The position numbers and the translations under genes are program-made. The notes beneath the pieces were generated by a model that was not told where the DNA came from, did not search any database, and was given only the letters and a program-made list of their open reading frames with translations. Below, piece by piece: positions 1-64,000 of a stretch of 64,000 nucleotides of DNA; the first letter of the stretch is position 1, and each line of letters starts with the position of its first letter. The stretch comes from a virus: positions 1 through 64,000 of the IMG/VR virus record IMGVR_UViG_3300028920_000022; one strand, 5' to 3'.

Positions 1-1349
1 TCTTCTAATAGAGGAACGATATCACTGAACGCAGTATGATTTAATCTTTCAATATCATGTGTGGCATTCTGCAAATCCGACACCCAACTATTTAAATCAT
101 GTTTTCCCCACCAGACGGAATTTCCCCGCATGTGCTGGAAGATATTATAAAACGAATTTGCTCCACGGATTACACTATCGTTTTTTATCAAATAATTCAA
201 CTGCTCTTCAGTGGCATCACCATATTCCTCTTTTATTTTTTTCACTTGTTTTTCTGCAATATCCTTAACAATGGCACGTATTTTGTTTTCTACCGAAATA
301 ATGTTTTTATAAATGAAGCTTTTTAATTCTCCATACTTTACATCTTGGTGTTCCATTGTAGAAGAGCTGTGTTGAGAATAAGCCGGGAGATGTCTTACCT
401 CTGTTTTCACCGTATCAGGCGCAACACTATCCAGTTGGAGTGCTGTTTGTTTTGCTTCATCAACTCCACCTTTGTCCACGAAAACGATAATTTTATCCAA
501 ATCCGATTCGTCAAATTTAAATGGTAGTGGAAGAACCCATTCTTGTTCGTAACGATATATTTCTGAAATAAATGGGGATTTGTAATTTTCTGATTGTAGA
601 CCTTTTTCAAACATTTCCAGATATTCTTTTTCCGGAAGATAACGTTGTTTTTTAGCTTTACGTCGTTGTATTACTTTAGGATCAAAAGCAAAAATGACAT
701 TACCAAACTTGGCAGCTACAGTCAATTCAGAAGTCAACGACAACACATCAAACGCGCTAGATTTGAAAAATTCTCTATTCACTAACACCGAATAGGCATC
801 TGCTGGATTTGTACCATGATACAGGTGTGATTTTGGTTGAGCAAATTCCCGACGAGGCATATTTAGGAACTGTCGATAATATTCCCTACTGTTTTCTCCG
901 AACTGGTTTAATTTGTTGTATTCTCTTTGTAATATTCCCTCAGCCCATCTATTACCTTGGCGCATAAAATATTTACGCAAATTATACAGTTCCTGAAGAA
1001 TATCTTTAATATCTTCCTGTGCCGTTTGCCAATTAATTTGGCGTGGTTTTGCTAATAACTCTTCTATCTTTCCAAAGATTGGATCATTATCTGCTATAAA
1101 TTTTAAACCACTTATAGTTTGTCTAAGATAATCAAATCTATCTTTTAATTCTGCTGCAAAGGCAAATAATGTTGCTACCTTTACTAGCGGCGCAAAACAT
1201 GCCTTTTTCTTACGCTTGCGCTTTTTCTTATTTTTAGTGGCACGTTCTGGAAGGTTGGTACCTTTGGGGGTATGGGCTTCCCATTTCTCAGCCATTTCAG
1301 GCTTGTTAGCATACATCCATCGGCGCTGTTGTTTAGATTTGAACGGCAT
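1..1349 (-). CDS. Phage protein with ADP-ribosyltransferase-like region (C-terminal end outside window)
   Basis: Open reading frame from an ATG at 1349 with no stop before the window edge, at least 449 aa. It opens with the residues MPFKSKQQRRWMYANKPEM, an N-terminus (KSxxQRRWMxA..PxMA) I know from many phage proteins of unknown role, followed by a Lys/Arg-rich stretch near residues 38-52. Around residue 170 lies SHLYHGTNPADAYSV, then a Leu-Thr motif and AAKFGN. The YHGT...LT...AxxF pattern resembles the ADP-ribosyltransferase/2'-phosphotransferase fold, so transfer of ADP-ribose to a host target is possible. Catalytic residues cannot be assigned securely from this. It is the last gene of the minus-strand block and its true end is unseen. 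Confidence 0.75.
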   Translation of the reverse strand, partial: MPFKSKQQRRWMYANKPEMAEKWEAHTPKGTNLPERATKNKKKRKRKKKACFAPLVKVATLFAFAAELKDRFDYLRQTISGLKFIADNDPIFGKIEELLAKPRQINWQTAQEDIKDILQELYNLRKYFMRQGNRWAEGILQREYNKLNQFGENSREYYRQFLNMPRREFAQPKSHLYHGTNPADAYSVLVNREFFKSSAFDVLSLTSELTVAAKFGNVIFAFDPKVIQRRKAKKQRYLPEKEYLEMFEKGLQSENYKSPFISEIYRYEQEWVLPLPFKFDESDLDKIIVFVDKGGVDEAKQTALQLDSVAPDTVKTEVRHLPAYSQHSSSTMEHQDVKYGELKSFIYKNIISVENKIRAIVKDIAEKQVKKIKEEYGDATEEQLNYLIKNDSVIRGANSFYNIFQHMRGNSVWWGKHDLNSWVSDLQNATHDIERLNHTAFSDIVPLLE

Positions 1350-1364
1350 TACCGATATGCATAA

Positions 1365-1619
1365 TTATCGCCTGAGCATAATAAACCGGGTTAAATCAAC
1401 AAATAACAATCTGGCACAAACGGTTACGCCCAACCAGTATATTATGTTTTGGAAGGAAAAATCAGAACCTATTACGAAAAATACCCACACGAAAGCCGTC
1501 AATGATCCTGTCCATACAGCAGTGGCAACACTATTCATTTCTTTTTGAATAGCAATATTATAGCTGACCGGAAGATTAGAACTTACCGGCGTTCGTTTTT
1601 TGTTTCTAAAGCTGACCAT
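1365..1619 (-). CDS. Small two-helix membrane protein
   Basis: 84 aa. Two hydrophobic segments near residues 33-50 (AVWTGSLTAFVWVFFVIG) and 57-77 (IIYWLGVTVCARLLFVDL) point to an inner-membrane protein with short tails; the N-terminal 25 residues are basic. The ATG at 1619 shares its A with the TAA of the upstream gene (TAATG), so I prefer it to a longer in-frame start. Function unknown. Confidence 0.7.
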   Translation of the reverse strand: MVSFRNKKRTPVSSNLPVSYNIAIQKEMNSVATAVWTGSLTAFVWVFFVIGSDFSFQNIIYWLGVTVCARLLFVDLTRFIMLRR

Positions 1620-1831
1620 TATTCTATAATATCCTTGATTATCCACTCATCGTCTGTCATTTTGCAAGGAAAAGCTGAGCTTATCAACTCTTCCCTTTTC
1701 TCCGGATGTTCTTTTATCAACTGCCATATATGCGGATCTCGATGGTTTTTGACTATGAAATTAATAAACATTTCTCTAGTTCTACATTTGATGCAGACAC
1801 CGTTTTCGAATCTATGTATCTTTTTTTGCAC
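1619..1831 (-). CDS. HCCC-tail protein, PC-x-M(S/T) variant
   Basis: 70 aa; the array member nearest the left end. Likely ligands are H6, C13/C16 and C56. Instead of the usual SC(N/D)E, the late Cys sits in PCKMTDDEW, a variant shared with the genes at 8241, 29823 and 30200. Its tail reads IIKDIIE and ends in TAA overlapping the next ATG. Zinc binding is inferred from the conserved His/Cys pattern across the family; no known domain is recognised. Confidence 0.75.
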   Translation of the reverse strand: MQKKIHRFENGVCIKCRTREMFINFIVKNHRDPHIWQLIKEHPEKREELISSAFPCKMTDDEWIIKDIIE

Positions 1832-1835
1832 AGTA

Positions 1836-2111
1836 TTATTCGATAATATTCCAAATTATCATCTCGGCGCAAGTTTCCTCGCCGGTTAATTCTCTGTGAG
1901 GTAATGCTGGATTAGGATACACCACTACTAATTTGTTTTTTTCGTTTTTTCTAGCCATTAATCCACACTTGGAACACCGATACATTAGTTGTTCAACCCA
2001 GTTGCGCCCAACACATTCGAAGTCATGGTGTGCTTTGATTTCTGTTTCTTTGAGTATAACAGTGCCATACAAAACGCCTGGGATTGAGTATCCTCCGGGA
2101 AAATTTGGCAT
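1836..2111 (-). CDS. HCCC-tail protein
   Basis: 91 aa. C46/C49 in a YRCSKCG knuckle, C81 in ETCAE, and the tail IIWNIIE. H28/H29 replace the usual N-terminal GTH. An ATG three codons upstream (2120) also exists, but AGGTGG lies at good spacing only before the ATG at 2111, so that start is preferred. The N-terminal 25 residues resemble no other member. Confidence 0.7.
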   Translation of the reverse strand: MPNFPGGYSIPGVLYGTVILKETEIKAHHDFECVGRNWVEQLMYRCSKCGLMARKNEKNKLVVVYPNPALPHRELTGEETCAEMIIWNIIE

Positions 2112-2125
2112 ACATACCACCTGTT

Positions 2126-2329
2126 TTACTCAATAATTTCGCGAATTATAATTTCTTCGCAAGTTTCTTTTCCGGTTATATTTTTTGGAGTAATTTCTAT
2201 CTCAATACCAACGAGGAGTGGCATTCGTTTTTGTCCTGGAGTCCACGTTCGTTTAAGATTTTTAATAATATCATCCGTCGGCATCAGTTCGCTACTGTAA
2301 CAACGTTTAAGATTTCTAAGTTTAGTCAT
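2126..2329 (-). CDS. Tail-only relative of the HCCC family
   Basis: 67 aa. It ends ETCEEIIIREIIE, exactly the C-terminal block of the array family, but has no CxxC knuckle upstream. The N-terminal part is basic and unrelated. It is either a member that lost the knuckle or an unrelated ORF that acquired the tail and junction. Stop at 2126, 14 nt before the next ATG. Confidence 0.65.
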   Translation of the reverse strand: MTKLRNLKRCYSSELMPTDDIIKNLKRTWTPGQKRMPLLVGIEIEITPKNITGKETCEEIIIREIIE

Positions 2330-2573
2330 TCCACCTTTTTATCACCAGCTGATATTCGTCTAAACCCTCACAACATACTGCAATAAGTTTTCCTTCGTTT
2401 TTTTCGCAAATTATGTGTTTATGTCCTTTGCACATGTGTTCGCATTGATCTTGACGTATACGGTAATGTCTTTCTGACCTACCAATATCAGAACACGCAG
2501 CGAATAAAAGCAATATTACAACTGATATTGTAACAAATAATATCATCCATGTGCTAACATCTCCTTTTTCCAT
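2322..2573 (-). CDS. Membrane-anchored Cys-rich small protein
   Basis: 83 aa. One strong hydrophobic helix at residues 9-27 (WMILFVTISVVILLLFAAC), then a soluble part with CEHMCKGHKHIIC and CCEG, six Cys and several His that could bind metal or form disulfides outside the membrane. A lipoprotein is possible (C27 follows the helix) but no proper lipobox is seen. Overlaps the next gene by 8 nt. Confidence 0.65.
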   Translation of the reverse strand: MEKGDVSTWMILFVTISVVILLLFAACSDIGRSERHYRIRQDQCEHMCKGHKHIICEKNEGKLIAVCCEGLDEYQLVIKRWND

Positions 2574-2580
2574 GACATCC

Positions 2581-3501
2581 TCACAGTGACAGCATAGCTG
2601 CGGCTTCTTCTACATTAATTCTGTTAGCAGCCAAATCTGACAATACATGTCTTAATGTACGAACTTGCCATCCGTCGTAAACAATCCCATCGTAATACAA
2701 AACCTGTTTCGAAAACTGAACCGGATTGATAGGCTGTTTTCTAAACGGGGTCTGTAACCCACACATTTGTCGGAAATTAACCGGCACGTCATCAATTACC
2801 GTGTCATGATTGCATCCGTCAATAAAAGGATCTTGCGTTAACCCATGTTTGTTTTCGTAAATGTCGCACAAATCTACAAATTTTTCCCCGTCAAATTTAA
2901 GTTCCGCAAACCTAACATTTGTGGCGCCCAAGTTTTTAGCAAAATTAATATATTTGGCTATTTCTTTTTCTGAGTCTATTGCGTTTTTGATTAGATTACA
3001 ATTCAACCTAATTCTTCCACCAATATTACGAATTTTCTGGATAGATTCTTTTAGTTCGATTTCTTTTAGATTAACCCCTACAATATTACGATTTTTATTC
3101 AAATCATAATGGTGGATAGATATATTTACACCAGCTATTTGATCAAGAAAATCAACCGTTCTTTTCAATAAAGATCCGTTAGTAGTAATCCAAACAGAGC
3201 GGTTTGCCTCATTTAACATTCGAATTAGGGGTTCTAAATCTTTATATAAGGTAGGTTCTCCGCCTAAAAGGATTATGTTTTGTTTTCCGGTATTAATTGC
3301 TGCTTGTCCAATTTCCCGCCAGGTAGCTTTATGATCTGGGTGCCATCCACGTTTTTCTACACACCAGCTACATTTACCATTGCATTCGGGTAATAGGTTA
3401 ACTTCCAACCAATCTTGGAAATTACCTCCGCAAAAATTGGATGGATGAGGATATGTTTTAGTAGACGCATCCACGTGGTTGTTCTTGCACATTGATGACA
3501 C
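2581..3501 (-). CDS. Radical SAM protein (MoaA/QueE-like fold, substrate unknown)
   Basis: 306 aa. The 4Fe-4S motif is CNGKCSWC near residues 39-46 (CxxxCxxC), followed by GGEPTLY, the SAM-contacting GGEP motif, and by WITTNGS and NVRFAEL, typical barrel strands. Such enzymes cleave S-adenosylmethionine to a 5'-deoxyadenosyl radical; the substrate is not evident. The C-terminal region lacks an obvious second cluster (no SPASM Cys set), and its last residues, INVEEAAAML, echo ISVEKAEALI in the 49-aa gene just upstream. An internal ATG (fourth codon) is an alternative start. Overlaps the upstream small ORF by 44 nt, implying linked expression. Confidence 0.85.
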   Translation of the reverse strand: MSSMCKNNHVDASTKTYPHPSNFCGGNFQDWLEVNLLPECNGKCSWCVEKRGWHPDHKATWREIGQAAINTGKQNIILLGGEPTLYKDLEPLIRMLNEANRSVWITTNGSLLKRTVDFLDQIAGVNISIHHYDLNKNRNIVGVNLKEIELKESIQKIRNIGGRIRLNCNLIKNAIDSEKEIAKYINFAKNLGATNVRFAELKFDGEKFVDLCDIYENKHGLTQDPFIDGCNHDTVIDDVPVNFRQMCGLQTPFRKQPINPVQFSKQVLYYDGIVYDGWQVRTLRHVLSDLAANRINVEEAAAMLSL

Positions 3502-3607
3502 AATTAACTTCTGGAGTCGCTAGCTTTTTGATTAAAGCTTCTGCTTTTTCAACAGAAATTTTGCCAGACTGTACGTCCTTCAGTATGTCTTTGATTTGTT
3601 TTTCCAT
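3458..3607 (-). CDS. 49-aa peptide upstream of radical SAM gene
   Basis: 49 aa from ATG 3607, starting 4 nt after the tRNA-Glu gene. The N-terminal 30 residues form a charged helix (KDILKDVQSGKISVEKAEAL); the last 15 hold two Cys (VNCVINVQEQPRGCVY) and overlap the radical SAM gene. Its shape, a helical leader plus a short Cys-bearing tail, is compatible with a modified-peptide precursor, but a simple helical domain is equally possible. Confidence 0.5.
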   Translation of the reverse strand: MEKQIKDILKDVQSGKISVEKAEALIKKLATPEVNCVINVQEQPRGCVY

Positions 3608-3610
3608 AGT

Positions 3611-3683
3611 GACTCCAGTGGGACTTGAACCCAACATTTCTAGAGTGAGAGTCTAGTTGCCTATCCTGTTAGCAGATGGAGCC
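3611..3683 (-). tRNA. tRNA-Glu (CTC)
   Basis: Acceptor GGCTCCA pairs with TGGAGTC (one G-U), D-stem TGCT/GGCA, anticodon stem CTAGA/TCTAG with loop CTCTCAC giving CTC, T-loop TTCAAGT. The T-stem has one mismatch. No CCA is encoded. Its first base is shared with the stop codon of the gene at 3683. Confidence 0.9.
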
Positions 3684-3988
3684 TATTCTATTATCTCTTT
3701 AATATCCCAATCGTTATCTGTATATTGACAAGGTAGAATTCTTTTGATTACTTTTCCCCACTCACCAACTTTGTAAAACGAATATGAAACTCTAAATCTA
3801 TTCAAACCACATTTAATACAATTATTATCATCTCCCCATGTATGTTTGAATTTTTCTGCGTGGCTTCTAGATTCGAATTTACATTCTGGTTCTTCAATTT
3901 TTTCGCTAGACCATTTTGTACATTTTAAACAGATATATTTGCGTCCCGGAATTTGAGAAGTTGTTCTGCACCAATCATGAAAATACAT
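3683..3988 (-). CDS. HCCC-tail protein with two CxxC knuckles
   Basis: 101 aa from ATG 3988. Two knuckles, CLKC near the start and CIKCG in the middle, plus FKHTW and PCQYTDNDW, then the tail DIKEIIE. The double-knuckle plan matches the pair at 29823/30200. The upstream gene ends GAATAA, so the usual coupled ATG is missing; a TTG at 4003 is an alternative start. Stop TAG shares a base with tRNA-Glu. Confidence 0.7.
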   Translation of the reverse strand: MYFHDWCRTTSQIPGRKYICLKCTKWSSEKIEEPECKFESRSHAEKFKHTWGDDNNCIKCGLNRFRVSYSFYKVGEWGKVIKRILPCQYTDNDWDIKEIIE

Positions 3989-3995
3989 ACTACTA

Positions 3996-4259
3996 TTATT
4001 CAATAATATTCTTGATTATTACTTCTCGACAAGTATCTTCAGAATCATATGGCAAAATATCCTCGGTCCATTCTCCCATTTCGTCATTCCAGCGCTGGTA
4101 CCCAGATGTACCACATTCCGTGCAGTAATACCACCTAATTGTACCTTCCGCCGTATGGTTGTCCGAATCTTCCACAAAATGGTGTGTTTTTGATGCGGCT
4201 AATCTCTTTCGTATTGTTTCCACCAAAAAAATAAAGTCTTTGTTTTCCTTCAGTTTCAT
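3996..4259 (-). CDS. HCCC-tail protein
   Basis: 87 aa. H26 (THH), C46/C49 in YYCTECG, C77 in DTCRE, tail IIKNIIE ending in TAA rather than TGA. The N-terminal 20 residues form a charged helix absent from most members. Coupled to the upstream gene by ATATGA. Confidence 0.75.
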   Translation of the reverse strand: MKLKENKDFIFLVETIRKRLAASKTHHFVEDSDNHTAEGTIRWYYCTECGTSGYQRWNDEMGEWTEDILPYDSEDTCREVIIKNIIE

Positions 4260-4615
4260 ATAATATCTCGAATGATTAATTCAGAACAAGTATATTTTTC
4301 AGCGAAACCATCTGCTGGCGAAAACTTCCCAGGTTTAGAAACCCTAAGTTTTTCATTATAATCTTTATAAAACATATTTTCGCACTCAGGACATATAATA
4401 ATTAAATCGCTTGATAATATTAAATATGAGAAGTAATCTCTTTTTATTTGGACACGATGCCCTAGCTTTTCTAGTAATTTAATCTCATCCCACAGTTTGT
4501 ATTTTCCATAACCAAATCTTATTATTCTGTATAACGTACAAGAGGAATGAAAGATTAGCTTCCATAAAGGCTTCAAACATAGGGAAAAAAACAATATGAT
4601 TAAAAGTTCAATCAT
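4256..4615 (-). CDS. HCCC-tail protein with N-terminal membrane helix
   Basis: 119 aa. Residues 1-22 (MIELLIILFFSLCLKPLWKL) form a hydrophobic anchor, so this member is probably membrane-bound with the metal site in the cytoplasm. H53, C75/C78 (CPEC), C110 in YTCSE, truncated tail IIRDII. Longer in-frame starts only read through the upstream junction; ATG 4615 is coupled to the upstream TGA. Confidence 0.75.
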   Translation of the reverse strand: MIELLIILFFSLCLKPLWKLIFHSSCTLYRIIRFGYGKYKLWDEIKLLEKLGHRVQIKRDYFSYLILSSDLIIICPECENMFYKDYNEKLRVSKPGKFSPADGFAEKYTCSELIIRDII

Positions 4616-4878
4616 TCTATTATATCTTTCGTTGCAAACTCTCCACAAGTCATATCTGGATAATCAAACCACATATTGTTTTCCAAATAGTAAATGTTCA
4701 AATAAGTACGAAAATTATTGTACCAAGCAATATCTTTATCCCAGCCGCCGGTTACAGTAAAAATGGTACCACAGTTTTCGCATATCATATCATAATGGTT
4801 TGCCAGTATATGTCTTTTGACCAGTTTGTGTCCTAAATTCTCTAACTTTTCTATGGCGTGGTGAGGATATTTGATCAT
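4612..4878 (-). CDS. HCCC-tail protein, GTIFT-GGW clade
   Basis: 88 aa. H17 (LGHKL), C33/C36 followed by GTIFTVTGGW, C78 in MTCGE, tail ATKDIIE. First of nine consecutive genes that mostly carry CGTIFTxxGGW after the knuckle. Confidence 0.8.
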   Translation of the reverse strand: MIKYPHHAIEKLENLGHKLVKRHILANHYDMICENCGTIFTVTGGWDKDIAWYNNFRTYLNIYYLENNMWFDYPDMTCGEFATKDIIE

Positions 4879-5171
4879 TTGATTACATCCATAATAATAC
4901 ATTCGTCACAAGTAATATCAGTGTAATATTCCCACATCAAATCACCACCAACCCAATAATGTAAACGTATGAGCAGATCAGATTTTGCGTACCACTCTTG
5001 ATCTCTATACCATCCGCCATTGATAGTAAAGATTGTACCACATTTAGAACAAGTGATTTCCAACACTTTATCTTCTGGTGGCATACAAGCCCTCCAAGGA
5101 AATTCTATTTCAGCCAAAGAATGCCCCAAACGTATTAATTGGTTTTTGAATTTGTTGCGACAATCTTTCAT
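4875..5171 (-). CDS. HCCC-tail protein, GTIFT-GGW clade
   Basis: 98 aa. H17 (LGHSL), C41/C44 then GTIFTINGGW, C88 in ITCDE, tail IIMDVIK. A 20-residue segment between His and knuckle, FPWRACMPPEDK, resembles the FPWRQPLSYDEK of the gene at 6316. Confidence 0.8.
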   Translation of the reverse strand: MKDCRNKFKNQLIRLGHSLAEIEFPWRACMPPEDKVLEITCSKCGTIFTINGGWYRDQEWYAKSDLLIRLHYWVGGDLMWEYYTDITCDECIIMDVIK

Positions 5172-5479
5172 TCAATTATTTCCTTGATAATACATTCTTT
5201 ACAGGTCAAGTTAGGATACTTTCGCCAGTTGGTGAAGCGTCCTACCTTGTTGGTGCTCCAGTAGTATAAAAGCACAGGCTCTCCGATTTTGATATACCAC
5301 GAATTGTCTCTTTCCCATCCGCCAGTAATGGTGAAAATAGTTTTGCAATTATTACATACAAAAACAGCATGGTCTTTATAGATGTCAATACCAACATCCA
5401 TACGTGATTTTTTGATTAGATCGTGCCCCAGATTCTTTAGAATCATTTTGAAATCTTCTGGATATTTTGGCGTGGTCAT
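5168..5479 (-). CDS. HCCC-tail protein, GTIFT-GGW clade
   Basis: 103 aa. H19 (LGHDL), C42/C45 then KTIFTITGGW, C93 in LTCKE, tail IIKEIIE. Start ATG 5479 is 20 nt from the upstream stop: the usual coupled ATG there opens only ATG-AAA-TAA, which looks like the scar of a lost gene. Confidence 0.8.
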   Translation of the reverse strand: MTTPKYPEDFKMILKNLGHDLIKKSRMDVGIDIYKDHAVFVCNNCKTIFTITGGWERDNSWYIKIGEPVLLYYWSTNKVGRFTNWRKYPNLTCKECIIKEIIE

Positions 5480-5499
5480 GTGATTATTTAGAAATTATT

Positions 5500-5772
5500 T
5501 CATTCAATTACGCCCTTAATTATACACTCATCACATGTTTCGTTTTCATAATGAAGCCAATCATCCTTTTTGATATTCCAATAATACATAAAATTACTTT
5601 CGTTGCTGTTGCTGTAAAATGCACCAGGAGTTACAAAAACAGTGGAACACTTTTCGCACACAAAAACAGTGTAATGTAAACCTTTTTTATTGCACAAAAC
5701 TTCGTCAACCAGTTTTTCAACTACTTTGTGTTCAAGGTTTTCTAATATTACTACGAGTTGTGCTTTAGTCAT
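5500..5772 (-). CDS. HCCC-tail protein, GTIFT-GGW clade (diverged)
   Basis: 90 aa. H15 (LEHKV instead of LGH), C39/C42 then STVFVTPGAF, C80 in ETCDE, tail IIKGVIE. The GGW motif has decayed. Confidence 0.8.
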   Translation of the reverse strand: MTKAQLVVILENLEHKVVEKLVDEVLCNKKGLHYTVFVCEKCSTVFVTPGAFYSNSNESNFMYYWNIKKDDWLHYENETCDECIIKGVIE

Positions 5773-6050
5773 TGTATAATGTTTCTGATTATAAAGTCTT
5801 TACATGTGTCTTTAGGATAATATTTCCAACCAACCATATTTCCTCCCCAATACAATATATCCTTTACGAACATGTTGTTACCACCCCACTGACCTCCGCT
5901 CGTAGTAAAAATCGTTCCACAATTATTACAAACGAAAAGCGAGTTATCAGGGAACACGTTATCTTTAAACACATCATCCCATGGTTTTTCAACCGGATGA
6001 TGACCAAGGCTTTGTAATGCCTTCACAAATTTTTGTTTTTTGGTGGTCAT
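5769..6050 (-). CDS. HCCC-tail protein, GTIFT-GGW clade
   Basis: 93 aa. H17 (LGHHP), C41/C44 then GTIFTTSGGQW, C83 in DTCKD, tail IIRNIIQ. Its N-terminus MTTKKQKFVKAL matches MTKKQKFVEKL of the next gene, so the two are recent tandem duplicates. Confidence 0.8.
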   Translation of the reverse strand: MTTKKQKFVKALQSLGHHPVEKPWDDVFKDNVFPDNSLFVCNNCGTIFTTSGGQWGGNNMFVKDILYWGGNMVGWKYYPKDTCKDFIIRNIIQ

Positions 6051-6319
6051 TTGATGATATTTCTAACAATCGTTTCGTTGCAAGTATATTCATTATCTTT
6101 TTGCCAACCGTTCCATTTTCCGCCCCAATATATAATAGTTATTTCAGATATATCACCTTCAAATGTACCACCCAATATAGTAAAAATTGTGCCGCAACTG
6201 CGGCAAACAAAAACATTAAATCTCATACCTTTAATATCAAGCGCTTTGCTCGCTGGTGTTTCAATAACCTGATGACCACGCAACTTTAATTTTTCTACAA
6301 ATTTTTGCTTTTTAGTCAT
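6047..6319 (-). CDS. HCCC-tail protein, GTIFT-GGW clade
   Basis: 90 aa. H16 (RGHQV), C39/C42 then GTIFTILGGT, C80 in YTCNE, tail IVRNIIK. Closest relative is the neighbour at 5769. Confidence 0.8.
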   Translation of the reverse strand: MTKKQKFVEKLKLRGHQVIETPASKALDIKGMRFNVFVCRSCGTIFTILGGTFEGDISEITIIYWGGKWNGWQKDNEYTCNETIVRNIIK

Positions 6320-6600
6320 TGAATAATGCTTCTAATAATAGTTTCATCGCATGTTAAGTTATTATAATCCTCCCACTTATCTGTAACATAATTAAATATT
6401 TGCCATTCTGCTCTTGGAAGATTACAAAACCAACCACCGTTTACAGTAAAAATAGTTCCACACTTGGTACATATTTTTTCTTTAATTTTCCCTTTCTCAT
6501 CGTAAGATAGGGGTTGCCTCCATGGAAACACAATCCATTTTAGCGTGTGACCTTTGCCACATAAATATTCCAAACATTCGTTGGAGCTTGAGAAATTCAT
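6316..6600 (-). CDS. HCCC-tail protein, GTIFT-GGW clade
   Basis: 94 aa. H18 (KGHTL), C44/C47 then GTIFTVNGGW, C84 in LTCDE, tail IIRSIIQ. Confidence 0.8.
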   Translation of the reverse strand: MNFSSSNECLEYLCGKGHTLKWIVFPWRQPLSYDEKGKIKEKICTKCGTIFTVNGGWFCNLPRAEWQIFNYVTDKWEDYNNLTCDETIIRSIIQ

Positions 6601-6881
6601 TGGATTATATTTCGGATAATCATTTCTTTACAGGTTATCATGGGATATTCTTCCCAAAATCCGGTCCAATAATATATACAGTACGGATATAATCCATAAA
6701 ATTCATCATCTCTATCCCAGCCACCGTTGAGAGTAAAAACAGTGCCACAATTAATGCACTCAAAATTTCGATTGGGCGAATATAACAATGTAACGCTAGG
6801 AAATGACGTTGATGTTCTTACCAAATGATGACCAAGCTTACCCAACTTTTCTTTATATTTTTGTGGGACAGTTGCCAGCAT
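6597..6881 (-). CDS. HCCC-tail protein, GTIFT-GGW clade
   Basis: 94 aa. H18 (LGHHL), C42/C45 then GTVFTLNGGW, C84 in ITCKE, tail IIRNIIQ. Start shares one base with the upstream TAA (TAATG). Confidence 0.8.
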   Translation of the reverse strand: MLATVPQKYKEKLGKLGHHLVRTSTSFPSVTLLYSPNRNFECINCGTVFTLNGGWDRDDEFYGLYPYCIYYWTGFWEEYPMITCKEMIIRNIIQ

Positions 6882-7138
6882 TACTCTATTACTTCCCGAA
6901 TTATAAACTCATCACATGTTTCGTTTTTATATTCTAACCATTCTGTGTAACTGTGTCGATAATATATTTTGATACCAAAACCGATTGTAGAAAATGCTGC
7001 ACCACAACCATCACATATTGTTATTTTAGAACGCCTTGGGCTAGAATGCAATATTTCCTTCGCGGATTTTTCTATTAAACTATGACCACGTGTTTCTAAT
7101 TGTTTTCGGTATCTTTGAGGTAGTGGTCTTATATTCAT
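6881..7138 (-). CDS. HCCC-tail protein, GTIFT-GGW clade (diverged)
   Basis: 85 aa. H19 (RGHSL), C42/C45 then GAAFSTIGFG, C75 in ETCDE, tail IIREVIE. First-transcribed gene of the nine-gene clade, 39 nt after the stop of the gene at 7178. Confidence 0.8.
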   Translation of the reverse strand: MNIRPLPQRYRKQLETRGHSLIEKSAKEILHSSPRRSKITICDGCGAAFSTIGFGIKIYYRHSYTEWLEYKNETCDEFIIREVIE

Positions 7139-7177
7139 GCCGCATCCTACCGCACCAAGCGAAAAATGTCTAGAACA

Positions 7178-7615
7178 TTATTCTATAATATTTTGTATAA
7201 TTGCTTCTTTTTCAATTAGAAATATTTTTCTCAAATCTTCTACACTATCAGCAAATCTGGGCCACTCGTCAGTACCGCCTATCTCATATATATATTTTCT
7301 ATCGAAAATACTAATAATTGAAAACACATTAATTGACGTACCTTTGAACTTTTGTTCAGAATCGATAAGCCCAGTATCTGCGAAATATTGGTATTTCGAA
7401 CCAATATATTTCCATGTTTCTAACATTGCTTTGTTTTCCTCGCAATTAAATGTTTCGTATTTTCCACTCCTAAATACTGCTTTGTATATATTTGATACGT
7501 CAACCTCTGGCGAAAGCAACAAATTAACAACTTTAACCAATACACCCTGACAGTACATCCCATCAGTGTCTTCTGGGTCTTTCAAACTATTATGTACTAT
7601 GACGTAATACTTCAT
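7178..7615 (-). CDS. Unrecognised protein carrying the array tail
   Basis: 145 aa, no CxxC knuckle and no similarity to the array proteins until its C-terminus, EKEAIIQNIIE, which has the array tail. The body is a mixed alpha/beta globular sequence without motifs I can name. One of several unrelated ORFs with the same C-terminal block. Confidence 0.7.
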   Translation of the reverse strand: MKYYVIVHNSLKDPEDTDGMYCQGVLVKVVNLLLSPEVDVSNIYKAVFRSGKYETFNCEENKAMLETWKYIGSKYQYFADTGLIDSEQKFKGTSINVFSIISIFDRKYIYEIGGTDEWPRFADSVEDLRKIFLIEKEAIIQNIIE

Positions 7616-7629
7616 AGTTTACCTTGAGC

Positions 7630-7701
7630 AGGGCAGTCCGGATTCGAACCGAAATCGGCGGAGTTGGAAACCACAATGCTTGCCATTTGCACCACTGCCC
7701 T
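7630..7701 (-). tRNA. tRNA-Trp (CCA)
   Basis: Acceptor AGGGCAG/CTGCCCT is perfect; D-stem GTGC/GCAT; anticodon loop TTCCAAC gives CCA; T-arm TTCGG-TTCGAAT-CCGGA. No CCA end encoded. Confidence 0.92.
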
Positions 7702-7754
7702 GGGTCGGTTATGCAACCTCAGTTATCAAATTAACCTTTCGGTCAAGCTTCAGT

Positions 7755-7836
7755 GCTTTGGGAGAGACTCGAACTCTCACGCCCGGAGGGCATCAAATTT
7801 TGAATTTGACATGTCTTCCTGTTCCATCACCAAAGC
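7755..7836 (-). tRNA. tRNA-Leu (CAA), long variable arm
   Basis: Acceptor GCTTTGG/CCAAAGC, anticodon stem TCAAA/TTTGA with loop TTCAAAA giving CAA, variable arm GCCC-TCC-GGGC, T-loop TTCGAGT. Class II shape as expected for Leu. Confidence 0.92.
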
Positions 7837-7842
7837 GGTTGT

Positions 7843-7917
7843 GAGTCAGGTCGGGATCGAACCCAACCGTTTTACTTTGCCGCTAGCCTTAACAACGTTT
7901 AGAATTTGTTGTCTCAG
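7843..7917 (-). pseudogene. tRNA-like remnant
   Basis: A T-arm-like hairpin (GTTGGG-TTCGAT-CCCGAC) and an imperfect acceptor TGAGACA/TGACTCA are present, but I cannot form an anticodon stem between them. It directly follows tRNA-Leu in the cluster, so a decayed tRNA is the simplest reading. Confidence 0.35.
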
Positions 7918-7934
7918 TTTTTCCTCTTGTTCTG

Positions 7935-8165
7935 TCATTTCTTGTCCAAAATCTTTTCTAAGTCCTCTGCGACTTGTTCTATTCTTATTTCTCTATCAAG
8001 CTCTATTTTGATCGGATCGATAACCACCAGTTCACCCTCTATATTTTTCCTAACTTCTTCCTCTTTCTTTTTTAAAACTTTTCTTACGGATTCATCAAAA
8101 CCCCTAAGTTCGTACCTAGAAATTTCTTTAGCCCAAGTCAAACCCTCGTATTTTGCCTTTTCCAT
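7935..8165 (-). CDS. Charged helical small protein
   Basis: 76 aa from ATG 8165; a longer reading frame would run into tRNA-Pro, so the internal ATG is chosen. Very rich in Lys/Glu (VLKKKEEEVRKNIEG), probably helical or coiled. It fills the gap between two tRNAs. Function unknown. Confidence 0.65.
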   Translation of the reverse strand: MEKAKYEGLTWAKEISRYELRGFDESVRKVLKKKEEEVRKNIEGELVVIDPIKIELDREIRIEQVAEDLEKILDKK

Positions 8166-8168
8166 AGT

Positions 8169-8240
8169 CCGGGATGCATGATTCGAACATGCGTCTCGTG
8201 GTCCCAAACCACGTGCTAAACCAAACTCAGCTAAACCCGG
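8169..8240 (-). tRNA. tRNA-Pro (TGG)
   Basis: Acceptor CCGGGTT/ATCCCGG with one T-T mismatch, anticodon stem CGTGG/CCACG, loop TTTGGGA giving TGG, T-loop TTCGAAT. Lies between two genes with 0-3 nt spacing. Confidence 0.9.
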
Positions 8241-8474
8241 TTATTCAATTATCTCTTTAATTAAGAAATCTTCGTCTGACATCTTACAGGGTAAAAACTC
8301 CTGGATCCTTTCTTTTGTTTCTTGAATTGAACAATGTACATCGTATTTCCCAGTTTTGACAAACAGTTGCAGATGTAAATGTTGTAATGGCTGCCTACAC
8401 TTTTTACAAATTATAGTCGGTGGCTCATCGTATGCCGGCGGTAACTCCTCCCAAATGTGTCTGTATCCGCTCAT
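8241..8474 (-). CDS. HCCC-tail protein, PC-x-M(S/T) variant
   Basis: 77 aa. H6 (YRHIW), C23/C26, C63 in PCKMSDEDF, tail LIKEIIE. The region after the knuckle is His-rich (QHLHLQL). Its stop abuts tRNA-Pro. Confidence 0.75.
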   Translation of the reverse strand: MSGYRHIWEELPPAYDEPPTIICKKCRQPLQHLHLQLFVKTGKYDVHCSIQETKERIQEFLPCKMSDEDFLIKEIIE

Positions 8475-8755
8475 TCATCCATCCATTGTTCAATATATAC
8501 AGGTCCCATTTCCCATATTTTCTTAAAACATTCGTTGAGCAAGTTCGCATCGTCTTCTTCGCAAAAATGATACATTAAAGTGTCGTTAGTGCTCCAATTC
8601 ATACACCCATCCCACTTTAAATGTCCTTTTACCCTGGTTATAGAAACGTCCTTACCATTTTCTCTCCTGTTTTCTTTTATGCTAAAATCCATACTATACT
8701 CTCCAGGAATGATTTCTAGAAAATGATATTTGCGTATGTTAACAACTTCACTCAT
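8471..8755 (-). CDS. Hypothetical protein without the array tail
   Basis: 94 aa beta-rich protein ending QWMDE, with no knuckle and no IIREIIE tail, yet coupled by ATGA at both ends. It shows that membership in the coupled string does not require the tail. No motif recognised. Confidence 0.7.
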   Translation of the reverse strand: MSEVVNIRKYHFLEIIPGEYSMDFSIKENRRENGKDVSITRVKGHLKWDGCMNWSTNDTLMYHFCEEDDANLLNECFKKIWEMGPVYIEQWMDE

Positions 8756-8928
8756 TCTATTATGTCCTTGATTATCATTTCCCTCACTATTTTTTCAACA
8801 TCAACACCATTTTTGATAGCTTCTTCGCATATGAATTTAAACTCTTCTTCGTAAAATGAAGACGCTCCGTCCGGCGACAATGTTTTGGCTTTTGGTCTCT
8901 TTTTAATCCGCGAACATGGTTTATTCAT
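8752..8928 (-). CDS. 58-aa helical protein with array tail
   Basis: 58 aa. Basic N-terminus, a helix with FYEEEFKFICEEAIKNG, and the tail MIIKDIIE. No knuckle. Overlaps both neighbours by 3-4 nt. Confidence 0.7.
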   Translation of the reverse strand: MNKPCSRIKKRPKAKTLSPDGASSFYEEEFKFICEEAIKNGVDVEKIVREMIIKDIIE

Positions 8929-9215
8929 CGAACCAACCCTCTTTCCCTCAAAGTTTGATAAGCAAATTCCATCGCCTCCCCCTCGGATCCTATAAAAATA
9001 TAGTTTAACTCATCATCGTCTGTTTCGTATACACCATACAAATCGTCTTCAATCATCCGGTAATCCACCCATCTACCATCTTCTCCAGAAACAATAGACT
9101 TTAGCATTGGCTTAATATAAGCAGGACGTACACTAAAAGTACCCTTAGTATATTGGGCTTGAATTCCGCTAAAATAGTTTAATTCATTTGCAATTTGTTC
9201 AAATGGGTGGGTCAT
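8925..9215 (-). CDS. Hypothetical acidic protein
   Basis: 96 aa, acidic centre (DDLYGVYETDDDEL), no tail and no Cys motif. ATG 9215 is preceded by AAGGAGG (GAGGAATC upstream on the plus strand reads CCTCC), a strong ribosome site. Function unknown. Confidence 0.7.
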   Translation of the reverse strand: MTHPFEQIANELNYFSGIQAQYTKGTFSVRPAYIKPMLKSIVSGEDGRWVDYRMIEDDLYGVYETDDDELNYIFIGSEGEAMEFAYQTLRERGLVR

Positions 9216-9254
9216 GATTCCTCCTTATGTCATTTAATGGTTCCTTTCGTTGGG

Positions 9255-9324
9255 GTGATCGACGGGTAACGCTCCCGCTACAACAGTGCCACAAACTGTC
9301 CGCTCACTTTTTGCGTTCGATCAC
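9255..9324 (-). tRNA. tRNA-His (GTG), unusual D and T loops, no encoded G-1
   Basis: Acceptor GTGATC G/CGATCAC is a perfect 7-bp stem, anticodon stem ACAGT/ACTGT is perfect and its loop TTGTGGC gives GTG. The D-arm is only CGC/GCG with loop AAAAAGTGA (no GG pair), and the T-loop is AGCGTTA instead of TTCRANN. The base before the acceptor is T, not the G that bacterial tRNA-His genes encode, and base 73 is C, the pairing partner G-1 needs. Only about 3 nt separate it from tRNA-Asn. A Thg1-type enzyme is encoded at 22721. Confidence 0.75.
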
Positions 9325-9327
9325 AGC

Positions 9328-9399
9328 TCCCCGAGTTGAGATTCGAACTCACGACCACGCGGTTAACAGCCGCGCGCTCTACCACTGAGCTATCGGGGA
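9328..9399 (-). tRNA. tRNA-Asn (GTT)
   Basis: Acceptor TCCCCGA/TCGGGGA, D-stem GCTC/GAGC, anticodon stem CGCGG/CCGCG, loop CTGTTAA giving GTT, T-loop TTCGAAT. One extra C lies between T-stem and acceptor. Followed within a few nt by tRNA-His. Confidence 0.9.
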
Positions 9400-9406
9400 A
9401 TATTCT

Positions 9407-9751
9407 TCATTCTATCACTTCTTTTATTATTACCTCCTTACAACTGCATTTTACTAGTGTATTTAAATTGTCAAAATCTTTTTTACTAAAATATCCATAC
9501 GCAGTGAAAACAGATTTCTTAAAACCAAATGTACTGTTTATGTAATCCCAAGTTGTTTCTATTTTTAGATTCAGATCATTGCTTTCCAAAACTTCTTCAA
9601 CAAAATTAATTTTTGATCTTAATCCGCGCATATCGTACAATTTAGCTAAATTCGTCAAATAAAACCCTACACCTCGGCAGCATAAACATCTGTAATATAC
9701 TGCAGGACCTGAAACGTGGTCTAAAATTAGTTTATGATTCTTATCTATCAT
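9407..9751 (-). CDS. HCCC-tail protein, long form
   Basis: 114 aa. H6, C22/C25 (YYRCLCC), then an unusually long 75-residue middle, C102 and C104 (KCSCKE) and the tail VIIKEVIE. Lies between two tRNAs and is therefore not coupled to another coding gene, though it keeps the tail. Confidence 0.75.
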   Translation of the reverse strand: MIDKNHKLILDHVSGPAVYYRCLCCRGVGFYLTNLAKLYDMRGLRSKINFVEEVLESNDLNLKIETTWDYINSTFGFKKSVFTAYGYFSKKDFDNLNTLVKCSCKEVIIKEVIE

Positions 9752-9763
9752 AGTGTTTCCAGT

Positions 9764-9835
9764 GGTACGGGTCGGAGTCGAACCAACGACGCTCGCCTCT
9801 TCGGGGCGACGCTCTACCTGCTGAGCTACCGTACC
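9764..9835 (-). tRNA. tRNA-Phe (GAA) with C33
   Basis: Acceptor GGTACGG/CCGTACC perfect, D-stem GCTC/GAGC, anticodon stem TCGCC/GGCGA perfect, T-loop TTCGACT. The seven-base loop CCGAAGA gives anticodon GAA but has C at position 33, where U is nearly universal. Confidence 0.85.
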
Positions 9836-9881
9836 ATGATTGTTTTATACGCATGTTTTTGTGTTATCTCCTAACTTTAGC

Positions 9882-9955
9882 GCCCATACCGAAATTCGAA
9901 TTCGGGATCTCTTGATTGACAATCAAGCGTCTTAACCTAGCTGGACCATATGGGC
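9882..9955 (-). tRNA. tRNA-Asp (GTC)
   Basis: Acceptor GCCCATA/TATGGGC, anticodon stem CTTGA/TCAAG, loop TTGTCAA giving GTC, T-arm CCGAA-TTCGAAT-TTCGG. Confidence 0.92.
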
Positions 9956-9960
9956 ATGGC

Positions 9961-10034
9961 TGGGATGGCAAGGATTGAACTTGCAACCTCCAAATTCAGA
10001 GTCTGGCGCTCTGTTCCAATTGAGCTACATCCCA
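9961..10034 (-). tRNA. tRNA-Gln (CTG)
   Basis: Acceptor TGGGATG/CATCCCA, D-stem GCTC/GAGC, anticodon stem CCAGA/TTTGG, loop CTCTGAA giving CTG, T-arm GCAAG-TTCAATC-CTTGC. First-transcribed tRNA of the cluster, just after a terminator. Confidence 0.92.
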
Positions 10035-10052
10035 TTATTAACCTACTTAAAA

Positions 10053-10087
10053 CCAAAAAACCCGGCTAGCCATTTTTGCTGCCGGGT
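10053..10087 (-). terminator. Rho-independent terminator
   Basis: On the minus strand, stem ACCCGGC/GCCGGGT (7 bp; inner AGC/GCT can extend it) followed by TTTTTT. Lies between the 43-aa gene and the tRNA cluster, so the tRNAs need read-through or their own promoter. Confidence 0.85.
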
Positions 10088-10114
10088 CGTGCCATCGAAT
10101 TAAATTAAAAGATC

Positions 10115-10246
10115 TTAGAACCACATATCTTTTGGCACGATCTGGCTGGGCTGATTATTAAATTGCCGTGGATCGCCAGGCGCATTACAATCCAACCACT
10201 TATCCAAATGATTAAAAGAATGTAATTTTTGTGCCAAAATACTCAT
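10115..10246 (-). CDS. 43-aa hypothetical protein
   Basis: 43 aa, ATG 10246, stop TAA 28 nt before the terminator. Sequence begins MSILAQKLHSFNHLDKW; no motif. A short monocistronic unit read away from the hairpin region at 10.3 kb. Confidence 0.5.
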   Translation of the reverse strand: MSILAQKLHSFNHLDKWLDCNAPGDPRQFNNQPSQIVPKDMWF

Positions 10247-10312
10247 GATTGTGTCTCTATATGTTTAAATGCCTATCTGTGCTCGACTTTTTTGAAACGT
10301 TATTTAAAAGCT

Positions 10313-10371
10313 CCCTGTGTCCAGTATGGAAGATCATGGACACGCTATTTGCGTATCCACTGAACACAGGG
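10313..10371. repeat. Hairpin 1 of a four-hairpin cluster
   Basis: Arms CCCTGTGTCCAGT and ACTGAACACAGGG pair over 12 of 13 positions around a 33-nt loop. Lies in the 10247-10712 gap between divergent genes, which otherwise holds no convincing gene. Could be a structured RNA leader for the plus-strand gene or a protein-binding DNA site. Confidence 0.7.
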
Positions 10372-10382
10372 AAAATCTAAAC

Positions 10383-10433
10383 GATCCCCCGGTATCCGGC
10401 TCATCTGGCGGAAAAATCAGATACCAGGGGGAC
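10383..10433. repeat. Hairpin 2, first copy of a tandem hairpin unit
   Basis: Arms TCCCCCGGTATC and GATACCAGGGGGA pair over 12 bp with one bulged A. The unit, with its A-rich lead-in (AAAATCTAAACG) and CCAAAC tail, repeats about 72 nt later as hairpin 3. Confidence 0.75.
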
Positions 10434-10454
10434 CAAACTAGGAAAAATTTAAGC

Positions 10455-10502
10455 GATCCCCCGGTATCCAATCTTGGGGGGGAAAGAAGAATACCGGGGA
10501 AC
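10455..10502. repeat. Hairpin 3, second copy of the hairpin unit
   Basis: The 5' arm (ATCCCCCGGTATC) is identical to hairpin 2; the 3' arm has changed to GAATACCGGGGAAC but still gives 10 bp (TCCCCGGTAT/ATACCGGGGA). Pairing kept while the sequence changed suggests that the fold is selected. Confidence 0.75.
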
Positions 10503-10593
10503 CAAACCAACGCCAACCAACTTGAGTAGCAACAAACACCCTACAACACCACTAAACGAAGGTCAAGAAGAATCGGGAGCCGCCCAAAAATGC

Positions 10594-10618
10594 GGGTCCC
10601 AGACCAGCTGGGACCCTA
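10594..10618 (+). repeat. Hairpin 4, perfect 9-bp stem
   Basis: GGGTCCCAG and CTGGGACCC form a perfect 9-bp stem about 95 nt before the preferred start of the next plus-strand gene. Probably part of its leader. Confidence 0.65.
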
Positions 10619-10712
10619 CCCTCACCGCAATGTGCAGGATGCCTATATTTATAAAGGAGCAGGACGAATTTGTCAAGCCATTTTCTCCCAGGCAATATCT
10701 AAACATATTAAC

Positions 10713-11120
10713 ATGGATCCTAGAAATTTAAACAAAATCGTACGAATGGCAGAAGATTTCGAAAAAATGGCTCAGCTCAATTCCCAGAGCGGATTAGTTA
10801 TGGATGTGCTGAAAGCTGCGAAACTAGCGTACCAACAGGGAAGAGATGTTCTACCAAGTTGGCTGCGTCCAGATCTAGAAAAGGTAAGAAGTGCTGTTCG
10901 TGTGTTTTATGGCGCGGTTCATGCCGGCAATACCAAACCACAAGAGTTGTCTAAATTCCTGGGCAATGTTGCACAACAATCAAACGCTCTTGCTTCTCGA
11001 ATTCAACAAAACGAAGACAACCCATATGCAGATCAAACGGCAATGACGGCATCTCAGATTGTGGTTCCATACCTTAACGCACTTAGTCAGTTCGCCCACA
11101 CAATGCGCCGGATGATGTGA
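10713..11120 (+). CDS. Helical hypothetical protein
   Basis: 135 aa from ATG 10713 (MDPRNLNKIVRMAEDF). A longer in-frame start at 10590 would include hairpin 4 and is disfavoured. Helix-rich, Gln/Ala-rich, ends MRRMM; could be a small virion or scaffold-type protein. A 30-aa ORF (10639-10731) overlaps the start in another frame. Confidence 0.6.
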   Translation: MDPRNLNKIVRMAEDFEKMAQLNSQSGLVMDVLKAAKLAYQQGRDVLPSWLRPDLEKVRSAVRVFYGAVHAGNTKPQELSKFLGNVAQQSNALASRIQQNEDNPYADQTAMTASQIVVPYLNALSQFAHTMRRMM

Positions 11121-11183
11121 AGATTCCAACTGATACAATCACGCCTTCAAAACCACAGCCTCGCGATGTAGCCCGGGTTCTGC

Positions 11184-11531
11184 CTACAAAGTAACATTAT
11201 AGATACAGAGCTTGCCCCAGGTTAAACTGTCCACAGGATAGGTAATACCTGGCGGACCAAACTTGTTGGCTTCAATTGTAACCGTGGCATGGGCAACAAA
11301 TATCACCACATCTGCCAAGTCACGATTATCCTCTTCCTCAAAAGAACGAATAACCATAATGCGCTGGTTTAGCTGTTTCACCTTGTCTGGATAATCTGGA
11401 TCTGCAGCAATAATAGCGTCAAATTCGCTGCCTGACATATAATCATTGATATACAGCTGTTTAACCAATGCATTTCTTACACTGGCAGTAAGATCGTTAT
11501 TAACAAAGATTATAGCGGCGGGAAGACCCAT
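11184..11531 (-). CDS. Hypothetical protein
   Basis: 115 aa alpha/beta protein starting MGLPAAIIFVNNDL, no motif recognised. Two bases after the stop of the gene at 11534. Convergent with the plus-strand gene ending at 11120; the 63-nt gap holds no clear terminator. Confidence 0.7.
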   Translation of the reverse strand: MGLPAAIIFVNNDLTASVRNALVKQLYINDYMSGSEFDAIIAADPDYPDKVKQLNQRIMVIRSFEEEDNRDLADVVIFVAHATVTIEANKFGPPGITYPVDSLTWGKLCIYNVTL

Positions 11532-11533
11532 TT

Positions 11534-11995
11534 TTAGAGCGTAACCTCGAAACCTTCGTTTAACTGATCGTCAGCGTCACTGACATCTTCGGGCTTTTCT
11601 TCCTCTTTTTGTTCTTTTTGCCACTTTGAGAAGGATTCGGTAGAACCGTCTTCATGGGCTTTCATCCATTTTCCATCACACGAATAAGCAATATCCTGGT
11701 TATCTTTTACCTTAACTTCGTTGGCTCCGACCATATCCATTTTCTTCATAATTTCGTAACAAGCCAAGATAGCTTCTCGTGAGGATTCTACACCTTCTCG
11801 GTATTCGTCTGCTAGCTGAGTAAGATTAGACAGGTTACTTTCGGCGTCCTGCAATTTTGCTTTAAGATCCGAATAGGTTTTTTTAATCTTTCCCAAGTGT
11901 TTTTCTACACTTTTACGGGAGTGTTTACCATTCAGTTTTTCTGGTCTTTTAGCCGCCAATGAGATAAGAATACGTTTTCTTTGGATAGATTTCAT
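11534..11995 (-). CDS. Coiled-coil protein
   Basis: 153 aa. Basic N-terminus, a long heptad-like helix near residues 30-85 (KTYSDLKAKLQDAESNL), and an acidic Glu/Asp tail. Possibly a virion or scaffold-like component. Forms a two-gene unit with 11184. Confidence 0.7.
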   Translation of the reverse strand: MKSIQRKRILISLAAKRPEKLNGKHSRKSVEKHLGKIKKTYSDLKAKLQDAESNLSNLTQLADEYREGVESSREAILACYEIMKKMDMVGANEVKVKDNQDIAYSCDGKWMKAHEDGSTESFSKWQKEQKEEEKPEDVSDADDQLNEGFEVTL

Positions 11996-12085
11996 AAAAA
12001 GCCTAAAAATAACAATCTTATCTGTATGCGGCGATATTACCCTGGAATTTTGTCGATGACAGCGCTGAGAATGACCGAGCTATAT

Positions 12086-12505
12086 ATGGCAAAAATAGAC
12101 CCAAAGAAAATGGAAGCCTTTATCAAAAAGAGTTTGAATCAAGTTTTGGCGCCATTTTGTGGAGAAAAACTAACAGAAACAACCGAAGATATTATTAGAC
12201 ACCAGCTGATAAACAAACTACAAACCCTAAAAACGGCTAGAACAATAGATGATTTTGATATTCGTGGAATTAGTTTTTCAGATGATGGGCGTGTAGATGT
12301 TTCTTGTGATATCCAACCCAGCATTCTTGGCTGCGAACTTCTATCCCCAGAAAATTATGTTACACATGACTGGGTGGATGATTGTGTTATCAAGCGATGT
12401 CATACCTGTGGTTTGGTTATTCAAATAAATGATGGAGAATATTTGGTATCTATTGGAGACAATTTGAGCTGCCAAGAATATGCTATCAGAGAAATAATCG
12501 AGTGA
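12086..12505 (+). CDS. Two-domain protein: unknown N-domain fused to an HCCC-tail domain
   Basis: 139 aa from ATG 12086; in-frame ATGs at 12056 and 12071 are alternatives. The first 90 residues are an unrelated domain (AFIKKSLNQVLAPFCGEKL). From about residue 90 the array domain follows: THDW, CHTCG, YLVSIG, LSCQEYAIREIIE. It is on the plus strand yet shows the same C-terminal junction: IIE-TGA overlaps the GTG of the next gene. Confidence 0.75.
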   Translation: MAKIDPKKMEAFIKKSLNQVLAPFCGEKLTETTEDIIRHQLINKLQTLKTARTIDDFDIRGISFSDDGRVDVSCDIQPSILGCELLSPENYVTHDWVDDCVIKRCHTCGLVIQINDGEYLVSIGDNLSCQEYAIREIIE

Positions 12506-13086
12506 AAATATCATCCAGAAAAATTAGAAAAGTTCCTTACGAAGCACGCAAAGAATTAATTAAATGCATGGAAGGAAACGAGTTTGATGTAGAAGCCAGC
12601 GCTTTGCTTAATGATTTTCCGGATACCGATCATTCTGACTTAATATTGGTGGCGGCAGAAAAGAAAGAAAAGAATTTTCTATTGAGGCTTCTTGAAAACC
12701 CAAAAACCGATATAATAAGTGTGGTTACGGTACTTGTGGGATATCAGTTGGTGGGTAGAAGCAGTATTAGTATTTTATATGATTTGAAAAAGCATCATTT
12801 GCGCAATCCGGCTCTACCGGAAGCTTTTAGGATAATGGAAGATTATATAGTTGAGTGTTATGAGCGCGCGGCTCATCAACCATATCCTTCGCCATATAAC
12901 TACTACGCCCTGACCTTCTTTTTCGAACAAAATATTCCTCATCGAGATGAGAAAAAACTTATCCGAGCATTATTTTCAACTCCTGCTGGTGTAGAGTGGG
13001 TGCGCAGATTCGCGATAAAACTTCCCGTTCAGGATCCGCTGCGAAAATTTATAGATAATATGATGGCTATTTACGACATTATCTAG
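12502..13086 (+). CDS. Hypothetical helical protein (GTG start)
   Basis: 194 aa, GTG at 12502 overlapping the upstream TGA (GTGA). Helix-rich with a repeat-like central region (NPKTDIISVVTVLVGYQLVG); may be an armadillo-like or structural protein. It ends YDII, which may be chance. Function unknown. Confidence 0.7.
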   Translation: MKISSRKIRKVPYEARKELIKCMEGNEFDVEASALLNDFPDTDHSDLILVAAEKKEKNFLLRLLENPKTDIISVVTVLVGYQLVGRSSISILYDLKKHHLRNPALPEAFRIMEDYIVECYERAAHQPYPSPYNYYALTFFFEQNIPHRDEKKLIRALFSTPAGVEWVRRFAIKLPVQDPLRKFIDNMMAIYDII

Positions 13087-13107
13087 CGTTAACAAGACAT
13101 TAAAGTA

Positions 13108-14631
13108 ATGTCTTCTTTTGGTGGAATTAGTACAGTTTCAACTAATGAAGTTGAAGAGTTACAGGAATCTGTTGCGGAAATACAATCCGTGGTTACACCC
13201 ACAACGTTAGATTACAATTCTGTTATAACGTTATCCCAATCCGGAAGCATGATATATAATGGTGCAGATACTTCTGTAGAGCTTTCTGCCCTACCTCCTC
13301 ATGTACCGGGAGCAACTTTGGTAATTCTTTTTCCGTCGGGAACAATTACTGGAGATAACACTGTTACATTAGCTGATTCTCTAAATCCACCAGCTTCTGT
13401 CGCAAATGGAGAAATATTCGATTCTAGTTTGCATTATCGGGTTTGGGTTACTGCCGTATCCACTACTATGGTGGTATCTACAGTAACGGTATGTGTTGAT
13501 ACTGATTTTATAAATCCAACTATAACTGATGCCGCAATCGATGGTTATGTTGATATAATCGATGTCACTTTTTCAGAATCAGTTAATTGGTTAAATGCCT
13601 CGGGATTTAGTATTGCCAACCACACTATCGACAGTATTAGTGGATCTGGCACCGATTGGTCTATACAATTAGTAGACCCATTTTCGGTAGATGAAAGTCG
13701 TTCTTTAGTGTGGACTAGTGATAACACCGTATATGATTTAGCTTCCAATCAATTATTAGCGTCATCTATTGCGATAACGAATACACTAGGATACCCCACT
13801 ATAAGTTCCGCTGAAGTTACCGATGATGCACTGACCATTGTTTTTTCAGAAGCTGTTGATGTTACAGGTGTTACTGGATTAACTCTTGTTGGAACTTCGG
13901 CAGTTTTTGCCTCGGTTACTAGTGGAAGTGGAACAACTACGGTTATATTTGCTTTGGATACCCCTGTTGATGAAGCGGACACCATAACATTAACAATAAC
14001 AACCCCTAATGACATAGAGTCTTCTATTTCTGGGGTCTCACTTCAGGCGGCGTCCGGAATTAGCGTAATAAATAATACTACCAGTTATATTTGGCAAGAT
14101 ACTTTTGATGTTGATGATGGAAGTTGGCACGCGCTTAATTCTGCAGTATTTACTATAGCTGGTGGTGTATTAAATAGGTCTGATGTTGGTGGTTATAGAA
14201 TTGTGTACAACGATACTGATGTAACACTTCCAGCTGCGTATACTGTCACAGCTACAGTACCTCATAGCACATTAAGCACTAATTATTGGGGATTAGCGGC
14301 ATTGTTTGATTCCGGAGATAATAGCGGAATTCGTGTCATTGTAACAAATCCGTCAAATGTTATCACTGCCGGAAGCTCTACAGATTGGAATAATGGTGAT
14401 GTGGAGGTTACAGTAACCGGAGGTTTCCCGGCATCTTGGAGCACAGATCAGAATCATACTTTTGGGTTTACAGTGAATGCCGATGGAAGTTGCATTATAT
14501 TGCTGGATGGTTTTGAGTATGGTACTTTTACTTGTACTAATAACCAGGGGGAAACGGGGTTAGGTATAGCTATCGTGGGTGAAGGTAACGACCGTGATTG
14601 GCTTAGCATAGAAGTTACCTCAATAAGTTAA
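13108..14631 (+). CDS. Virion surface protein: coiled coil, Ig-like repeats, lectin-like C-domain
   Basis: 507 aa. A short coiled coil (residues 10-30), then two domains with IxxAxxxxxxxxVTFSE (near 143-165 and 232-256), the pattern of bacterial Ig-like Big_5/SwmB domains, and from about 330 a beta-sandwich beginning WQDTFDVDDGSW with NYWGLAALFD, resembling concanavalin/LamG-type carbohydrate-binding domains. A role in attachment as tail fibre or head decoration is inferred. Low in charged residues and Cys, usual for secreted or virion beta proteins. Forms a pair with the LRR gene 2 nt downstream. Confidence 0.75.
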   Translation: MSSFGGISTVSTNEVEELQESVAEIQSVVTPTTLDYNSVITLSQSGSMIYNGADTSVELSALPPHVPGATLVILFPSGTITGDNTVTLADSLNPPASVANGEIFDSSLHYRVWVTAVSTTMVVSTVTVCVDTDFINPTITDAAIDGYVDIIDVTFSESVNWLNASGFSIANHTIDSISGSGTDWSIQLVDPFSVDESRSLVWTSDNTVYDLASNQLLASSIAITNTLGYPTISSAEVTDDALTIVFSEAVDVTGVTGLTLVGTSAVFASVTSGSGTTTVIFALDTPVDEADTITLTITTPNDIESSISGVSLQAASGISVINNTTSYIWQDTFDVDDGSWHALNSAVFTIAGGVLNRSDVGGYRIVYNDTDVTLPAAYTVTATVPHSTLSTNYWGLAALFDSGDNSGIRVIVTNPSNVITAGSSTDWNNGDVEVTVTGGFPASWSTDQNHTFGFTVNADGSCIILLDGFEYGTFTCTNNQGETGLGIAIVGEGNDRDWLSIEVTSIS

Positions 14632-14633
14632 TT

Positions 14634-15653
14634 ATGTCACTTTTGCCATTTATCTCTTCTATACAAATAGAAAATAATTCAATCGTGTTTATAACGGAGG
14701 GAAGTAGCTTTTCTCCTATAATCAATATAGAGGGCGGAGCGGATGTTCTTTGGAGGTTTCCCGGAAATATTACATCCAATAGCACAACTCCAACTGTTGA
14801 TTTCGGTTCATCAGCCACTAGACGCACAGAACTTGCTGTTAGCCCATTTTCCGCATTACAATCAATTAATGTTGGATATGATGGTGATGATGGCGGTAGT
14901 TCCTCAACTGTGCAACCTGATCTTATGGATTTACTTTCACAACAAAACGTTTCATCGATAACTGGTTTAGATAAAGCCACCAACTTACTAGCATTGATGT
15001 GTTCAAATAACCCTATAACGTCAATAGATTTAAGTAATTTATTGTTTCTGGAGCGGTTTGAGGCGTATAATGCCTCTTTAACTACGTTAACAACAGCATT
15101 GCCGTCATTAAAGCGTCTTTGTATTGAAAATAATTCTATTACTGGTACGCTAGACCTAGGCGCCATGACTGATATAGAAGATATTCGTGCAGCCTCAAAT
15201 TCTTTTGATTCTATTATCTGGCCAGAGGAAGAGTTATCATCTCTATGGCACATTTGTATTAGAGAAATGCCAAATTTAGATGAATCAGATTTCCCACCAA
15301 TGTCTCAAATTCCAGCAATTAGTCAATTGTGGATATCTGAAAATAATATTTCAGGCGCATACTCATTATCTGGGGCGTTTCCTGAAGGTCGTAACGGAAG
15401 TGTTTGGTTATATGGAAACCCCATAACAGAGGTAGATCTTACTGATTGTCCTGGTTTGATTCAAGCTAATTTACGTAACATGTCTTTAGATCAAGATGCC
15501 GTAGATTATGTATTAATAACTCTAGCTGGTTATGGTTACGACGGTGGCGGAAGCTATGTATACGTAAATGGTAACACCGCCCCATCGGCTGCAGGATTAG
15601 AAGCCGTAGATACTTTAGAAGGGCTAGGGTGGACTGTTTTAGTCAGTCCGTGA
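14634..15653 (+). CDS. Leucine-rich-repeat virion-type protein
   Basis: 339 aa. An N-terminal beta domain (PKD-like, GGADVLWRFPGN), then LRR units from about residue 105: NLLALMCSNNPITSIDL, SLKRLCIENNSITGTLDL, ISQLWISENNISGAYSL, SVWLYGNPITEVDL. Such LRR proteins occur beside tail or fibre genes of large phages; ligand binding is inferred. Overlaps the convergent VWA gene by 11 nt. Confidence 0.8.
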   Translation: MSLLPFISSIQIENNSIVFITEGSSFSPIINIEGGADVLWRFPGNITSNSTTPTVDFGSSATRRTELAVSPFSALQSINVGYDGDDGGSSSTVQPDLMDLLSQQNVSSITGLDKATNLLALMCSNNPITSIDLSNLLFLERFEAYNASLTTLTTALPSLKRLCIENNSITGTLDLGAMTDIEDIRAASNSFDSIIWPEEELSSLWHICIREMPNLDESDFPPMSQIPAISQLWISENNISGAYSLSGAFPEGRNGSVWLYGNPITEVDLTDCPGLIQANLRNMSLDQDAVDYVLITLAGYGYDGGGSYVYVNGNTAPSAAGLEAVDTLEGLGWTVLVSP

Positions 15654-16422
15654 TGTCATCATCAGCGTCAACAATCCTATCCTCGCTACTGTATAGATTG
15701 GATTTTGTTACACCCCTGCGTCTGTTGTCAAAATAGCTACCGTAGGCATCGTTAGTCATAGCGGTGCCTCTGGTTACACTTTGGGCGTTTGCGGCAAACT
15801 TTAGCATGTTTCCTTTGGAAATTCCCGTGCTGTCAGACAGCGCCGCCAAATCAATGTTGGCGCCCATTACAGAAAATGTCCAACGGTCTGTTGCTTTCAG
15901 CCGAGAAATCATACCAGAAACATCTTCGTTGGTAAATGTCTTGGATGAATTCTCCTGCCCATCAGTAATGATTAACATTAGAACGGCAACCTGAGGTTCG
16001 TTGATATCTGGTAAATCCTCAAGTTTACGAATAGTAGAACAAACCGCATCATAGAATGCTGTCATTCCACTAGGCTCGTAATCCTTTTGCTCTAATGTTG
16101 GTAATTGGTCTACATCTTCATCAAACTTAACGAAATTCACATCATGGTTGAAGATGGTGAGACAAATTCTGGTTTCTAAGTCTTGGGATTCTTTCTGAAT
16201 TCTTTTTACCTGTTCGTTGAAGGATGTTCGAGCTTCTTCCTGAAGTGTGCCCATAGAACCGCTTTTATCCAGAACTATGGCAACGTATGTTTTTGTAGCT
16301 TTGAAGGTTTTTTCTGGATCCTTCTTGGGCTTATCTTTCTTTTTTGGCATTTTCTTTTTTCTCTTTTTGGTTGTCTTTTTTGTTGAACGATTTCTATGAT
16401 TAATTTTTAGAGGTGTTCTCAT
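15643..16422 (-). CDS. VWA-domain protein
   Basis: 259 aa. Basic N-terminus (Lys/Arg-rich to residue 40), then a von Willebrand A domain with intact metal site: DKSGSMG (D52, S54, S56), a Thr in SGMTAFYD near 120, and ITDGQEN near 152. VWA proteins bind partners through Mg. Similar stand-alone VWA proteins are common in phages and in tellurite- or MoxR-type systems; no MoxR ATPase lies nearby. Coupled to the HExxH gene upstream. Confidence 0.85.
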   Translation of the reverse strand: MRTPLKINHRNRSTKKTTKKRKKKMPKKKDKPKKDPEKTFKATKTYVAIVLDKSGSMGTLQEEARTSFNEQVKRIQKESQDLETRICLTIFNHDVNFVKFDEDVDQLPTLEQKDYEPSGMTAFYDAVCSTIRKLEDLPDINEPQVAVLMLIITDGQENSSKTFTNEDVSGMISRLKATDRWTFSVMGANIDLAALSDSTGISKGNMLKFAANAQSVTRGTAMTNDAYGSYFDNRRRGVTKSNLYSSEDRIVDADDDITD

Positions 16423-17000
16423 CTAAGTCCATGTGTTTTCATAAAGGTATGACACGTTTCATTATCAAATATTCCGCTATACTTTTTGAATATAAAATGT
16501 CCCAATTCATGTGCTAACGCAGTATCATCTAAATTATCTTTGTATCCCACAACTACCGCATCGCCCATCGCAAACCCTGCCAGTTTTCCCAGCCTGTCAT
16601 GTTTAATTGGGAACCTTTTGAACACAACAAATAAATCGTCAATTGCGTTTTCACACATTGTTTGGTATTTCTTAGGATAATTTATTTTAGAAAGTGCAAA
16701 GTTCCAAGAATTGATTGTACTCGTAGTGACGTTTTCTACATCATCCTTTAAGACTGGGAACCCGTTTGTTATTATATGCAAATTATGTTTTGTGGTATAG
16801 GTTATGGTGCTAACAAACTTCCATCTATATGCAACAAAAGCCAAAAATACACTAGCAAAGACAATCGACAATACTATTAATAATGCTAGTGGCTCCCCTC
16901 TGAGTCCATTAAAATAACCGTACATGGTTATTGCGGTTGAAATAATTGCTGGGACTAGAAATGTTAAATCCAGCGGTCTTACTACAGATAATTTATTCAT
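16419..17000 (-). CDS. Membrane zinc metalloprotease-like protein
   Basis: 193 aa. Two membrane helices (residues 9-29 and 38-60) and then a soluble domain ending with HELGH at 164-168 in DTALAHELGHFIFKKY, the gluzincin-type HExxH signature; a third ligand could be H184 or H190. It may cleave membrane or envelope proteins. The short sequence after HELGH makes a full protease fold uncertain. Confidence 0.7.
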   Translation of the reverse strand: MNKLSVVRPLDLTFLVPAIISTAITMYGYFNGLRGEPLALLIVLSIVFASVFLAFVAYRWKFVSTITYTTKHNLHIITNGFPVLKDDVENVTTSTINSWNFALSKINYPKKYQTMCENAIDDLFVVFKRFPIKHDRLGKLAGFAMGDAVVVGYKDNLDDTALAHELGHFIFKKYSGIFDNETCHTFMKTHGLR

Positions 17001-17404
17001 TCTATTATTTCCTTAATATTAAGCTCTGTATATTCTTTCTCTAAAAGTTTATACAAATCGTGGTCAACTATAATTTTATGTTTTTCTTTGAATTCGAATG
17101 GAATATCTGCGTTAGGAAATTTTGGATTATTTTCAAAAGAATGAAATAATTGACAAGCGGTTCCTTGACCAACCAATACTCTCCATATATAATATTCGTT
17201 TTTGTATTCTAAATATAATCTGGCGTCATAAAACATATCCGAACAATCGTCTAATTGGTTTTGATATGTTTTGTGAAAATATTCCCATAGTACTAAAAAC
17301 TCACTTTGGGAAAATGGATAATCATTCGGGTAGTATGCCATAGATTCATCATCTATCACGCCATACTTTTTAGCATATTCGAAAATCTGATCTACAATAT
17401 TCAC
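16997..17404 (-). CDS. Unrecognised protein carrying the array tail
   Basis: 135 aa, aromatic-rich (YYPNDYPFSQSEF, WEYFHKTY), without CxxC. Ends ELNIKEIIE, the array-type C-terminus, coupled to the next gene by ATGA. Confidence 0.7.
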   Translation of the reverse strand: MNIVDQIFEYAKKYGVIDDESMAYYPNDYPFSQSEFLVLWEYFHKTYQNQLDDCSDMFYDARLYLEYKNEYYIWRVLVGQGTACQLFHSFENNPKFPNADIPFEFKEKHKIIVDHDLYKLLEKEYTELNIKEIIE

Positions 17405-17901
17405 TCGATTATTTCCTTAATTATATTTTCTTTTTTGGCAATTTTGATTGATTTAGGAAGGTCAAATAGTCGACATTTAGTTAACATCAAAAAGAATTTT
17501 ACAGAGTTGGTGAAAATGGCACGATCTATTTCTTTTAAACCATGGTCCTGGATGTCTGGATATAAATCATCAGGATCAGCATCAGTATATACCACAAAAC
17601 CCCGATCTGTATTTTTTATTATTGCGCACCGCGATGAGTTAACTAACCGCACACCCTCTGCCATATATTCTCCGTTTAACCATATTTCTGAGTTCACTAT
17701 CTTAAACGGAGAAAAATACGAGTTATAACGACAAATGCCAGCACCACCTACTGGTATTTTATCCACAGTATAGATAAATTTTTCTATTTTACAACTGTTT
17801 TTCTGCCTACAATAAACATCTGGCGTTTCAAACAGCTTTCCTATTATAACAAAAATAGCAAAAACAACAGGAATGCCCAAACAGACCCAAACGTATATCA
17901 T
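17401..17901 (-). CDS. Membrane-anchored protein carrying the array tail
   Basis: 166 aa. An N-terminal helix (residues 1-22, MIYVWVCLGIPVVFAIFVII), an extracytoplasmic or cytoplasmic beta domain with YCRQKNSC, and the tail NIIKEIIE. No CxxC knuckle. Function unknown. Confidence 0.7.
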   Translation of the reverse strand: MIYVWVCLGIPVVFAIFVIIGKLFETPDVYCRQKNSCKIEKFIYTVDKIPVGGAGICRYNSYFSPFKIVNSEIWLNGEYMAEGVRLVNSSRCAIIKNTDRGFVVYTDADPDDLYPDIQDHGLKEIDRAIFTNSVKFFLMLTKCRLFDLPKSIKIAKKENIIKEIIE

Positions 17902-18086
17902 TTGCTGCTGTATCCCTCTTTAGACCAACCACCACCTGAGAGAATAAAGCCTGTGCCACCAGAAATTAAGCGTTTTGCTGTTTCTTTTCCACACTTAGGA
18001 CACTTATCTAAAGGCTGATCTTTAATGCTTTGATCTGCCTCCCACTCGTGTTTGCAATTGGTACATAAATATTCATAGGTGGGCAT
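17898..18086 (-). CDS. FmdB-type zinc ribbon
   Basis: 62 aa. MPTYEYLCTNCKHEWE and CPKCGKETAKRLISG make the two-knuckle ribbon of the FmdB/CxxC_CxxC_SSSS family, with the usual glycine/serine tail. These small proteins are of unclear role. It is a true classical ribbon and differs from the array family. Confidence 0.88.
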   Translation of the reverse strand: MPTYEYLCTNCKHEWEADQSIKDQPLDKCPKCGKETAKRLISGGTGFILSGGGWSKEGYSSK

Positions 18087-18089
18087 GAT

Positions 18090-18254
18090 TCAGATTCCCC
18101 TAATTGTTTCCTTTATAGCTTTATTTTGTTCTTCTGCAGATGTGTTTGTTTCTAATATTTCTTTAATTTCGTCAACCACAAATTTGAGTTGAAAATTGTT
18201 TTGTTCTGCAGCTTCTAGTTTTGCCAACAAACTAGCGTATTCTTCGTAATACAT
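18090..18254 (-). CDS. 54-aa helical protein
   Basis: 54 aa, ATG 18254. Almost entirely one amphipathic helix (EYASLLAKLEAAEQNN...KEILETNTSAEEQNKA). Four nt upstream of the FmdB-type gene. Function unknown. Confidence 0.6.
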   Translation of the reverse strand: MYYEEYASLLAKLEAAEQNNFQLKFVVDEIKEILETNTSAEEQNKAIKETIRGI

Positions 18255-18262
18255 TGTGTGCC

Positions 18263-18490
18263 TCAGTCATTCCATAATTCTGGGATAGAATTAGACCAAC
18301 AGTCGTGTCCTGAAGCTTTCATCGCTTTACAAATTTCTTCTTGAACATTTTCGAATTCACGGAATACTTTTTTCCAGCGTTTATAGGTTTTATGATCGAT
18401 TTCTAATTGTCCATGCCAATCGTATTCCGCATCATAAACGAAATATATCGGAAAAGCTTCGGTGCCATGTATACTAATTTTGAGTTTCAT
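18263..18490 (-). CDS. Hypothetical protein
   Basis: 75 aa from ATG 18490, chosen over a TTG at 18502 because GAGGCG lies 5-10 nt before it. Beta strands first (KLKISIHGTEAFPIYFVYD) then a helix. Ends WSNSIPELWND; no tail. Confidence 0.65.
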   Translation of the reverse strand: MKLKISIHGTEAFPIYFVYDAEYDWHGQLEIDHKTYKRWKKVFREFENVQEEICKAMKASGHDCWSNSIPELWND

Positions 18491-18498
18491 TTTTCGCC

Positions 18499-19110
18499 TC
18501 AAACAACTATATCCTCTATTATTTTTTCTTCACAAGTAAGCAGTTTATCTGGGCAAATTGCGGATTTAACCCGCATGTGATTTGCGGTGTAGAATTTACC
18601 TCTACCAATCATTCCACAATTTGAACATTTAAACATATTTGCGTCTCTATTGTTCTTCACTTTTTCCCAAATATGACCAAATATTTTCATTGGTTTTATT
18701 ATATTTGAAGAAGTAACCCATGTTATGGCACTAATCGACAGATCACTGGCAGAATCATAAATAACCATATCCAACATTTCTAAATTTTCAGGCTTTCTAA
18801 TTTCTGTATATGTTTTTGCTTTTTTAGCTTCTGGCTTTAATAACCTCACCCTGGTGTTTAAATTAAAATTAATATGTTGTGTTGATGGTCTTCTAAACCA
18901 GCGATGATATTCTTGATTTATTAATAATTCTTCGTGTTTATATTTTGAAAAATTTTCTTGTACTCGGTCATACAGCCCGCCTGCAACGTAAGGCACAATC
19001 ATCCAGCTGGGAACGCAAGAAAGATTATATACTAAATCTTCACTGGCGTTTTGGTTTATTTCTGTTGCGGTACCATGCGCTTGCACCGTACCAAACGATT
19101 GCATCGTCAT
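18499..19110 (-). CDS. Two-domain protein: unknown N-domain fused to an HCCC-tail domain
   Basis: 203 aa. Residues 1-150 are an unrelated domain; from about 155 the array domain appears: GHIWEK, FKCSNCGMIG, LLTCEEKIIEDIVV. It is a second case, with 12086, of the domain fused to a different protein, which argues that the domain is a portable C-terminal module. Confidence 0.75.
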   Translation of the reverse strand: MTMQSFGTVQAHGTATEINQNASEDLVYNLSCVPSWMIVPYVAGGLYDRVQENFSKYKHEELLINQEYHRWFRRPSTQHINFNLNTRVRLLKPEAKKAKTYTEIRKPENLEMLDMVIYDSASDLSISAITWVTSSNIIKPMKIFGHIWEKVKNNRDANMFKCSNCGMIGRGKFYTANHMRVKSAICPDKLLTCEEKIIEDIVV

Positions 19111-19379
19111 ACTATTACGTCCTGAATATAGAACTCATCTATAGTTAACATTAAAATGTTTTGGTTTTTATCATCCCATACGAATTTATCATCGGGAGAT
19201 CTGCGAATGGCTTTTTGTCCGCTTTTTTGGCAACGTATTAATTGTGGATATTCGGCATCTTTGTTTTCTATCCAACTATAGCTCTCTGCAGCTTTTATAG
19301 CGCGTTGAAGCTGCGATTCGGATAGGGCAACACCAGAACCATAGCTTTTTGCTTCCCCCAACCAAACCTGATAAGCCAC
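19107..19379 (-). CDS. Small protein with divergent array tail (GTG start)
   Basis: 90 aa, GTG at 19379 overlapping the upstream TAG (TAGTG). N-terminal helix with LSESQLQRAIKAAESY, single Cys, C-terminus FYIQDVIV resembling the tail. No knuckle. Confidence 0.65.
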   Translation of the reverse strand: MAYQVWLGEAKSYGSGVALSESQLQRAIKAAESYSWIENKDAEYPQLIRCQKSGQKAIRRSPDDKFVWDDKNQNILMLTIDEFYIQDVIV

Positions 19380-19600
19380 TACTTTTTGACCTCGAAAGAT
19401 TCTTGAAGTTTTTGTTGGGCGTAATTTAATTCGTTTTTGTCTAGTTGATAATCTTTTGTAATGTTAGTTTTTAATATATCGCTTATTAGCCGCTCTATTT
19501 CACACGCCCATCTGTGGTCTCTAGAGCCCGGAAAATATCCTTGACGCAAATTTCTTGCAATTTCTAACGCTTCTAAAAGATATGTTCGTCCACTGTCCAC
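19379..19600 (-). CDS. Helical hypothetical protein
   Basis: 73 aa, helix-rich (YLLEALEIARNLRQGY, NELNYAQQKLQESFE). No tail. Stop TAG shares a base pair with the next GTG start. Confidence 0.65.
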   Translation of the reverse strand: MDSGRTYLLEALEIARNLRQGYFPGSRDHRWACEIERLISDILKTNITKDYQLDKNELNYAQQKLQESFEVKK

Positions 19601-19636
19601 GAATTACTACTAAAAATACAGCTAGCGCCTCGACGA

Positions 19637-19891
19637 TTATACGATAATATTTCTTATTACGATCTCTTTGCAAGTTAAACCCTCGTTATCTATAAGTTCG
19701 TAATATAAAGGGATAATGTGGGTTTTTCCCATATTAGCGTTTCCCAAGCAGTCTTTTGTTACCGGCATGCCTGTAGGAATATTACTTATTCCTATTGCTT
19801 GGCAATTTTTACATTTGAAATAGGTGGCAGACATAGTTTCCCACCGATAAACCCAATCATGAGTTTCCATAATTTCCATAGGCTGAATCAT
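19637..19891 (-). CDS. HCCC-tail protein
   Basis: 84 aa. H11 (ETHDW), C27/C30 in YFKCKNC, C74 in LTCKE, tail VIRNIIV. The middle segment between knuckle and late Cys is longer than in the GTH clade. Coupled to the Pth2 gene upstream. Confidence 0.75.
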   Translation of the reverse strand: MIQPMEIMETHDWVYRWETMSATYFKCKNCQAIGISNIPTGMPVTKDCLGNANMGKTHIIPLYYELIDNEGLTCKEIVIRNIIV

Positions 19892-20328
19892 AACAGTCTC
19901 TGTTTCTTTAGTAACGGATCTCTTTCATCCCTAAACATAGGAGGAAGAATCATCACAGTTGTGGTTTTGGGCGCAACTTCAGTTTTTCCCGCATCGATAA
20001 CTACGATAGGATTATATATTTCCTTTAGCTTAAACCAATCTTTGTCGTGAGCCCCAAGAACCAGTTTGGTGAACCCTCCATTTTCCTCCATGTTTTCCCA
20101 AAGAGTAATTCGTTGAACCAAATTTGGTAAACCAGAACCACAAACAAGAGGATCCCAAAAAGCACCATTTTCGCAAAACTTCCTATATTCCAAATCTAGC
20201 AAATGTACAGCATGACCACATTGGGCTCCAACTTTCCCGATACCCATATTAAGATCTTTTCTGACAACCAGATATACTACCAAAGAATCTTCTGGGGTAG
20301 GATTGCGAGGTAAAGGTTGAGCGTCCAT
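19888..20328 (-). CDS. Peptidyl-tRNA hydrolase, type II (Pth2-like)
   Basis: 146 aa. The Pth2 signature VVRKDLNMGIGKVGAQCGHA (residues 21-40; K32, Q36, H39) and the second motif DAGKTEVAPKTTTV (D112, T116) are both present. Pth2 cleaves peptides from stalled peptidyl-tRNA and is the archaeal/eukaryotic form; few bacteria use it, so a phage copy is noteworthy. Length is near the usual 115-180 aa. Adjacent upstream is the RlmN-like gene, giving a translation-related pair. Confidence 0.85.
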   Translation of the reverse strand: MDAQPLPRNPTPEDSLVVYLVVRKDLNMGIGKVGAQCGHAVHLLDLEYRKFCENGAFWDPLVCGSGLPNLVQRITLWENMEENGGFTKLVLGAHDKDWFKLKEIYNPIVVIDAGKTEVAPKTTTVMILPPMFRDERDPLLKKQRLL

Positions 20329-21360
20329 CTAATATCTCGTCAGCGTATATTCACATTCAGGTTTGCTTCCTGCAAGAATAGCGTTTCCGCAGGTAATTCT
20401 TCCCAGGTCTTCCTCCAGAGAAGGAACAAATACCAACACATCAAAACCAGCTTTTTTCAAAGAATCTTCTGCTTGCTGGTAAGGATAAAATTGCTGATAA
20501 GCGTTTTCATCCCAGAATTTGTTCTGTACGCATGCATCGGTTTTGTGCATTGGAGTAATTTTACACATAAATTTATCCGGATCAAACAGTTTTGCCAGTT
20601 TAGTCCCACTAATTGCCGCATCAGTGAGAGCAAAGTTTAGAGCAATTTTACGTCCAACAACATCGGTAATGTTAGACATAATTTTGGAAATATCTTCCAA
20701 ACCCAAAGCAGACCCACCAAAATCTTCGAATCTTCTCTGCTCATCAGTAGTATTGATGGACAACTGTAGCCCAGCATTTCCTTCCATTAAATGGTTTTTA
20801 ATATCCATCCACTGGCAAATAAAAGCTTCGAGTCTTCTATTGTTTCGGGGCATCATGGTGGAAACAACGGGATGAAAACCCCAACCTCGTTTTTCTCTAA
20901 TTTCGTGTACCATATGTGGTGTAACTGATAATACATCATTATTGAAGGTGGGCTCACCCATTCTCGCAAAATGCAGGTTTAAACGATCTGTATGTTTTAC
21001 CTCGGGATGAATGGAAATAGCCGCGCGCATTTGGTTTAATAGATCGCCGTAGGTTGCATTATATCCTGGACCTACTTTGGGAACGTCGCAGAATTTACAT
21101 TTCATAGAGCACCCATATTGAGAAGAAATAGTAATCACCCATTTCTTTTCTAGTGGCATTAGCTTGCCATGAGGCACTCCGTTTATTTGATCTTTTAACC
21201 CCATAAAATCGGCTTTGACATTCTTTTCTTTACCATAATCGCCAAGAGAAAGACACTCCAGTTTTCTACCAGGATCAAAAAGAGATCTTTCGCCTTCAAC
21301 GATCAAGATGGTGCCGGTTGGAACAGCGATTTTTTCTTTGATTATAGAAAACATATTCAA
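20329..21360 (-). CDS. RlmN/Cfr-like radical SAM protein
   Basis: 343 aa. Cluster motif CSMKCKFC (C84, C88, C91) preceded by ISSQYG, then MGEPTFNN, LQLSINTTDE and NFALTDAAISG, all in RlmN order, and a late Cys in ITCGNAIL (C324) where RlmN has its methyl-carrying Cys. RlmN methylates A2503 of 23S rRNA and A37 of tRNA. The Cys that precedes SSQVGC in RlmN is here Thr77, so chemistry or target may differ. It lies downstream of a GC-rich structured leader (21361-21476). Confidence 0.8.
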   Translation of the reverse strand: MNMFSIIKEKIAVPTGTILIVEGERSLFDPGRKLECLSLGDYGKEKNVKADFMGLKDQINGVPHGKLMPLEKKWVITISSQYGCSMKCKFCDVPKVGPGYNATYGDLLNQMRAAISIHPEVKHTDRLNLHFARMGEPTFNNDVLSVTPHMVHEIREKRGWGFHPVVSTMMPRNNRRLEAFICQWMDIKNHLMEGNAGLQLSINTTDEQRRFEDFGGSALGLEDISKIMSNITDVVGRKIALNFALTDAAISGTKLAKLFDPDKFMCKITPMHKTDACVQNKFWDENAYQQFYPYQQAEDSLKKAGFDVLVFVPSLEEDLGRITCGNAILAGSKPECEYTLTRY

Positions 21361-21476
21361 CCCTTATGTAGAGTGGGTAGGGTGTTCTCACAGCCCTCGC
21401 GATTGCCACCCCTCCGTGAAGGTTCCCGAGCGGCGAGGATTACTACACGAATACGAAGGTTTCCCACAGTGAGTCT
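21361..21476 (-). ncRNA. GC-rich structured leader (candidate cis-regulatory RNA)
   Basis: A 116-nt gap between coupled genes, clearly GC-richer than its surroundings. Outer stem CCTCGC (21395-21400) with GCGAGG (21433-21438); inner arms around ACCCCTCC...AAGGT (21408-21423). No ORF fits. It would be the 5' leader of the RlmN-like gene. I match it to no known riboswitch. Confidence 0.4.
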
Positions 21477-22004
21477 TCAGTTAGGATCGTCCTCAATGAA
21501 AACGATTTTGGCGGCAACAATGTCTTTTCTAAGCTGGTCTCTCACAAACAGACAAATATAACTTCCATCGCCGTAGCCTGATGAACTAACCACACCACCA
21601 TCCATAATGCCGGCTCTACCACTATTTAGCGTTTTGTCGCACGCTTTTCCGTAGAACGTATTAAGATCCCCATATTCACCCTCGCCATTACCATACTTTG
21701 GATCGTCCCAAAACCCAGCTTGTCCCGAATCTACACCAACATCTATTCCTGAGTTTTCCCAACATTCGTTCAAAGCGTTAGGTAAACCATCTATGTCGGC
21801 ATGACGTATCTCAAGTTCAACAACTCTCTCATCATTAACGCGAATATAAGCTGTCCACTTGCCATTACGAACATCTTTCAAAGAACCAGCACACCAAGTA
21901 CCTCGGCTGTAACAAGGATCTGAAACAATAAGCGTTCCCGAAGTAATCTCGAACGTTCCTAGTTTATTGTCTACCATATCTTTCAAATGGGCTGTGTATA
22001 CCAT
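21477..22004 (-). CDS. Conserved protein of the SGTLIVSDPCY type (DUF4241-like)
   Basis: 175 aa. It has the block order I associate with this widespread family: FEITSGTLIVSDPCYSRGTW, GKWTAYIRV, VDSGQAGFWD, and GGVVSSSGYGDGSY followed by KIVFIEDD. The biochemical role is unknown. An alternative start at residue 10 is possible. Confidence 0.75.
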   Translation of the reverse strand: MVYTAHLKDMVDNKLGTFEITSGTLIVSDPCYSRGTWCAGSLKDVRNGKWTAYIRVNDERVVELEIRHADIDGLPNALNECWENSGIDVGVDSGQAGFWDDPKYGNGEGEYGDLNTFYGKACDKTLNSGRAGIMDGGVVSSSGYGDGSYICLFVRDQLRKDIVAAKIVFIEDDPN

Positions 22005-22017
22005 ATGTTTTGTCTTT

Positions 22018-22239
22018 CTAGTTTATATCGTAAACACAAGGTTCCGGAATTTTAACTGGCTCTTTCTTTTCGTTTACACACTTTGCGTTACATGCTTGGC
22101 AAGTATACGTATGCATCAAGCCTTCATGCAACAATGTGCCCTGAAGTTTTACTAGGGGGTCTTTATCTATTACAGGACCGTTTGGTGTTTCAACCGTGTA
22201 AAGATACTCGGATCCAGTATATTTCCAAACGTGTGTCAT
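22018..22239 (-). CDS. Small Cys protein
   Basis: 73 aa. H3, then a late knuckle TYTCQACNAKC (C47, C50, C54) and a final Cys in EPCVYDIN; no IIREIIE tail. Its start MTHVWKYTG resembles the double-knuckle proteins at 29.8-30.6 kb, so it may be a distant relative. Confidence 0.6.
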   Translation of the reverse strand: MTHVWKYTGSEYLYTVETPNGPVIDKDPLVKLQGTLLHEGLMHTYTCQACNAKCVNEKKEPVKIPEPCVYDIN

Positions 22240-22661
22240 GATGGTACTATTTTCCAGCCCAAATATTCTAGGTGAGCATTCGTCAGAACTATATTTGCAT
22301 CGCTGGCTTCGAGTTCAGGAACCAACGTGTCAGAATATGTGGGCGTTTTCCAAGTCAAAATTTCCTCAGCTCTTCCCAAACGTAGCTTCATTCCATTATC
22401 TCTTAGGAGCCTCCCAACCTTTCTTAGAATGGCTCTCTTGGCACGATGACCTATATCTGGGTTTGATACAGAAACGCCGTCAGGTAAAATCCTAATATTA
22501 ATAACACCGGCTTCTGGACGGAATCCAAAAACCAGCCTAGCAGTGTTCTTAGTATAATTACAGGTTTCAGAAAATGCCAAATCTGCAGCTTCCCAAAAAT
22601 GACGGTTGAAAACTGCCTTGTTTAAACCATTTCTAATTCTTCGCCAACTGATTTTTTTCAT
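22236..22661 (-). CDS. Basic hypothetical protein
   Basis: 141 aa from ATG 22661, chosen because GAGG lies 7 nt upstream and the promoter at 22684-22712 would start transcription near 22676. Basic N-terminus (MKKISWRRIRNGLNKAVF). Alpha/beta; no motif recognised. First gene of a promoter-driven unit. Confidence 0.65.
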   Translation of the reverse strand: MKKISWRRIRNGLNKAVFNRHFWEAADLAFSETCNYTKNTARLVFGFRPEAGVINIRILPDGVSVSNPDIGHRAKRAILRKVGRLLRDNGMKLRLGRAEEILTWKTPTYSDTLVPELEASDANIVLTNAHLEYLGWKIVPS

Positions 22662-22683
22662 GCCGAACCTCATTTTCAACAGT

Positions 22684-22712
22684 ATTTTATATGACACGCT
22701 GCGTCATGTCAA
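22684..22712 (-). promoter_or_regulatory. Sigma70-type promoter with overlapping palindrome
   Basis: Minus strand TTGACA, 17-nt spacer, TAAAAT. The -35 and spacer carry an imperfect palindrome GACATGACGCAGCGTGTC, the size and place of a repressor operator. Leader to ATG 22661 is about 15 nt. Confidence 0.65.
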
Positions 22713-22720
22713 GAAAAAGC

Positions 22721-23464
22721 TCACTCTTCTTTTTGAATTAAGAATTTCCCAATATATTCGCGATCTTGGGAGAAGATAGGTATATCCCAATCTTGATCAA
22801 GTTCGGTTCTAAACGTATCATCAGAAAATTTAATTGTTTTTCTAACTACACACCAGCCTCGCTTTTGAAAGGTAGCGCATTGATTCCAATCAATATTCTT
22901 ATGGCGAAGAAGCATTTCTTTCATACGTTTTGTATTCTTTTTGTGAAGCTCTTTGTGGGAGAAGTGTTTTTGGGCAAGCCCAGATATAGAATTTCTGATG
23001 GCATCAATCTGTCTCCAGTAAAAATAATTAACCACATCTTCTCTAGGAATAGTGAAACTACGGGCATCAAATATTGCTTTTTTATTAGGACGTTCTCCTT
23101 GTGCTAGCATAGCATAATTGAAAGCAACCGTAGCAGTACTAGCACTTACGCTGCTCATTTTTTGAACATTTTTATCAAACCACGGAGAAGTATCAAACTT
23201 TTCATAATCGTTGATTAACACCGAAATTTCGTCAGATTGGCAGTAGGCAATTTTGCTACCTTGTATACTATCTAGCAAATCTCTTGCAGCAGAAGACATT
23301 GCTTCTATTATTCTTAGATCCCAGGGTTTATCACATCCGCGAGTATAGGAGTGGAAGCTCTTACCATCTACTCTAACTATAGTTGGCATTCTTGGGGTAA
23401 TATAGATACGAGAAACATTCTCGTATCGTTTCATACGGTTGCCTAAGTCGGAATGATCAGTCAT
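22721..23464 (-). CDS. tRNA-His guanylyltransferase family (Thg1-like)
   Basis: 247 aa. RMPTIVRVDGKSFHSYTRG holds the first metal Asp (D33) and YCQSDEISVLI the D78-E79 pair, the catalytic triad of Thg1; the MKRYE segment near residue 11 is also typical. Thg1 adds G-1 to tRNA-His opposite base 73, and Thg1-like proteins repair 5'-truncated tRNAs in the 3'-5' direction. The window encodes a tRNA-His without G-1 and with C73, a fitting substrate. Length close to eukaryotic Thg1 (about 250 aa). Confidence 0.9.
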   Translation of the reverse strand: MTDHSDLGNRMKRYENVSRIYITPRMPTIVRVDGKSFHSYTRGCDKPWDLRIIEAMSSAARDLLDSIQGSKIAYCQSDEISVLINDYEKFDTSPWFDKNVQKMSSVSASTATVAFNYAMLAQGERPNKKAIFDARSFTIPREDVVNYFYWRQIDAIRNSISGLAQKHFSHKELHKKNTKRMKEMLLRHKNIDWNQCATFQKRGWCVVRKTIKFSDDTFRTELDQDWDIPIFSQDREYIGKFLIQKEE

Positions 23465-23946
23465 GCTGTTAGTAATTCTTTGGGTATATTTTTAGTTACT
23501 ATTTTTCGTATATATTGTCTATGTTTGTAATATTCCTCATTAGTTTGTTGACCATCTACTAATTCTCTCGTCCACTTTTCTCTAAGATCTAGCCACTCTA
23601 TATAATTATTAGCCTCTAATTTTGGTTCCCATTTATCGTCCACACCTTCGTCGCTACGAATTCCTTTCAAGGATATTCCAAGAGTGTTGGCTAACCAATA
23701 TTGCAAATAAGAAGAAAACTCGGAATGTCCTTGCAGAAAAGCAAGTTTTCTTTTGCTAAGAATAGAGATGTATAAACTGCCTATATGTTGTTTTGCTTCC
23801 AAACTAATTTCTATATATTTAGAATCATCACTAATATCTATACGACCATGTTTTCCGAATTTGTTCCTAACCAAATCGCTAATATAATTAGCAACAGTTT
23901 CTGGTTCTATATTACGCTTAAAAGTAATAAATGAGTGATTAGTCAT
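23461..23946 (-). CDS. Hypothetical protein
   Basis: 161 aa, begins MTNHSFITFKRNIEPETVA; alpha/beta with charged C-terminus (REKWTRELVDGQQTNEEYYK). Coupled to the Thg1-type gene by ATGA. No family recognised. Confidence 0.7.
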   Translation of the reverse strand: MTNHSFITFKRNIEPETVANYISDLVRNKFGKHGRIDISDDSKYIEISLEAKQHIGSLYISILSKRKLAFLQGHSEFSSYLQYWLANTLGISLKGIRSDEGVDDKWEPKLEANNYIEWLDLREKWTRELVDGQQTNEEYYKHRQYIRKIVTKNIPKELLTA

Positions 23947-24145
23947 CTTTGCTGTGACTCACTATTGCTGTTGTTATATTAGCACACCCTAGTAAAATTG
24001 ACAAGCATATCATAGCCCCAATAGCTCGAAATAAAAATTCGTCAGGAGATAAGTATATTGCTAAAGTCTCCGTTGGTACAACGAAAAGTAAAGTAATACC
24101 ATTGATGTGTATAATTTTTAGTTTGTGATCAGTGTTTTTTGACAC
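23939..24145 (-). CDS. Two-helix membrane protein (GTG start)
   Basis: 68 aa. GTG 24145 is preceded by GGAG at 7 nt and overlaps the end of the upstream gene. Two hydrophobic segments (IHINGITLLFVVPTETLAIY; AIGAMICLSILLGCANIT). Confidence 0.6.
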   Translation of the reverse strand: MSKNTDHKLKIIHINGITLLFVVPTETLAIYLSPDEFLFRAIGAMICLSILLGCANITTAIVSHSKDD

Positions 24146-24326
24146 GTTTATACTCCGTAAGATAGTACGACAATGGACCAGCAACCAACATTCCAACGCA
24201 CATTCCTGCAAAGATTTTGCAGTAACCTACTGCGGTAGGCTCAACCCACGACAAAAACAAAATAAAAAGCAACATCAACCCTAATGCCACAAAAATAAAA
24301 TATAGGTTCATTTTGATATCTTTCAT
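24129..24326 (-). CDS. Two-helix membrane protein
   Basis: 65 aa. Helices at about 8-27 and 35-54, basic C-terminus KRVKKH. Small membrane proteins of this type next to each other could act as holin or superinfection factors; nothing specific shows that. Confidence 0.65.
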   Translation of the reverse strand: MKDIKMNLYFIFVALGLMLLFILFLSWVEPTAVGYCKIFAGMCVGMLVAGPLSYYLTEYKRVKKH

Positions 24327-24544
24327 TTTAGCCCCCTTAACATTCCAAGAACACGTTGCCTAGCCGCCAACTCATTTTCCCATCGCCTAACAATAGCCGT
24401 TTCTTTCTGTCTAAAATGAGGGTATAACTCTACCCGCTCGTTAGCAGCTTCTAACATGTTTTGGGCATGTTGAACCTGTTGCTCTAAACGTGTCTGTAGC
24501 TCTTTGACAATAAGAGTTACTTTGTTGTTGATCTTGTCAGTCAT
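24323..24544 (-). CDS. Coiled-coil small protein
   Basis: 73 aa from ATG 24544, which overlaps the last codons of the kinase-phosphatase gene by 8 nt. Almost all helix (ELQTRLEQQVQHAQNMLEA). Confidence 0.65.
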   Translation of the reverse strand: MTDKINNKVTLIVKELQTRLEQQVQHAQNMLEAANERVELYPHFRQKETAIVRRWENELAARQRVLGMLRGLK

Positions 24545-25460
24545 TGAAAAACCTATCCGCATAACAAAACTGAAAACCACACCTGGAAGCAAACGTTTCG
24601 TCCGCCTTCAGATCTCCCACCATTAAACATAACGCTGGGTTTAATTTATATTTGACGATAAAATATACTCCGATACCAGGCATCGGCTTTCTACTCCACG
24701 TTCTAATCGGTGGTACTCCAGAAGGATCGAATTTGTAATCAATATCATGACCCAGTAGTTTATTGGTATATTCAAACAACTCAGTAGCTTTTTCCAACGT
24801 CAGGTCTTTTTTAGCAACTCCGGATTGATTTGATGCCCCACACAAAATGAACCCATTATTTTTGAATTCGGTTAACTTTTCTGCGCGCTCCGGGAGTATT
24901 TTTATTTGACTTTTTTCGGTTGGAAACTTACCATTTCCCCCAACACAATCTCTCAATGTTCCATCGTAATCCAAGATTAGTGCTTTGTTTTTGAATGATG
25001 AATTCCAATTCCTTTTGAATGGCACCTTAACTATTGAATCAAAACCTTCTTCCGTAGTGGGTTTTTGAAATTCCTTACGATATTTGAAAATAACAGCAGG
25101 CGGAAAAATGCCCGGGTCATTAGATTGAGATTCTAATATTTGATTATATTTATTCATGGATCGCAAACAATAATTAACCTGAGAGTCTTCAATTGAGGTT
25201 TGCATCCAATGGCATTCTACATTAGCTTTGTATTTCTTGGCTAGGTCAATAAATGGTTTTCTAGACGTTTGAGTAGCAAATAGGTTGTCCAACACTATAT
25301 TTGAACCGTTTTTGAGTTGCCGTTCCATTTCTGGCAACAGGGAGTTTAATTTGCCGCCGACTGTATCTCTGTTCAAACGAAAATATCCCTCATTCAGAAA
25401 CTGTTCTGTGACGGTAGTTTTTCCTGAGGCGGGAAAACCCAAAACTAATATTACGTTCAC
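24537..25460 (-). CDS. pseT: Polynucleotide kinase / 3'-phosphatase (T4 Pnk type)
   Basis: 307 aa. N-terminal kinase with P-loop GFPASGKTT (8-16) and LNRDT (D32, general base position), C-terminal HAD phosphatase with DYDGT (D164, D166) and MVGDLKADETF near 288. The kinase-then-phosphatase order and length match T4 Pnk, which heals broken tRNA ends before ligation. No RNA ligase is seen in the window. Together with Thg1 and tRNA genes it suggests tRNA repair against host anticodon nucleases. Symbol given by analogy to T4. Confidence 0.88.
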   Translation of the reverse strand: MNVILVLGFPASGKTTVTEQFLNEGYFRLNRDTVGGKLNSLLPEMERQLKNGSNIVLDNLFATQTSRKPFIDLAKKYKANVECHWMQTSIEDSQVNYCLRSMNKYNQILESQSNDPGIFPPAVIFKYRKEFQKPTTEEGFDSIVKVPFKRNWNSSFKNKALILDYDGTLRDCVGGNGKFPTEKSQIKILPERAEKLTEFKNNGFILCGASNQSGVAKKDLTLEKATELFEYTNKLLGHDIDYKFDPSGVPPIRTWSRKPMPGIGVYFIVKYKLNPALCLMVGDLKADETFASRCGFQFCYADRFFND

Positions 25461-25714
25461 TTTTCTCTACACCTTAGCAACTGTCGTTCGTAACCTTCGA
25501 CCCACACCCAACCGTGCGGACATACAGATTGTATATAGTCTGTACAATTCACACCAACACCATAACACTCAAAAACCATAGCTGGTTGCCCATCTGCAGC
25601 CATGGTTTCCTCAACACTATGATGTGGATAACTTGCCCAAACACCAAAGCATATGATGCCTATAAGCGTTATACTGAAAAATGAAAAACACAGTAGTTCC
25701 TGGTAGTCCCTCAT
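25457..25714 (-). CDS. Membrane-anchored Cys protein
   Basis: 85 aa from ATG 25714; a TTG five codons upstream is possible, but GGAG sits 9 nt before this ATG. One helix (LLCFSFFSITLIGIICFGVW), then a short domain with four Cys (FECYGVGVNC...SVCPHG...LLRC). Confidence 0.65.
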   Translation of the reverse strand: MRDYQELLCFSFFSITLIGIICFGVWASYPHHSVEETMAADGQPAMVFECYGVGVNCTDYIQSVCPHGWVWVEGYERQLLRCREK

Positions 25715-25776
25715 ACATCCAATCTCCAATCACCTTCCAGTAACGTTTTCCTTACCCAAATAGTGAGTGCGAATAA

Positions 25777-26442
25777 TTACTCTTGCACCCATGGGGACTG
25801 GTTTGTGTAGGGTTGGTTGCATTGTATACTCCTCTTGAATTGTTCCAACCTATCATAAAACCGCGGCTCCCACAAGTTCAAATAATCTTTTCCTTTTTGA
25901 GATGGATTATTGATTAATTCAAAATATATTTCGCCGCATTTTTGATAATCTAATATTTTTCCGTGCTTTGTAATTTGTGTGCCAAAATCTAAAACCCTCA
26001 TGGCATGAAATAATGATTTCTTTGCCTTCTCCAGACTGCCGGCAGTAAAACGCACCTCAGCTTTTTCAAAGTCTAATCTGGATTTTCTACATATGTTGTT
26101 CGCAAGTACGGTTTTGTTTGGAGTAAAACTAAAAACAGCCGTATTCAGTAGCAACAACTCTTCTGGTAAGAAAATACATTCCATTGCGGAGATAGAATGT
26201 TCCTTTAGTTTTTGAGAAAAAGATTGGGTATCGTACACTATGGCACTGAATTGCCTACCTAAGTATTCTCCCTTCAAATTTAGGCAATCTATTTCTATTG
26301 GTTTAATATATGTATTACCCACAACAATATAATCGTAGTCTGATTTGTGGGAGTTTGTACCATATACACGTGACCCAAACGGATATACATTGAGCACATC
26401 CGCATTATTGAGGTTCAGGGCTTTAATCAAATGACCATACAT
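25777..26442 (-). CDS. Nucleotidyltransferase (Pol beta fold)
   Basis: 221 aa. Motif GSRVYGTNSHKSDYDYIV (G23, S24, metal Asp D35 and D37) defines the minimal nucleotidyltransferase fold. Resembles the predicted nucleotidyltransferases of other large phages. Target (tRNA, protein or antibiotic-like) is unknown; a tRNA 3'-end role would fit the neighbourhood. Confidence 0.8.
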   Translation of the reverse strand: MYGHLIKALNLNNADVLNVYPFGSRVYGTNSHKSDYDYIVVGNTYIKPIEIDCLNLKGEYLGRQFSAIVYDTQSFSQKLKEHSISAMECIFLPEELLLLNTAVFSFTPNKTVLANNICRKSRLDFEKAEVRFTAGSLEKAKKSLFHAMRVLDFGTQITKHGKILDYQKCGEIYFELINNPSQKGKDYLNLWEPRFYDRLEQFKRSIQCNQPYTNQSPWVQE

Positions 26443-26720
26443 TAATTTGTTTTTTGTCTTTGTCTAAGAGCGGAACGAAAAACGAAATCGTATACATCCA
26501 TATACTCTCGTGTTCCGCCGGAAACTACTCCTTCTATTTCAAAATCTCCCTCACCACTCTGCGCCCCAACTGTCACTGCGCATATCGCCAAACATTTCAT
26601 CATTTTTAAGGCGTCCTCTTCCTTTTCTAGATCTATAGAGAGTTTTTTCGCCGTACGTTTCAAACTTTTTAGCATTTCGTTTACGAGGTTTTCTTCCCAA
26701 ATCTGTTCTTGTTCTTTCAC
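26442..26720 (-). CDS. Helical acidic protein (GTG start)
   Basis: 92 aa, GTG 26720 in TTAGTGAAAG. Helical, with EEDALKMMKCLAICAVTV and a basic end. Overlaps the frame of the gene at 26551 by 170 nt; the third frame has TAG exactly overlapping this GTG, suggesting the upstream gene should stop there. Confidence 0.65.
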   Translation of the reverse strand: MKEQEQIWEENLVNEMLKSLKRTAKKLSIDLEKEEDALKMMKCLAICAVTVGAQSGEGDFEIEGVVSGGTREYMDVYDFVFRSALRQRQKTN

Positions 26721-26916
26721 TAATAGAAACCTTTCTTTTTCTAATTTCCTTTTTAGCCATTTGCTCGCATATTAAACAAGCACGACATTCGTACTGTATT
26801 TCTTGTTTGTTTTTGTAAATCGTATGTTTGAATCGTATTACTGGGTGCCCGGCATGATCCGTGTCCCATTCTTCCGTTAAATTGTGTTCTTTGCAATCTG
26901 TTCCGGATATTTTCAT
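26551..26916 (-). CDS. Small Cys protein, probably with a frameshifted C-terminus
   Basis: 121 aa as read. The first about 60 residues look genuine (MKISGTDCKEHNL, YECRACLICEQMAKK with three Cys). The rest is a Arg/Lys-rich run translated across the next gene. A one-base change in the A-rich tract near 26735 would bring it to a TAG overlapping the next GTG, the junction style seen elsewhere. Confidence 0.5.
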   Translation of the reverse strand: MKISGTDCKEHNLTEEWDTDHAGHPVIRFKHTIYKNKQEIQYECRACLICEQMAKKEIRKRKVSISERTRTDLGRKPRKRNAKKFETYGEKTLYRSRKGRGRLKNDEMFGDMRSDSWGAEW

Positions 26917-27500
26917 TTGGAAAGCACCACCACCATGTGACCATTAACCCAATCAAACGAAAATTTTCTTGCCCCGCATTCTTTACACATATCAATCATA
27001 TTTTGTTTACTAAAATAATGTAAATGATGGGGATTATTATCTGGTTTGGATGGTACCGAAATTATTGAATATTTTGTGGAAACCCTAACAATTTCTTGCA
27101 AAGCCTTTGTGGGGTTTTCTAGGTGCTCTATGACTTCCAGAGCAGTAACGACATCAAAAGAATCGTTGTGAAAAGGTATTGCGGAAATACTACCAAGAAC
27201 GAGAGAAATGTTAACCCCTCCGTTTTGTAGCTTGGATAAGATTTCAATTTTGCTAGGGTCGTTGTCCAAAACAGTGACTGATGTTTCTGGAAATTCCTCT
27301 AACAAAGGGTACAGGAAGCCACCGCGACCATAACCTATATCTAAGATAGAAGCCGGACACAAGCCTTTAATGATGCCGAGGCACTTTTTTACCCTGGGAA
27401 GTATATTTTTCCTTTTGAAGTCTAATAATATTTCTTTTCCGCCACCTTGTATAAAACAATTGGCAAAGCGCATATAATGTGTTTTGTCATTCAATGACAT
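26913..27500 (-). CDS. SAM-dependent methyltransferase
   Basis: 195 aa from ATG 27500. Class I Rossmann motifs: ILDIGYGRGGFLYPLLEEF (SAM loop), TVLDNDPSKI, and DVVTALEVIEHLENP, the Methyltransf_11 pattern. Substrate unknown. Its start overlaps the tail of the HCCC gene upstream, in a different frame from the usual coupled ATG. Confidence 0.8.
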   Translation of the reverse strand: MSLNDKTHYMRFANCFIQGGGKEILLDFKRKNILPRVKKCLGIIKGLCPASILDIGYGRGGFLYPLLEEFPETSVTVLDNDPSKIEILSKLQNGGVNISLVLGSISAIPFHNDSFDVVTALEVIEHLENPTKALQEIVRVSTKYSIISVPSKPDNNPHHLHYFSKQNMIDMCKECGARKFSFDWVNGHMVVVLSK

Positions 27501-27840
27501 CACGAATGATACAATTTCTACAGGAATACTCTTCAATATTGTCGCTGGCTTTTCCAAGCCAGCGAAATGGAGAGCCCTGATACCAGTGCCAAATATTTCC
27601 GGTACATGTTACAGAGAATTTATTTTTACAGTTTGGACAAACAAAAACAATATCAGTAAAACCAAATTTAATTCTTTTCCAGAAAGGGATTTTGTGACCA
27701 ACACGAAGTATTTCTTTTATGGCAAAATCTTTATTCTTAAAAATTTCTTTGTAGTGTAGAGCGTTCAAATCTCCTATGTCGTATGCCCAGCACAACATCT
27801 GTGCCGTTTGTTTTTTAGTTTTTATTTCTTGTGGGGTCAT
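27487..27840 (-). CDS. HCCC-tail protein, long N-terminus
   Basis: 117 aa. 48 residues precede H49 (VGHKI); C68/C71 in FVCPNC, C107 in YSCRN, tail IIRDVIE. Helical N-extension (EIKTKKQTAQMLCWAYD). Confidence 0.75.
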   Translation of the reverse strand: MTPQEIKTKKQTAQMLCWAYDIGDLNALHYKEIFKNKDFAIKEILRVGHKIPFWKRIKFGFTDIVFVCPNCKNKFSVTCTGNIWHWYQGSPFRWLGKASDNIEEYSCRNCIIRDVIE

Positions 27841-28145
27841 TTGATAATATCCTTAATAATCAAATCATCACAACGAGCAGGTTCTGGTGTTTTATGTTCC
27901 ATTGGTCCGCGAACTGGTTTGCATATATAGTCTTGGAAAAATGCGCCAACTCCGTCTAAATATTCGCTAAACAAATATATGTCATTACTATTGTCAACGG
28001 CAAATATATTTTCACACCTTTTGCATTTATAGAAAACATATTCGATGCAACAATCTTTTACATCCGAAGACATTTCAGTACGTACCACATTATGTCCGAG
28101 ATCTTCCATTTCACGGGCAACAAACATGTCCATAAAGGAATTCAT
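27837..28145 (-). CDS. HCCC-tail protein
   Basis: 102 aa. H18 (LGHNV), C41/C44 in YKCKRC, C92 in ARCDD, tail IIKDIIK. Extra Cys pair C32-C33. Confidence 0.75.
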   Translation of the reverse strand: MNSFMDMFVAREMEDLGHNVVRTEMSSDVKDCCIEYVFYKCKRCENIFAVDNSNDIYLFSEYLDGVGAFFQDYICKPVRGPMEHKTPEPARCDDLIIKDIIK

Positions 28146-28618
28146 GTGATTATTTCCGCGATATCGTTCATTTTTTCAAGATCGCTGTACTTCATTATCG
28201 AATTAGCGAATTCATTCAACAAATTAAGATCAGCTTGTTGTTCTTCCTGATTACTTTCAAAAATTGGCATAAACAACATTTCATTTTTGTGTGGAAATAA
28301 ACGAACTGTAAAATCTAAATTCAAAGATTTATATTTTTTGTAATTATCAGAAAAGTAATAATAATCTCTTCCGCACAACTCAAAATACTTTTGTTGATTG
28401 TCAACTCGATCTTTGATTATGATCACGTATCGTTTATAAGGTTGCTGTTTGTTACAATAACCACATTTTCTATCGCAACCTATCACGACGGTATGATTCC
28501 AGTTAAGTTCGTGCACATAATATCTATATGGGGTAGAAATTATTCTAAATGTTGATCCATATACTGGCACAAATATAGGCAACGGTGGTTTTGTTTTCAA
28601 CGTAGTGGGGACAATCAT
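28142..28618 (-). CDS. Unrecognised protein with Cys cluster
   Basis: 158 aa. CDRKCGYCNKQQPY gives C-x3-C-x2-C, spaced like a radical SAM cluster but placed in a protein too short and without other radical SAM motifs, so a zinc site is likelier. Ends IAEIIT, tail-like. Confidence 0.65.
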   Translation of the reverse strand: MIVPTTLKTKPPLPIFVPVYGSTFRIISTPYRYYVHELNWNHTVVIGCDRKCGYCNKQQPYKRYVIIIKDRVDNQQKYFELCGRDYYYFSDNYKKYKSLNLDFTVRLFPHKNEMLFMPIFESNQEEQQADLNLLNEFANSIMKYSDLEKMNDIAEIIT

Positions 28619-28875
28619 TCGATTATTTCCCGAATAGTTTCTTCGTTTTGGGTAGAAACAATTATTTTAGCATTACGTATGCCCAACTGCCAATCTCTGC
28701 GTACTACAGTTCCGCATCGTATACAAACAAACTTGTCAATAGTATCACCTTCGTTGCATTCAAATTGCCCGTAATATTCCCACACATGACTGCAACCGTT
28801 GTTTAGTTTTTGTTTATCAATATCTGAAAGAGAATTAATACTGTATTGTAGAATGTTCTCGAAAACCAATTTCAT
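28615..28875 (-). CDS. HCCC-tail protein lacking the late Cys
   Basis: 86 aa. H30 (CSHVWEYYG), C51/C54 in FVCIRCG, tail EETIREIIE but no Cys before it; C28 or C40 might substitute. Confidence 0.7.
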   Translation of the reverse strand: MKLVFENILQYSINSLSDIDKQKLNNGCSHVWEYYGQFECNEGDTIDKFVCIRCGTVVRRDWQLGIRNAKIIVSTQNEETIREIIE

Positions 28876-29339
28876 TCAATTATGTCCTTGATATCAAGCT
28901 CTTCTTTGGTTAGATAGGTGTGTTGTTGCCAATAATGAACAAATCTGACGGCATCCATTATATTAACAACATTATCGAGTACATTATCAAATGTTTGAAT
29001 AAGAGGAGCTTTGTCACCGAGATTAATCCATTCGTTCCACTGGTCTAGTACCCAAAAACTGGCTTTAGCCAACTTAATTCTTTTTCGGTCACGGGCACGA
29101 TACCAATCTTTTGATAATATTTCCTCTAAACACATGTCAATTTTTTCGCACGACATTTTGTTCCTATCAGTAGTAATAGGACTACGCCCATATCCTACGA
29201 TAATTGTCTGGCTTTGGTTATTATCGCCTATTATTTCTTTACTTTTCCACACACCACACTTATTACATCGAAACAGAATCTGTGTCACATTAGGTGCAAT
29301 GTCGTGCACAACAATTTGTCGAAATGCGTGTTTAGACAT
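28872..29339 (-). CDS. Knuckle protein with helical extension and array tail
   Basis: 155 aa. Early knuckle FRCNKCGVWKSKE (C24/C27), then a long helical domain (SFWVLDQWNEWINLGDKAP), tail ELDIKDIIE without the late Cys. The order knuckle-then-domain is the reverse of 12086 and 18499. Start overlaps the NadD-like gene by 8 nt. Confidence 0.7.
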   Translation of the reverse strand: MSKHAFRQIVVHDIAPNVTQILFRCNKCGVWKSKEIIGDNNQSQTIIVGYGRSPITTDRNKMSCEKIDMCLEEILSKDWYRARDRKRIKLAKASFWVLDQWNEWINLGDKAPLIQTFDNVLDNVVNIMDAVRFVHYWQQHTYLTKEELDIKDIIE

Positions 29340-29826
29340 ACAAATTATTTTCCTTAATATATTTTAGAACAGCTGGAAGCAGGTAGTGTTTGTGATTTTC
29401 AAAATCTTTTCTAATCCGGGTTGATGATATGGAGCTACGTTTTACAGGAAAAAGAGTTACCTCTTTTATAAGATCGGGGTATTTGTGCCAATTAGGAAGA
29501 TCGTGTACTACATCTTCCCCAACCAGTAGATGAATATCATCCATGATGCCCTGTTGACGCAGATACATTACCACATCATAGGAATACACTTTTTGTTTTG
29601 TTTTCTCCGTTAATATTTTCTCTATATCAGAAACCTCTATATTATCGAACGCCAATTTACACATTGCCATTCGGTGTTCAAAAGAAACTAGGCTTTTGCC
29701 ATACGGGTGTTGGTATACAGGGAACACTATAGCACGAGAGAACCCTCTTGCCGCTTGAAAAAGAGCTTCCGTATGTCCTACATGAGGAGGGTTGAAACTA
29801 CCACCAAATATCAATAACTTATTCAC
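29332..29826 (-). CDS. NadD-like nicotinate/nicotinamide mononucleotide adenylyltransferase
   Basis: 164 aa. GGSFNPPHVGH (H15, H18) is the nucleotidyltransferase H/TxGH motif in the exact NadD form and SSISSTRIRKDF is the C-terminal ISSTxIR motif. These enzymes make NAD from the mononucleotide. Shorter than typical NadD (about 190-210 aa). NAD supply or repair during infection is inferred; no other NAD gene is seen here. Confidence 0.85.
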   Translation of the reverse strand: MNKLLIFGGSFNPPHVGHTEALFQAARGFSRAIVFPVYQHPYGKSLVSFEHRMAMCKLAFDNIEVSDIEKILTEKTKQKVYSYDVVMYLRQQGIMDDIHLLVGEDVVHDLPNWHKYPDLIKEVTLFPVKRSSISSTRIRKDFENHKHYLLPAVLKYIKENNLYV

Positions 29827-30203
29827 TCTATTATCGACTTGATGTAGCCTTCTTTATGGCTCATGGTACACGGAAACTTAATTGATGGGTTGTACATTCT
29901 TGTTTCGTAATTTTTTATACTGCCAGCAGAACATGCCCAATCTATCAACTCTTTTTTGTTCCAAGAATGTCTCCCACTTTTAGTTAATTTGGTTATACGA
30001 TAGCGTCTAACAACGTCACCATATCTAATGCCACATTTAACGCAGCAATAGCCAACTTTCGTGTGTTCAAACATATGTGAGTAGTTTTGTTTCCATGTTT
30101 TATCTGTCATGATACAGGGTTTGGTTTTTGCGTACCACCGCGCCATACCACATTTTACACAAAAAGTCCATTGTTTTCCGTAGTGTTTCCATTTATGTTT
30201 CAT
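29823..30203 (-). CDS. Double-knuckle HCCC-tail protein
   Basis: 126 aa. Two knuckles, FCVKCGMARWY (C15/C18) and CCVKCGIRYG in the middle, each preceded by a His/Trp-rich strand (MKHKWKHYGKQW), and PCTMSHKEGYIKSIIE at the end. Paralogue of the next gene; the last 17 residues are nearly identical. Confidence 0.8.
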   Translation of the reverse strand: MKHKWKHYGKQWTFCVKCGMARWYAKTKPCIMTDKTWKQNYSHMFEHTKVGYCCVKCGIRYGDVVRRYRITKLTKSGRHSWNKKELIDWACSAGSIKNYETRMYNPSIKFPCTMSHKEGYIKSIIE

Positions 30204-30577
30204 TCGATCACCGATTTGATGTAGCCCTCTTTATGGCTCATGGTACAAGGAATTTTGATTGACGGGGTATGTCTTTTTGGGTACGCACAGCAAGCGATCC
30301 AAGGTGAGCAAGGTTCGTGTTCTCTTTTAATATTATTGAATTTGTAATGCAATACTATATAATGTTTTATTATTTCTGATCGAAGCAGTCCACATTTTAC
30401 ACACCGATGTTTTCCGTTTTGTTTTTCGAACATATGCGGAAAGTTTTGTTTCCATACTGCATCACTCATCGTACAGGGGCGTTTGTTGAATCGATCTTGC
30501 ATTAGACATTTGTAGAAGCCACATTTGACACAAAAAGATGAATCCTTTCCGTACCATTTCCATTTGTGTCGATTCAT
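30200..30577 (-). CDS. Double-knuckle HCCC-tail protein
   Basis: 125 aa. MNRHKWKWYGKDSSFCVKCG (C16/C19), second knuckle RCVKCGLLRS, end PCTMSHKEGYIKSVIE. Internal similarity of the two halves suggests duplication of the knuckle within one gene. Confidence 0.8.
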   Translation of the reverse strand: MNRHKWKWYGKDSSFCVKCGFYKCLMQDRFNKRPCTMSDAVWKQNFPHMFEKQNGKHRCVKCGLLRSEIIKHYIVLHYKFNNIKREHEPCSPWIACCAYPKRHTPSIKIPCTMSHKEGYIKSVIE

Positions 30578-30798
30578 TTAATTACCTCAGCAATGCATAT
30601 TTCTCTGCATGGCATTTGACTGGTGTAAAAAGCTTTTTTAGTATTATCCCAATATCTAACCGCGGTTCCCACACCATACATCAATGTGCCACAACTTTTG
30701 CACAAATATGCCTGGTGTTCTTCGTTATATACCAAACGATAATGACCCAACTTTCTAAACAAATGTTTTTGCTGTCTCTGTGGTGGAACAGTTTTCAT
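30574..30798 (-). CDS. HCCC-tail protein
   Basis: 74 aa. H19 (LGHYR), C33/C36 in YLCKSCG, C64 in MPCRE, tail CIAEVIK. Confidence 0.78.
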   Translation of the reverse strand: MKTVPPQRQQKHLFRKLGHYRLVYNEEHQAYLCKSCGTLMYGVGTAVRYWDNTKKAFYTSQMPCREICIAEVIK

Positions 30799-31115
30799 TC
30801 TATTATATCTTTTACTAAATAATCGCGACAAGATATTTCGTTTCCTATCCAACGTATGTATCTATGTTTAGAAGTGGACCATACATACAGATCACTATCT
30901 TTTACAAACACTCCGTTTTTTCGATATTCTGTTATTTTGAATAACGCATAACACTTTATACATTTCCAGCATGTTGAAATCTCTGTATACGCATTACCAC
31001 ATACAAAGGCAGTGTCCATAAGCTGGTATGTATATTCGTATTCTACTTCGTGCCCCTCGCACCGAAATAGTGTTGTAAGAGCCTCTACGCTCGGAACCAC
31101 CAAATCGTTGCTCAT
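30795..31115 (-). CDS. HCCC-tail protein with extra Cys
   Basis: 106 aa. H22 (EGHEV), C49/C52/C55 in CWKCIKC, C96 in ISCRD, tail LVKDIIE. Confidence 0.78.
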   Translation of the reverse strand: MSNDLVVPSVEALTTLFRCEGHEVEYEYTYQLMDTAFVCGNAYTEISTCWKCIKCYALFKITEYRKNGVFVKDSDLYVWSTSKHRYIRWIGNEISCRDYLVKDIIE

Positions 31116-31324
31116 GTAATTATTTCTAAACCAGCCAAAGCGCTACATGAAATATAAGATATACGTGCAGCAATTCCTACATTGTCGATATGAGCGGCAC
31201 ATAATTCCCCAGAAGAATTGTTCCAGAAAATAAATCCACAATCGTAGCAATGGTATACATTGTCTACTACTTTGACAAAATCTTTGTGATGATTAACACA
31301 TAGATATTTGGGCAAGTCTGTCAT
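31112..31324 (-). CDS. HCCC-tail protein, divergent tail
   Basis: 70 aa. H12/H13, C26/C29 in YHCYDCG, C60 in ISCSA, end LAGLEIIT, one of the least conserved tails. Confidence 0.72.
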   Translation of the reverse strand: MTDLPKYLCVNHHKDFVKVVDNVYHCYDCGFIFWNNSSGELCAAHIDNVGIAARISYISCSALAGLEIIT

Positions 31325-31584
31325 TTTATTATATCCATAATAATCTGGTTCTTACATGTGGTGACGCTAAAATTCCAACTATCTAGATCAAAATTTTTGT
31401 TTGAAGTCACCCATACGCACCCATGGTGTCCAACTGCAAAATACGACAAACACCCCGGACACCAGTATGTGCTGTATGCAAAACTACATTTCTTCACAGA
31501 CGGCTGTATGGCGTGTCCAAGAGATTTGAGATATCGTATCCCTTGTTTTCTGATCGCATAACGTCTGTCTTTAAAGGAAACCAT
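31321..31584 (-). CDS. HCCC-tail protein
   Basis: 87 aa. H24 (LGHAI), C42/C45 in YWCPGC, C77 in TTCKN, tail IIMDIIK. ATG directly abuts the upstream TAA. Confidence 0.78.
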   Translation of the reverse strand: MVSFKDRRYAIRKQGIRYLKSLGHAIQPSVKKCSFAYSTYWCPGCLSYFAVGHHGCVWVTSNKNFDLDSWNFSVTTCKNQIIMDIIK

Positions 31585-31842
31585 TTATTCGATAATATTT
31601 TTGATTATCAACTCTTTGCAAGGAATTTTGGCATTTTCTGTTTGCACATTTCTCCTATGCGAAGGACTATAATATGATCTGGAATAATTTTCTAATTCAA
31701 TTTCGTTGTTCCAATTAATCGTGAAAAAATAATCGCATTTTACACAATGGAATTGTCTTTCGGCAACATATTCTACATCATGTCCCAACTTTTTAAGTTG
31801 GCGCAAAGGTGCGTCTCTGCCGGTAGAAAAGAAGCTTGTCAT
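31585..31842 (-). CDS. HCCC-tail protein
   Basis: 85 aa. H21 in RQLKKLGHD, C33/C36 in FHCVKC, C75 in IPCKE, tail IIKNIIE. N-terminal half closely matches the next upstream gene. Confidence 0.78.
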   Translation of the reverse strand: MTSFFSTGRDAPLRQLKKLGHDVEYVAERQFHCVKCDYFFTINWNNEIELENYSRSYYSPSHRRNVQTENAKIPCKELIIKNIIE

Positions 31843-32078
31843 TCGATAATGTCCATTACAATCATTTCGCTACATTTCATTCCGGCAAACTTGCTAGTTG
31901 CTACACTAGATTGCCCGTCCGATATAGTAAAATATACATCGTTGTTTGGTACAATTACAGCCTGAAAACGATTTACCACAAACTGAAATCCACAGTTACG
32001 ACATCGCATGGTAGGGTCAATGTCGTGTCCTAGGTTTTTTAATTGACGTAGCACTAGGTTTTCAAAATATTTTTGCAT
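31839..32078 (-). CDS. HCCC-tail protein
   Basis: 79 aa from ATG 32078: H18 in RQLKNLGHD, C26/C29, C69 in MKCSE, tail IVMDIIE. A GTG at 32117, overlapping the upstream TAG, would add 13 residues; the ATG gives an N-terminus collinear with the neighbour at 31585. Confidence 0.72.
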   Translation of the reverse strand: MQKYFENLVLRQLKNLGHDIDPTMRCRNCGFQFVVNRFQAVIVPNNDVYFTISDGQSSVATSKFAGMKCSEMIVMDIIE

Positions 32079-32116
32079 AACGTAGCTTATAACACAGTTG
32101 CGCAATAATTGCAACA

Positions 32117-32350
32117 CTATTCGATAATATTTTTGATCACCAGCTCGTCGCATGTTTCTCCGTTGTAATCAGCGAATTTATAAAAATAATCTGGGAAAAC
32201 ACCAAAAGCTCGTGAGCTTACACCAATAGAATTGAAACGAATTGAAAAATAATATCCACATTTGTTACAAAAATATAAATCACACTTTATGTGTGGTGTT
32301 AAATGGTGTCCTCTCATGCGTAGGAAATCTATGTTCTGATCAATCTTCAC
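32117..32350 (-). CDS. HCCC-tail protein
   Basis: 77 aa. H15 (RGHHL), C28/C31 in YFCNKCG, C67 in ETCDE, tail VIKNIIE ending TAG. Confidence 0.78.
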   Translation of the reverse strand: MKIDQNIDFLRMRGHHLTPHIKCDLYFCNKCGYYFSIRFNSIGVSSRAFGVFPDYFYKFADYNGETCDELVIKNIIE

Positions 32351-32805
32351 TCGATTATGTCCTGTATTTCCGATAGATGATTAAGGTGTTCTAGTCGAAG
32401 ATTAAGATTTTCCGTATAATGACGAAATCTATCGACTTCAGATTGCATCTCGTTGATGGCGTTTTCTATGTATATTTTTTGTTCTATTGGATTCCAATAT
32501 ACACTATCATCCTTGACAGGTAATAATATACGACTACCATCAAATCCTCTACCGGATGCGGTTGTTGACCACCGATCGTGCCAGGGTCGGTTGTCTACCC
32601 TGATATCAATTGTACCAATTGATGCGTTTCTCTCCTCAAAATATGGCACTATAACATAGGCGTATATTTTCTCTTTTGGTAGCCACAACCTGCTTACCAT
32701 AGGATTCTCCAGCCAACGTGCGCCAGGCAGCGGCTCTACGTCTTCCGGCACAGAAATGATGTCAAAGTCGTCACCAAAAAGAGTAACACAATCATAAACT
32801 CTCAT
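32347..32805 (-). CDS. Unrecognised protein carrying the array tail
   Basis: 152 aa from the coupled ATG 32805. Alpha/beta start (MRVYDCVTLFGDDFDI), charged helical end, tail LSEIQDIIE, no CxxC. Sits inside the array but is not a paralogue. Confidence 0.7.
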   Translation of the reverse strand: MRVYDCVTLFGDDFDIISVPEDVEPLPGARWLENPMVSRLWLPKEKIYAYVIVPYFEERNASIGTIDIRVDNRPWHDRWSTTASGRGFDGSRILLPVKDDSVYWNPIEQKIYIENAINEMQSEVDRFRHYTENLNLRLEHLNHLSEIQDIIE

Positions 32806-33035
32806 GTAATTATCTCCCAAATATAAGTATCCTTACAAGGAATATCGGTACAATTGGGGTCTCCATATCTAAACCTTCCTTTTGAATCTAAAATCCTTGC
32901 ATACAGTATACCTTCTCCGTCTGTATCGAATTCACGCTTGCATTCCGTACATTTGTATACTATTCGTCCGGAAGTGGAATCTACAGTAATGGTATGTCCC
33001 TTGTTTTTCAAGTATGTAACCCATGGGCTATTCAT
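32802..33035 (-). CDS. HCCC-tail protein
   Basis: 77 aa. H14 (KGHTI), C29/C32 in YKCTEC, C67 in IPCKD, tail YIWEIIT; also C62. Confidence 0.78.
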   Translation of the reverse strand: MNSPWVTYLKNKGHTITVDSTSGRIVYKCTECKREFDTDGEGILYARILDSKGRFRYGDPNCTDIPCKDTYIWEIIT

Positions 33036-33280
33036 TTGATAATATCCCTTACTATAAAGTCATCACAGGTTTTTAAATTAGGACCACTTAATATTGTCCC
33101 ACCCGCCGGGCTGTAACAAATGTATGCCATATTTGTTTCTCCGATAGCAAGTATATAAATGCGCCTGTTTAATTTTTGTATTCTAAATTTATGATTGCAA
33201 TTAGAGCAAACCAAATGTTGTGGTGTTCCACTAATATTGTGACCACGGTCTTCTAAAAATATTTGCCAGAGTTTTTTCAT
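33032..33280 (-). CDS. HCCC-tail protein
   Basis: 82 aa. H14 (RGHNI), C25/C28 in LVCSNC, C72 in KTCDD, tail IVRDIIK. Upstream lies the inverted plus-strand member; AAGACTCGAATGA before its start looks like a leftover junction from a lost upstream gene. Confidence 0.78.
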   Translation of the reverse strand: MKKLWQIFLEDRGHNISGTPQHLVCSNCNHKFRIQKLNRRIYILAIGETNMAYICYSPAGGTILSGPNLKTCDDFIVRDIIK

Positions 33281-33314
33281 TCGAGTCTTTTTGTTTTTAT
33301 TTTGTAATTTACTT

Positions 33315-33725
33315 ATGACTCATAACATTTATTCGGGAACTGCTACTCAGCCAATAGCAGCTTATCCTACAGTAAACGGCGGAAACGTTACTATAACGGC
33401 TGGAACCACAACCAGTTGGAATTCTGGTAATACAATCGTTGTGGGTGGAATGACTACTGATGGGTACATGAATTTTGCCGCGCAAGAAACAAAAACAATC
33501 ACCGAGGAAATTAAGCCGTGGAAAAGATTATGGTGTTCTATTTTCGGACACAAAGAGGTAAAACCACAAAATTCAGTTTCCATATATGTAATGGATAACG
33601 ATGGAAATAGATATCAAAAAGATTTCAAGTGTTGTTCTAGGTGCGGATTGTACGAAAAGTATTCTATTGAAAGGGCTGTTCCCTTGACCGAAAACGAACA
33701 AATTATCAAAGATATTATAACTTGA
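33315..33725 (+). CDS. Inverted array member with beta-rich N-domain
   Basis: 136 aa on the opposite strand to its neighbours. Residues 1-65 are Thr/Gly/Asn-rich beta sequence (GGNVTITAGTTTSWNSG), like phage structural repeats, then GHKEV, CCSRCG and the end NEQIIKDIIT, without the late Cys. It retains the tail although the next gene downstream is convergent, so no ribosome site is needed there. Overlaps the gene at 33715 by 11 nt. Confidence 0.7.
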   Translation: MTHNIYSGTATQPIAAYPTVNGGNVTITAGTTTSWNSGNTIVVGGMTTDGYMNFAAQETKTITEEIKPWKRLWCSIFGHKEVKPQNSVSIYVMDNDGNRYQKDFKCCSRCGLYEKYSIERAVPLTENEQIIKDIIT

Positions 33726-34020
33726 GGTTTTTGTTTTCCTTTTGTAAGAAGTCTTCTACTTCTTCCATATCTTCGTTAGTATAATTGGTGTCTATTCTAG
33801 TTTTCGGTTGAACAATTTTTTGTGCGATAACACTAGTAAGTTTGGAAAGACCCGTTGGTATTACGGCGATAATTAAGAAAAACAATGCAAGTGGCCAAAG
33901 TATCATAGTCATAGCCAACTCTTCGTCATCATCTGTTGGACGTTCGTGTCGCAAATCGTACCAACGCATTATAACACCTACAGGAATTATACCAGCCAAC
34001 CAAATTATCAAGAAAATCAT
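33715..34020 (-). CDS. Two-helix membrane protein
   Basis: 101 aa. Helices at 2-18 (IFLIIWLAGIIPVGVIM) and 38-60, acidic C-terminus (NEDMEEVEDFLQKEN). No tail or knuckle. Convergent overlap with the inverted gene. Confidence 0.68.
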   Translation of the reverse strand: MIFLIIWLAGIIPVGVIMRWYDLRHERPTDDDEELAMTMILWPLALFFLIIAVIPTGLSKLTSVIAQKIVQPKTRIDTNYTNEDMEEVEDFLQKENKNLKL

Positions 34021-34286
34021 TTTATTACCTCGCGGATAATGAAATCTTTGCAGCTAATCATACGTCTTGCGAAAATTCCCTTATGTTCGTAGCCGGGGTT
34101 CACCTTTGATATCACAAATTCATCAGGATATTTTATTTTTCTTTTGTTTGTCTTAAGAGCGATCATGCTACATTTTCTACAATGATAATATTGTGCTTGG
34201 TAGGCAATATATGCAAGCCTATCTCCGGCAAGCTTTTCTAATTCTTTATAAGAAATCTTTCTAAAACGATGACCAAGAAGATTCAT
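34017..34286 (-). CDS. HCCC-tail protein
   Basis: 89 aa. H6 (LGHRF), C36/C39 in YHCRKC, C79 in ISCKD, tail IIREVIK. First member, going right, with His close to the N-terminus as in the GTH clade. Confidence 0.8.
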   Translation of the reverse strand: MNLLGHRFRKISYKELEKLAGDRLAYIAYQAQYYHCRKCSMIALKTNKRKIKYPDEFVISKVNPGYEHKGIFARRMISCKDFIIREVIK

Positions 34287-34528
34287 TCTATTATCCCGCG
34301 AATAATACAATTGTTACAATTCATAGTGTCGTCTAATGGTTTTAGTTCGTAAAATCCGTTGCACCTTGACGCCTTCAACTGTGACTCTTTGTCGTATACA
34401 ATCAAGCCACACGTTTCACACCTGTAATAATCGCAACAAGATGGTATGGTTCCCGACCCTTGTTTATGAAAAATTTTTAGCACCACACCCCTTTCTATCG
34501 GAGAAAAGTTGTGCCCAAACATTTTCAT
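34283..34528 (-). CDS. HCCC-tail protein
   Basis: 81 aa. H6 (FGHNF), C37/C40 in YRCETCG, C71 in MNCNN, tail IIRGIIE; extra C31-C32. Confidence 0.8.
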   Translation of the reverse strand: MKMFGHNFSPIERGVVLKIFHKQGSGTIPSCCDYYRCETCGLIVYDKESQLKASRCNGFYELKPLDDTMNCNNCIIRGIIE

Positions 34529-34764
34529 ACGATTATATCTTCCACGATGTAATCAGCACAGGTTAATGTTCCATCATAATCGTTCCAAAAACTAATAGTT
34601 GGATAGGTTAATATTTGTACTTTTCCGTTGTAAATTCTAAAACATCGTCCACAATTTCCGCAAGTTATTCCTAAACCAAACACCATATGATTAATAGAAA
34701 ATTTTCCATGACCATATTCTTGTAACCACATGATCCATAGATTGTCTATAATTTGGTCTGTCAC
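34525..34764 (-). CDS. HCCC-tail protein
   Basis: 79 aa. H19 (YGHGK), C35/C38 in ITCGNCG, C69 in LTCAD, tail IVEDIIV. Confidence 0.78.
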   Translation of the reverse strand: MTDQIIDNLWIMWLQEYGHGKFSINHMVFGLGITCGNCGRCFRIYNGKVQILTYPTISFWNDYDGTLTCADYIVEDIIV

Positions 34765-35057
34765 GTCAAAACTTCTTTTATAACTATTTCAGCGCAAGGT
34801 GTGTTTGGTTTGATGTCGTATCTGGTTTTGTAACTGTTTTGATATAAGTTTATCACATAGGTTCCATCATAATCAGTGGTGCCTACGCAAAAATGATAGC
34901 CACATGTTTCGCATTTGTACACTATTCTGTCGTCATAATCGTCTTCAGCATGCCAAAATCTACGTTTCCCAATTTTGGTCAAGACATGACCTAAAGACTC
35001 TAATTTTTCTTTTTCTATTCTCATGTTATTACCGCTGTGACTATCCCAAGCACTCAT
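34761..35057 (-). CDS. HCCC-tail protein with a collapsed-gene N-terminus
   Basis: 98 aa from ATG 35057. H24 (LGHVL), C49/C52 in YKCETCG, C88 in TPCAE, tail VIKEVLT. The first 11 residues, MSAWDSHSGNN, match the start of the gene at 35717 (MNAWDTHS), and GNN-ATG at 35024 reads as an old junction, so an ancestral gene seems to have been deleted to its ends. ATG 35024 is the alternative start. Confidence 0.75.
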   Translation of the reverse strand: MSAWDSHSGNNMRIEKEKLESLGHVLTKIGKRRFWHAEDDYDDRIVYKCETCGYHFCVGTTDYDGTYVINLYQNSYKTRYDIKPNTPCAEIVIKEVLT

Positions 35058-35311
35058 TTGATTACGTCTTCCACACAAACATCGTTGCAAAGTGGTAGAA
35101 ACCCACCATCTATTTCAGATCCTTTTATGTACAAACAATCCAAGCGCTTGAAACGATGGGTTTCTATTCTTACATAAAATGTTTCAAATGGGCTGTATAT
35201 GCCGAATACACATCCACAAATAACACATTCCCAGTACGTTTTGTTGTATTGCAAATCATGACCGTGCAGTTCAATAACACTTATTGCGTGTTTTAGTTGT
35301 ATGTCGTTCAT
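35054..35311 (-). CDS. HCCC-tail protein
   Basis: 85 aa. H18 (HGHDL), C29/C32 in WECVICG, C75 in PLCND, tail CVEDVIK. Confidence 0.78.
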   Translation of the reverse strand: MNDIQLKHAISVIELHGHDLQYNKTYWECVICGCVFGIYSPFETFYVRIETHRFKRLDCLYIKGSEIDGGFLPLCNDVCVEDVIK

Positions 35312-35520
35312 TCTATTACGTCTTTGATACAAAGCAAATTGCACTCAAGTAGTTTCTTGGTTTTTACAATTCTGCCTTGGTATATAGCGTTGAATGATTT
35401 TGTTGGAGCACCGCGTCCTTTGAACATTTCTGTTCCACAATTCTCGCAGGTATACCATTCAAATTTGCTGTTTGTTCTTGTGTGGCGCAACAAGTGCCCT
35501 TTGTATTTGATAACTATCAA
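35308..35520 (-). CDS. HCCC-tail protein (TTG start)
   Basis: 70 aa. TTG 35520 overlaps the upstream TGA as TTGA. H9 (KGHLL), C25/C28 in YTCENCG, C60 in LECNL, tail CIKDVIE. Confidence 0.74.
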   Translation of the reverse strand: MIVIKYKGHLLRHTRTNSKFEWYTCENCGTEMFKGRGAPTKSFNAIYQGRIVKTKKLLECNLLCIKDVIE

Positions 35521-35720
35521 TGTTCGATTATGTGTTTGATTATGTATTCATTGCAATTGATTTTTTCAATAAGTGTACCCAACAGCGGGTGCACTTTTTT
35601 ATCCTCGGTGAAAATTGATAATTTGAATGTGCCATCGATAGTTTTGTAGAATACTAAGCCACAATTTTCGCACTTAAACAGATCGTGGCCTCTGTATAAC
35701 TTTAGATCATGCCCGTTCAT
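35517..35720 (-). CDS. HCCC-tail protein, tail extended by His
   Basis: 67 aa. H4 and H12, C17/C20 in FKCENCG, C56 in INCNE, tail IIKHIIEH: the stop moved one codon on and the next gene starts with TTG. Confidence 0.78.
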   Translation of the reverse strand: MNGHDLKLYRGHDLFKCENCGLVFYKTIDGTFKLSIFTEDKKVHPLLGTLIEKINCNEYIIKHIIEH

Positions 35721-35929
35721 TTGATTATGCTCTGAATGAGAAATTCGTTACAGGTTATAAGTCCAAAATGACACTCTTCACACATATCTTCCGTATAAAC
35801 AATAACCTTATTTCCAAACGTATAAAACATATTATTAAACCGGAAGTCTGCGCAAATACCACAGGTTTTGCATTTATAACACCAGTCTTCGTCCGTTGCC
35901 TCCCAACTATGAGTGTCCCAAGCGTTCAT
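35717..35929 (-). CDS. HCCC-tail protein, MNAWDTHS type
   Basis: 70 aa. H7 in WDTHSW, C17/C20/C23 in WCYKCKTCG, C60 in ITCNE, tail LIQSIIK. Confidence 0.78.
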   Translation of the reverse strand: MNAWDTHSWEATDEDWCYKCKTCGICADFRFNNMFYTFGNKVIVYTEDMCEECHFGLITCNEFLIQSIIK

Positions 35930-36285
35930 TCTAAATTCCTTAACAAATCTTCCACTTCTTGTGGAGATCTGGTTTCTGACGCTTTGGTTCGGCATTTTTG
36001 AAACAATTCTTTTCTGTTTTTGTATTCTTTCCTACACAACTTTGGCATTTGTCCAGACGCTATTCCTCCCAGCACATTAGATACTACCGACTTATCCCAT
36101 AAGGTGAAAGACAGAACCCACACCATATCGCTAACTTCTAATCTAGAATCTTCGTTGGCAGTTTTGATTAGTTCTTCAATTTCTACAAAATTTTGTGCTT
36201 CCGTTAAATCGTCTATGGTTTCAAGCAGAAAATCAATTTTTTCTGTACTGGTTTCTAACGCAAAATATTTGTCCCAAAAATTCAT
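35926..36285 (-). CDS. Helical protein without knuckle
   Basis: 119 aa from coupled ATG 36285. Helix-rich (EKIDFLLETIDDLTEAQNF), ends DLLRNLE, not the array tail, but its last codons still read GAATGA for coupling. A non-paralogous insert in the array. Confidence 0.72.
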   Translation of the reverse strand: MNFWDKYFALETSTEKIDFLLETIDDLTEAQNFVEIEELIKTANEDSRLEVSDMVWVLSFTLWDKSVVSNVLGGIASGQMPKLCRKEYKNRKELFQKCRTKASETRSPQEVEDLLRNLE

Positions 36286-36497
36286 TCGATTATTTCCCTG
36301 ATCAGAAAATCGTTGCAACTCACTTCAGATAATAGTTTTCCACCAAATGGTTGATTCAAATATATATTCCTAGAAACGAAATATGCACCGTTTTTATAAA
36401 TTTTATCATGCCAAACTACAATACCACACACATCACATTTGTAATATTCTAAATCTCCCAAGTACTCCGCATCAAAACGTCTAAGTTTGTGAGTCAT
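36282..36497 (-). CDS. HCCC-tail protein, (S/T)HK clade
   Basis: 71 aa. H3 (THKLR), C21/C24 in YKCDVCG, C61 in VSCND, tail LIREIIE. Confidence 0.82.
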   Translation of the reverse strand: MTHKLRRFDAEYLGDLEYYKCDVCGIVVWHDKIYKNGAYFVSRNIYLNQPFGGKLLSEVSCNDFLIREIIE

Positions 36498-36751
36498 TCT
36501 ATTATATCACGAATCGTCAAATCGTTATTAGAAATACAGGGCTGTACTTTGGAAATATAATCAACGTATATTTGATACTTTTTCCATGGAGTTTTCCGTT
36601 GCTCTTCTCGCATTTTCCCGAAACCCTCTGGGTCTTTTTCTAACGCAAGTTTGTTTAGTTCCTGAGTTGTGCATCGACATCTCAAACAAGCATAATTATG
36701 CTCGTCATAAAACTGTGCTTTCGGAACCCAAAATGCGTGGAAAATTGTCAT
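36494..36751 (-). CDS. HCCC-tail protein, divergent
   Basis: 85 aa. H5/H18, C22/C25 in YACLRC with C27, C72 in QPCIS, tail LTIRDIIE. The middle is a charged helix instead of the usual YxIS strand. Confidence 0.74.
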   Translation of the reverse strand: MTIFHAFWVPKAQFYDEHNYACLRCRCTTQELNKLALEKDPEGFGKMREEQRKTPWKKYQIYVDYISKVQPCISNNDLTIRDIIE

Positions 36752-36969
36752 TCTATAACGTTTTTGATGATAAACTCGTCACAGCTAATGCTTTCCAGTG
36801 GTGTTACGTGCGGTTGATGTCCATTCAAAGTAGAAACGAAGTTGTTTCCCCCAGATTGGTACACTATAATACCACAATTTTCGCAAATTCTGTAAGCACC
36901 CCCGGCGCCCATATGTCCTTTGAATTTATCCATTTCTTGGATAGTAACATGTCTAAGTTTGTGACTCAT
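36748..36969 (-). CDS. HCCC-tail protein, SHK clade
   Basis: 73 aa. H3 (SHKLR), C29/C32 in RICENCG, FVSTLNG strand, C63 in ISCDE, tail IIKNVIE. Confidence 0.82.
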   Translation of the reverse strand: MSHKLRHVTIQEMDKFKGHMGAGGAYRICENCGIIVYQSGGNNFVSTLNGHQPHVTPLESISCDEFIIKNVIE

Positions 36970-37085
36970 TCTATGATATCCTTAATGATTTGCTCAGCAC
37001 AATTAATTGAATCGACAGATGTCACAGAAAACCAATTGTTGCGATCATGAACCTCTGTTGGTCTCATGCCCATTTTGTACCACAC
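36966..37085 (-). pseudogene. Truncated HCCC-tail gene (C-terminal half only)
   Basis: 39 aa from GTG 37085. It keeps WFSVTS, INCAE and the tail IIKDIIE but has no His or CxxC. An internal ATG (37073) is another start. Probably a deletion derivative kept because its tail still serves the next gene's start. Confidence 0.55.
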
Positions 37086-37108
37086 TTTTTGAAAAATGTC
37101 AACATCTG

Positions 37109-37363
37109 TTATTCAATAATATATTTGATAATTTCTTCGTCTTGAATTGTTTGGCACGGTCTTAAATCATCTTTCCCACCAGTGCCAGGAAAACCATATA
37201 GGTGTATTTCCGAAAACACTTTTCCATCGTAAATTGAAGATAATATGTGCATATGAATACCACAGTTGCGACACGTGTAATATCTTTTGAAATTTGTTTC
37301 GATAAATTGGTGCCCCAGCTCATGCAAAAACTTTTCTGTGTATATTTCGCGAATCTTTTTCAT
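37109..37363 (-). CDS. HCCC-tail protein
   Basis: 84 aa. H18 (LGHQF), C31/C34 in YTCRNCG, C70 in RPCQT, tail EIIKYIIE ending TAA. Confidence 0.78.
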   Translation of the reverse strand: MKKIREIYTEKFLHELGHQFIETNFKRYYTCRNCGIHMHILSSIYDGKVFSEIHLYGFPGTGGKDDLRPCQTIQDEEIIKYIIE

Positions 37364-37578
37364 TCTATGATGTCCTTAATCATCACCTCTGTACAAGTCA
37401 TAAACCCATCAAATATATCGTTTCCTACTGTTGTTACATTATAATAGCTTTTCCAAGGTGTAAGCAATTCTTTCCATAAACGTGCTCCGCAATTGCGACA
37501 TAAATAGTTGGTGCCGTTTGGATAAACTATTATGGGAGTAAGATTATGTCCCAAATTTTCAAATTCCTTCAAGGTCAT
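37360..37578 (-). CDS. HCCC-tail protein
   Basis: 72 aa. H11 (LGHNL), C27/C30 in YLCRNCG, C62 in MTCTE, tail MIKDIIE. Confidence 0.8.
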   Translation of the reverse strand: MTLKEFENLGHNLTPIIVYPNGTNYLCRNCGARLWKELLTPWKSYYNVTTVGNDIFDGFMTCTEVMIKDIIE

Positions 37579-37820
37579 TCTATTATTTCTCTAATTATAT
37601 CTTCTGCCATAATCTTTTTGAATGTGGCGCAATCTACCTCTTCTGCATAATCGCAATCTATTTTTTTCCTGTGAATACCTGAGATTACGTTGTTGCTACA
37701 AACTAATAACATACATTTTTTGCATATTCTATACTGCAAATCGGGACCAATAATACCTTTGTTGTGTTTGTGTAAATAATTCAATTCTTTTTTAGTAATA
37801 TCTCTAAATTTGTGGCTCAT
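37575..37820 (-). CDS. HCCC-tail protein, SHKF clade, duplicated cassette copy A1
   Basis: 81 aa. H3, C33/C36 in RICKKC, C64 in VDCAT, and an insert TFKKIMAED before the tail IIREIIE. Its closest relative is 38041, two genes away. Confidence 0.82.
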   Translation of the reverse strand: MSHKFRDITKKELNYLHKHNKGIIGPDLQYRICKKCMLLVCSNNVISGIHRKKIDCDYAEEVDCATFKKIMAEDIIREIIE

Positions 37821-38044
37821 GTGATTATGTCCTTAATTATTACTTCGTTACATTTGATAGAAGATAAAAAGACCCGGTTGCCTTTGCTGTTTAGATTACT
37901 ACGCGACCATCGCATAGATATAAGCCATGTTTTGTGGCTTGTTCCCCAAAACACCTCTACACCACAATGTTGGCATCTATAATATTGCACAGACGTACCA
38001 GGATCATAATATGTGGCAAGCACATGATTTTCAACCTTAATCAT
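37817..38044 (-). CDS. HCCC-tail protein, NH clade, duplicated cassette copy A2
   Basis: 75 aa. H7 (ENHVL), C24/C27 in YRCQHCGVEVF, C65 in IKCNE, tail IIKDIIT. Closest relative is 38286. Confidence 0.82.
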   Translation of the reverse strand: MIKVENHVLATYYDPGTSVQYYRCQHCGVEVFWGTSHKTWLISMRWSRSNLNSKGNRVFLSSIKCNEVIIKDIIT

Positions 38045-38289
38045 TCTATTATTTCCCTGATTATATCATTTAACATGGTGCGTTTAAATGTGTCGCAATT
38101 TACCTCATCTATTCTTCTGTGCAAACCCAGCTTATCCGCATGAATATTTGAAACCCAATTTGTCCCATGGACTAACAGCAAACACTTATCACATATTTGG
38201 TATTGCAAACGACAACCAATTATTTTAGGGTAGTGCCTGGAAAAATAGTTCAATTCTTCTTTGGTAATATCTCTAAACTTGTGACTCAT
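38041..38289 (-). CDS. HCCC-tail protein, SHKF clade, duplicated cassette copy B1
   Basis: 82 aa. Begins SHKFRDITKEELNY like 37575 and has the same TFKR insert after C65; C33/C36, tail IIREIIE. Confidence 0.82.
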   Translation of the reverse strand: MSHKFRDITKEELNYFSRHYPKIIGCRLQYQICDKCLLLVHGTNWVSNIHADKLGLHRRIDEVNCDTFKRTMLNDIIREIIE

Positions 38290-38495
38290 TCTATTATTTC
38301 CTTGATGATCACATCATCACACCGCAGATCCTTTAGATATACTTGGAAAACCTTATGCGATCCCCGCCACCACTCACCAATAACCCAAGTATTTTTGCTG
38401 TTCTTAAACACCTCAATCCCACAATTAACACAGTAATAATATGTCTCAAATGGATGTGACATTTTCACCAAATTATGATTTTTAAACCTAATCAT
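38286..38495 (-). CDS. HCCC-tail protein, NH clade, duplicated cassette copy B2
   Basis: 69 aa. H7 (KNHNL), C22/C25 in YYCVNCGIEVF, C59 in LRCDD, tail IIKEIIE. Pairs with 37817. Confidence 0.82.
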   Translation of the reverse strand: MIRFKNHNLVKMSHPFETYYYCVNCGIEVFKNSKNTWVIGEWWRGSHKVFQVYLKDLRCDDVIIKEIIE

Positions 38496-38705
38496 TTGAT
38501 TATTCCCAAAACAATAATATCGTTACAGTTGAGTTGTTCCAAACTGCTAGAATAGGTTTTGTTTGCGACACACCAATGCGTTGATATACGCCACCTTTTC
38601 GAGCCTTTATATACCTCTACGCCACAATTGCGACAGACAAAATATTGGATACCTAGCGCCTCCGCGCAGCGTGATTTGATCAAATCATGCCCAAAATATC
38701 TTCAT
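38492..38705 (-). pseudogene. HCCC-tail gene with N-terminal frameshift
   Basis: The coupled ATG 38705 reads only MKIFWA before a stop. Removing one T from the TTTT near 38695 gives MKIFGHDLIKSRCAEALG joined to the open frame with CRNCGVEVYKG, NCND and IIVLGIIK. A TTG at 38683 could start the rest. Real decay, or a sequencing error in a homopolymer. Confidence 0.65.
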
Positions 38706-38929
38706 TTAATTATCCCCATGATAATGTAATCGTTGCATGTTATAGTTTCTGCAAAATCGTTTTGATATTTATATGCAATCGGATCGTCCATAGAAACATA
38801 TATTTTGTTCCTAACACAACCAGCTATGAGTCCTTTGTTGTGCCAACACATCATGCCGCATATAGAACAAATTAATTTATCCTCTTGCGTAAATAGTTTG
38901 TGTGTACCACACTGGATTGTTTTTGTCAT
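38702..38929 (-). CDS. HCCC-tail protein, GTH clade
   Basis: 75 aa. H10 (CGTHKL), C21/C24 in LICSICG, C65 in ITCND, tail IIMGIIK. Confidence 0.82.
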   Translation of the reverse strand: MTKTIQCGTHKLFTQEDKLICSICGMMCWHNKGLIAGCVRNKIYVSMDDPIAYKYQNDFAETITCNDYIIMGIIK

Positions 38930-39177
38930 TTGATTATGTCAGCTATGATAACATCATCACAGGTTATACACTCTGGGCTTTCAAATTTGCTGCTTTTTAT
39001 TTGATTCACTCCGGATATTGAAAGTGTTTCTGCAAAAGAATAGGCGATTAAACCACATGTATCACAAATAAAATACATAGCAGTGTGGCTTCCGGCGCAC
39101 CAGTTGTATGTTGGATGTTTCACCTTTGCCTGTTTAAGGCACCCTATTTCGTGAAAATTATGTGTACCTATTTTCAC
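38926..39177 (-). CDS. HCCC-tail protein, GTH clade
   Basis: 83 aa. H6 (GTHNF), C38/C41 in YFICDTCG, C73 in ITCDD, tail IIADIIK. Tandem duplicate of 39174 (shared P(T/E)YNW and YFIC(D/E)TCG). Confidence 0.83.
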   Translation of the reverse strand: MKIGTHNFHEIGCLKQAKVKHPTYNWCAGSHTAMYFICDTCGLIAYSFAETLSISGVNQIKSSKFESPECITCDDVIIADIIK

Positions 39178-39428
39178 CTGATTATGCTCTCCACAATAAT
39201 ATCATTACAAGTAACATTTTCTAGTTTTGTGGTTCTTCCTATGCCGTTCCTGTTTATACCGGACCAAACGAACGTATCCTCTTTTAAACGAAAACACGCC
39301 ACCCCACACGTTTCGCAAATAAAATATTCAGATCCGCCAGACGCCTCGTTCCAATTGTATTCTGGATATTTGGTTTCAGCTATCTCGGCTTTACCAACTG
39401 AGTAGAATATGTGTGTGCCTATCTTCAT
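39174..39428 (-). CDS. HCCC-tail protein, GTH clade
   Basis: 84 aa. H6 (GTHIF), C38/C41 in YFICETCG, C74 in VTCND, tail IIVESIIR. Partner of 38926. Confidence 0.83.
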   Translation of the reverse strand: MKIGTHIFYSVGKAEIAETKYPEYNWNEASGGSEYFICETCGVACFRLKEDTFVWSGINRNGIGRTTKLENVTCNDIIVESIIR

Positions 39429-39650
39429 ACGATTATTTCCCGGATTATTACATCAGTACAGGTCGTATCTTCAATGGAAGAAAATGTTTTTTTGGAATCC
39501 GTTGCTATAAGAAATTAACTCTGGAGAATTATACCCATATACAACCAAACCACAGTTAGCACATTTGTAATATTTGTCATGCTTCGATATAAAATAATTG
39601 GGTAGAGATTTTGGATCTATTTCCACAAAATTATGTGTGCCAATTTTCAT
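39425..39650 (-). pseudogene. HCCC-tail gene with C-terminal frameshift
   Basis: From ATG 39650: H6 (GTHNF), C30/C33 in YKCANCG, then a premature stop (FFH) near 39471. Deleting one A from the seven-A run near 39490 restores TTCTDVIIREIIV ending at 39425, the coupled position. Indel or sequencing error; neighbour 39647 is its close duplicate. Confidence 0.68.
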
Positions 39651-39886
39651 TCGATTATTCCCATTATAATAACTTCGTTGCATGTAACATCTGACGGTCG
39701 CATTTCTTTTTTAAATTTGTTCGCGGCGGAAATAAATATTGTTCCCTCCAATAGTGTTCCCTTGCGGGCTCTATGTATGATTAATCCACAGTTTTCACAC
39801 TTGTAATATGTGTCTAAAGGAGATACAATTTCTACTGGTAATAGTTTTTTGTCTATTTCCACAAAATTATGCGTTCCCACCTTCAT
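39647..39886 (-). CDS. HCCC-tail protein, GTH clade
   Basis: 79 aa. H6 in GTHNFVEID, C30/C33 in YKCENCG, C69 in VTCNE, tail IIMGIIE. Confidence 0.83.
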   Translation of the reverse strand: MKVGTHNFVEIDKKLLPVEIVSPLDTYYKCENCGLIIHRARKGTLLEGTIFISAANKFKKEMRPSDVTCNEVIIMGIIE

Positions 39887-40116
39887 TCAATTATTTCCTT
39901 GATTAGAAAATCATTACAGTCTATAGACGCCGGATCGTAATAGCTAGTACCCTTTATCGAAATCCTGGAAACATAATATTTATTATCGATCGAGCCTCTG
40001 AAAATAACAAGGTCACAGTTTTGGCACCGAAAATAATCGAAGTGATGGTTAACTCGTGATGGGTCCATAAGAGTGTTTTTGTCTACTTCTTGAAAAATGT
40101 GGTTGCCTATTTTCAC
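39883..40116 (-). CDS. HCCC-tail protein, GNH variant
   Basis: 77 aa. H6 (GNHIF), C31/C34 in FRCQNC, YYVSRIS strand, C67 in IDCND, tail LIKEIIE. Confidence 0.82.
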   Translation of the reverse strand: MKIGNHIFQEVDKNTLMDPSRVNHHFDYFRCQNCDLVIFRGSIDNKYYVSRISIKGTSYYDPASIDCNDFLIKEIIE

Positions 40117-40358
40117 GTGATTATATCCTCTATTATTTCGTTCCTGACCTTTATTTCTTCCTCAGTACAGTCTATGGATTCTGGAGAACCATCTGGCGCC
40201 TTAAACTCTCTCCAAATAGAAGAAATAACCAACGATTTATTTTCGTTTTTGTATACCAACAAATTACAACGTTCGCATCGATAATATTTACAACGACGAT
40301 TGAAAGCACGATGAAATGACATGTTCTCATGTGTTGGTATAAATTTGTGCGCTCTCAT
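40113..40358 (-). CDS. HCCC-tail protein with insert before tail
   Basis: 81 aa. H4 (AHKFI), C28/C31 in YRCERC, C64 in IDCTE, insert EEIKVRN, tail EIIEDIIT. Confidence 0.8.
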   Translation of the reverse strand: MRAHKFIPTHENMSFHRAFNRRCKYYRCERCNLLVYKNENKSLVISSIWREFKAPDGSPESIDCTEEEIKVRNEIIEDIIT

Positions 40359-40621
40359 TCGATGATTTCCTTGATTATACAGTCGTTACAATCCAAATCT
40401 TCGGGTCGCCTTCTTTGGTACGAATTTTCCATCCAAAAATCCGATACCCAATAGATGTCTTGGCATCTAACAATAATCATGCTACATTGTTTGCAAATTA
40501 GATACCGTTTTCGATATCGTTTGTTTGGTTCGGAACCTATTTTTATATTGCCGTCGGAACCTATTTTGCACCTATACTCTTCGGCGCTAATTTTTTTAAA
40601 AATATGATTGCCAATTCTCAT
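40355..40621 (-). CDS. HCCC-tail protein, GNH variant
   Basis: 88 aa. H6 (GNHIF), C43/C46 in LICKQC, C78 in LDCND, tail IIKEIIE. A Gly/Ile/Lys stretch of short repeats (KIGSDGNIKIGSEP) lengthens the His-knuckle spacing. Confidence 0.82.
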   Translation of the reverse strand: MRIGNHIFKKISAEEYRCKIGSDGNIKIGSEPNKRYRKRYLICKQCSMIIVRCQDIYWVSDFWMENSYQRRRPEDLDCNDCIIKEIIE

Positions 40622-40839
40622 TCAATTACCTCTTTGATAATTAGTTCTCGATATTCTTTGCAGCTTACGTTTTCCAAAGTTTCGCCAGGCACACAAAAAT
40701 TGCATTGCGAAATGTAGATTATTCCACTTCTATACCGCAGGACAATCAAACCACATGTAACACATTCAAAATAGTCAGCAGTAACTGCCCCTTTTGATGG
40801 ATTTTTTATTGGATAAAACGTATGGGTACCAAGTTTCAT
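40618..40839 (-). CDS. HCCC-tail protein, GTH clade
   Basis: 73 aa from ATG 40839. H6 (GTHTF), C26/C29 in FECVTCG, C60 in VSCKE, insert YRE, tail LIIKEVIE. An in-frame ATG at 40890 would add 17 residues from a collapsed gene. Confidence 0.8.
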   Translation of the reverse strand: MKLGTHTFYPIKNPSKGAVTADYFECVTCGLIVLRYRSGIIYISQCNFCVPGETLENVSCKEYRELIIKEVIE

Positions 40840-40890
40840 TCGATTATGTCCCTTGGCAGAATCAATTTTGAAGAATTTATCTCCAGTCAT
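40840..40890 (-). pseudogene. Scar of a deleted array gene
   Basis: ATG 40890 opens MTGDKFFKID, like the start of an SHK-type member, then runs directly into AAGGGACATAATCGAATGA, a normal tail junction read in the wrong frame. The gene body is missing; start and junction remain. Confidence 0.55.
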
Positions 40891-41087
40891 TTGATTATTT
40901 CTCGAATTATCCACTCATCACAACTTATTTGGTCTGGACAGATTCCCACTCCGAAATAACCCGGATCCCCATTATTAACAACCCAGTAGCCTAAATACCC
41001 ACTCCAAACATACATTCCACATTTTGTACATATATAGATCCGCTCTTTCTCCGTTCGTTCCAATATGTGTGTTCCGAGCTGTTTCAC
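40887..41087 (-). CDS. HCCC-tail protein, GTH clade
   Basis: 66 aa. H7 (GTHIL), C20/C23 in YICTKCG, C56 in ISCDE, tail WIIREIIK. Confidence 0.83.
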   Translation of the reverse strand: MKQLGTHILERTEKERIYICTKCGMYVWSGYLGYWVVNNGDPGYFGVGICPDQISCDEWIIREIIK

Positions 41088-41302
41088 GTTATCACCGATT
41101 TGATAACATATTCGTCACAATCTATACCATCTACTTCAGTAAAACCAACAGCTAACCCACGCTCGCAACGATTGGCAATATAATAATTTAAACCAACACT
41201 TTTCCAAACCATTATACCACATACCTTGCAACGCCAAAGTTTTCCTTTAGGAAAATTAAACTCTCCGCTGTACGGCTCTAAATCGTGCGTTCCTATTTTC
41301 AT
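41084..41302 (-). CDS. HCCC-tail protein, GTH clade
   Basis: 72 aa. H6 (GTHDL), C25/C28 in WRCKVCG, YYIANRC, C62 in IDCDE, tail VIKSVIT. Confidence 0.83.
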   Translation of the reverse strand: MKIGTHDLEPYSGEFNFPKGKLWRCKVCGIMVWKSVGLNYYIANRCERGLAVGFTEVDGIDCDEYVIKSVIT

Positions 41303-41550
41303 ATTATTTCTTTAATTATCCATTCGTTGCAAGTTATGTCCTGAGGGTGTCCAAAGCTATAAGGCGAATCATTGATTTCAGAAATACATGGAAGCAGATC
41401 ATTGTGAAATACTATTATACCACAGTCTGTGCAACAAAAATAATGCCCAACAGCACGTTTCAACCATTCAGGGCTGTATCTTTTAGTTTGTGCAATATTT
41501 TCAAGCTCCATGCGCGTTATGCCCCTAAATGTATGTGTGCCATATTTCAT
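41299..41550 (-). CDS. HCCC-tail protein, GTH clade
   Basis: 83 aa. H6 (GTHTF), C40/C43 in FCCTDCG, C74 in ITCNE, shortened tail WIIKEII. Confidence 0.82.
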   Translation of the reverse strand: MKYGTHTFRGITRMELENIAQTKRYSPEWLKRAVGHYFCCTDCGIIVFHNDLLPCISEINDSPYSFGHPQDITCNEWIIKEII

Positions 41551-41768
41551 TTGATTATTTCTCGAATTATCCACTCATTACATGTTATATCTTTCGCTAA
41601 AATTAATCTATTATGTTTATGCACCAATATCATGTTGAAATCGCAAACGAAATATTCCCCAGTTACATGCGATCTCCACATTACTATACCACACATCTTA
41701 CATTCCCATGACTGATTGGAAAGAACATTTGTAAGCTTGGTTATAGAATGAGTTCCAACTGTTCTCAT
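41547..41768 (-). CDS. HCCC-tail protein, GTH clade
   Basis: 73 aa. H7 (GTHSI), C23/C26 in WECKMCG, C63 in ITCNE, tail WIIREIIK. Confidence 0.83.
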   Translation of the reverse strand: MRTVGTHSITKLTNVLSNQSWECKMCGIVMWRSHVTGEYFVCDFNMILVHKHNRLILAKDITCNEWIIREIIK

Positions 41769-41980
41769 TGGATTATACTTCGAATGATGTGGTCATTACA
41801 TTTTATTTCTTCAGCAAAATAGTTTCTTGAATTGCCCGAAATTATGTATTCTCCGTGTTTTCTAAAAACAACTAATTCACAATTTTGACATTTGTAATAT
41901 GGATACATTAAAGGACACATCCACTCTTTTGCCTCATCAGTAGGTAATGGCTCTAGTATGTGCGTTCCTGCAGTGATCAT
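41765..41980 (-). CDS. HCCC-tail protein, GTH clade
   Basis: 71 aa. H7 (GTHIL), C31/C34 in YKCQNC, YIISGN, C61 in IKCND, tail IIRSIIQ. Confidence 0.83.
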   Translation of the reverse strand: MITAGTHILEPLPTDEAKEWMCPLMYPYYKCQNCELVVFRKHGEYIISGNSRNYFAEEIKCNDHIIRSIIQ

Positions 41981-42201
41981 TCAATAATGTCCCGGATTAT
42001 TATGTTTTTATACTCTTGACAGGAAATGCGCTTTGGGTCTTCTCGCCAGGGTTCTGTGGAATATGCTGATACAATATATTGTTTATATGAGTAAAACACT
42101 ATCAAACCACAAACATTGCATTCGTAATATTTTCTGCCTTCCGGAGTTTTAGGATCCAAGTCTTCCCGTGGTATTAATTGATGAGTACCCACATTTTTCA
42201 T
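41977..42201 (-). CDS. HCCC-tail protein, GTH clade
   Basis: 74 aa. H7 (GTHQL), C28/C31 in YECNVCG, YIVSAY, C61 in ISCQE, insert YKN, tail IIIRDIIE. Confidence 0.83.
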   Translation of the reverse strand: MKNVGTHQLIPREDLDPKTPEGRKYYECNVCGLIVFYSYKQYIVSAYSTEPWREDPKRISCQEYKNIIIRDIIE

Positions 42202-42434
42202 TTGATTATGCTCTCAATAATGAAATCACGGCAAGAAATGCTTTCAGGTTCAAATACGCTTTTTTTGTGAAGATCAGAAATTTTGTATTCCCCACCAATA
42301 TTGTGATAAACAATTAAATCACACTTACTGCACTTAAAATATGTAGTTTTCAGGTTTGGTCCAAAACCATCCCTTTTCAAAGCGCGTACTTCTTTGTGAG
42401 ATAACTTCAGGAAATTATGTGTTCCTATCTTCAT
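42198..42434 (-). CDS. HCCC-tail protein, GTH clade
   Basis: 78 aa. H6 (GTHNF), C35/C38 in FKCSKC, YKISDLH, C68 in ISCRD, tail IIESIIK. Resembles 45733 along its whole length, 3.5 kb away. Confidence 0.83.
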   Translation of the reverse strand: MKIGTHNFLKLSHKEVRALKRDGFGPNLKTTYFKCSKCDLIVYHNIGGEYKISDLHKKSVFEPESISCRDFIIESIIK

Positions 42435-42649
42435 TCTATTATCTCCCGTATCACCCTCTCTAAACAATTAACTTCGTCTGGGTTCCAGGCTGTTTCGTAT
42501 GGTTCGTTTGCTCCAGAAATAATCAAAATCTTTTCGTCACCAATACATTCTAAACATAATAAACCACAAACTTCGCACCTGTAATATTCCCCTCTAGGAT
42601 CAACAATGTGACCACCCGGAGTTGGGATTTTTACGAATTTGTGGCTCAT
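42431..42649 (-). CDS. HCCC-tail protein, SHK clade
   Basis: 72 aa. H3 (SHKFV), C25/C28 in YRCEVCG, two extra Cys (LCLEC), C62 in VNCLE, tail VIREIIE. Confidence 0.82.
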   Translation of the reverse strand: MSHKFVKIPTPGGHIVDPRGEYYRCEVCGLLCLECIGDEKILIISGANEPYETAWNPDEVNCLERVIREIIE

Positions 42650-42891
42650 TCTATTATTTCACGAATGATAAAATCATCACAGCTAATTTCCTTAGCCAAT
42701 CTTCTTTTTTCTCCCCTTTCTGTTATCTTAAACGCTGTCTTGTAACCACAAATAACAGAAATGTATTTTGTATCACCAAAGGCTATTAACCCGCATTCAC
42801 AACACCTATAATATGTAAGACCAGGAGAAAACTCCTCCCGATCTTTTTCTCCGTCTTCTATTTTTCGAAATTTGTGTTCCCGTGTTGTCAT
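42646..42891 (-). CDS. HCCC-tail protein, EHKF variant
   Basis: 81 aa. H6 (REHKF), C30/C33 in YRCCECG, YISVICG, C71 in ISCDD, tail IIREIIE. Confidence 0.82.
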   Translation of the reverse strand: MTTREHKFRKIEDGEKDREEFSPGLTYYRCCECGLIAFGDTKYISVICGYKTAFKITERGEKRRLAKEISCDDFIIREIIE

Positions 42892-43100
42892 TCGATTATT
42901 TCCCGTATTATCCAATCATTACAACTGATTTCTGCAGGATATACCAAAGATGAGTCGGAACTGTAGGAAATTAGATAACGATTTTTGTACTGCCATGATT
43001 CGAATACTATTATTCCACAATTGATACACCGAAAATATCTATCGTTATTACGTTTATACGGATCCAATGCCGGTTCAAACTCGTGGGTTCCTATTTTCAT
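42888..43100 (-). CDS. HCCC-tail protein, GTH clade
   Basis: 70 aa. H6 (GTHEF), C25/C28 in FRCINCG, YLISYSS, C60 in ISCND, tail WIIREIIE. Close to the family consensus. Confidence 0.84.
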   Translation of the reverse strand: MKIGTHEFEPALDPYKRNNDRYFRCINCGIIVFESWQYKNRYLISYSSDSSLVYPAEISCNDWIIREIIE

Positions 43101-43318
43101 TCTATTATTTCCCGTATTATCCATTCCTTACAATCAATATCTTCTGGCTTAACATAAGGATGAAATCTCCAATCTATGTGTCCGTCAAATTTGGTTATCC
43201 AAAAATTCTCGTTACGCTCATCAAACCACAAAAACATCCCGCAAATGTCGCACCGGTAGAAGTTTTTTGACAATCCAAAACTTTTTCGCATTGTTATTTC
43301 GTGACTGCCAAGCTTCAT
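43097..43318 (-). CDS. HCCC-tail protein, GSH variant
   Basis: 73 aa. H6 (GSHEI), C23/C26 in YRCDICG, C63 in IDCKE, tail WIIREIIE. Confidence 0.83.
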   Translation of the reverse strand: MKLGSHEITMRKSFGLSKNFYRCDICGMFLWFDERNENFWITKFDGHIDWRFHPYVKPEDIDCKEWIIREIIE

Positions 43319-43530
43319 ACCAAAATCTCATGAATAATGAATTCTTCGCACGTCATGTCTTCAGCAAATTTGCGAGTTCCCGAATTCGTTTTGTAAACGT
43401 TCCCATTCATTAAAGATATCCAATATTCTCCCCGCGAATTACGAAATATTATCATACCACACTTTGTACAACTAAACCTCATACCAATTTCAAATTTGCG
43501 TATTCCAACTATGTGCGTCCCGATTTTCAT
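43315..43530 (-). CDS. HCCC-tail protein, GTH clade
   Basis: 71 aa. H6 (GTHIV), C21/C24 in FSCTKCG, YWISLMNG, C61 in MTCEE, tail IIHEILV. Confidence 0.83.
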   Translation of the reverse strand: MKIGTHIVGIRKFEIGMRFSCTKCGMIIFRNSRGEYWISLMNGNVYKTNSGTRKFAEDMTCEEFIIHEILV

Positions 43531-43745
43531 TCGATTATACACCTTATTACGTATTCGTCACATGTTATTTCGGTCCCCAACATCCGCGTGCCATCATCTT
43601 TTATAATATTTTTCATGTCCGAATGCGCCGAAACTGCTAAGTTACCTCTAGTGTACGAATATAAAATTATACCGCACTCTGTACACTGATAATAAACATC
43701 ATCATCCTTCCATGGAATTAACTTGTGCGTCCCTACTCTCTTCAT
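43527..43745 (-). CDS. HCCC-tail protein, GTH clade
   Basis: 72 aa. H7 (GTHKL), C21/C24 in YQCTECG, LAVSAHS, C62 in ITCDE, tail VIRCIIE. Confidence 0.83.
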   Translation of the reverse strand: MKRVGTHKLIPWKDDDVYYQCTECGIILYSYTRGNLAVSAHSDMKNIIKDDGTRMLGTEITCDEYVIRCIIE

Positions 43746-43966
43746 TTGATTATGCTCGCGATTATATACTCTTTACAGGTAATTTCGTGAGCTTCTTTCT
43801 TTATTGGTACACCGTTACAGATTTTAGAATCCAACCCAAAACCACAAAATGCTGAAATATGTAGTGTTTCGGTTGTTCCCGCGTTATACGTTATTAACCC
43901 ACACTCTTCACAAATATAATACCTTTCCATATCCCATTTCCTAAACCTGTGCGTACCGTATTTCAT
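43742..43966 (-). CDS. HCCC-tail protein, GTH clade
   Basis: 74 aa. H6 (GTHRF), C19/C22 in YICEECG, LHISAFCG, C64 in ITCKE, tail IIASIIK. Shortest His-knuckle spacing (12 residues). Confidence 0.83.
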   Translation of the reverse strand: MKYGTHRFRKWDMERYYICEECGLITYNAGTTETLHISAFCGFGLDSKICNGVPIKKEAHEITCKEYIIASIIK

Positions 43967-44172
43967 TTAATTATCTCTCGTATTATCCATTCATTACAAC
44001 TGATTTTCTCAACTGGTATCTGCCCTATCCCATTCCCATTTCCTAAAGACGTTACAAAACCATTGCTAGTTGTGTATACAAGTAATCCACAGTTTTCACA
44101 TACAAAATAATCGTCCGGATAGCCAATCTCAAACTTGTCTTCTTTAGTTATTGGTCTGAATTCGTGAGCCAT
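43963..44172 (-). CDS. HCCC-tail protein, AHEF variant
   Basis: 69 aa. H3 (AHEFR), C25/C28 in FVCENCG, C59 in ISCNE, tail WIIREIIK. From FVTSL onward it is almost identical to 46715 (shared GIGQIP), 2.7 kb away. Confidence 0.83.
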   Translation of the reverse strand: MAHEFRPITKEDKFEIGYPDDYFVCENCGLLVYTTSNGFVTSLGNGNGIGQIPVEKISCNEWIIREIIK

Positions 44173-44385
44173 CTATTCTATTATCTCCCGGATTATCCAT
44201 TCCTCACAATTTATGCTATCTGCACGCATATAATGATGCAGCTTATTCGTTGCACAAATGTAATACTCCCTCATTCTCGTTGACCAACAAACCATGCCAC
44301 AATGTATGCATCTGTAATATTTGACGTATATTTCATCACTGGGTTTTTCAAAAATGCGCTCCAAATTATGCGTGCCACAAATCAC
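44173..44385 (-). CDS. HCCC-tail protein, GTH clade (GTG start)
   Basis: 70 aa. GTG 44385 overlaps the upstream TGA. H6 (GTHNL), C26/C29 in YRCIHCG, C60 in INCEE, tail WIIREIIE ending TAG, directly abutting the next ATG. Confidence 0.82.
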   Translation of the reverse strand: MICGTHNLERIFEKPSDEIYVKYYRCIHCGMVCWSTRMREYYICATNKLHHYMRADSINCEEWIIREIIE

Positions 44386-44627
44386 TCAATTATCCCCCTT
44401 ATTATTACTTCTCTGCAGTTTAGATCAGCCGCCTTCCTCCTTAAACCCCCATTATGTGTGAAACTCTCTCCACCGTTTATGTTGGATATCCAAAACTCTC
44501 CGTCCTTCGAATAAACCACTAAATCGCAATCCTCACATACCCAGTAGTCTAACAATTGTGGAGCTTGTGTTCGTATATTCATCGCTTCGTTGTCAGATTC
44601 GCTTAGCTTTATTAACCTGTGACTCAT
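44382..44627 (-). CDS. HCCC-tail protein, SHR variant
   Basis: 81 aa. H3 (SHRLI), C31/C34 in WVCEDC, FWISNING, C71 in LNCRE, tail IIRGIIE. Confidence 0.82.
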   Translation of the reverse strand: MSHRLIKLSESDNEAMNIRTQAPQLLDYWVCEDCDLVVYSKDGEFWISNINGGESFTHNGGLRRKAADLNCREVIIRGIIE

Positions 44628-44842
44628 TTGATTACTTCCCTAATTATCCAGTCACTGCATGTCGTTTCTTCAGGAGACCACATAAATTTGTCAGAAATGT
44701 TAGATATTATATATTTACCAGTGTGTATTCCCTTGAATATAACTAAACCACACTCTTTGCATTTATAATATTCCTCCTGGTGCGGCTCTCCGGCACATAA
44801 TGGCTTGCCGGTTGACTCAAATTCATGCGTCCCGATTTTCAT
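44624..44842 (-). CDS. HCCC-tail protein, GTH clade
   Basis: 72 aa. H6 (GTHEF), C28/C31 in YKCKECG, YIISNIS, C62 in TTCSD, tail WIIREVIK. Confidence 0.84.
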   Translation of the reverse strand: MKIGTHEFESTGKPLCAGEPHQEEYYKCKECGLVIFKGIHTGKYIISNISDKFMWSPEETTCSDWIIREVIK

Positions 44843-45081
44843 TCGATTATTTCTCGTATTATCCACTCATCACAACTGATTTCTTCCGCTTTTCTCCTAC
44901 GAAAATTATCCTCCATAGCTACCGCCCCACACCGACTCGAAATGTACTTCGTAGAAGACCTGCCTCTGAAGCGAAATGCTAACATTCCACACGCTTTACA
45001 CTCATAATATTCGTTTTCCTCAGGAAAATTGGCTCTAGCGAACTTTCCTTCGTGTCTTATTTTTTCGAATTTGTGTGACAC
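44839..45081 (-). CDS. HCCC-tail protein, SHK clade (GTG start)
   Basis: 80 aa. GTG 45081, three bases after the upstream TAG, one of few uncoupled starts here. H3 (SHKFE), C28/C31 in YECKACG, YISSRCG, C70 in ISCDE, tail WIIREIIE. Confidence 0.82.
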   Translation of the reverse strand: MSHKFEKIRHEGKFARANFPEENEYYECKACGMLAFRFRGRSSTKYISSRCGAVAMEDNFRRRKAEEISCDEWIIREIIE

Positions 45082-45084
45082 TGT

Positions 45085-45282
45085 CTACTTGATTATCTCC
45101 CTCACTACCCATTCGTTACAACTTATCTCTCCAGGATCAAGTAACGCAGGATCAGACATCGTGGATATTATATGTTTTCCATCACTAGCTTCAAATATTA
45201 CAATTCCACACTCTTTGCATTTATAATATCGATATCGATATCTCCCGTTCATCTTTTCAAACTTGTGCGTTCCAATTTTCAT
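45085..45282 (-). CDS. HCCC-tail protein, GTH clade
   Basis: 65 aa. H6 (GTHKF), C22/C25 in YKCKECG, HIISTMS, C55 in ISCNE, tail WVVREIIK ending TAG. Near-minimal form of the family. Confidence 0.84.
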   Translation of the reverse strand: MKIGTHKFEKMNGRYRYRYYKCKECGIVIFEASDGKHIISTMSDPALLDPGEISCNEWVVREIIK

Positions 45283-45500
45283 TCGATTATTTCCCTGATT
45301 ATCCGTTCCCGACACCCTATACTCCCTATTAATTCCTGCCTCTCCGAACAGGCTAGCGATGTCCAAAACTCTCCGTCATCATTTTCGAATATTATTATCT
45401 CACATTCCTGGCATATCCAGTACAAAGAAGAAGGTCCAATATTAAACTTTGAACGCTCTTCCTCAGATGTCTTACGAAATGTGTGATCCCCTATCTTCAT
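45279..45500 (-). CDS. HCCC-tail protein, GDH variant
   Basis: 73 aa. H6 (GDHTF), C30/C33 in WICQEC, FWTSLAC, C63 in IGCRE, tail IIREIIE. Confidence 0.83.
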   Translation of the reverse strand: MKIGDHTFRKTSEEERSKFNIGPSSLYWICQECEIIIFENDDGEFWTSLACSERQELIGSIGCRERIIREIIE

Positions 45501-45736
45501 TCGATTATCTCCCGGATTATAAACTCATCGCAACTTATTATTTCAGGACTTTTACCCACAAATCTAAGCTCTAATCCGCTCAATAATGATATCCCTACTC
45601 GGTCTCTTTCCCTGTATGCTACTATCCCACATTCTGAACATTGATAATATGTTTTAAATAAATTGTGGATTTTCGGATGCTTTCGGCTTATCTTTTCTAC
45701 CTCTTCTTGGGTTAATTCTTTGAATTTATGCGTCAT
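45497..45736 (-). CDS. HCCC-tail protein, THK clade
   Basis: 79 aa. H3 (THKFK), C33/C36 in YQCSECG, VGISLLSGL, C69 in ISCDE, tail IIREIIE. Its C-terminal half resembles 47856 (LSGL..RFVGKS). Confidence 0.83.
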   Translation of the reverse strand: MTHKFKELTQEEVEKISRKHPKIHNLFKTYYQCSECGIVAYRERDRVGISLLSGLELRFVGKSPEIISCDEFIIREIIE

Positions 45737-45966
45737 TTGATTATTTCCTGAATTATAAAATCTCGGCAGCTTATATATTCAGGGTTGTAAATGTTTTGAC
45801 GATGAAATTCTGATATACTACATTTGCCATTGAAATCATAAATTATAATACCACATTCTTCGCATTTGTAGTATTTGGCATCGTGGTTCGGTATGAATCC
45901 ATAATTACGTAACTTTTGTACCTCTCCTTTCCTCATTTCTTTGAATTTGTGCGTCCCTATCTTCAT
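45733..45966 (-). CDS. HCCC-tail protein, GTH clade
   Basis: 77 aa. H6 (GTHKF), C35/C38 in YKCEECG, CSISEFH, C67 in ISCRD, tail IIQEIIK. Collinear with 42198. Confidence 0.84.
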   Translation of the reverse strand: MKIGTHKFKEMRKGEVQKLRNYGFIPNHDAKYYKCEECGIIIYDFNGKCSISEFHRQNIYNPEYISCRDFIIQEIIK

Positions 45967-46205
45967 TCGATTATCTCCCGGATTATTAATTCATTGCAGT
46001 TAATGTCCTCCGCTTTGTACCTGCCACCATCGTGAAAAGCAAATTCGTGATACCCAGATACAACTAATCTCCCAGTATCTGGTTTCTCAAATGCCACCAA
46101 TCCACATTCCTCACATTTGTAATAATCCATTTTCTCCGGTGTAAACCTGTAAGACTGTAAACCATCCCTCTCCTCAATACTTAATTTCCGAAACCTGTGA
46201 TTCAC
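45963..46205 (-). CDS. HCCC-tail protein, NHR variant
   Basis: 80 aa. H3 (NHRFR), C31/C34 in YKCEECG, LVVSGYH, C70 in INCNE, tail IIREIIE. Resembles 47635. Confidence 0.83.
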   Translation of the reverse strand: MNHRFRKLSIEERDGLQSYRFTPEKMDYYKCEECGLVAFEKPDTGRLVVSGYHEFAFHDGGRYKAEDINCNELIIREIIE

Positions 46206-46393
46206 TTGATTATCCCCATTATTATCACATCCTCACAGCTTATCTCCTCAGGATATGTCGGTAATTCCTGATAATTGTAATTCCTTATCGATATCAACCT
46301 ACTCTTGTTCCAAAATACCCACAATCCACATTCGCTACATTGATAATACCTGTCCTCTTTCGGAAATAATCTGTGAGTCCCAGCTTTCTTCAA
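46202..46393 (-). CDS. HCCC-tail protein, GTH clade (TTG start)
   Basis: 63 aa from TTG 46393, giving MKKAGTHRL in register with MKKxGTH of 46479 and 47160; a GTG at 46405 is the alternative. H7, C19/C22 in YQCSECG, C53 in ISCED, tail IIMGIIK. Upstream lie 85 nt (46394-46478) that translate as a Lys/Arg-rich stretch without a start codon. Confidence 0.76.
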   Translation of the reverse strand: MKKAGTHRLFPKEDRYYQCSECGLWVFWNKSRLISIRNYNYQELPTYPEEISCEDVIIMGIIK

Positions 46394-46460
46394 AATTGTG
46401 CCCACACCCTTTCTAATCCTTTTCCTAACAGCTTTTCTTTTCTTAACCCGCCCCTTGCCC

Positions 46461-46475
46461 TAAATATATAAAACG
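46461..46475. repeat. AT-rich 15-mer, inverted pair (left copy)
   Basis: TAAATATATAAAACG; the reverse complement is at 48337-48351. Both occupy the only two real intergenic gaps at this end of the array. May be a promoter-like or rearrangement element, or chance given the base composition. Confidence 0.4.
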
Positions 46476-46478
46476 CCT

Positions 46479-46718
46479 TTAAATTAAAATTTCCCTTATT
46501 ATAAAATCGTCGCAACTTATGTCAGACGCTAGGATGGGAAGTGTGTCGCAAACATAGTTCGCCGCTGAAATGTGGTATTCCCCCTCATACAATACTTCGT
46601 ATATTATGAGTCCACAATTCTTACATTGATGATAATTGTTTCCCTTTAAATGTCTGTACCTTTCTCCTAATTCTTCTAAATCCATTCTCCTACATTCATG
46701 CGTTCCAATCTTCTTCAC
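46479..46718 (-). CDS. HCCC-tail protein, GTH clade (GTG start)
   Basis: 79 aa. GTG 46718 overlaps the upstream TGA. H7 (GTHEC), C32/C35 in HQCKNCG, YHISAAN, C69 in ISCDD, tail IIREILI. Confidence 0.82.
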   Translation of the reverse strand: MKKIGTHECRRMDLEELGERYRHLKGNNYHQCKNCGLIIYEVLYEGEYHISAANYVCDTLPILASDISCDDFIIREILI

Positions 46719-46918
46719 TTGATTATTTCCCGTATTATCCATTCATTACAACTGATTTGCTCTATCGGTATCTGCCCTATTCCTTTTTGGTTCTCAAGTG
46801 AGGTAAGATATTCTTTCCCGTATTTGAAAAGTATTAATCCGCATTCTTTGCACCTGTAATATTTGTAACAATCATCCCCCGTTGTTATTTCGGTCAAATT
46901 GTGCCCGTTTATCTTCAT
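46715..46918 (-). CDS. HCCC-tail protein, GH variant
   Basis: 67 aa. H6 (NGHNL), C23/C26 in YRCKECG, LTSLEN, C57 in ISCNE, tail WIIREIIK. C-terminal half shared with 43963. Confidence 0.83.
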   Translation of the reverse strand: MKINGHNLTEITTGDDCYKYYRCKECGLILFKYGKEYLTSLENQKGIGQIPIEQISCNEWIIREIIK

Positions 46919-47163
46919 TTAATTATCTCCCTTATAATTATCTCCTCACAACTCATATCCTTAACCTCGTACCATCTGATTTCGTTTAATTCGGAAATTC
47001 CCCAATTTTTGCTTTTCTTGCTTTTGTATATTATTATCCCACATTCCTTACACCTGTAATAATACTTGGTTAAATCATGTACACCAAATCCATGCGCTTT
47101 ACATATCTCCACTAACTCTTTGTTCCTTATTAATTTGCACTTTTCGTGTGTCCCTATCCTCAT
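46915..47163 (-). CDS. HCCC-tail protein, GTH clade
   Basis: 82 aa. H6 (GTHEK), C38/C41 in YRCKECG, WGISELN, C72 in MSCEE, tail IIIREIIK. Confidence 0.83.
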   Translation of the reverse strand: MRIGTHEKCKLIRNKELVEICKAHGFGVHDLTKYYYRCKECGIIIYKSKKSKNWGISELNEIRWYEVKDMSCEEIIIREIIK

Positions 47164-47405
47164 TTTATTATTCCCATCACTATCCAATCGTTACATGTTA
47201 TCCCCTCAGGTCTTCTATAAGTAAATTCGTGATTGCCATTTAAATCTGAAATGTAATATTGTAGCACTCCCTCTAATAAAATAATTCCACAAATAGTACA
47301 TTTATAATAACGCTCGCCTTCTGGTACTCCGCTAAATCCTAAACTTTTTGCCAATGCATCTACATCTTGTACTGGCTTTAATTCGTGCGTACCAAGTTTC
47401 TTCAT
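47160..47405 (-). CDS. HCCC-tail protein, GTH clade
   Basis: 81 aa. H7 (GTHEL), C36/C39 in YKCTICG, YYISDLNGN, C71 in ITCND, tail WIVMGIIK. Confidence 0.83.
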   Translation of the reverse strand: MKKLGTHELKPVQDVDALAKSLGFSGVPEGERYYKCTICGIILLEGVLQYYISDLNGNHEFTYRRPEGITCNDWIVMGIIK

Positions 47406-47638
47406 TTAATAATCTCCAGGATTATAAACTCATTGCAGCTTATATTCTTCGCAAAATTATACTTTGTTACCCCAGATATCATGAACTCGCCTTCCTTAGT
47501 CTCAAATGCTATCATCCCACATTCTGCGCATCGGTAATATTTGAATGTTCTGTCCATCCATATGTATCCGTTATCCTTTAAATAATCGAACTCTGCCCCG
47601 CTTATCCCCTCCAAATTGTGCGTTCCCACCGCTTTCAC
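47402..47638 (-). CDS. HCCC-tail protein, GTH clade
   Basis: 78 aa. H7 (GTHNL), C37/C40 in YRCAECG, FMISGVT, C68 in ISCNE, tail FIILEIIK. Confidence 0.83.
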   Translation of the reverse strand: MKAVGTHNLEGISGAEFDYLKDNGYIWMDRTFKYYRCAECGMIAFETKEGEFMISGVTKYNFAKNISCNEFIILEIIK

Positions 47639-47859
47639 TCTATTATCTCCCGTATGATTATCTCTTCACAACTTATCTCTTCAGGTCTTTTAGGTAAATC
47701 TCTCCCGTTTAATTCGGAAATAACCATCCTCCCTAATCCGTCACTCTCGTCATATACCAATAATCCGCATTCGCTACACCTGTAATAATAATCCTCAAAT
47801 ACTACTCCGTTATAAAACTCCCTGTCCTCGTCAGTTAATTCCTTGAATCTGTGATTCAT
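47635..47859 (-). CDS. HCCC-tail protein, NHR variant
   Basis: 74 aa. H3 (NHRFK), C28/C31 in YRCSECG, MVISELNG, C64 in ISCEE, tail IIIREIIE. Confidence 0.83.
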   Translation of the reverse strand: MNHRFKELTDEDREFYNGVVFEDYYYRCSECGLLVYDESDGLGRMVISELNGRDLPKRPEEISCEEIIIREIIE

Positions 47860-48122
47860 TCGATTATCTCTCTTATTACTAATTCGTTGTATTTTATTGC
47901 GTATTCATCACAAGTTATTACTTCAGAACTCTTGCCAATAAATACCACACTTAATCCGCTCATCCATGATATTAGAAATTCACCGTATTCTTCGTATACT
48001 ACTAATCCACATTCCTTACATTTATAATAATTTTCCAATATCTCCGGATTACAGAAACCTAAAGCTTGTGTTTGTAATTCCTTTACCTCATCCTCCTCCA
48101 TCTTTTCGAAATTGTGCCTCAT
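47856..48122 (-). CDS. HCCC-tail protein with insert before tail
   Basis: 88 aa. H3 (RHNFE), C35/C38 in YKCKECG, FLISWMSG, C71 in ITCDE, insert YAIKYN, tail LVIREIIE. Confidence 0.82.
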   Translation of the reverse strand: MRHNFEKMEEDEVKELQTQALGFCNPEILENYYKCKECGLVVYEEYGEFLISWMSGLSVVFIGKSSEVITCDEYAIKYNELVIREIIE

Positions 48123-48319
48123 TCGATTATTCCCCGTATTATCCATTCGTTACAACTTATTAAAGATGGATCTTTTCCAAGATATTCAAGGCTGTTATTA
48201 AAATGGGACATTAACATTTTATCGTCCTCTAAATATAATACCATCCCACATTCTTCGCATTTGTAATGGTATTGTGATAATTCAGCGATTTTCTTCATCC
48301 TGTGCGTCCCTATCTTCAT
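48119..48319 (-). CDS. HCCC-tail protein, GTH clade
   Basis: 66 aa. H6 (GTHRM), C21/C24 in YKCEECG, LMSHFN, C56 in ISCNE, tail WIIRGIIE. Starts 29 nt after the stop of the first array gene; the gap holds an AT-rich 15-mer also found inverted at 46461. Confidence 0.83.
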   Translation of the reverse strand: MKIGTHRMKKIAELSQYHYKCEECGMVLYLEDDKMLMSHFNNSLEYLGKDPSLISCNEWIIRGIIE

Positions 48320-48336
48320 CGGAAAAACCTACATCC

Positions 48337-48351
48337 CGTTTTATATATTTA
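48337..48351. repeat. AT-rich 15-mer, inverted pair (right copy)
   Basis: CGTTTTATATATTTA, the exact reverse complement of 46461-46475. Confidence 0.4.
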
Positions 48352-48573
48352 CACTATTATCTCACCTATGATAAAATCATCGCAACTTATCTTCAAAGGA
48401 TTTTGTGGGTATGAACCGTTGATACGCGAAACTACAAACTCTTCGCTAAGATAGTATAAAATTATCCCACATGTGCTGCATTTGTAATATGTCCAATTTG
48501 TTTTGGGACATTGTGGGTGGTATGGATCTTTTATTTCTATTAATTCGTGCGTCCCTACCTCGATTACTTGCAT
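48349..48573 (-). CDS. HCCC-tail protein, first gene of the array
   Basis: 74 aa from ATG 48573 (another ATG lies two codons earlier). H9 (GTHEL), C32/C35 in YKCSTCG, FVVSRING, C64 in ISCDD, tail IIGEIIV. Transcription of the array must begin upstream, in 48.58-48.75 kb, where I see only AT-rich sequence and no strong consensus promoter. Confidence 0.82.
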   Translation of the reverse strand: MQVIEVGTHELIEIKDPYHPQCPKTNWTYYKCSTCGIILYYLSEEFVVSRINGSYPQNPLKISCDDFIIGEIIV

Positions 48574-48884
48574 ATTCAACCCCGTTCTCGAATTTTAAAA
48601 GCTTGAAACGTAGTTTCTTTTTTATTTTTTCTTATCGTAATCCAATATTTTAAAACATTTTTGGGCATCTAAGTGCTCGAAATTAAAGGACTTTTTCACT
48701 TGGCTATGAGAGCTTATCACAGTTTGTAGGAAAAAACAAGGGGTTTTGTGAAGGGGGATTATTATAAGTTTGTAGAGAGATTGGTTTTAAATAATTGTAC
48801 AGGGTTTTTGCTTCGGTTATTCCCCAAGGTTTCAGGTTTCCCCAGTTTCTACGGCTTCTTCAGCTCTGGTTTCTACGGTTTACT

Positions 48885-49043
48885 CCAGTTTCTTTTTCGG
48901 TTGCCGCCGTTTCGGTTGCCATATTTCGATTGCCCCCGTTTCGGTTTCTTATTCGTTTTCGGTTTCTTATTCGGTTTCGGTTGCCATATTTCGGTTTTCT
49001 TATTCGGTTTCGGTTGCTTATTCGGTTGCTACATATTCGTTTG
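48885..49043. repeat. Degenerate tandem repeat of TTTCGGTT units
   Basis: About ten imperfect copies of TTTCGGTTGCC or TTTCGGTTTCTTATTCGG in tandem (the other strand reads AACCGAAA...). Spacing of 11-18 nt resembles iterons. The low-complexity ORFs across it look artefactual. Confidence 0.7.
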
Positions 49044-49273
49044 CCATAACACAGGTGGAGGGGGCGCCCGCCAGGGCGCGGCTGTCAACCCTTTATTGCG
49101 ATTCCAATATCCCCACAAACTATCCCACTTTCCACCCAAACTCTATTACCTTTCCATTCACTCTTTAATTCTTTTCCCCACTTTCTATTCTTACTGTTTT
49201 CTTTTTCTTCTCTCATCGAATATTCTTAAACCTTCGTTATTATTAGTTAAAACAAAACACTTTCAAAACTTAA

Positions 49274-49462
49274 ATGTTTTCCAATACTTATAACTTGTTA
49301 CAGAAAAAAACGAATGATTCTCGACAATTATCTGGCAACACCAAACAACTATTGACAACCTTAAACCCCTCATGCTTTATTATCCGCTTTCTTATTCCTG
49401 CCATAGCTAACCCCGTGGAATCATTGAGGAATGTAAAAGAAGGAATAAGGAAGTTGACATAG
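49274..49462 (+). CDS. Doubtful small ORF
   Basis: 62 aa with no good ribosome site; ends KLT-TAG inside a TTGACA-TAG stretch. Composition is intermediate. Listed because it lies at the start of the right arm; may not be translated. Confidence 0.25.
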   Translation: MFSNTYNLLQKKTNDSRQLSGNTKQLLTTLNPSCFIIRFLIPAIANPVESLRNVKEGIRKLT

Positions 49463-49511
49463 TAGGAGGGATTGGGGTAAGGTTTGAGTCAATCGAACGG
49501 AGGCAAAGACA

Positions 49512-49829
49512 ATGGTTGTCAGTTTTGCAACGAAGGGTGGAGGCTCACAGCGAGCGCGGCGCCGGAGGCGAGCGGAGCGGAAAACCAGGCGGTATCCTCA
49601 GATTGAGGCACGAATGGCGCGGAACAATCGTCCGAGCCGGAAGCCAGAGAAGCAGCGGGAAAAGCCGGTCAATCTGACAGGACCGTGGACGATTCGGGAG
49701 GCGCGGGTGGCATTGCGTCGGCATGCAGAGTCGGGGCTGAGTCAACGTGCGTTTGCGGAAGCGGAAGGGTTCCCGGTGGGAAGGTTGTCAACGTGGCGGA
49801 AGCGATTGGAGGTTGACAGAGCCAGCTAA
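49512..49829 (+). CDS. Transposase-accessory-like HTH protein
   Basis: 105 aa. A very basic N-terminus (RARRRRRAERKTRR), then an HTH: ARVALRRHAESGLSQRAFAE with EGFPVGRLSTWRKRLE, the pattern of IS66-type OrfA/TnpA proteins that bind DNA. No transposase or terminal inverted repeats are seen nearby, so it may be a captured DNA-binding protein. Preceded by TTGACA at 49454. Confidence 0.65.
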   Translation: MVVSFATKGGGSQRARRRRRAERKTRRYPQIEARMARNNRPSRKPEKQREKPVNLTGPWTIREARVALRRHAESGLSQRAFAEAEGFPVGRLSTWRKRLEVDRAS

Positions 49830-49841
49830 TTGTGCGAATAT
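49813..49841 (+). promoter_or_regulatory. Sigma70-type promoter
   Basis: TTGACA-N17-GAATAT, lying over the end of the HTH gene. Its spacer closely resembles that at 50047 (GAGCCxGxTAATT), so the two are duplicates. Confidence 0.6.
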
Positions 49842-49876
49842 AGGCTTAGTCAGTCAGCGAGAAAAGAGTTACGACC

Positions 49877-50050
49877 ATGTGGGATCTTTGGGTAGAATAT
49901 GGCGGGCTGGTATCATTCTTAGTCCTTGTCAACGGTTGGATTCTTTTCATTGCGCGGATGATTAGGCGCCTTGAAAAGGCAGACATTCAAGAGGGTAATT
50001 CCTCCACTTGTTACTGTCATAGTTTGCCTTTTTATGTTTTCTTCCGTTGA
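49877..50050 (+). CDS. 57-aa membrane protein
   Basis: 57 aa, ATG 49877. One hydrophobic helix GGLVSFLVLVNGWILFIARM then a basic turn RRLEK. The TGA stop is part of the TTGACA box of the next promoter. Confidence 0.6.
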   Translation: MWDLWVEYGGLVSFLVLVNGWILFIARMIRRLEKADIQEGNSSTCYCHSLPFYVFFR

Positions 50051-50075
50051 CAGAGCCGGTTAATTCTGGCATAAA
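50047..50075 (+). promoter_or_regulatory. Sigma70-type promoter, stop codon inside -35
   Basis: TTGACA-N17-CATAAA. The upstream gene's TGA (50048-50050) lies within TTGACA. Drives the RadC-like gene through a leader of about 225 nt. Confidence 0.65.
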
Positions 50076-50120
50076 GGGAACATCCTTAAAACATAACTTT
50101 TCCGGGTTCAATCCCTGAAC

Positions 50121-50150
50121 GCCCCAAACAGTTCGGCTGCTGGGGCTTTT
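50121..50150 (+). terminator. Terminator-like hairpin in the RadC-like leader
   Basis: GCCCCA/TGGGGC stem with inner CAG/CTG, followed by TTTT. Sits between promoter and gene, so attenuation is possible. Confidence 0.5.
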
Positions 50151-50306
50151 GGGGTAGGAATAGTTTCTCTCTCTTGAAAGGATCATCAGGAGTCCACGGA
50201 AAGACAATCGGAATTGGACTTTCGATTGAGAGGTTCCCGCAGGCGCAACGCGGGGATTGATTAATTCCGCCTGATGGTTCTTTCAAGGCAGAGGAAGGCA
50301 ATTCCA

Positions 50307-50735
50307 ATGTATAGAATTCCGATCTATGAATGCCAGTTGGTTCAATGTGGTGAGCAAGTTCACAGCGTGGATCGGGTGGATTGTTTCGAGCAAGCGACCC
50401 GAATCATTCACGGGATGACCAAACATTCCCCTTGTGAACGGATCATTGTGGTCTATCTGAACGGTGCCAACGGGCTCATGGGAGCGGAGCAGGTTTCTCA
50501 GGGTGGGCTGCATGGGTGTGCCATTATGCCGCGGGATGTAGTCCGTGGCGCCCTGGTGGCAAACGCTAGTGCGATCGTTATCGGACACAATCATCCTTCT
50601 GGTGATCCGACTCCCAGCGTGGAGGATATTCGGATGACCGAAGAGTTGGCGAAAGTCTGCGATATGATTGGGGTTCCGCTGCTGGACCATGTGATTGTCA
50701 CCCGGGACGGCAAGTCGCGGTCAATATTGTCTTGA
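50307..50735 (+). CDS. radC: RadC/JAB-family protein
   Basis: 142 aa from ATG 50307 (GGAAGG upstream). JAMM metal motif HNHPSGDPTPSVED (H94, H96, S104, D107) after GANGLMGAEQVSQGG and PRDVVRGALVANASAIVIGHN, the RadC core; the N-terminal helix-hairpin-helix of full RadC is absent. RadC-family proteins of mobile elements are called DNA repair proteins, but their role is unsettled. Stop overlaps the next -35 box. Confidence 0.9.
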   Translation: MYRIPIYECQLVQCGEQVHSVDRVDCFEQATRIIHGMTKHSPCERIIVVYLNGANGLMGAEQVSQGGLHGCAIMPRDVVRGALVANASAIVIGHNHPSGDPTPSVEDIRMTEELAKVCDMIGVPLLDHVIVTRDGKSRSILS

Positions 50736-50760
50736 CATAACTTTTTGGCTGTGGTATTCT
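50732..50760 (+). promoter_or_regulatory. Sigma70-type promoter, stop codon inside -35
   Basis: TTGACA-N17-TATTCT; contains the RadC-like TGA. Confidence 0.68.
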
Positions 50761-50800
50761 CGCGTTGCTTTCGACGCATACAGCGGCGAAGCAACGCGAG
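50759..50800 (+). repeat. Strong 5'-leader hairpin
   Basis: CTCGCGTTGCTT pairs perfectly with AAGCAACGCGAG (12 bp, extendable by CG pairs) starting at about the expected transcript start; 14 nt before ATG 50815. Probably a transcript-stabilising 5' hairpin or regulator site. Confidence 0.7.
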
Positions 50801-50814
50801 AAAGGTTGATTAGA

Positions 50815-51060
50815 ATGTTTGCAATTCACCTATGCGCGTCCAACGATCTGAACGGCAATGCTCGGCGATGTTTCCTGGTTTTCGATCGGGAGGTTCCGGT
50901 TGCCTGCGTTGACGAGGGTTGTGCTGGCAGAGGCGCCCTGAAACGAGCGGGATTCGAGGATTGTCCGGTCCAAGCCAGTTTCCAGGTTCCGCCGGCAGAA
51001 TATCGCAGCTGTCTCAAGTTTTACCCCAACCGGAAGGTTGACATTCGTTCGATAGTGTGA
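50815..51060 (+). CDS. Hypothetical Cys-containing protein
   Basis: 81 aa, GAAAGG before ATG 50815. Five Cys spread over the chain (CASND, RRCFLV, VACVDEGC, EDCPVQ, RSCLK) suggest a metal site or disulfides. No family known to me. Confidence 0.65.
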   Translation: MFAIHLCASNDLNGNARRCFLVFDREVPVACVDEGCAGRGALKRAGFEDCPVQASFQVPPAEYRSCLKFYPNRKVDIRSIV

Positions 51061-51066
51061 GAGAAT
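51038..51066 (+). promoter_or_regulatory. Sigma70-type promoter inside upstream gene end
   Basis: TTGACA-N17-GAGAAT; here the box lies in frame within the C-terminus (KVDIRSIV) rather than on the stop. Confidence 0.55.
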
Positions 51067-51078
51067 CTGGAACATATC

Positions 51079-51363
51079 ATGCCACGCGAATATTACTTTG
51101 AGGGGTTGGAACCTAGCGGCACCCTTGCAGATCACTGTTATGGCAGGCGTATCTACATACACCGAAACGGGCTGATTCCAGAGACAGTGAAAAAGGTGCT
51201 AGACTTCGTCTCAGTGTGGGGAGGGTGGGACAAGAATATTGACGGTTGGTTGGGGTGGGAATTACCCATTAACCGGGCGGAAGCAGAAAACGCTTTCTTT
51301 CTGGCACGGAAAGTATTAGAACACGAAAGGTTCCGCCGGCTATCGAATCGACCTTGGAAGTAA
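51079..51363 (+). CDS. Hypothetical protein
   Basis: 94 aa starting MPREYYFEGLEPSGT; Trp-rich centre (VWGGWDKNIDGWLGW). No recognised motif. Confidence 0.65.
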   Translation: MPREYYFEGLEPSGTLADHCYGRRIYIHRNGLIPETVKKVLDFVSVWGGWDKNIDGWLGWELPINRAEAENAFFLARKVLEHERFRRLSNRPWK

Positions 51364-51365
51364 CA

Positions 51366-51394
51366 TTGACATTCGCCTTTTGGTGTGAGATAAT
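51366..51394 (+). promoter_or_regulatory. Sigma70-type promoter
   Basis: TTGACA-N17-GATAAT, starting 3 nt after the upstream stop; spacer resembles that at 51038 (TTCG...GTGTGA). Confidence 0.7.
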
Positions 51395-51400
51395 CTGACC

Positions 51401-51574
51401 ATGAAGCACTATCAATCTGGTATCGAGTGGAGAACCGGTGCAGTCAACCAATTACAGCACCGCGGTAACAAGTGGTTTCTGATCACTTGTCAAAACGGGA
51501 ACACGAACGAAACTCCCGTGTCCAAGAAGATAGCGAAGTCTCTCCTGGCGGGAGGCATGAGCTACGGGTCATGA
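51401..51574 (+). CDS. 57-aa hypothetical protein
   Basis: 57 aa; basic beta-rich start (MKHYQSGIEWRTGAVNQLQH), ends GGMSYGS. Its start lies within 7 nt of the -10, so the transcript may be leaderless or nearly so. Coupled by ATGA to the next ORF. Confidence 0.6.
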   Translation: MKHYQSGIEWRTGAVNQLQHRGNKWFLITCQNGNTNETPVSKKIAKSLLAGGMSYGS

Positions 51575-51642
51575 CAGACTTTCGGCACGGGTTTTTGGTG
51601 GGGGCAACGTTAGCATTCCTACTGATGGGGATCATGTTGTGA
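51571..51642 (+). CDS. 23-aa membrane peptide
   Basis: 23 aa: MTDFRHGF then LVGATLAFLLMGIML, one membrane helix. Overlaps the gene before (ATGA) and the gene after (GTGA) by 4 nt each, which argues for real translation. Confidence 0.5.
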   Translation: MTDFRHGFLVGATLAFLLMGIML

Positions 51643-51824
51643 AAGACTTCGGGTTAGTGGAGCTGGAGGAGAGGTTTCCGGCGGCATATGGGGCGTTGTC
51701 GGAACCGTACCGAAACGATTCCTGTTTGGTGTTTTTCGTTGACATAAACGGGAATCTATGTGCGGAGCTGGACATAGGGGGAGAATATCTCTGGACGGGG
51801 GAAAAGTGGGTTACAATCGGGTAA
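51639..51824 (+). CDS. Hypothetical protein (GTG start)
   Basis: 61 aa. VDINGNLCAELDIGGEYLWTGEKW is a beta-rich stretch; no family known. GTG overlaps the upstream TGA. Confidence 0.6.
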   Translation: MKDFGLVELEERFPAAYGALSEPYRNDSCLVFFVDINGNLCAELDIGGEYLWTGEKWVTIG

Positions 51825-51844
51825 AAGCCTGATAGGGTAAAGCT

Positions 51845-52240
51845 ATGAAAAAGATTATTGACGGAATGGCTCGCGCCATGTACGTATGCTGGTGGGCGGA
51901 CCGGGAGGAAGAGAGGGGACGCAGCCACGGAGGGGAGGAGTTAACCGAGGTTGCTCCTGCAACGAACCGGCACGCCAAGGATCGAGCGTGGCTATTGTGC
52001 GGGATGTTCGAGCAACTGAACGGATTGAGCATCATGTCCCTTTTCGTGCGAGCCATGATTGCTGATGGCATCCTGCCGAGTTGGGAGTATACGGACGACC
52101 AGTTTCGGGAGGCATACGAGCGATATTCGGGGGAATTCGGGCATTACTTGGCAATGAGGGCAACCGGCACGGGGTGTGCGTGGGAGGACGATCACGCCAA
52201 GTTTGAGATTGAGTACCCGAATTACGAATATTACGCTTGA
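51845..52240 (+). CDS. Hypothetical acidic protein
   Basis: 131 aa, AAAGCT/GGGTAAAG before ATG 51845. Acidic, Trp- and Glu-rich (VCWWADREEERGRS), ends EYPNYEYYA. The TGA is inside the next TTGACA. Confidence 0.65.
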   Translation: MKKIIDGMARAMYVCWWADREEERGRSHGGEELTEVAPATNRHAKDRAWLLCGMFEQLNGLSIMSLFVRAMIADGILPSWEYTDDQFREAYERYSGEFGHYLAMRATGTGCAWEDDHAKFEIEYPNYEYYA

Positions 52241-52265
52241 CACGTGTTTCTAAACGTGCGAACAT
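52237..52265 (+). promoter_or_regulatory. Sigma70-type promoter, stop codon inside -35
   Basis: TTGACA-N17-GAACAT. No coding gene follows for 260 nt; it would transcribe the structured region at 52303. Confidence 0.55.
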
Positions 52266-52302
52266 GGGTTTCATCAAAAGGAGAGAATAAGACTTATCAA
52301 GA

Positions 52303-52444
52303 AAAACCGCCAGGGTAGCTCCTCCGACGTTCAAGGTTTAGCTAACTTTTGGGCGACTTAAACTGGCAATCTCAGGAAAGCACCTGGGGAGCCTAGATAA
52401 AAGGACCAGAGAATAATGGTTTAGGGTTTTCTGGTGGCGGTTTT
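52303..52444 (+). ncRNA. Candidate structured RNA closed by a 10-bp helix
   Basis: AAAACCGCCA (52303-52312) pairs perfectly with TGGCGGTTTT (52435-52444), enclosing 122 nt with further complementary arms (TAGCTCC with GGGAGCCTA). No ORF longer than a few codons. It has a promoter about 40 nt upstream, like its coding neighbours, and another promoter follows before the next gene. I recognise no known RNA family. Confidence 0.5.
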
Positions 52445-52488
52445 ACTTGGTTAAAAAAGGGTTTTACAATGTCAGACTGGGAAAAAGG

Positions 52489-52517
52489 TTGACAGTCCCT
52501 CTTAATTGAGGTAAAAA
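52489..52517 (+). promoter_or_regulatory. Sigma70-type promoter
   Basis: TTGACA-N17-TAAAAA, 8 nt before ATG 52525. Confidence 0.62.
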
Positions 52518-52524
52518 GGGAACA

Positions 52525-52782
52525 ATGAACAAGCGGCAGTGGACACACTACTTCAAGGTACAGGGGCACGGACGTTTTCCCTACGATATGCTTCGGTATG
52601 ATCGGTGTTATCCGGCATACGAAGATGAATCATACAAGCTGGACACCACGGATATGCCCATAGCCAAGTATCTGGAGGATCGGGTGGTAGAATTGGTGCA
52701 TGTGGGCTCGCCGGACTGGCGCCCCATGAAAGCCCGTTGGACTTCGTTCGGCTGGCATGTGGTAGAAACCAGAAAAGCTTGA
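52525..52782 (+). CDS. Hypothetical protein
   Basis: 85 aa; start MNKRQWTHYFKVQGHGRF, Trp/Tyr-rich, no motif. Stop TGA lies in the next TTGACA. Confidence 0.65.
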   Translation: MNKRQWTHYFKVQGHGRFPYDMLRYDRCYPAYEDESYKLDTTDMPIAKYLEDRVVELVHVGSPDWRPMKARWTSFGWHVVETRKA

Positions 52783-52807
52783 CAATCGGTTCTAAAAGAG
52801 GTAAAAG
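52779..52807 (+). promoter_or_regulatory. Sigma70-type promoter, stop codon inside -35
   Basis: TTGACA-N17-TAAAAG; near copy of the promoter at 52489, including GGGAACAATG after it. Confidence 0.65.
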
Positions 52808-52813
52808 GGAACA

Positions 52814-53002
52814 ATGAAGCACACGGACAGAAAGAGTCGAGCGGACACAATCCCGGTTATCTGTGACAAGTGCGGAGCGGAAGCCAGAGGATTCCCGGGG
52901 ATGAGTCACCGAAGGTGTTCCGGGCAGGGAGACCAGGGACCGCGGGAAAAGCGAGCTGAGCGGCTGGCGCCCAAGAATCGAGGAGTCTGGCGAGCCGGCT
53001 GA
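52814..53002 (+). CDS. Small basic zinc-knuckle protein
   Basis: 62 aa. ICDKCGAEARGFPGMSHRRC: CxxC plus H37-x2-C40, a likely zinc site, followed by an Arg-rich tail (PREKRAERLAPKNRG). Different from the left-arm family: no IIREIIE tail. Confidence 0.65.
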   Translation: MKHTDRKSRADTIPVICDKCGAEARGFPGMSHRRCSGQGDQGPREKRAERLAPKNRGVWRAG

Positions 53003-53039
53003 GAGGACTAATCAACCAAAAACCGCCAAAGAGCAGAAA

Positions 53040-53268
53040 GAGGTTGTTTATAGGATAGAATAAGAGTAAACTCGGGGCGTGAGGGATCAAACGGGATCAA
53101 ACGGGTCTCTCACGCCTCGAATAGGGCACAGCAGAATAGTTTAGGCAGCGCGGCAACATAACCCTCACCGCCCCTGATTCCTTCTGTGCCGTATTCGGGG
53201 AGCCGCCCGAGCCCTATCGCGCCAGGGGTAATACTGGCGCTTAGATTAAACCCAGAGTAATTCTGAGG
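53040..53268 (+). ncRNA. Candidate structured leader RNA
   Basis: A 266-nt gap (53003-53268) with several helices: GGCGTGAG/CTCACGCC (53076/53109) around a direct repeat GGGATCAAAC x2; GGCACAG/CTGTGCC (53125/53184) with competing TAGGGC/GCCCTA (53122/53211); GCGCCA/TGGCGC (53219/53235). Mutually exclusive pairings suggest a switch, or a small RNA upstream of the gene at 53269. Confidence 0.45.
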
Positions 53269-53538
53269 ATGACTACCGACAAGCAAAACGTTCTTTTTCG
53301 GAATATTCAGAAAAGACTGAATACGCTCGATGAAGCAAAACAGGATGATGACACAATCATTGTCTCGTTTTATTCGGATCAAAACCATCAAAAACTGGTT
53401 CTGACCCTATGGATTCGCAACCATACCGCCACGGTAGCCACTTCGGTTGCGGCGCCGGTTCACGGCTGGAAACAGCATGCAGCGGCTTGGCAACGGGCGG
53501 AAGAATTGGTATACTACCACAACCTAACGGATGGTTGA
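53269..53538 (+). CDS. Hypothetical protein
   Basis: 89 aa, TGAGG 4 nt before the ATG. Helix then beta strands (TIIVSFYSDQNHQKLVLTLW). No motif recognised. Confidence 0.65.
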   Translation: MTTDKQNVLFRNIQKRLNTLDEAKQDDDTIIVSFYSDQNHQKLVLTLWIRNHTATVATSVAAPVHGWKQHAAAWQRAEELVYYHNLTDG

Positions 53539-53554
53539 TTCCGGTAAAAAAGGC

Positions 53555-53584
53555 TTGACAATTTTTTCAATTGATGTAGGATAC
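53555..53584 (+). promoter_or_regulatory. Sigma70-type promoter
   Basis: TTGACA, 17-18 nt, AGGATA/GGATAC, 5 nt before ATG 53589. Confidence 0.58.
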
Positions 53585-53588
53585 TGTC

Positions 53589-53813
53589 ATGAAACTTCAA
53601 GAAGTCGTGGACGCATTCACTCGCGGGGAAGTTGGTTCTGGAAACAACGTAATGTCGACTGGGGATAGGGTATATTCCTATCAGATGTTGATTGCGCAGC
53701 GGATTGATGGGAAGGTTCGCGTGGTGAATCCGAAGTGCAGTCCAAGCCGGACGACCAGCAAACACATCAATGCGGTTCTGCGGGCGTGTCCGGGTGCAGG
53801 GGTGGGCATCTGA
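53589..53813 (+). CDS. Hypothetical protein
   Basis: 74 aa beginning MKLQEVVDAFTRGEVGSG; ends CPGAGVGI. No family recognised. Confidence 0.6.
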   Translation: MKLQEVVDAFTRGEVGSGNNVMSTGDRVYSYQMLIAQRIDGKVRVVNPKCSPSRTTSKHINAVLRACPGAGVGI

Positions 53814-53822
53814 AGGTAAACA

Positions 53823-53879
53823 ATGGCAATCAAGTACACAACCACAGTTGACGTTCAGTCAGCATCGATGAAAGGGTAG
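53823..53879 (+). CDS. Possible 18-aa peptide
   Basis: ATG 53823 has GAAGG at good spacing and opens 18 codons (MAIKYTTTVDVQSASMKG) before the next gene. Too short to be sure. Confidence 0.3.
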   Translation: MAIKYTTTVDVQSASMKG

Positions 53880-53883
53880 CAAC

Positions 53884-54120
53884 ATGGCAAAAACGAGAAA
53901 GAAGATGCCGCAAGATGCGGTCTTGTTCAAGTCTGAGAGCGTGTGCGCCGGCGGGACGATCATTGGCCCAGTATGGGTTCGGCGGAAAGGCAAGATTAGC
54001 AACTACAAGGACAGCGACCTACTGATCAGCGGGACCAAGAAGTTCTACCCGGAGTGGTTCACGCTGGGTGAGGCTCGTCGCCTCGCCAAGGTTTTGGATC
54101 TTGAATTCGAGGATGCCTGA
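53884..54120 (+). CDS. Hypothetical protein
   Basis: 78 aa; AAAGGG before the start. Basic N-terminus, VCAGGTIIGPVWVRRKGK, C-terminal helix LGEARRLAKVLDLEFED. No motif known. Confidence 0.65.
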   Translation: MAKTRKKMPQDAVLFKSESVCAGGTIIGPVWVRRKGKISNYKDSDLLISGTKKFYPEWFTLGEARRLAKVLDLEFEDA

Positions 54121-54184
54121 CTGGCAAGGACCGGCGAAAACGGATAATAAAGAGGTCGCTTTTACTTCGGTAGAAAAGAAGACA

Positions 54185-54367
54185 ATGAATAACACCCTAG
54201 CCCACTGTCCTACGGTTGCCCTTATCAACCGAATAAGGAACGCACCTATGGGTATGACCATGCGTGAGGTTGCGGATCAGTTGGTTGACGCTGGCGAGGA
54301 TCCTGGTACGGTTTTTCTGGCATATACTGCCGCAAAGATACTTGACAAGGACCAGGCTAAAAGGTAG
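54185..54367 (+). CDS. Hypothetical helical protein
   Basis: 60 aa from ATG 54185 (AGAAGAC upstream); an open frame extends further upstream but without a good start. MGMTMREVADQLVDAGEDPG suggests a short helical fold. The next promoter lies within its 3' end. Confidence 0.58.
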   Translation: MNNTLAHCPTVALINRIRNAPMGMTMREVADQLVDAGEDPGTVFLAYTAAKILDKDQAKR

Positions 54368-54370
54368 AAT
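54342..54370 (+). promoter_or_regulatory. Sigma70-type promoter inside upstream gene end
   Basis: TTGACA-N17-TAGAAT; the -10 overlaps the TAG stop at 54365-54367. Confidence 0.65.
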
Positions 54371-54377
54371 AACACTC

Positions 54378-54584
54378 ATGAATGACGCAGAACGCGAAAA
54401 CTGGATTCTTAACGATGAAGGTCTCTATCACTGGTGGAAGTCCTCACGTCTGAGCATGCGCAGGTTTATCCGCGAAAACAGGGAAACCCTCACTTCCGCT
54501 ATCGAGGCTGCCGGTTCCGGCGGTGCTCCCGACCCACACCTGACCGAAGCTCAACGCGCTTCTGTTTGGTGTATGTCCATGTAG
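54378..54584 (+). CDS. Hypothetical protein
   Basis: 68 aa from ATG 54378, starting just after the -10 box. Helical with GLYHWWKSSRLSMRRFIREN; Ala/Gly-rich end. Confidence 0.62.
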   Translation: MNDAERENWILNDEGLYHWWKSSRLSMRRFIRENRETLTSAIEAAGSGGAPDPHLTEAQRASVWCMSM

Positions 54585-54591
54585 GTGTATA

Positions 54592-54960
54592 ATGTCTGAA
54601 TATAAAGCAACCTGTATTATTACGGGAAAAACGTTCACGGATCAAGAAGCCGAGGAACACATTGCGGAAACTTCTTTGGGTCCTGTGTGGGCGGCTCTTT
54701 GGGATTCGGATATTCAGTTCGATGAATATGGTATGGCTCTTATTCCTCGAAAGTGGAAGGAACGGTTTCGAATTCTTGAGAATGCTTCGGAAGATGCTTT
54801 TGAGAAGGAATGTCCACACGACCAGTTGATTGAATGTTATTCTCAAGAGTGGGTGTCTGGGGACTGTCTTCGATTGGATCTTCAGTGTAGCCAATGTGGG
54901 AAAAAGGGAACAATGTCAGTTCTATTGGACCCTAAAAACATTCTTTGGGAAAAAGATTGA
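54592..54960 (+). CDS. Hypothetical protein with two Cys pairs
   Basis: 122 aa. Late Cys residues (ECPHDQLIEC and LQCSQCGKKG) form a likely C/H zinc knuckle. Resembles the left-arm proteins only in having CxxCG. TGA inside the next -35. Confidence 0.65.
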   Translation: MSEYKATCIITGKTFTDQEAEEHIAETSLGPVWAALWDSDIQFDEYGMALIPRKWKERFRILENASEDAFEKECPHDQLIECYSQEWVSGDCLRLDLQCSQCGKKGTMSVLLDPKNILWEKD

Positions 54961-54985
54961 CATTACCTAAAACCTGGAGTATAAT
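54957..54985 (+). promoter_or_regulatory. Consensus sigma70 promoter, stop codon inside -35
   Basis: TTGACA-N17-TATAAT, full consensus. Confidence 0.82.
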
Positions 54986-54991
54986 CTTTTC

Positions 54992-55300
54992 ATGAATCTT
55001 TTCGTAGAAGAGTCGCACGTCGATGCCACCCGAGGGGTCAATTACGGCTCATCCGGCGTTCAGGAAAGTTTTACCAATAATGTTGGGCGTCTTTTCCGCT
55101 CCTGTCAGAGTCACTTCGGGCGCTGCACTTCCAGCGTCTATATCGACACCCCACAAGGGTCCAAAAAGATCGGTTGGGTTTTCGAGAAACAGGAAAAGTA
55201 CACTGACACTGGAGAGCCCTACCTGAGCGAAACGTGGGTAACAGTACACAAGTGCGCACCTGAACGTATGGTCAGATACGATTATCAGTTTTTGGATTGA
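54992..55300 (+). CDS. Hypothetical protein
   Basis: 102 aa, very short leader (6 nt after the -10). Beta-rich; VGRLFRSCQSHFGRCTSSVY, ends DYQFLD. No motif recognised. Confidence 0.65.
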   Translation: MNLFVEESHVDATRGVNYGSSGVQESFTNNVGRLFRSCQSHFGRCTSSVYIDTPQGSKKIGWVFEKQEKYTDTGEPYLSETWVTVHKCAPERMVRYDYQFLD

Positions 55301-55326
55301 CACATGGGGATCTGATAAGATATAAG
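55297..55326 (+). promoter_or_regulatory. Sigma70-type promoter, stop codon inside -35
   Basis: TTGACA with TATAAG at 18 nt (ATATAA at 17). Confidence 0.65.
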
Positions 55327-55348
55327 GGAGCTACAAGGAAACGAAAAC

Positions 55349-55684
55349 ATGAACGAACCAGAAACCATTAGTGTAAATAATGTGGAATATGTGCGCAAAG
55401 ATGCTCAGCCGCCTCCGAACGGCAAGCGTGCTGTGGTCGTGGTTGACCGGGGTTGGATTTTTGCCGGCGATGTAGCTGAAGAAAACGGCAGAATTCGGCT
55501 CAGTCGTGCAGTGTTGGTGTTCAATTGGAGTCAGATTGGGTTTGATGGCGTGCTGAGGAATCCTAGAAGTGAGAAGGTGAACATCCGGAAGTTGTCACAC
55601 GACGTGGACTTGCCGTGTGATGCTGAGGTTTTTCGTATTCCAGTAGCTGATAACTGGGGACTGTTTTCGTATTCCAGTAGCTGA
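55349..55684 (+). CDS. Hypothetical protein with duplicated 3' end
   Basis: 111 aa, GGGAGCTACAAGG upstream. Beta-rich (RAVVVVDRGWIFAGDVAEEN). Its last codons come from a 34-nt tandem duplication; without it the protein would end FRIPVADNWGL with a TGA next to the following ATG. Confidence 0.65.
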   Translation: MNEPETISVNNVEYVRKDAQPPPNGKRAVVVVDRGWIFAGDVAEENGRIRLSRAVLVFNWSQIGFDGVLRNPRSEKVNIRKLSHDVDLPCDAEVFRIPVADNWGLFSYSSS

Positions 55685-55697
55685 TAACTGGGGACTG
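55630..55697 (+). repeat. 34-nt tandem duplication
   Basis: Two identical copies beginning TTTTCGTATTCCAGTAGC (55630-55663 and 55664-55697). The unit is not a multiple of three, so the second copy is read in another frame (FSYSSS). Confidence 0.9.
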
Positions 55698-55699
55698 TG

Positions 55700-55933
55700 A
55701 TGGATGTTAATCCGATAGGTGACGGCTACGGCAGCGGCTACGGCGACGGCTACGGCAGCGGCTACGGCGACGGCTACGGCGACGGCTACGGCGACGGCTA
55801 CGGCGACGGCAGCGGCTACGGCTACGGCAACGGCAACGGCGACGGCAGCGGCTACGGCAACGGCTACGGCGACGGCGACGGCAGCGGCTACGGCTACGGT
55901 ACAATTAGACGCCGCATTAGAAGAAAACCTTGA
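55700..55933 (+). CDS. Gly-Tyr-Asp repeat protein
   Basis: 77 aa. After MDVNPIG comes about 60 residues of GDGYGSGYGDGYGDG units, encoded by 6-nt DNA repeats (GGCTAC, GGCGAC, GGCAGC), then basic TIRRRIRRKP. Such GYGDG tracts occur in other phage hypothetical proteins; a flexible or phase-separating chain is possible. Open in several frames, so slippage could vary its length. Confidence 0.6.
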   Translation: MDVNPIGDGYGSGYGDGYGSGYGDGYGDGYGDGYGDGSGYGYGNGNGDGSGYGNGYGDGDGSGYGYGTIRRRIRRKP

Positions 55934-55956
55934 CAGCCATCTATCCTTTCTGATAC
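55929..55956 (+). promoter_or_regulatory. Sigma70-type promoter, stop codon inside -35
   Basis: TTGACA-N16-GATACA. Leads into a region without coding genes. Confidence 0.5.
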
Positions 55957-56186
55957 ACTGTATTCATCAAGCGGTCAGGAACCGAGGAGAATACTCTGGA
56001 ATACTGGACGAAGCAGGGACGCTTCGGGGGGATCCGTTTTATCTAGGCAACCCCAAACGGATCCCTCCGCACTCATGGTCCAACAGAGCCTCACGTTGAT
56101 CCTTCAGCCTTGGGCTTTCTCCGGCTGAACTCCCGATTTCGTAAACGGTATCTGTTTCGTGGCTTTCCTTTCCTTGATTATGTTAA
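55957..56186. ncRNA. Candidate structured RNA between facing promoters
   Basis: In the 346-nt gap 55934-56279: GAAGC/GCTTC (56010/56021), an 11-bp perfect stem GGGATCCGTTT/AAACGGATCCC (56029/56055), and TTCAGCC/GGCTGAA (56103/56123). A plus promoter (55929) and a minus promoter (56189) both point into it. Only very short ORFs (17 and 33 codons) fit. Confidence 0.45.
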
Positions 56187-56188
56187 GG

Positions 56189-56217
56189 GTTATATCATGG
56201 GTCGGGATGGTTGTCAA
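56189..56217 (-). promoter_or_regulatory. Minus-strand sigma70-type promoter
   Basis: TTGACA-N17-TATAAC on the minus strand, divergent from the promoter at 56243. Its -10 is half of the inverted repeat GGGTTATATC (56187) / GATATAACCC (56264). The only clear minus-strand promoter in the right arm. Confidence 0.62.
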
Positions 56218-56242
56218 CCGGTTTTTTGATGGCAAGAAACTA

Positions 56243-56271
56243 TTGACATTATCAAAAAAGTAAGATATAAC
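56243..56271 (+). promoter_or_regulatory. Sigma70-type promoter
   Basis: TTGACA-N17-TATAAC, 8 nt before ATG 56280. Confidence 0.75.
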
Positions 56272-56279
56272 CCTAGACC

Positions 56280-56531
56280 ATGAAAACAGCGATTATTGAG
56301 GTTGCTTACCTGTATGAGGACGGCACGTTTCTTACCCAGGTAATTGAGGTAAAAGCGGACCCGAAGGACAACGAAGCGGTCGAGCGAGCAAAGGACGAGT
56401 ATGCCCGTAAAAACCGAAATAAGGAGTGTGTCTGGTGTGTCACGCTTACCAACCACTTTGCGCTAGCAGAGATTCTGGAGGGGTTGAACCCTCGGGATCT
56501 GGTTGGACATAGCCGTCACGGAAACTATTGA
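56280..56531 (+). CDS. Hypothetical protein
   Basis: 83 aa: MKTAIIEVAYLYEDGTFLTQ, charged helix, NKECVWCVTL with CxxC, ends SRHGNY. The beta-helix-beta pattern is reminiscent of small regulator folds; no family assigned. TGA within the next TTGACT. Confidence 0.65.
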   Translation: MKTAIIEVAYLYEDGTFLTQVIEVKADPKDNEAVERAKDEYARKNRNKECVWCVTLTNHFALAEILEGLNPRDLVGHSRHGNY

Positions 56532-56556
56532 CTTTGCCTGAAAACTAAGATATAAC
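56528..56556 (+). promoter_or_regulatory. Sigma70-type promoter, stop codon inside -35
   Basis: TTGACT-N17-TATAAC. Confidence 0.72.
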
Positions 56557-56585
56557 TCTGACTGCAAAAGCGGAGATAACATCAC

Positions 56586-56765
56586 ATGCAGATTTCGTTT
56601 GCTACTCTACACGTTTTGGCGTCGTTTTCGGTAGATGCAAAACGAACGCGGACTCGGTGGTTGGATCTAGTGGATTTGTATCCTGGGCAAGAAGTATCTT
56701 GTTTCTTTACCAATCACGAATTCAATCTTTTGGTATTCCCGGTTTTCGCGGATAAAAGGAAATAG
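56586..56765 (+). CDS. 59-aa hypothetical protein
   Basis: 59 aa, GCGGAGATAAC upstream of ATG 56586. Sequence ISFATLHVLASFSVDAKRTR...SCFFTNHEFNLLVFPVF; no motif. Stop TAG directly precedes the next TTGACA. Confidence 0.6.
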   Translation: MQISFATLHVLASFSVDAKRTRTRWLDLVDLYPGQEVSCFFTNHEFNLLVFPVFADKRK

Positions 56766-56794
56766 TTGACATTATCCTAAAAACCCAATATAAT
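56766..56794 (+). promoter_or_regulatory. Consensus sigma70 promoter
   Basis: TTGACA-N17-TATAAT, immediately after a stop and 7 nt before ATG 56802, giving a nearly leaderless message. Confidence 0.82.
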
Positions 56795-56801
56795 CCTTCT
56801 C

Positions 56802-57950
56802 ATGTCTCAATACACAATCATGGCACACCGGCTCGACGAGCTGGAGAAACGAATCCGGCGCCTCAATAAAAAAGGTGGGAATATCGTCCTAGATGCCGGC
56901 TGTGAACGGGTCGAAGAATGGACCGACCCGGAAACCAATACCAAACATTCCCGCGTCGTGGTTGATATTGAGCTGGACGGGCTTGCCCCTGTCATTGATG
57001 GCTGGACCTTCATTGCCGCCCTGGAATGGCTGGAAACCGCCAATGTGGTCACTTCTGCCCCGGATACCCAGGTGCCCGAAAAGTACCGCCTGGCTGAGCC
57101 TATCTGCGAACATTGCGGCTGGGACCGTAAACGAATCTATACCTTCGTGCTTCGCTCGGAAACCGGGGAATATAAGCAGGTTGGCAAAACCTGCCTCCAA
57201 GACTTCCTCCGCTCCTCTGATCCCGGCTGGGCGGTCAACGTATTCAACCTCATGGGCGATCTGTCCCGGTGGGCTGAGTTGGACCGAGAAGAGTGTCTTG
57301 GGGGCGGTGGACCCCGGGGCTACAGTGCTCTGCGATTGCTGGCGGTTACTAGCAAGGTAATTCGGGAATATGGGTGGAAGGCGCGCAGCAAGGTTGTAGG
57401 CAACGAAGCAGCTACCGCTGACATTGCCTTGGCTTTTTTGGAAGATAACCCCTTTTCCGAGCTGGACCCTAAAGATCTCGAAAAGGCTACTGCGGTCCTC
57501 GATTGGGCGCCCACTATTGAACCCAAGTCGGATTATGAGCATAATCTCAAAACGGTATTAGGTGACGGACCTGACGGGCTAGTGAGGTACAAGCATGCTG
57601 GAATTGCGTGCAGCGGGATTATTGCGTACAATCGGGTACACGAGCAACCGAAGAGCAAGATTGAGTCAACCTATTTTGGTGAGATTGGAAAGCGATATCG
57701 TGGGGTTGCGGCTACGGTAAGCCGGGTGAGGTACACAGAGGGGATGTACGGGACCACGACTGTGGTATCGATGGTAACGCCGGAGGGGCAGGAATTGGTG
57801 TGGTTTGCTTCTGGAGGGGTCAAGGGGGTAGATGAGGATGAGCTGGTGGGAAAGGCGATCAAGCTGGACGGAACGGTAAAGAAGCATGATGAATTTCGGG
57901 GAGTAAAGCAAACGAAGCTGAACCGGTGTAAGATAGTGGTTGACGGGTGA
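56802..57950 (+). CDS. Conserved CxxC...VGxxC protein of mobile elements
   Basis: 382 aa, by far the longest right-arm gene. ICEHCGWDRKRIYTFVL (C102/C105) with VGKTCLQDF (C131) makes a zinc-binding core I know from hypothetical proteins of phages and plasmids (CxxC, RxR.T, VGxxCLxDF). The C-terminal third (YRGVAATVSRVRYTEGMYG...VWFASGG) looks like an OB-type beta domain, so single-stranded nucleic-acid binding is plausible. Helical central region 180-260. Confidence 0.75.
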   Translation: MSQYTIMAHRLDELEKRIRRLNKKGGNIVLDAGCERVEEWTDPETNTKHSRVVVDIELDGLAPVIDGWTFIAALEWLETANVVTSAPDTQVPEKYRLAEPICEHCGWDRKRIYTFVLRSETGEYKQVGKTCLQDFLRSSDPGWAVNVFNLMGDLSRWAELDREECLGGGGPRGYSALRLLAVTSKVIREYGWKARSKVVGNEAATADIALAFLEDNPFSELDPKDLEKATAVLDWAPTIEPKSDYEHNLKTVLGDGPDGLVRYKHAGIACSGIIAYNRVHEQPKSKIESTYFGEIGKRYRGVAATVSRVRYTEGMYGTTTVVSMVTPEGQELVWFASGGVKGVDEDELVGKAIKLDGTVKKHDEFRGVKQTKLNRCKIVVDG

Positions 57951-57968
57951 GGTAAAGGTTGATATAAA
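57940..57968 (+). promoter_or_regulatory. Sigma70-type promoter overlapping gene end
   Basis: TTGACG-N17-TATAAA; the -35 lies in the last codons (GTTGACGGG) of the 382-aa gene. Confidence 0.65.
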
Positions 57969-57994
57969 GGATCTGTATCGCACGGGAGTAAAAC

Positions 57995-58174
57995 ATGGCA
58001 AAGCTAGTTGTATATTGCGGTAATGACGAAATTATTGTCACCACCAAGAAAAACGAAGCCCGAATGTTGGCGGAATATTTCCATGCCAAAACCGGTCGAA
58101 AGGTGGAGGACTACGATCGGAATGTCAAAATGACAATCCGTATTGCTAGTGAGGTAGTCGTCTCTGGTGATTAG
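57995..58174 (+). CDS. 59-aa hypothetical protein
   Basis: 59 aa, GGGAG upstream. MAKLVVYCGNDEIIVTTKKNEARML..., beta-helix-beta. No family recognised. Confidence 0.62.
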   Translation: MAKLVVYCGNDEIIVTTKKNEARMLAEYFHAKTGRKVEDYDRNVKMTIRIASEVVVSGD

Positions 58175-58243
58175 AGGTGAGACGCTACTCCAAAGATCCT
58201 CATTGGTGGGTTGAGGTAAAGTTTAGTATAGGACGTTAGTGGG

Positions 58244-58366
58244 ATGTGTATATTCAGTAAATGTAATTGGCAAGAGATTGCGCGCACATACGCGCCGCCG
58301 CTTAAAGTTGCGTTTGAGATTAAGGGTCCTTCTTACGCGGATGCGGCTGATAAGGTAATAGCATGA
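58244..58366 (+). CDS. 40-aa hypothetical peptide
   Basis: 40 aa, coupled to the next gene by ATGA, which supports translation. CIFSKCNWQEIARTY, ends DAADKVIA. Confidence 0.45.
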   Translation: MCIFSKCNWQEIARTYAPPLKVAFEIKGPSYADAADKVIA

Positions 58367-58578
58367 ATTGGGAATGCAGACTTTACGGAAAGATCAACAT
58401 TCAATCCGGAGCAATCCGCCGAGTAGACCGCAAGTTTGACGGGTCAGGGGACGTATATGCTGCTGCGTTGAGAGAGCTGAGCAAGCGGAAGGACCAAGGG
58501 GAACCGTGGTATGGGGATGCTGTCACGGTGATCACGCCACTAGGGCAGAAGCTCATTGTGGAAGTACCTTACCCTTGA
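58363..58578 (+). CDS. Hypothetical protein
   Basis: 71 aa starting MNWECRLYGKINIQSGAIRR; mixed fold, ends VEVPYP. Stop TGA forms part of TTGACA at 58575. Confidence 0.62.
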   Translation: MNWECRLYGKINIQSGAIRRVDRKFDGSGDVYAAALRELSKRKDQGEPWYGDAVTVITPLGQKLIVEVPYP

Positions 58579-58606
58579 CAGGTAGAATCAAGGGAAAAGA
58601 AACATA

Positions 58607-58635
58607 TTGACATTGTTCCCTAAATACTGTAAGAT
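58607..58635 (+). promoter_or_regulatory. Sigma70-type promoter
   Basis: TTGACA-N17-TAAGAT; a second TTGACA lies 32 nt upstream on the previous stop. Drives a leader of about 230 nt. Confidence 0.65.
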
Positions 58636-58869
58636 CTTATCTTCAAATCGAAAACCAAGTTAAGTACCCGCTCGGAATGGTTCCGGGGCGGAACGAAGGT
58701 TAACACATATGAATCTAAAGCGATCGAGGTATCCTCCGCTTTCTTAACTTTTCGCTTGATAAAACTGTTGAATTTAATATGTTGATTGACTAAGTCCCCG
58801 TCCTGTTTGATAGAAGATTTCGCCGTCCTCTTGAAACACAGGGCGGGGCAACTTTTAGCGAAGGAAACC
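58636..58869 (+). ncRNA. Long structured leader RNA
   Basis: Three hairpins: GTTCCG/CGGAAC (58680-58694); AAAGCG/CGCTTT enclosing GAGG/CCTC (58717-58742); and a 14-bp stem CCCCGTCCTGTTT with AAACACAGGGCGGGG (58796/58834). A 12-codon ORF (58709-58747) spans the second hairpin and could be a leader peptide. Regulates or stabilises the gene at 58870, or is a free small RNA. Confidence 0.5.
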
Positions 58870-59121
58870 ATGACAGACAAGAAAAAGGGAATTTGGATTA
58901 TTGAGCGCCGGGATGGGGTTGAATATCTGGCGTGCGAGGTAGAATTCGCGCAAGGAATTGTTTATGTTCGCAAGCCGGTAAGAGCGAACGGCACTCACTG
59001 GGAAAAACTTTGTACTTCGGCGCTATACTTTCCCATTGACATGCTTGCGTCGTGGGGATGGACCGACGACAAAAATTATATTAAACAATATAATATTGCC
59101 GGCGCTTTTGCAGAAGAATAG
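58870..59121 (+). CDS. Hypothetical protein
   Basis: 83 aa from ATG 58870, preceded by GAAGGAAAC; the frame upstream crosses the leader hairpin and is rejected. Beta-rich (GIWIIERRDGVEYLACEVEF). Confidence 0.65.
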   Translation: MTDKKKGIWIIERRDGVEYLACEVEFAQGIVYVRKPVRANGTHWEKLCTSALYFPIDMLASWGWTDDKNYIKQYNIAGAFAEE

Positions 59122-59176
59122 GGCAATCTGAGGCGCAATCATTCGCAGCTGCCGTCTGGGATGAGGAAAACAACCG

Positions 59177-59362
59177 ATGTCTCTAAAAACCGTCATAAAA
59201 GAAGAAAAGGATCTAATAAGCCTCACTATTGAAGGGATGAGCAAGGATCAGTTTCTGACGTTGTTTTATGCTCTTGAGAACCACGAAACTATGGATGGTC
59301 AAGACTTGTACGCCCGTATACGTTCAGCCATGCCGCAGGAATTGAGGGTTAAAATCTGGTAA
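59177..59362 (+). CDS. Hypothetical protein
   Basis: 61 aa; strands then helix (SLTIEGMSKDQFLTLFYALEN). GATGAGG lies 10-16 nt upstream. No motif known. Confidence 0.6.
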   Translation: MSLKTVIKEEKDLISLTIEGMSKDQFLTLFYALENHETMDGQDLYARIRSAMPQELRVKIW

Positions 59363-59368
59363 AAGAGA

Positions 59369-59397
59369 TTGACAACCTGTTTTAAGTTTGGTATAAG
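59369..59397 (+). promoter_or_regulatory. Sigma70-type promoter
   Basis: TTGACA-N17-TATAAG, 6 nt before ATG 59404. Confidence 0.75.
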
Positions 59398-59403
59398 GGT
59401 GAC

Positions 59404-59679
59404 ATGACAAAGCAAGAAATTATCACGGAGTTGGCGGGTGGACGTTGGAGTCACGAAGACATTCAGGATTTTGCCAGTGCTCTGAAGGGTTGTCGAGCAG
59501 CGGCTGATGCTGTTGCTAAGTGGCAATTTAATGTCGGGGATAAGGTCAAGTTTACGGGACGTCGGGGCAACGTAGTGGTTGGCACGGTAGTCAAGCGAAT
59601 GACCAAGAACCTGCAAGTTCGGGAGGATGAAAAGTTTCGTACCTGGACCGTTCCGCCGAGCATGTTGGAAAAGGTTTGA
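59404..59679 (+). CDS. Protein with KOW/SH3-like C-terminal half
   Basis: 91 aa. N-terminal helical part, then NVGDKVKFTGRRGNVVVGTV, the GDxVxFxxxxGxxxxGxV pattern of small SH3-like barrels that often bind nucleic acid. TGA in the next TTGACA. Confidence 0.65.
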   Translation: MTKQEIITELAGGRWSHEDIQDFASALKGCRAAADAVAKWQFNVGDKVKFTGRRGNVVVGTVVKRMTKNLQVREDEKFRTWTVPPSMLEKV

Positions 59680-59704
59680 CAATTTGGGTAAAGTCTAGTA
59701 TAAA
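59676..59704 (+). promoter_or_regulatory. Sigma70-type promoter, stop codon inside -35
   Basis: TTGACA-N17-TATAAA. Confidence 0.78.
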
Positions 59705-59710
59705 GATTTT

Positions 59711-60001
59711 ATGATTCACTTTAACGAACCTGGCGATCTCACGGAGTGGGCATTAGGGATATACCAGCAATTACGCTGGCAGCCCTGGGAGCCATTCGAT
59801 TCCGGCTCTAGGTTTCGTTGTATTGAGATTCCGATGCCCGCGACACAGAAAGCGTGGGAGGATCTGGAAACTAAGGTATTGACAGAATTACACTCTGACT
59901 GTTTTCTTGCACCTTCGGGGGAAAGCAGAGAAAAGGCGTTAATTGTCGAGATGGAGAATATTGTGGGATTTAGGACAATTCCATATCCGGGGCAACCTTG
60001 A
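59711..60001 (+). CDS. Hypothetical protein
   Basis: 96 aa; Trp-rich start (TEWALGIYQQLRWQPWEPF). The TGA stop again forms TTGACA, but the downstream -10 is weak. Confidence 0.65.
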   Translation: MIHFNEPGDLTEWALGIYQQLRWQPWEPFDSGSRFRCIEIPMPATQKAWEDLETKVLTELHSDCFLAPSGESREKALIVEMENIVGFRTIPYPGQP

Positions 60002-60032
60002 CAAGCGGATTTAATTAGAAAAAGGTTGACAA

Positions 60033-60383
60033 ATGCGAGTTTTAGGGCTAGACTTCACGGAACTTAAAACACATATTAACCAATCGGTTACGTCCGATCT
60101 AGCAAAAGGGGACCAAGTTTTCGAATATAAGGTTGGAGGGGCATCTTTGCTACTATTCCACCGGGCTGAAGATTGTCCTGAATATTCGGGGATGTGGTAC
60201 GTTTTATGGACTTTAGACTCCTGCGTGACGCAACTTCGAGGTTTTCCGGTGCCATTCGCTACACCGGAGGAGGCTCTTAATTTTCAAAAAGACTTAATTT
60301 TCGGGGAGCTTAAAACCAAGAAAAAGCAGATTATTGCTATTGAAAAACTATTAGCTCCTTTTGAGGATAAAGTTTTTAATTGA
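60033..60383 (+). CDS. Hypothetical protein
   Basis: 116 aa, AAGG 7 nt before ATG 60033. Beta region MWYVLWTLDSCVTQL and a Lys-rich C-terminal helix. Stop within the next -35. Confidence 0.65.
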   Translation: MRVLGLDFTELKTHINQSVTSDLAKGDQVFEYKVGGASLLLFHRAEDCPEYSGMWYVLWTLDSCVTQLRGFPVPFATPEEALNFQKDLIFGELKTKKKQIIAIEKLLAPFEDKVFN

Positions 60384-60408
60384 CAGATTTTTTTAGTTAA
60401 GGTATAAG
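60380..60408 (+). promoter_or_regulatory. Sigma70-type promoter, stop codon inside -35
   Basis: TTGACA-N17-TATAAG. Confidence 0.78.
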
Positions 60409-60414
60409 GGGACC

Positions 60415-60846
60415 ATGAATTACCGAGACGAAGCCGTTTACGACGCAAAGACGCTGGTCAAAGAGCAGCTAGCTGAACCCATTTTGGAACAGCTCGGACC
60501 GAATGGAAACCTAATGCGGGTTTTTGATCACGATTCGGTGTATACCTGGGTTCACGAATATTGTATTGATAAGTCGTACACGCTATTGGAAGCGGCAACG
60601 TTGCTTGACCAATTGCGAGATTATACCGAAACTGACTATGGACTTTGGCATTGTCTTGAGCCTAAAGATGCCATCGCCGTCCAGGCGGCATATACTTACG
60701 GGAATGCGGTGCAAAGTCTTGCCAGGAGTTTGGTGGAGAATATTGGGGAAGAATACGACACGCTAGAGCAGGGGGACGACGAGGCTGACGAAGCGTGGGA
60801 TGAGCGGGCACGAAAGCATATTGTCGAGTATATTGAGAACTTGTAG
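60415..60846 (+). CDS. Acidic helical protein
   Basis: 143 aa, acidic C-terminus (EQGDDEADEAWDERARKH), helical. Followed 4 nt later by the next gene, so these two share one promoter. Confidence 0.65.
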   Translation: MNYRDEAVYDAKTLVKEQLAEPILEQLGPNGNLMRVFDHDSVYTWVHEYCIDKSYTLLEAATLLDQLRDYTETDYGLWHCLEPKDAIAVQAAYTYGNAVQSLARSLVENIGEEYDTLEQGDDEADEAWDERARKHIVEYIENL

Positions 60847-60850
60847 GATC

Positions 60851-61219
60851 ATGACAGTAATTGATTTCAAAAAGGCACGAACCAGACAGCTAAAAGGCAA
60901 GAGTGTGGATGCCAATGGTATGTTCGTACCAGTACGAAAGGCTAAGGAAACCACAGAAGCAGATTGTTTCGTTTATCTAAACGGTGGCGACGGGGTGGTG
61001 CTATTACCGATAAGTGAAAGTTTGGATAATCTAAAACGATGTCTTGCAAAGTTTGATTTTAGCGACGACATGGAGATTGTGGAAATCGATGATATGCAAG
61101 GGTTTATGGAGATGGTACCTAAAGAGCTGGACGGAAAGCCAGTAAAGATAATTCTCAATCCTTTTCCAGTAGTGGGGGCAGAGAAGGTTGTATGTGGGAT
61201 GTTGTTAGATAAGGTTTGA
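60851..61219 (+). CDS. Hypothetical protein
   Basis: 122 aa from ATG 60851 (TAGGATC upstream). Basic start, then alternating strands and helices (CFVYLNGGDGVVLLPIS). No family recognised. TGA in TTGACA. Confidence 0.65.
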   Translation: MTVIDFKKARTRQLKGKSVDANGMFVPVRKAKETTEADCFVYLNGGDGVVLLPISESLDNLKRCLAKFDFSDDMEIVEIDDMQGFMEMVPKELDGKPVKIILNPFPVVGAEKVVCGMLLDKV

Positions 61220-61244
61220 CAACGGCTTATAATTGGGGTATAAA
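61216..61244 (+). promoter_or_regulatory. Sigma70-type promoter, stop codon inside -35
   Basis: TTGACA-N17-TATAAA, 6 nt before ATG 61251. Confidence 0.8.
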
Positions 61245-61250
61245 GAGACC

Positions 61251-61556
61251 ATGAATGACAAGGAATTTGAGGTTGGGTATGACGACTCCAATTGTTGGGG
61301 AGTTTTCGGTGTAGACTCAGGGCACTGTTATTCGCTTTATTCGGACAAGGGAGAAGCTGAGCTGGACGCGGTAAAGCGAGAGATTAACCGACTGGAGACT
61401 ATTGACAGCGGCTCGGATGAAATTCTCCGAACCATTCACAACGAATGGGTGGACACCTTGAGGGCTACGGAGGGGGACGCGGATGTTTCAGTATTGAAAC
61501 GACATATTCGGTTCGTTAAGAAGCTTTCGGAGGCAATTGAGATTCTCAAAGGATAG
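61251..61556 (+). CDS. Hypothetical acidic protein
   Basis: 101 aa from ATG 61251; the upstream in-frame ATG would lie in the promoter. Strands GVFGVDSGHCYSLYSDKG then two helices. Next gene starts 2 nt after the stop. Confidence 0.65.
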   Translation: MNDKEFEVGYDDSNCWGVFGVDSGHCYSLYSDKGEAELDAVKREINRLETIDSGSDEILRTIHNEWVDTLRATEGDADVSVLKRHIRFVKKLSEAIEILKG

Positions 61557-61558
61557 CT

Positions 61559-61888
61559 ATGCTTAAGTACATCAATGGACGTTGGCAGAGATTGCCTGAC
61601 AAAATGCCTGAGCCGAATATCGATTACATGAGTTTCGATCTTGACGAACTAATTGGGGCGGTTTATAATTGGTGTCATAATAGTGCCGAGGGGCTACGTT
61701 TTGACGCTGGGAATCTGATCCATCGCGTAGATCCTGGTGAAAAAGATTATTTACTTTCGGCAGCGAAAGATTGTGACACTGTAAAGGCAAAGATGGCAGA
61801 GGCTCTTGAAGTGATGTTTCCGGGGCTTCTACAGGAATTCTGGGAAGCACAAGAGGAAATCAAAATCAACCGATGCATGGCATTGTAA
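61559..61888 (+). CDS. Hypothetical helical protein
   Basis: 109 aa; MSFDLDELIGAVYNWCHNSAEG and a C-terminal helix. Same transcript as the previous gene. Confidence 0.65.
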   Translation: MLKYINGRWQRLPDKMPEPNIDYMSFDLDELIGAVYNWCHNSAEGLRFDAGNLIHRVDPGEKDYLLSAAKDCDTVKAKMAEALEVMFPGLLQEFWEAQEEIKINRCMAL

Positions 61889-61902
61889 AGAGGAGAATAA
61901 AA

Positions 61903-62070
61903 ATGGACCTTGAGGAAGACACGAAGAATGAATGTTTGCGCCGATTGAGAGCATTATTGTCAGAATATAGGCATCAATCAAGGGAAAACGAACTCAACGG
62001 ATTGCAACATACTGCGGCGGTAAAAGCGGGCAGGCTGGAATCTATTATTGTTGCATTAGAGCAGCTTTAA
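61903..62070 (+). CDS. 55-aa helical protein
   Basis: 55 aa from ATG 61903 with AGAGGAGA upstream. Two helices (CLRRLRALLSEYRHQ, AGRLESIIVALEQL). Third gene of the 61251 unit. Confidence 0.6.
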   Translation: MDLEEDTKNECLRRLRALLSEYRHQSRENELNGLQHTAAVKAGRLESIIVALEQL

Positions 62071-62157
62071 GGCGATAACATAGAGAGACGCCTGGGAGAG
62101 ATTCCGTCGGGGAGATCATGTCTTCTCATTGAGGACACAAAAAGTGCGGCAGATTGC

Positions 62158-62186
62158 TTGACTTACCGTGGAGAGTTTGGTATTGC
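62158..62186 (+). promoter_or_regulatory. Sigma70-type promoter
   Basis: TTGACT-N17-TATTGC in the gap 62071-62287; downstream leader has a GCTGGA/TCCAGC hairpin (62217-62233). No gene seen in the 87 nt before it. Confidence 0.5.
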
Positions 62187-62287
62187 TAAGTTCAAGTTGT
62201 ATCAGGATCTAGCGATGCTGGAGGGTTTCCAGCACGCCAGGCGAACACCGGGGCTTAAAAACCTCCCCTTTCTTCATAAGTTAGTTG

Positions 62288-62572
62288 ATGAATGATCTAA
62301 AGCAGAAATTATGGTTACGGCGCCAAGCCATTCTTGCCGAATGTCCCAGGGAGGTTGCTCGGGAACAGAATACGGAGGAAATGGTTGCGTTGGACCGTGA
62401 AGCAATTTCACACTGCGTGGATGATCGTATTGCTCGCGGGTGGGCGCCGGAGGATGTTTTGGCTTATGCTATCAATCTGGAGCATGTAAACCCTGTACTT
62501 GAGGAAGACGTGGCACTCAAGAGAATGGCAGAAGTTTCTAAAAAGTATCCTCCGATTAAGAAGAGGGGTTGA
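62288..62572 (+). CDS. Hypothetical helical protein
   Basis: 94 aa from ATG 62288. Helix-rich, QKLWLRRQAILAECPREVA; ends Lys-rich. TGA forms TTGACT. Confidence 0.65.
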   Translation: MNDLKQKLWLRRQAILAECPREVAREQNTEEMVALDREAISHCVDDRIARGWAPEDVLAYAINLEHVNPVLEEDVALKRMAEVSKKYPPIKKRG

Positions 62573-62597
62573 CTTTCATATTAAGGCTTGATATAAG
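62569..62597 (+). promoter_or_regulatory. Sigma70-type promoter, stop codon inside -35
   Basis: TTGACT-N17-TATAAG. Confidence 0.72.
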
Positions 62598-62607
62598 GAA
62601 ATTAGAT

Positions 62608-63075
62608 ATGTACTACAAACCAATCAACCGTAAATCTAGCGCCATTAGTGCATTGCTGGACGAATCCCCGGTATATCAAAAGCAAGGGGAGGTCAATGCT
62701 CGTCCTGCGAATACTGGAGAGGCAATCACTACTGAACTAAAGAGTGGTACTACGGAAACTACCAATACTGCAAAGCCCGGAGATTGGATCGTCACTAATC
62801 CGAGTGGAGAGCAGTACATTATTTCCGGGGAAAAGTTTTTCAATCGTTACCAACCGACCAGTAAAACTGGAGTTTACGCTGCCAAGGGGTTCTGCCGAGC
62901 AGTTCAGAATCCTTTTGGGGAACCGATTCAGATCATGGCATCTTGGGGTGAGGTGCAGGTAGGTGACGAACACTGTTTTATTGCGGACGTTTGCAACGCA
63001 GCCGGGGTAAGAGACGGAGAGCCGTACCTTATTGATGCTGATGCTTTTAGAGATACGTATCAAAAAGCGCATTGA
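62608..63075 (+). CDS. Hypothetical beta-rich protein
   Basis: 155 aa from ATG 62608 (AAGGAAAT upstream). KPGDWIVTNPSGEQYIISGEKFFNRYQ resembles the small phage domain in which WIVTNPxGE..I.....F...Y recurs. Role unknown. Confidence 0.68.
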   Translation: MYYKPINRKSSAISALLDESPVYQKQGEVNARPANTGEAITTELKSGTTETTNTAKPGDWIVTNPSGEQYIISGEKFFNRYQPTSKTGVYAAKGFCRAVQNPFGEPIQIMASWGEVQVGDEHCFIADVCNAAGVRDGEPYLIDADAFRDTYQKAH

Positions 63076-63100
63076 CAATTAGACTTTAATCGGCTATAAT
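63072..63100 (+). promoter_or_regulatory. Consensus sigma70 promoter, stop codon inside -35
   Basis: TTGACA-N17-TATAAT. Confidence 0.82.
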
Positions 63101-63106
63101 TGCTTT

Positions 63107-63541
63107 ATGGAAATCGCAGAAAGTGATAAACCGCTATTCGATGCTTTACCTAAGCTAGTACAGCGAACACAGGAGCTATTGAAGGCAGCCGGGCTTACCT
63201 GTAAGATTAGTGTCAATGATGATGCCTGGTCGGATCCTTCGATTGAACTGGATACTACTGGTATTGGTGTTTGTATTTCGTGGGATTCCGATAAGGTTAC
63301 ATATGGCGCTTTTACTACGGTTTACAATCCGGGAGTGATGTACTACCCAGATGGTAGTGGGGAACCGCCGAGCGAGGATTACAGCGAACTGGGGAAAGCC
63401 AGCACGAATCCTAACGGTCCTCTCACTGAGGCAATCAAGGCATTGATTGAGTTTCGGCTTAATGATCTGTTTGAGCACGAAGCGGACGAAGAGGAAGCCA
63501 AGTATTGGGCGGAAATGGAAAGAGTGGATTTTAATCCTTGA
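63107..63541 (+). CDS. Hypothetical acidic protein
   Basis: 144 aa, 6 nt after the -10, near-leaderless. Alpha/beta start, acidic end (FEHEADEEEAKYWAEME). Confidence 0.65.
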   Translation: MEIAESDKPLFDALPKLVQRTQELLKAAGLTCKISVNDDAWSDPSIELDTTGIGVCISWDSDKVTYGAFTTVYNPGVMYYPDGSGEPPSEDYSELGKASTNPNGPLTEAIKALIEFRLNDLFEHEADEEEAKYWAEMERVDFNP

Positions 63542-63567
63542 CAATAGTCCTTATTCCGATCTATAAG
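63538..63567 (+). promoter_or_regulatory. Sigma70-type promoter, stop codon inside -35
   Basis: TTGACA with TATAAG at 18 nt. Confidence 0.68.
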
Positions 63568-63574
63568 GTTGGTC

Positions 63575-63814
63575 ATGACAATTATTCTAGCAAATGGTCC
63601 CAAGGTTCCGGCACACGGCACAACGGCAGCGTGGCGGAGTGTATTGGTTCAAGAGCCTACTGAGCTGGTGGTTTATGCCGAGTATTTCAATGATACTGGA
63701 TCATACTACAGTCACGGGGTGTACTTCGACAGTGCACAATGGAAGGAAGCAAAGCGGCACTTTACGCAAGCGGTATGTCGGGACCTGAGACGAATTGATG
63801 AGATTAGGGGTTGA
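63575..63814 (+). CDS. Hypothetical protein
   Basis: 79 aa from ATG 63575 (a TTG two codons upstream is less likely). MTIILANGPKVPAHGTTAAW; beta then helix. TGA in the next TTGACA. Confidence 0.65.
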   Translation: MTIILANGPKVPAHGTTAAWRSVLVQEPTELVVYAEYFNDTGSYYSHGVYFDSAQWKEAKRHFTQAVCRDLRRIDEIRG

Positions 63815-63839
63815 CAAAAGGTTTAGATAGGGGTAGTAT
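63811..63839 (+). promoter_or_regulatory. Sigma70-type promoter, stop codon inside -35
   Basis: TTGACA-N17-TAGTAT; leader carries a GTGACggaaGTCAC hairpin. Confidence 0.7.
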
Positions 63840-63898
63840 TCTCAACATCAAGTGACGGAAGTCACAGAAAGACACAACAAACAGGAGATTATCGAATT

Positions 63899-64000
63899 AT
63901 GGCACAGGTGAAGATTTTCAATCAGAGTTTCGTGAAGTTGGCTCGTTCGCGAGCTGAGCAGCTGATCGACGGTGGTGAGCGTGGCAGTGTGACTCGTCCG
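63899..64000 (+). CDS. Partial gene at right edge
   Basis: ATG 63899 with CAGGAGA at good spacing opens 34 codons to the window end: MAQVKIFNQSFVKLARSRAE... Too short to identify. Confidence 0.6.
   Translation, partial: MAQVKIFNQSFVKLARSRAEQLIDGGERGSVTRP

Follow-up and report, generated by a model that had tools for sequence, protein, structure and literature searches.

Co-varying elbow positions point to an intact, rewired tRNA-His in a large phage that also encodes a Thg1-like protein

With a probability of roughly 0.78, the gene analyzed here is an intact phage tRNA-His in which the D/T elbow has been rewired through compensating substitutions. It lies in a 64,000-nucleotide stretch (the window; positions 1-64000 of a virus record 458,729 bases long), together with a Thg1-like protein (Table 1). 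The D/T-loop contacts of cytosolic tRNAs are nearly invariant, and almost no natural co-variation evidence is therefore available for them. Phage tRNAs appear to provide this missing elbow co-variation, showing which substitutions are matched.

Table 1. Features of the window; tRNA-His position 1 is base 9324 and C73 is base 9254 (minus strand).
Feature	Position	Strand	Evidence
tRNA-His(GTG) gene body, positions 1-73	9254..9324	-	sequence; ARAGORN mt mode; stem scan
tRNA-His acceptor stem GTGATCG/CGATCAC, 7/7 paired	9318-9324/9255-9261	-	sequence
tRNA-His D-stem CGC/GCG	9313-9315/9301-9303	-	sequence
tRNA-His D-loop AAAAAGTGA, 9 nt, by position A18 G19 instead of G18 G19	9304..9312	-	
tRNA-His anticodon arm, stem ACAGT/ACTGT, 5/5 paired	9283-9299	-	sequence
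tRNA-His anticodon loop TTGTGGC (GTG)	9288..9294	-	sequence
tRNA-His T-stem GCGGG/CCCGT, 5/5 with one G-U	9274-9278/9262-9266	-	sequence
tRNA-His T-loop AGCGTTA (A54 G55 C56 G57 U58 U59 A60)	9267..9273	-	
tRNA-His discriminator C73, a possible template base for adding G-1	9254	-	sequence
tRNA-His encoded 3' CCA	9251..9253	-	sequence
Spacer CT, 2 nt, tRNA-Asn to tRNA-His; 9325, position -1, is T instead of G	9325..9326	-	
tRNA-Asn(GTT), canonical elbow, CCA not encoded, immediately upstream of tRNA-His	9327..9399	-	ARAGORN, Rfam
Peptidyl-tRNA hydrolase PTH2, 146 aa	19888..20328	-	Pfam PF01981 5.4e-15
Thg1-like protein, 247 aa	22721..23464	-	Pfam PF04446 8.2e-30; phmmer to 4kgk 2.9e-68
Polynucleotide kinase/phosphatase-like protein, 307 aa	24537..25460	-	Pfam AAA_33 + PNK3P
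Pol-beta-type nucleotidyltransferase, 221 aa	25777..26442	-	PF18765 1.4e-5, PF01909 0.0014, both slightly below gathering cut-offs

The gene reads GTGATCG AA CGC AAAAAGTGA GCG G ACAGT TTGTGGC ACTGT TGTA GCGGG AGCGTTA CCCGT CGATCAC C CCA and forms four base-paired arms of standard length, with a D-stem of 3 bp. It carries the GUG anticodon, U33, purine 37 (G37) and C73 of bacterial tRNA-His and no encoded G-1, base 9325 being T; A8·A14 and A15·A48 are likewise non-standard. The gene sits within a cluster of tRNAs, and no second tRNA-His was found in the record. The sequence confirmed the base-level reading of the first-pass annotation (T at -1, C73, a D-loop lacking GG, T-loop AGCGTTA, perfect acceptor and anticodon stems). 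It also bore out the proximity to tRNA-Asn, although the spacer is 2 nt rather than the stated "about 3 nt" and the encoded CCA had gone unmentioned. The description of the D- and T-loops as merely "minimal" did not hold: together the loops make up an elbow with internal compensation that recurs across many isotypes in phage contigs.

Elbow co-variation was surveyed across 507 fetched loci (3.76 Mb, mostly phage) using a stem-only cloverleaf scan that required U33 and purine 37 and left D- and T-loop sequence unconstrained; 580 distinct tRNAs having a canonical T-loop or an encoded CCA were kept. U55C56 T-loops co-occurred with a D-loop GG in 539/540 cases, G55C56 T-loops with AG in 28/29 (GG in 0/29), and U55U56 T-loops with GA in 6/6 (GG in 0/6), while single tRNAs combined G55A56 with AT and C55G56 with GC. 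The association of D-loop GG with T-loop class gave a Fisher p of 7e-48, tRNAs of one contig being not fully independent. Among 9-nt D-loops, in which 18 and 19 are set by position, A18G19 was found in 15/15 G55C56 tRNAs and G18G19 in 85/85 U55C56 tRNAs. The 54·58 pair was T·A in 546 of the 580, followed by A·T (20), A·A (7), G·G (5) and C·A (2). A48 accompanied A54 (16/27 vs 24/450, p = 1.8e-12), and an A54-A48 coupling has been reported for eukaryotic tRNA-Ala (PMC7566577). The G55C56 set spans 13 loci and 21 anticodons. Loci that had not been chosen by T-arm pattern (window included) contributed 12 odd T-loops, all 12 of which fit the scheme, and both G55C56 tRNAs of an additional contig conform to it.

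If the class is defined by a G55C56 T-loop and an A18G19 D-loop without GG, the window tRNA-His is a member. Its elbow is predicted to comprise A54·U58, A18·G55, G19-C56 and A15·A48, with putative pair geometry. For the phage tRNAs with rewired elbows as a whole, the co-varying, matched replacements are well supported, and they would build the D/T contact. The literature searched yielded no description of altered D/T loops in phage tRNAs: the tRNA reviews do not mention phage, and a study of anticodon-loop escape by phage tRNAs is silent on D- and T-loops. As far as this literature shows, the rewired elbow class is undescribed in phages.

The T-arm itself recurs. An IMG/VR scan recovered the exact 17-nt T-arm GCGGGAGCGTTACCCGT in 18 stretches, most of them within complete cloverleaves of various isotypes (Ala, Asp, His, Gly and Cys); beside the exact matches, the T-loop AGCGTTA sits on other T-stems in Glu and Phe tRNAs. 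TRNAs with rewired elbows, some unannotated, also occur in the named phages Pelagibacter phage HTVC008M and, near position 9888, Pseudomonas phage ventosus, and Stenotrophomonas phage DLP_6 carries T-loops of related types, A54/U58 and U55U56. The HTVC008M genome carries an unannotated tRNA with T-loop AGCGTTA at 91140-91213 (L456:6001-6074), directly before the phage S21 gene. In a cellular survey covering one T-loop variant and one phylum, the AGCGTTA T-arm pattern with CCA stayed at background level in 299 Pseudomonadota genomes (seed genome G124 included), with one contig excepted. This exception, NZ_JAILWB010000012.1 (L515-L516), is a 158-kb contig in a Hydrogenophaga MAG with at least 28 tRNAs, a Thg1 and odd T-loops; it looks phage-derived and mis-binned. 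Another contig with rewired-elbow tRNAs contains a weak match to bacterial class B RNase P RNA (L447:4171-4349, 24.9 bits, E 0.0075, below the gathering score).

Homologous tRNA-His genes show that the stems are maintained. One, in IMG/VR record G008, has canonical loops (GTGACCGAACGCAAATTGGTTAGCGGACTGATTGTGGCTCAGTTGTTTCTTGCGGGTTCGATTCCCGTCGGTCACC), T at -1 and C73, and follows a tRNA-like gene at a distance of 3 nt. The other (L444, contig G113) is a close homologue with an identical D-loop, T at -1 and C73. Across the three genes, six stem positions differ and pairing is kept at each, with two-sided compensatory changes at five (5:68, 6:67, 11:24, 29:41 and 31:39), which argues for constraint rather than decay. 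A D-arm pattern search matched only G008 and three non-tRNA stretches, and exact-sequence searches with the D-arm half and the anticodon arm produced no hits, or else other tRNA-His and unrelated sequence. The contig of the closest His homologue also carries a tmRNA of the beta/permuted type (L444:5106-5510).

Standard tools handle these tRNAs poorly. The Rfam model RF00005 gave no match to the isolated tRNA-His stretch even at E<=10, and ARAGORN in bacterial mode did not call the gene. In -mt/-mtmam mode, ARAGORN reported it as mtRNA-His(gtg), and in the stem-only scan of the whole 458,729-base record it scored level with the best canonical tRNAs. The covariance scan suggested beforehand as a check on the tRNA would thus reject it, whereas ARAGORN mt mode and the stem scan recover it. 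RNAfold found the isolated RNA weakly more stable than shuffles (z = -1.45), with a predicted T-arm fold unlike a cloverleaf. All 16 tRNAs that ARAGORN found in the record have canonical T-loops. Within the 580-tRNA set, ARAGORN recovered 521/523 canonical tRNAs vs 16/29 G55C56 tRNAs, and Rfam missed several. Since many rewired-elbow tRNAs escape common annotation tools, the tRNA numbers given for phages are probably underestimates.

The second component, the Thg1-like protein, has the Pfam Thg1 domain and the D/D/E acids of the Thg1/TLP superfamily. The claim that an intact Thg1 is co-encoded proved sound, as D33, D78 and E79 are invariant in 13 aligned phage homologues. Its nearest solved structure is a bacterial Thg1-like protein (4kgk, a full-length homologue), which, with 4kgm, we take to be that of Bacillus thuringiensis (BtTLP). 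Compared with the latter, the window protein is likewise full-length and has the catalytic acids, but it is phage-encoded and its activity is predicted. The G008 Thg1 is 54% identical to it and among its closest IMG/VR relatives, three near-identical contigs reaching 55%. Bacterial tRNA-His normally encodes G-1, which RNase P retains, and in vitro the Thg1-like proteins of bacteria place G-1 across from C73 (PMC6471195); a T-1/C73 tRNA-His and a Thg1 in one genome therefore make sense. G-1 addition opposite C73 by Thg1 is thus plausible in the window phage and its close Thg1 relative G008, the only two of the 11 Thg1-bearing records with a C73 tRNA-His that do not encode G-1.

A general phage module of Thg1 and G-1-less tRNA-His was considered and rejected. 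The canonical tRNA-His pattern was found in 11/50 Thg1-bearing IMG/VR records, several of these matches not being tRNA-His. Where Thg1-bearing records have a C73 tRNA-His, G-1 is encoded in 9/11 (phage G, RAS14, XacN1, LR745206, G009, G026, G084, G101 and the Hydrogenophaga contig). Thg1 presence does not predict missing G-1: T-1/C73 tRNA-His occurs in 2/11 records with Thg1 vs 5/28 without a detected Thg1 (Fisher p = 1.0, many contigs being incomplete). No Thg1 was detected in those contigs matching the AGCGTTA T-arm that were searched for it, which are partly incomplete. By this survey, Thg1 cannot serve across phages in general to mature a phage tRNA-His; it may do so in the lineage of the window phage. 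Prevotella phage Lak-B2 (L113), which also bears Thg1, has a tRNA-His call with several acceptor-stem mismatches. CcrColossus, DSS3_MAL1 and Atu_ph07 (L112, L114 and L115; alphaproteobacterial hosts) have tRNA-His without G-1 and with A73 or T73, unlike the window.

Three other readings were weighed. The tRNA-His could be a pseudogene in decay whose elbow has been lost, given that neither Rfam nor bacterial-mode ARAGORN sees it, that the related G008 gene has canonical loops and that A8·A14 and A15·A48 depart from the standard too. Against this, all stems are intact and co-vary with those of homologues, and the identical T-loop is kept across isotypes and many contigs with D-loops to match. 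We consider decay highly improbable, and a chance match or pseudogene was rejected on the perfect stems, the co-variation with homologues and the recurrence of the elbow. A tRNA with an odd elbow might instead be a decoy or be dedicated to a non-ribosomal task, and not act as an adaptor in translation. There is precedent: some staphylococcal tRNA-Gly of cell-wall synthesis lack GG and T-Psi-C. The odd elbow spans 21 anticodons and not one amino acid, however, and CCA, U33 and purine 37 are retained (the scan demanded U33 and purine 37, yet the window tRNA does have both), so that we regard this as an improbable reading as well.

A stronger competitor accepts the elbow as functional and separates Thg1 from it. 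Thg1 would act in 5'-end repair of cleaved tRNAs, whether from the host or the phage, together with the nearby Pnkp and PTH2, and the host HisRS would tolerate U-1 or no N-1. Annotated phage records with a Thg1 number 127, and IMG/VR contributes at least 565 stretches; most of those sampled have no detectable tRNA-His. Most Thg1 phages with a C73 tRNA-His encode G-1, repair genes lie near the window Thg1, and such a role has already been proposed, published work leaving undecided whether phage Thg1 acts in tRNA-His maturation or in repair (PMC2904730, PMC7824862). The co-occurrence of Thg1 with a G-1-less C73 tRNA-His in the window phage and its close Thg1 relative speaks against the separation, and we give this reading a little under an even chance. 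The self-contained route to tRNA-His envisaged in the first-pass annotation stands in part: the tRNA is real, lacks G-1 and has C73, the Thg1 is apparently intact, and G008 is alike. It is weakened by the encoded G-1 of most Thg1 records, by T-arm-match contigs without Thg1 and by the lack of a HisRS gene in the record.

Our preferred reading remains an intact tRNA-His with a compensated elbow. It would decode His codons and, judging from sequence co-variation, fold into the L-shape via alternative contacts: the outer G19-C56 would be kept, and the canonical T54·A58 and G18·Psi55 would be swapped together for A54·U58 and A18·G55. The modifications m5U54 and Psi55 should not be possible, because U54 and U55 are absent. 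By established biology, host RNase P would cut the Asn-CU-His precursor at +1, since a G-1:C73 pair that could displace the cleavage site is missing. The phage Thg1-like protein might then add G-1, templated by C73, a step that is not a general phage rule and that we put forward tentatively, at somewhat less than even odds. Since the record has no HisRS, charging of the finished tRNA-His depends on the host, whose HisRS would have to accept it. More speculatively, and in our view unlikely as a whole, large phages may carry a tRNA set with matched elbows (54/58, 18/55, 19/56 and 15/48) that is independent of host T54/Psi55 modification and handled differently by host elbow-recognizing enzymes or tRNA-targeting defenses, the His member also being 5'-finished by phage Thg1.

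The window tRNA resembles several known systems in part. With canonical bacterial tRNA-His (G-1:C73) it shares the GUG anticodon, C73, the 7-bp acceptor and the cloverleaf, but it has T at -1 and changes at all of positions 18, 54, 55 and 58. Eukaryotic tRNA-Ala and initiator tRNA, with A54/A58 and R15/A48, likewise couple a purine 54 to A48; the window tRNA differs by U58 and by a changed 18/55, and the A54/A58 and R15/A48 pairs are stated to be absent from bacterial or archaeal tRNAs (PMC7566577). Mitochondrial type II tRNAs and tRNA-Pyl also lack GG and T-Psi-C (PMC7609411), and a mitochondrial tRNA search finds the window gene; in those tRNAs the contact is lost, whereas the window tRNA keeps G19-C56 and its loop changes are matched. 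The rewired-elbow tRNAs are natural phage genes and could serve as test molecules for RNase P, HisRS, EF-Tu, TruB/TrmA and anti-phage tRNases. In 2003 and 2004 Zagryadskaya (titles cited in PMC7912444) reportedly selected suppressor tRNAs in the laboratory whose D/T contacts are changed, with alternative 54-58 and D/T solutions that work; those molecules, in contrast, came from libraries.

Elsewhere in the window, positions 18499-26442 hold a cluster of Thg1, a Pnkp-like kinase/phosphatase, PTH2, a radical-SAM protein and a Pol-beta nucleotidyltransferase, which looks like a tRNA repair or maintenance region. The record also encodes a CCA-adding-type enzyme. A reassigned genetic code was rejected, as all three stops end long ORFs. 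Outside the window, a tRNA with anticodon TTA, reading the stop UAA, has the best score of the record (G000:451588-451662, 71.5 bits) and coexists with this use of all three stop codons.
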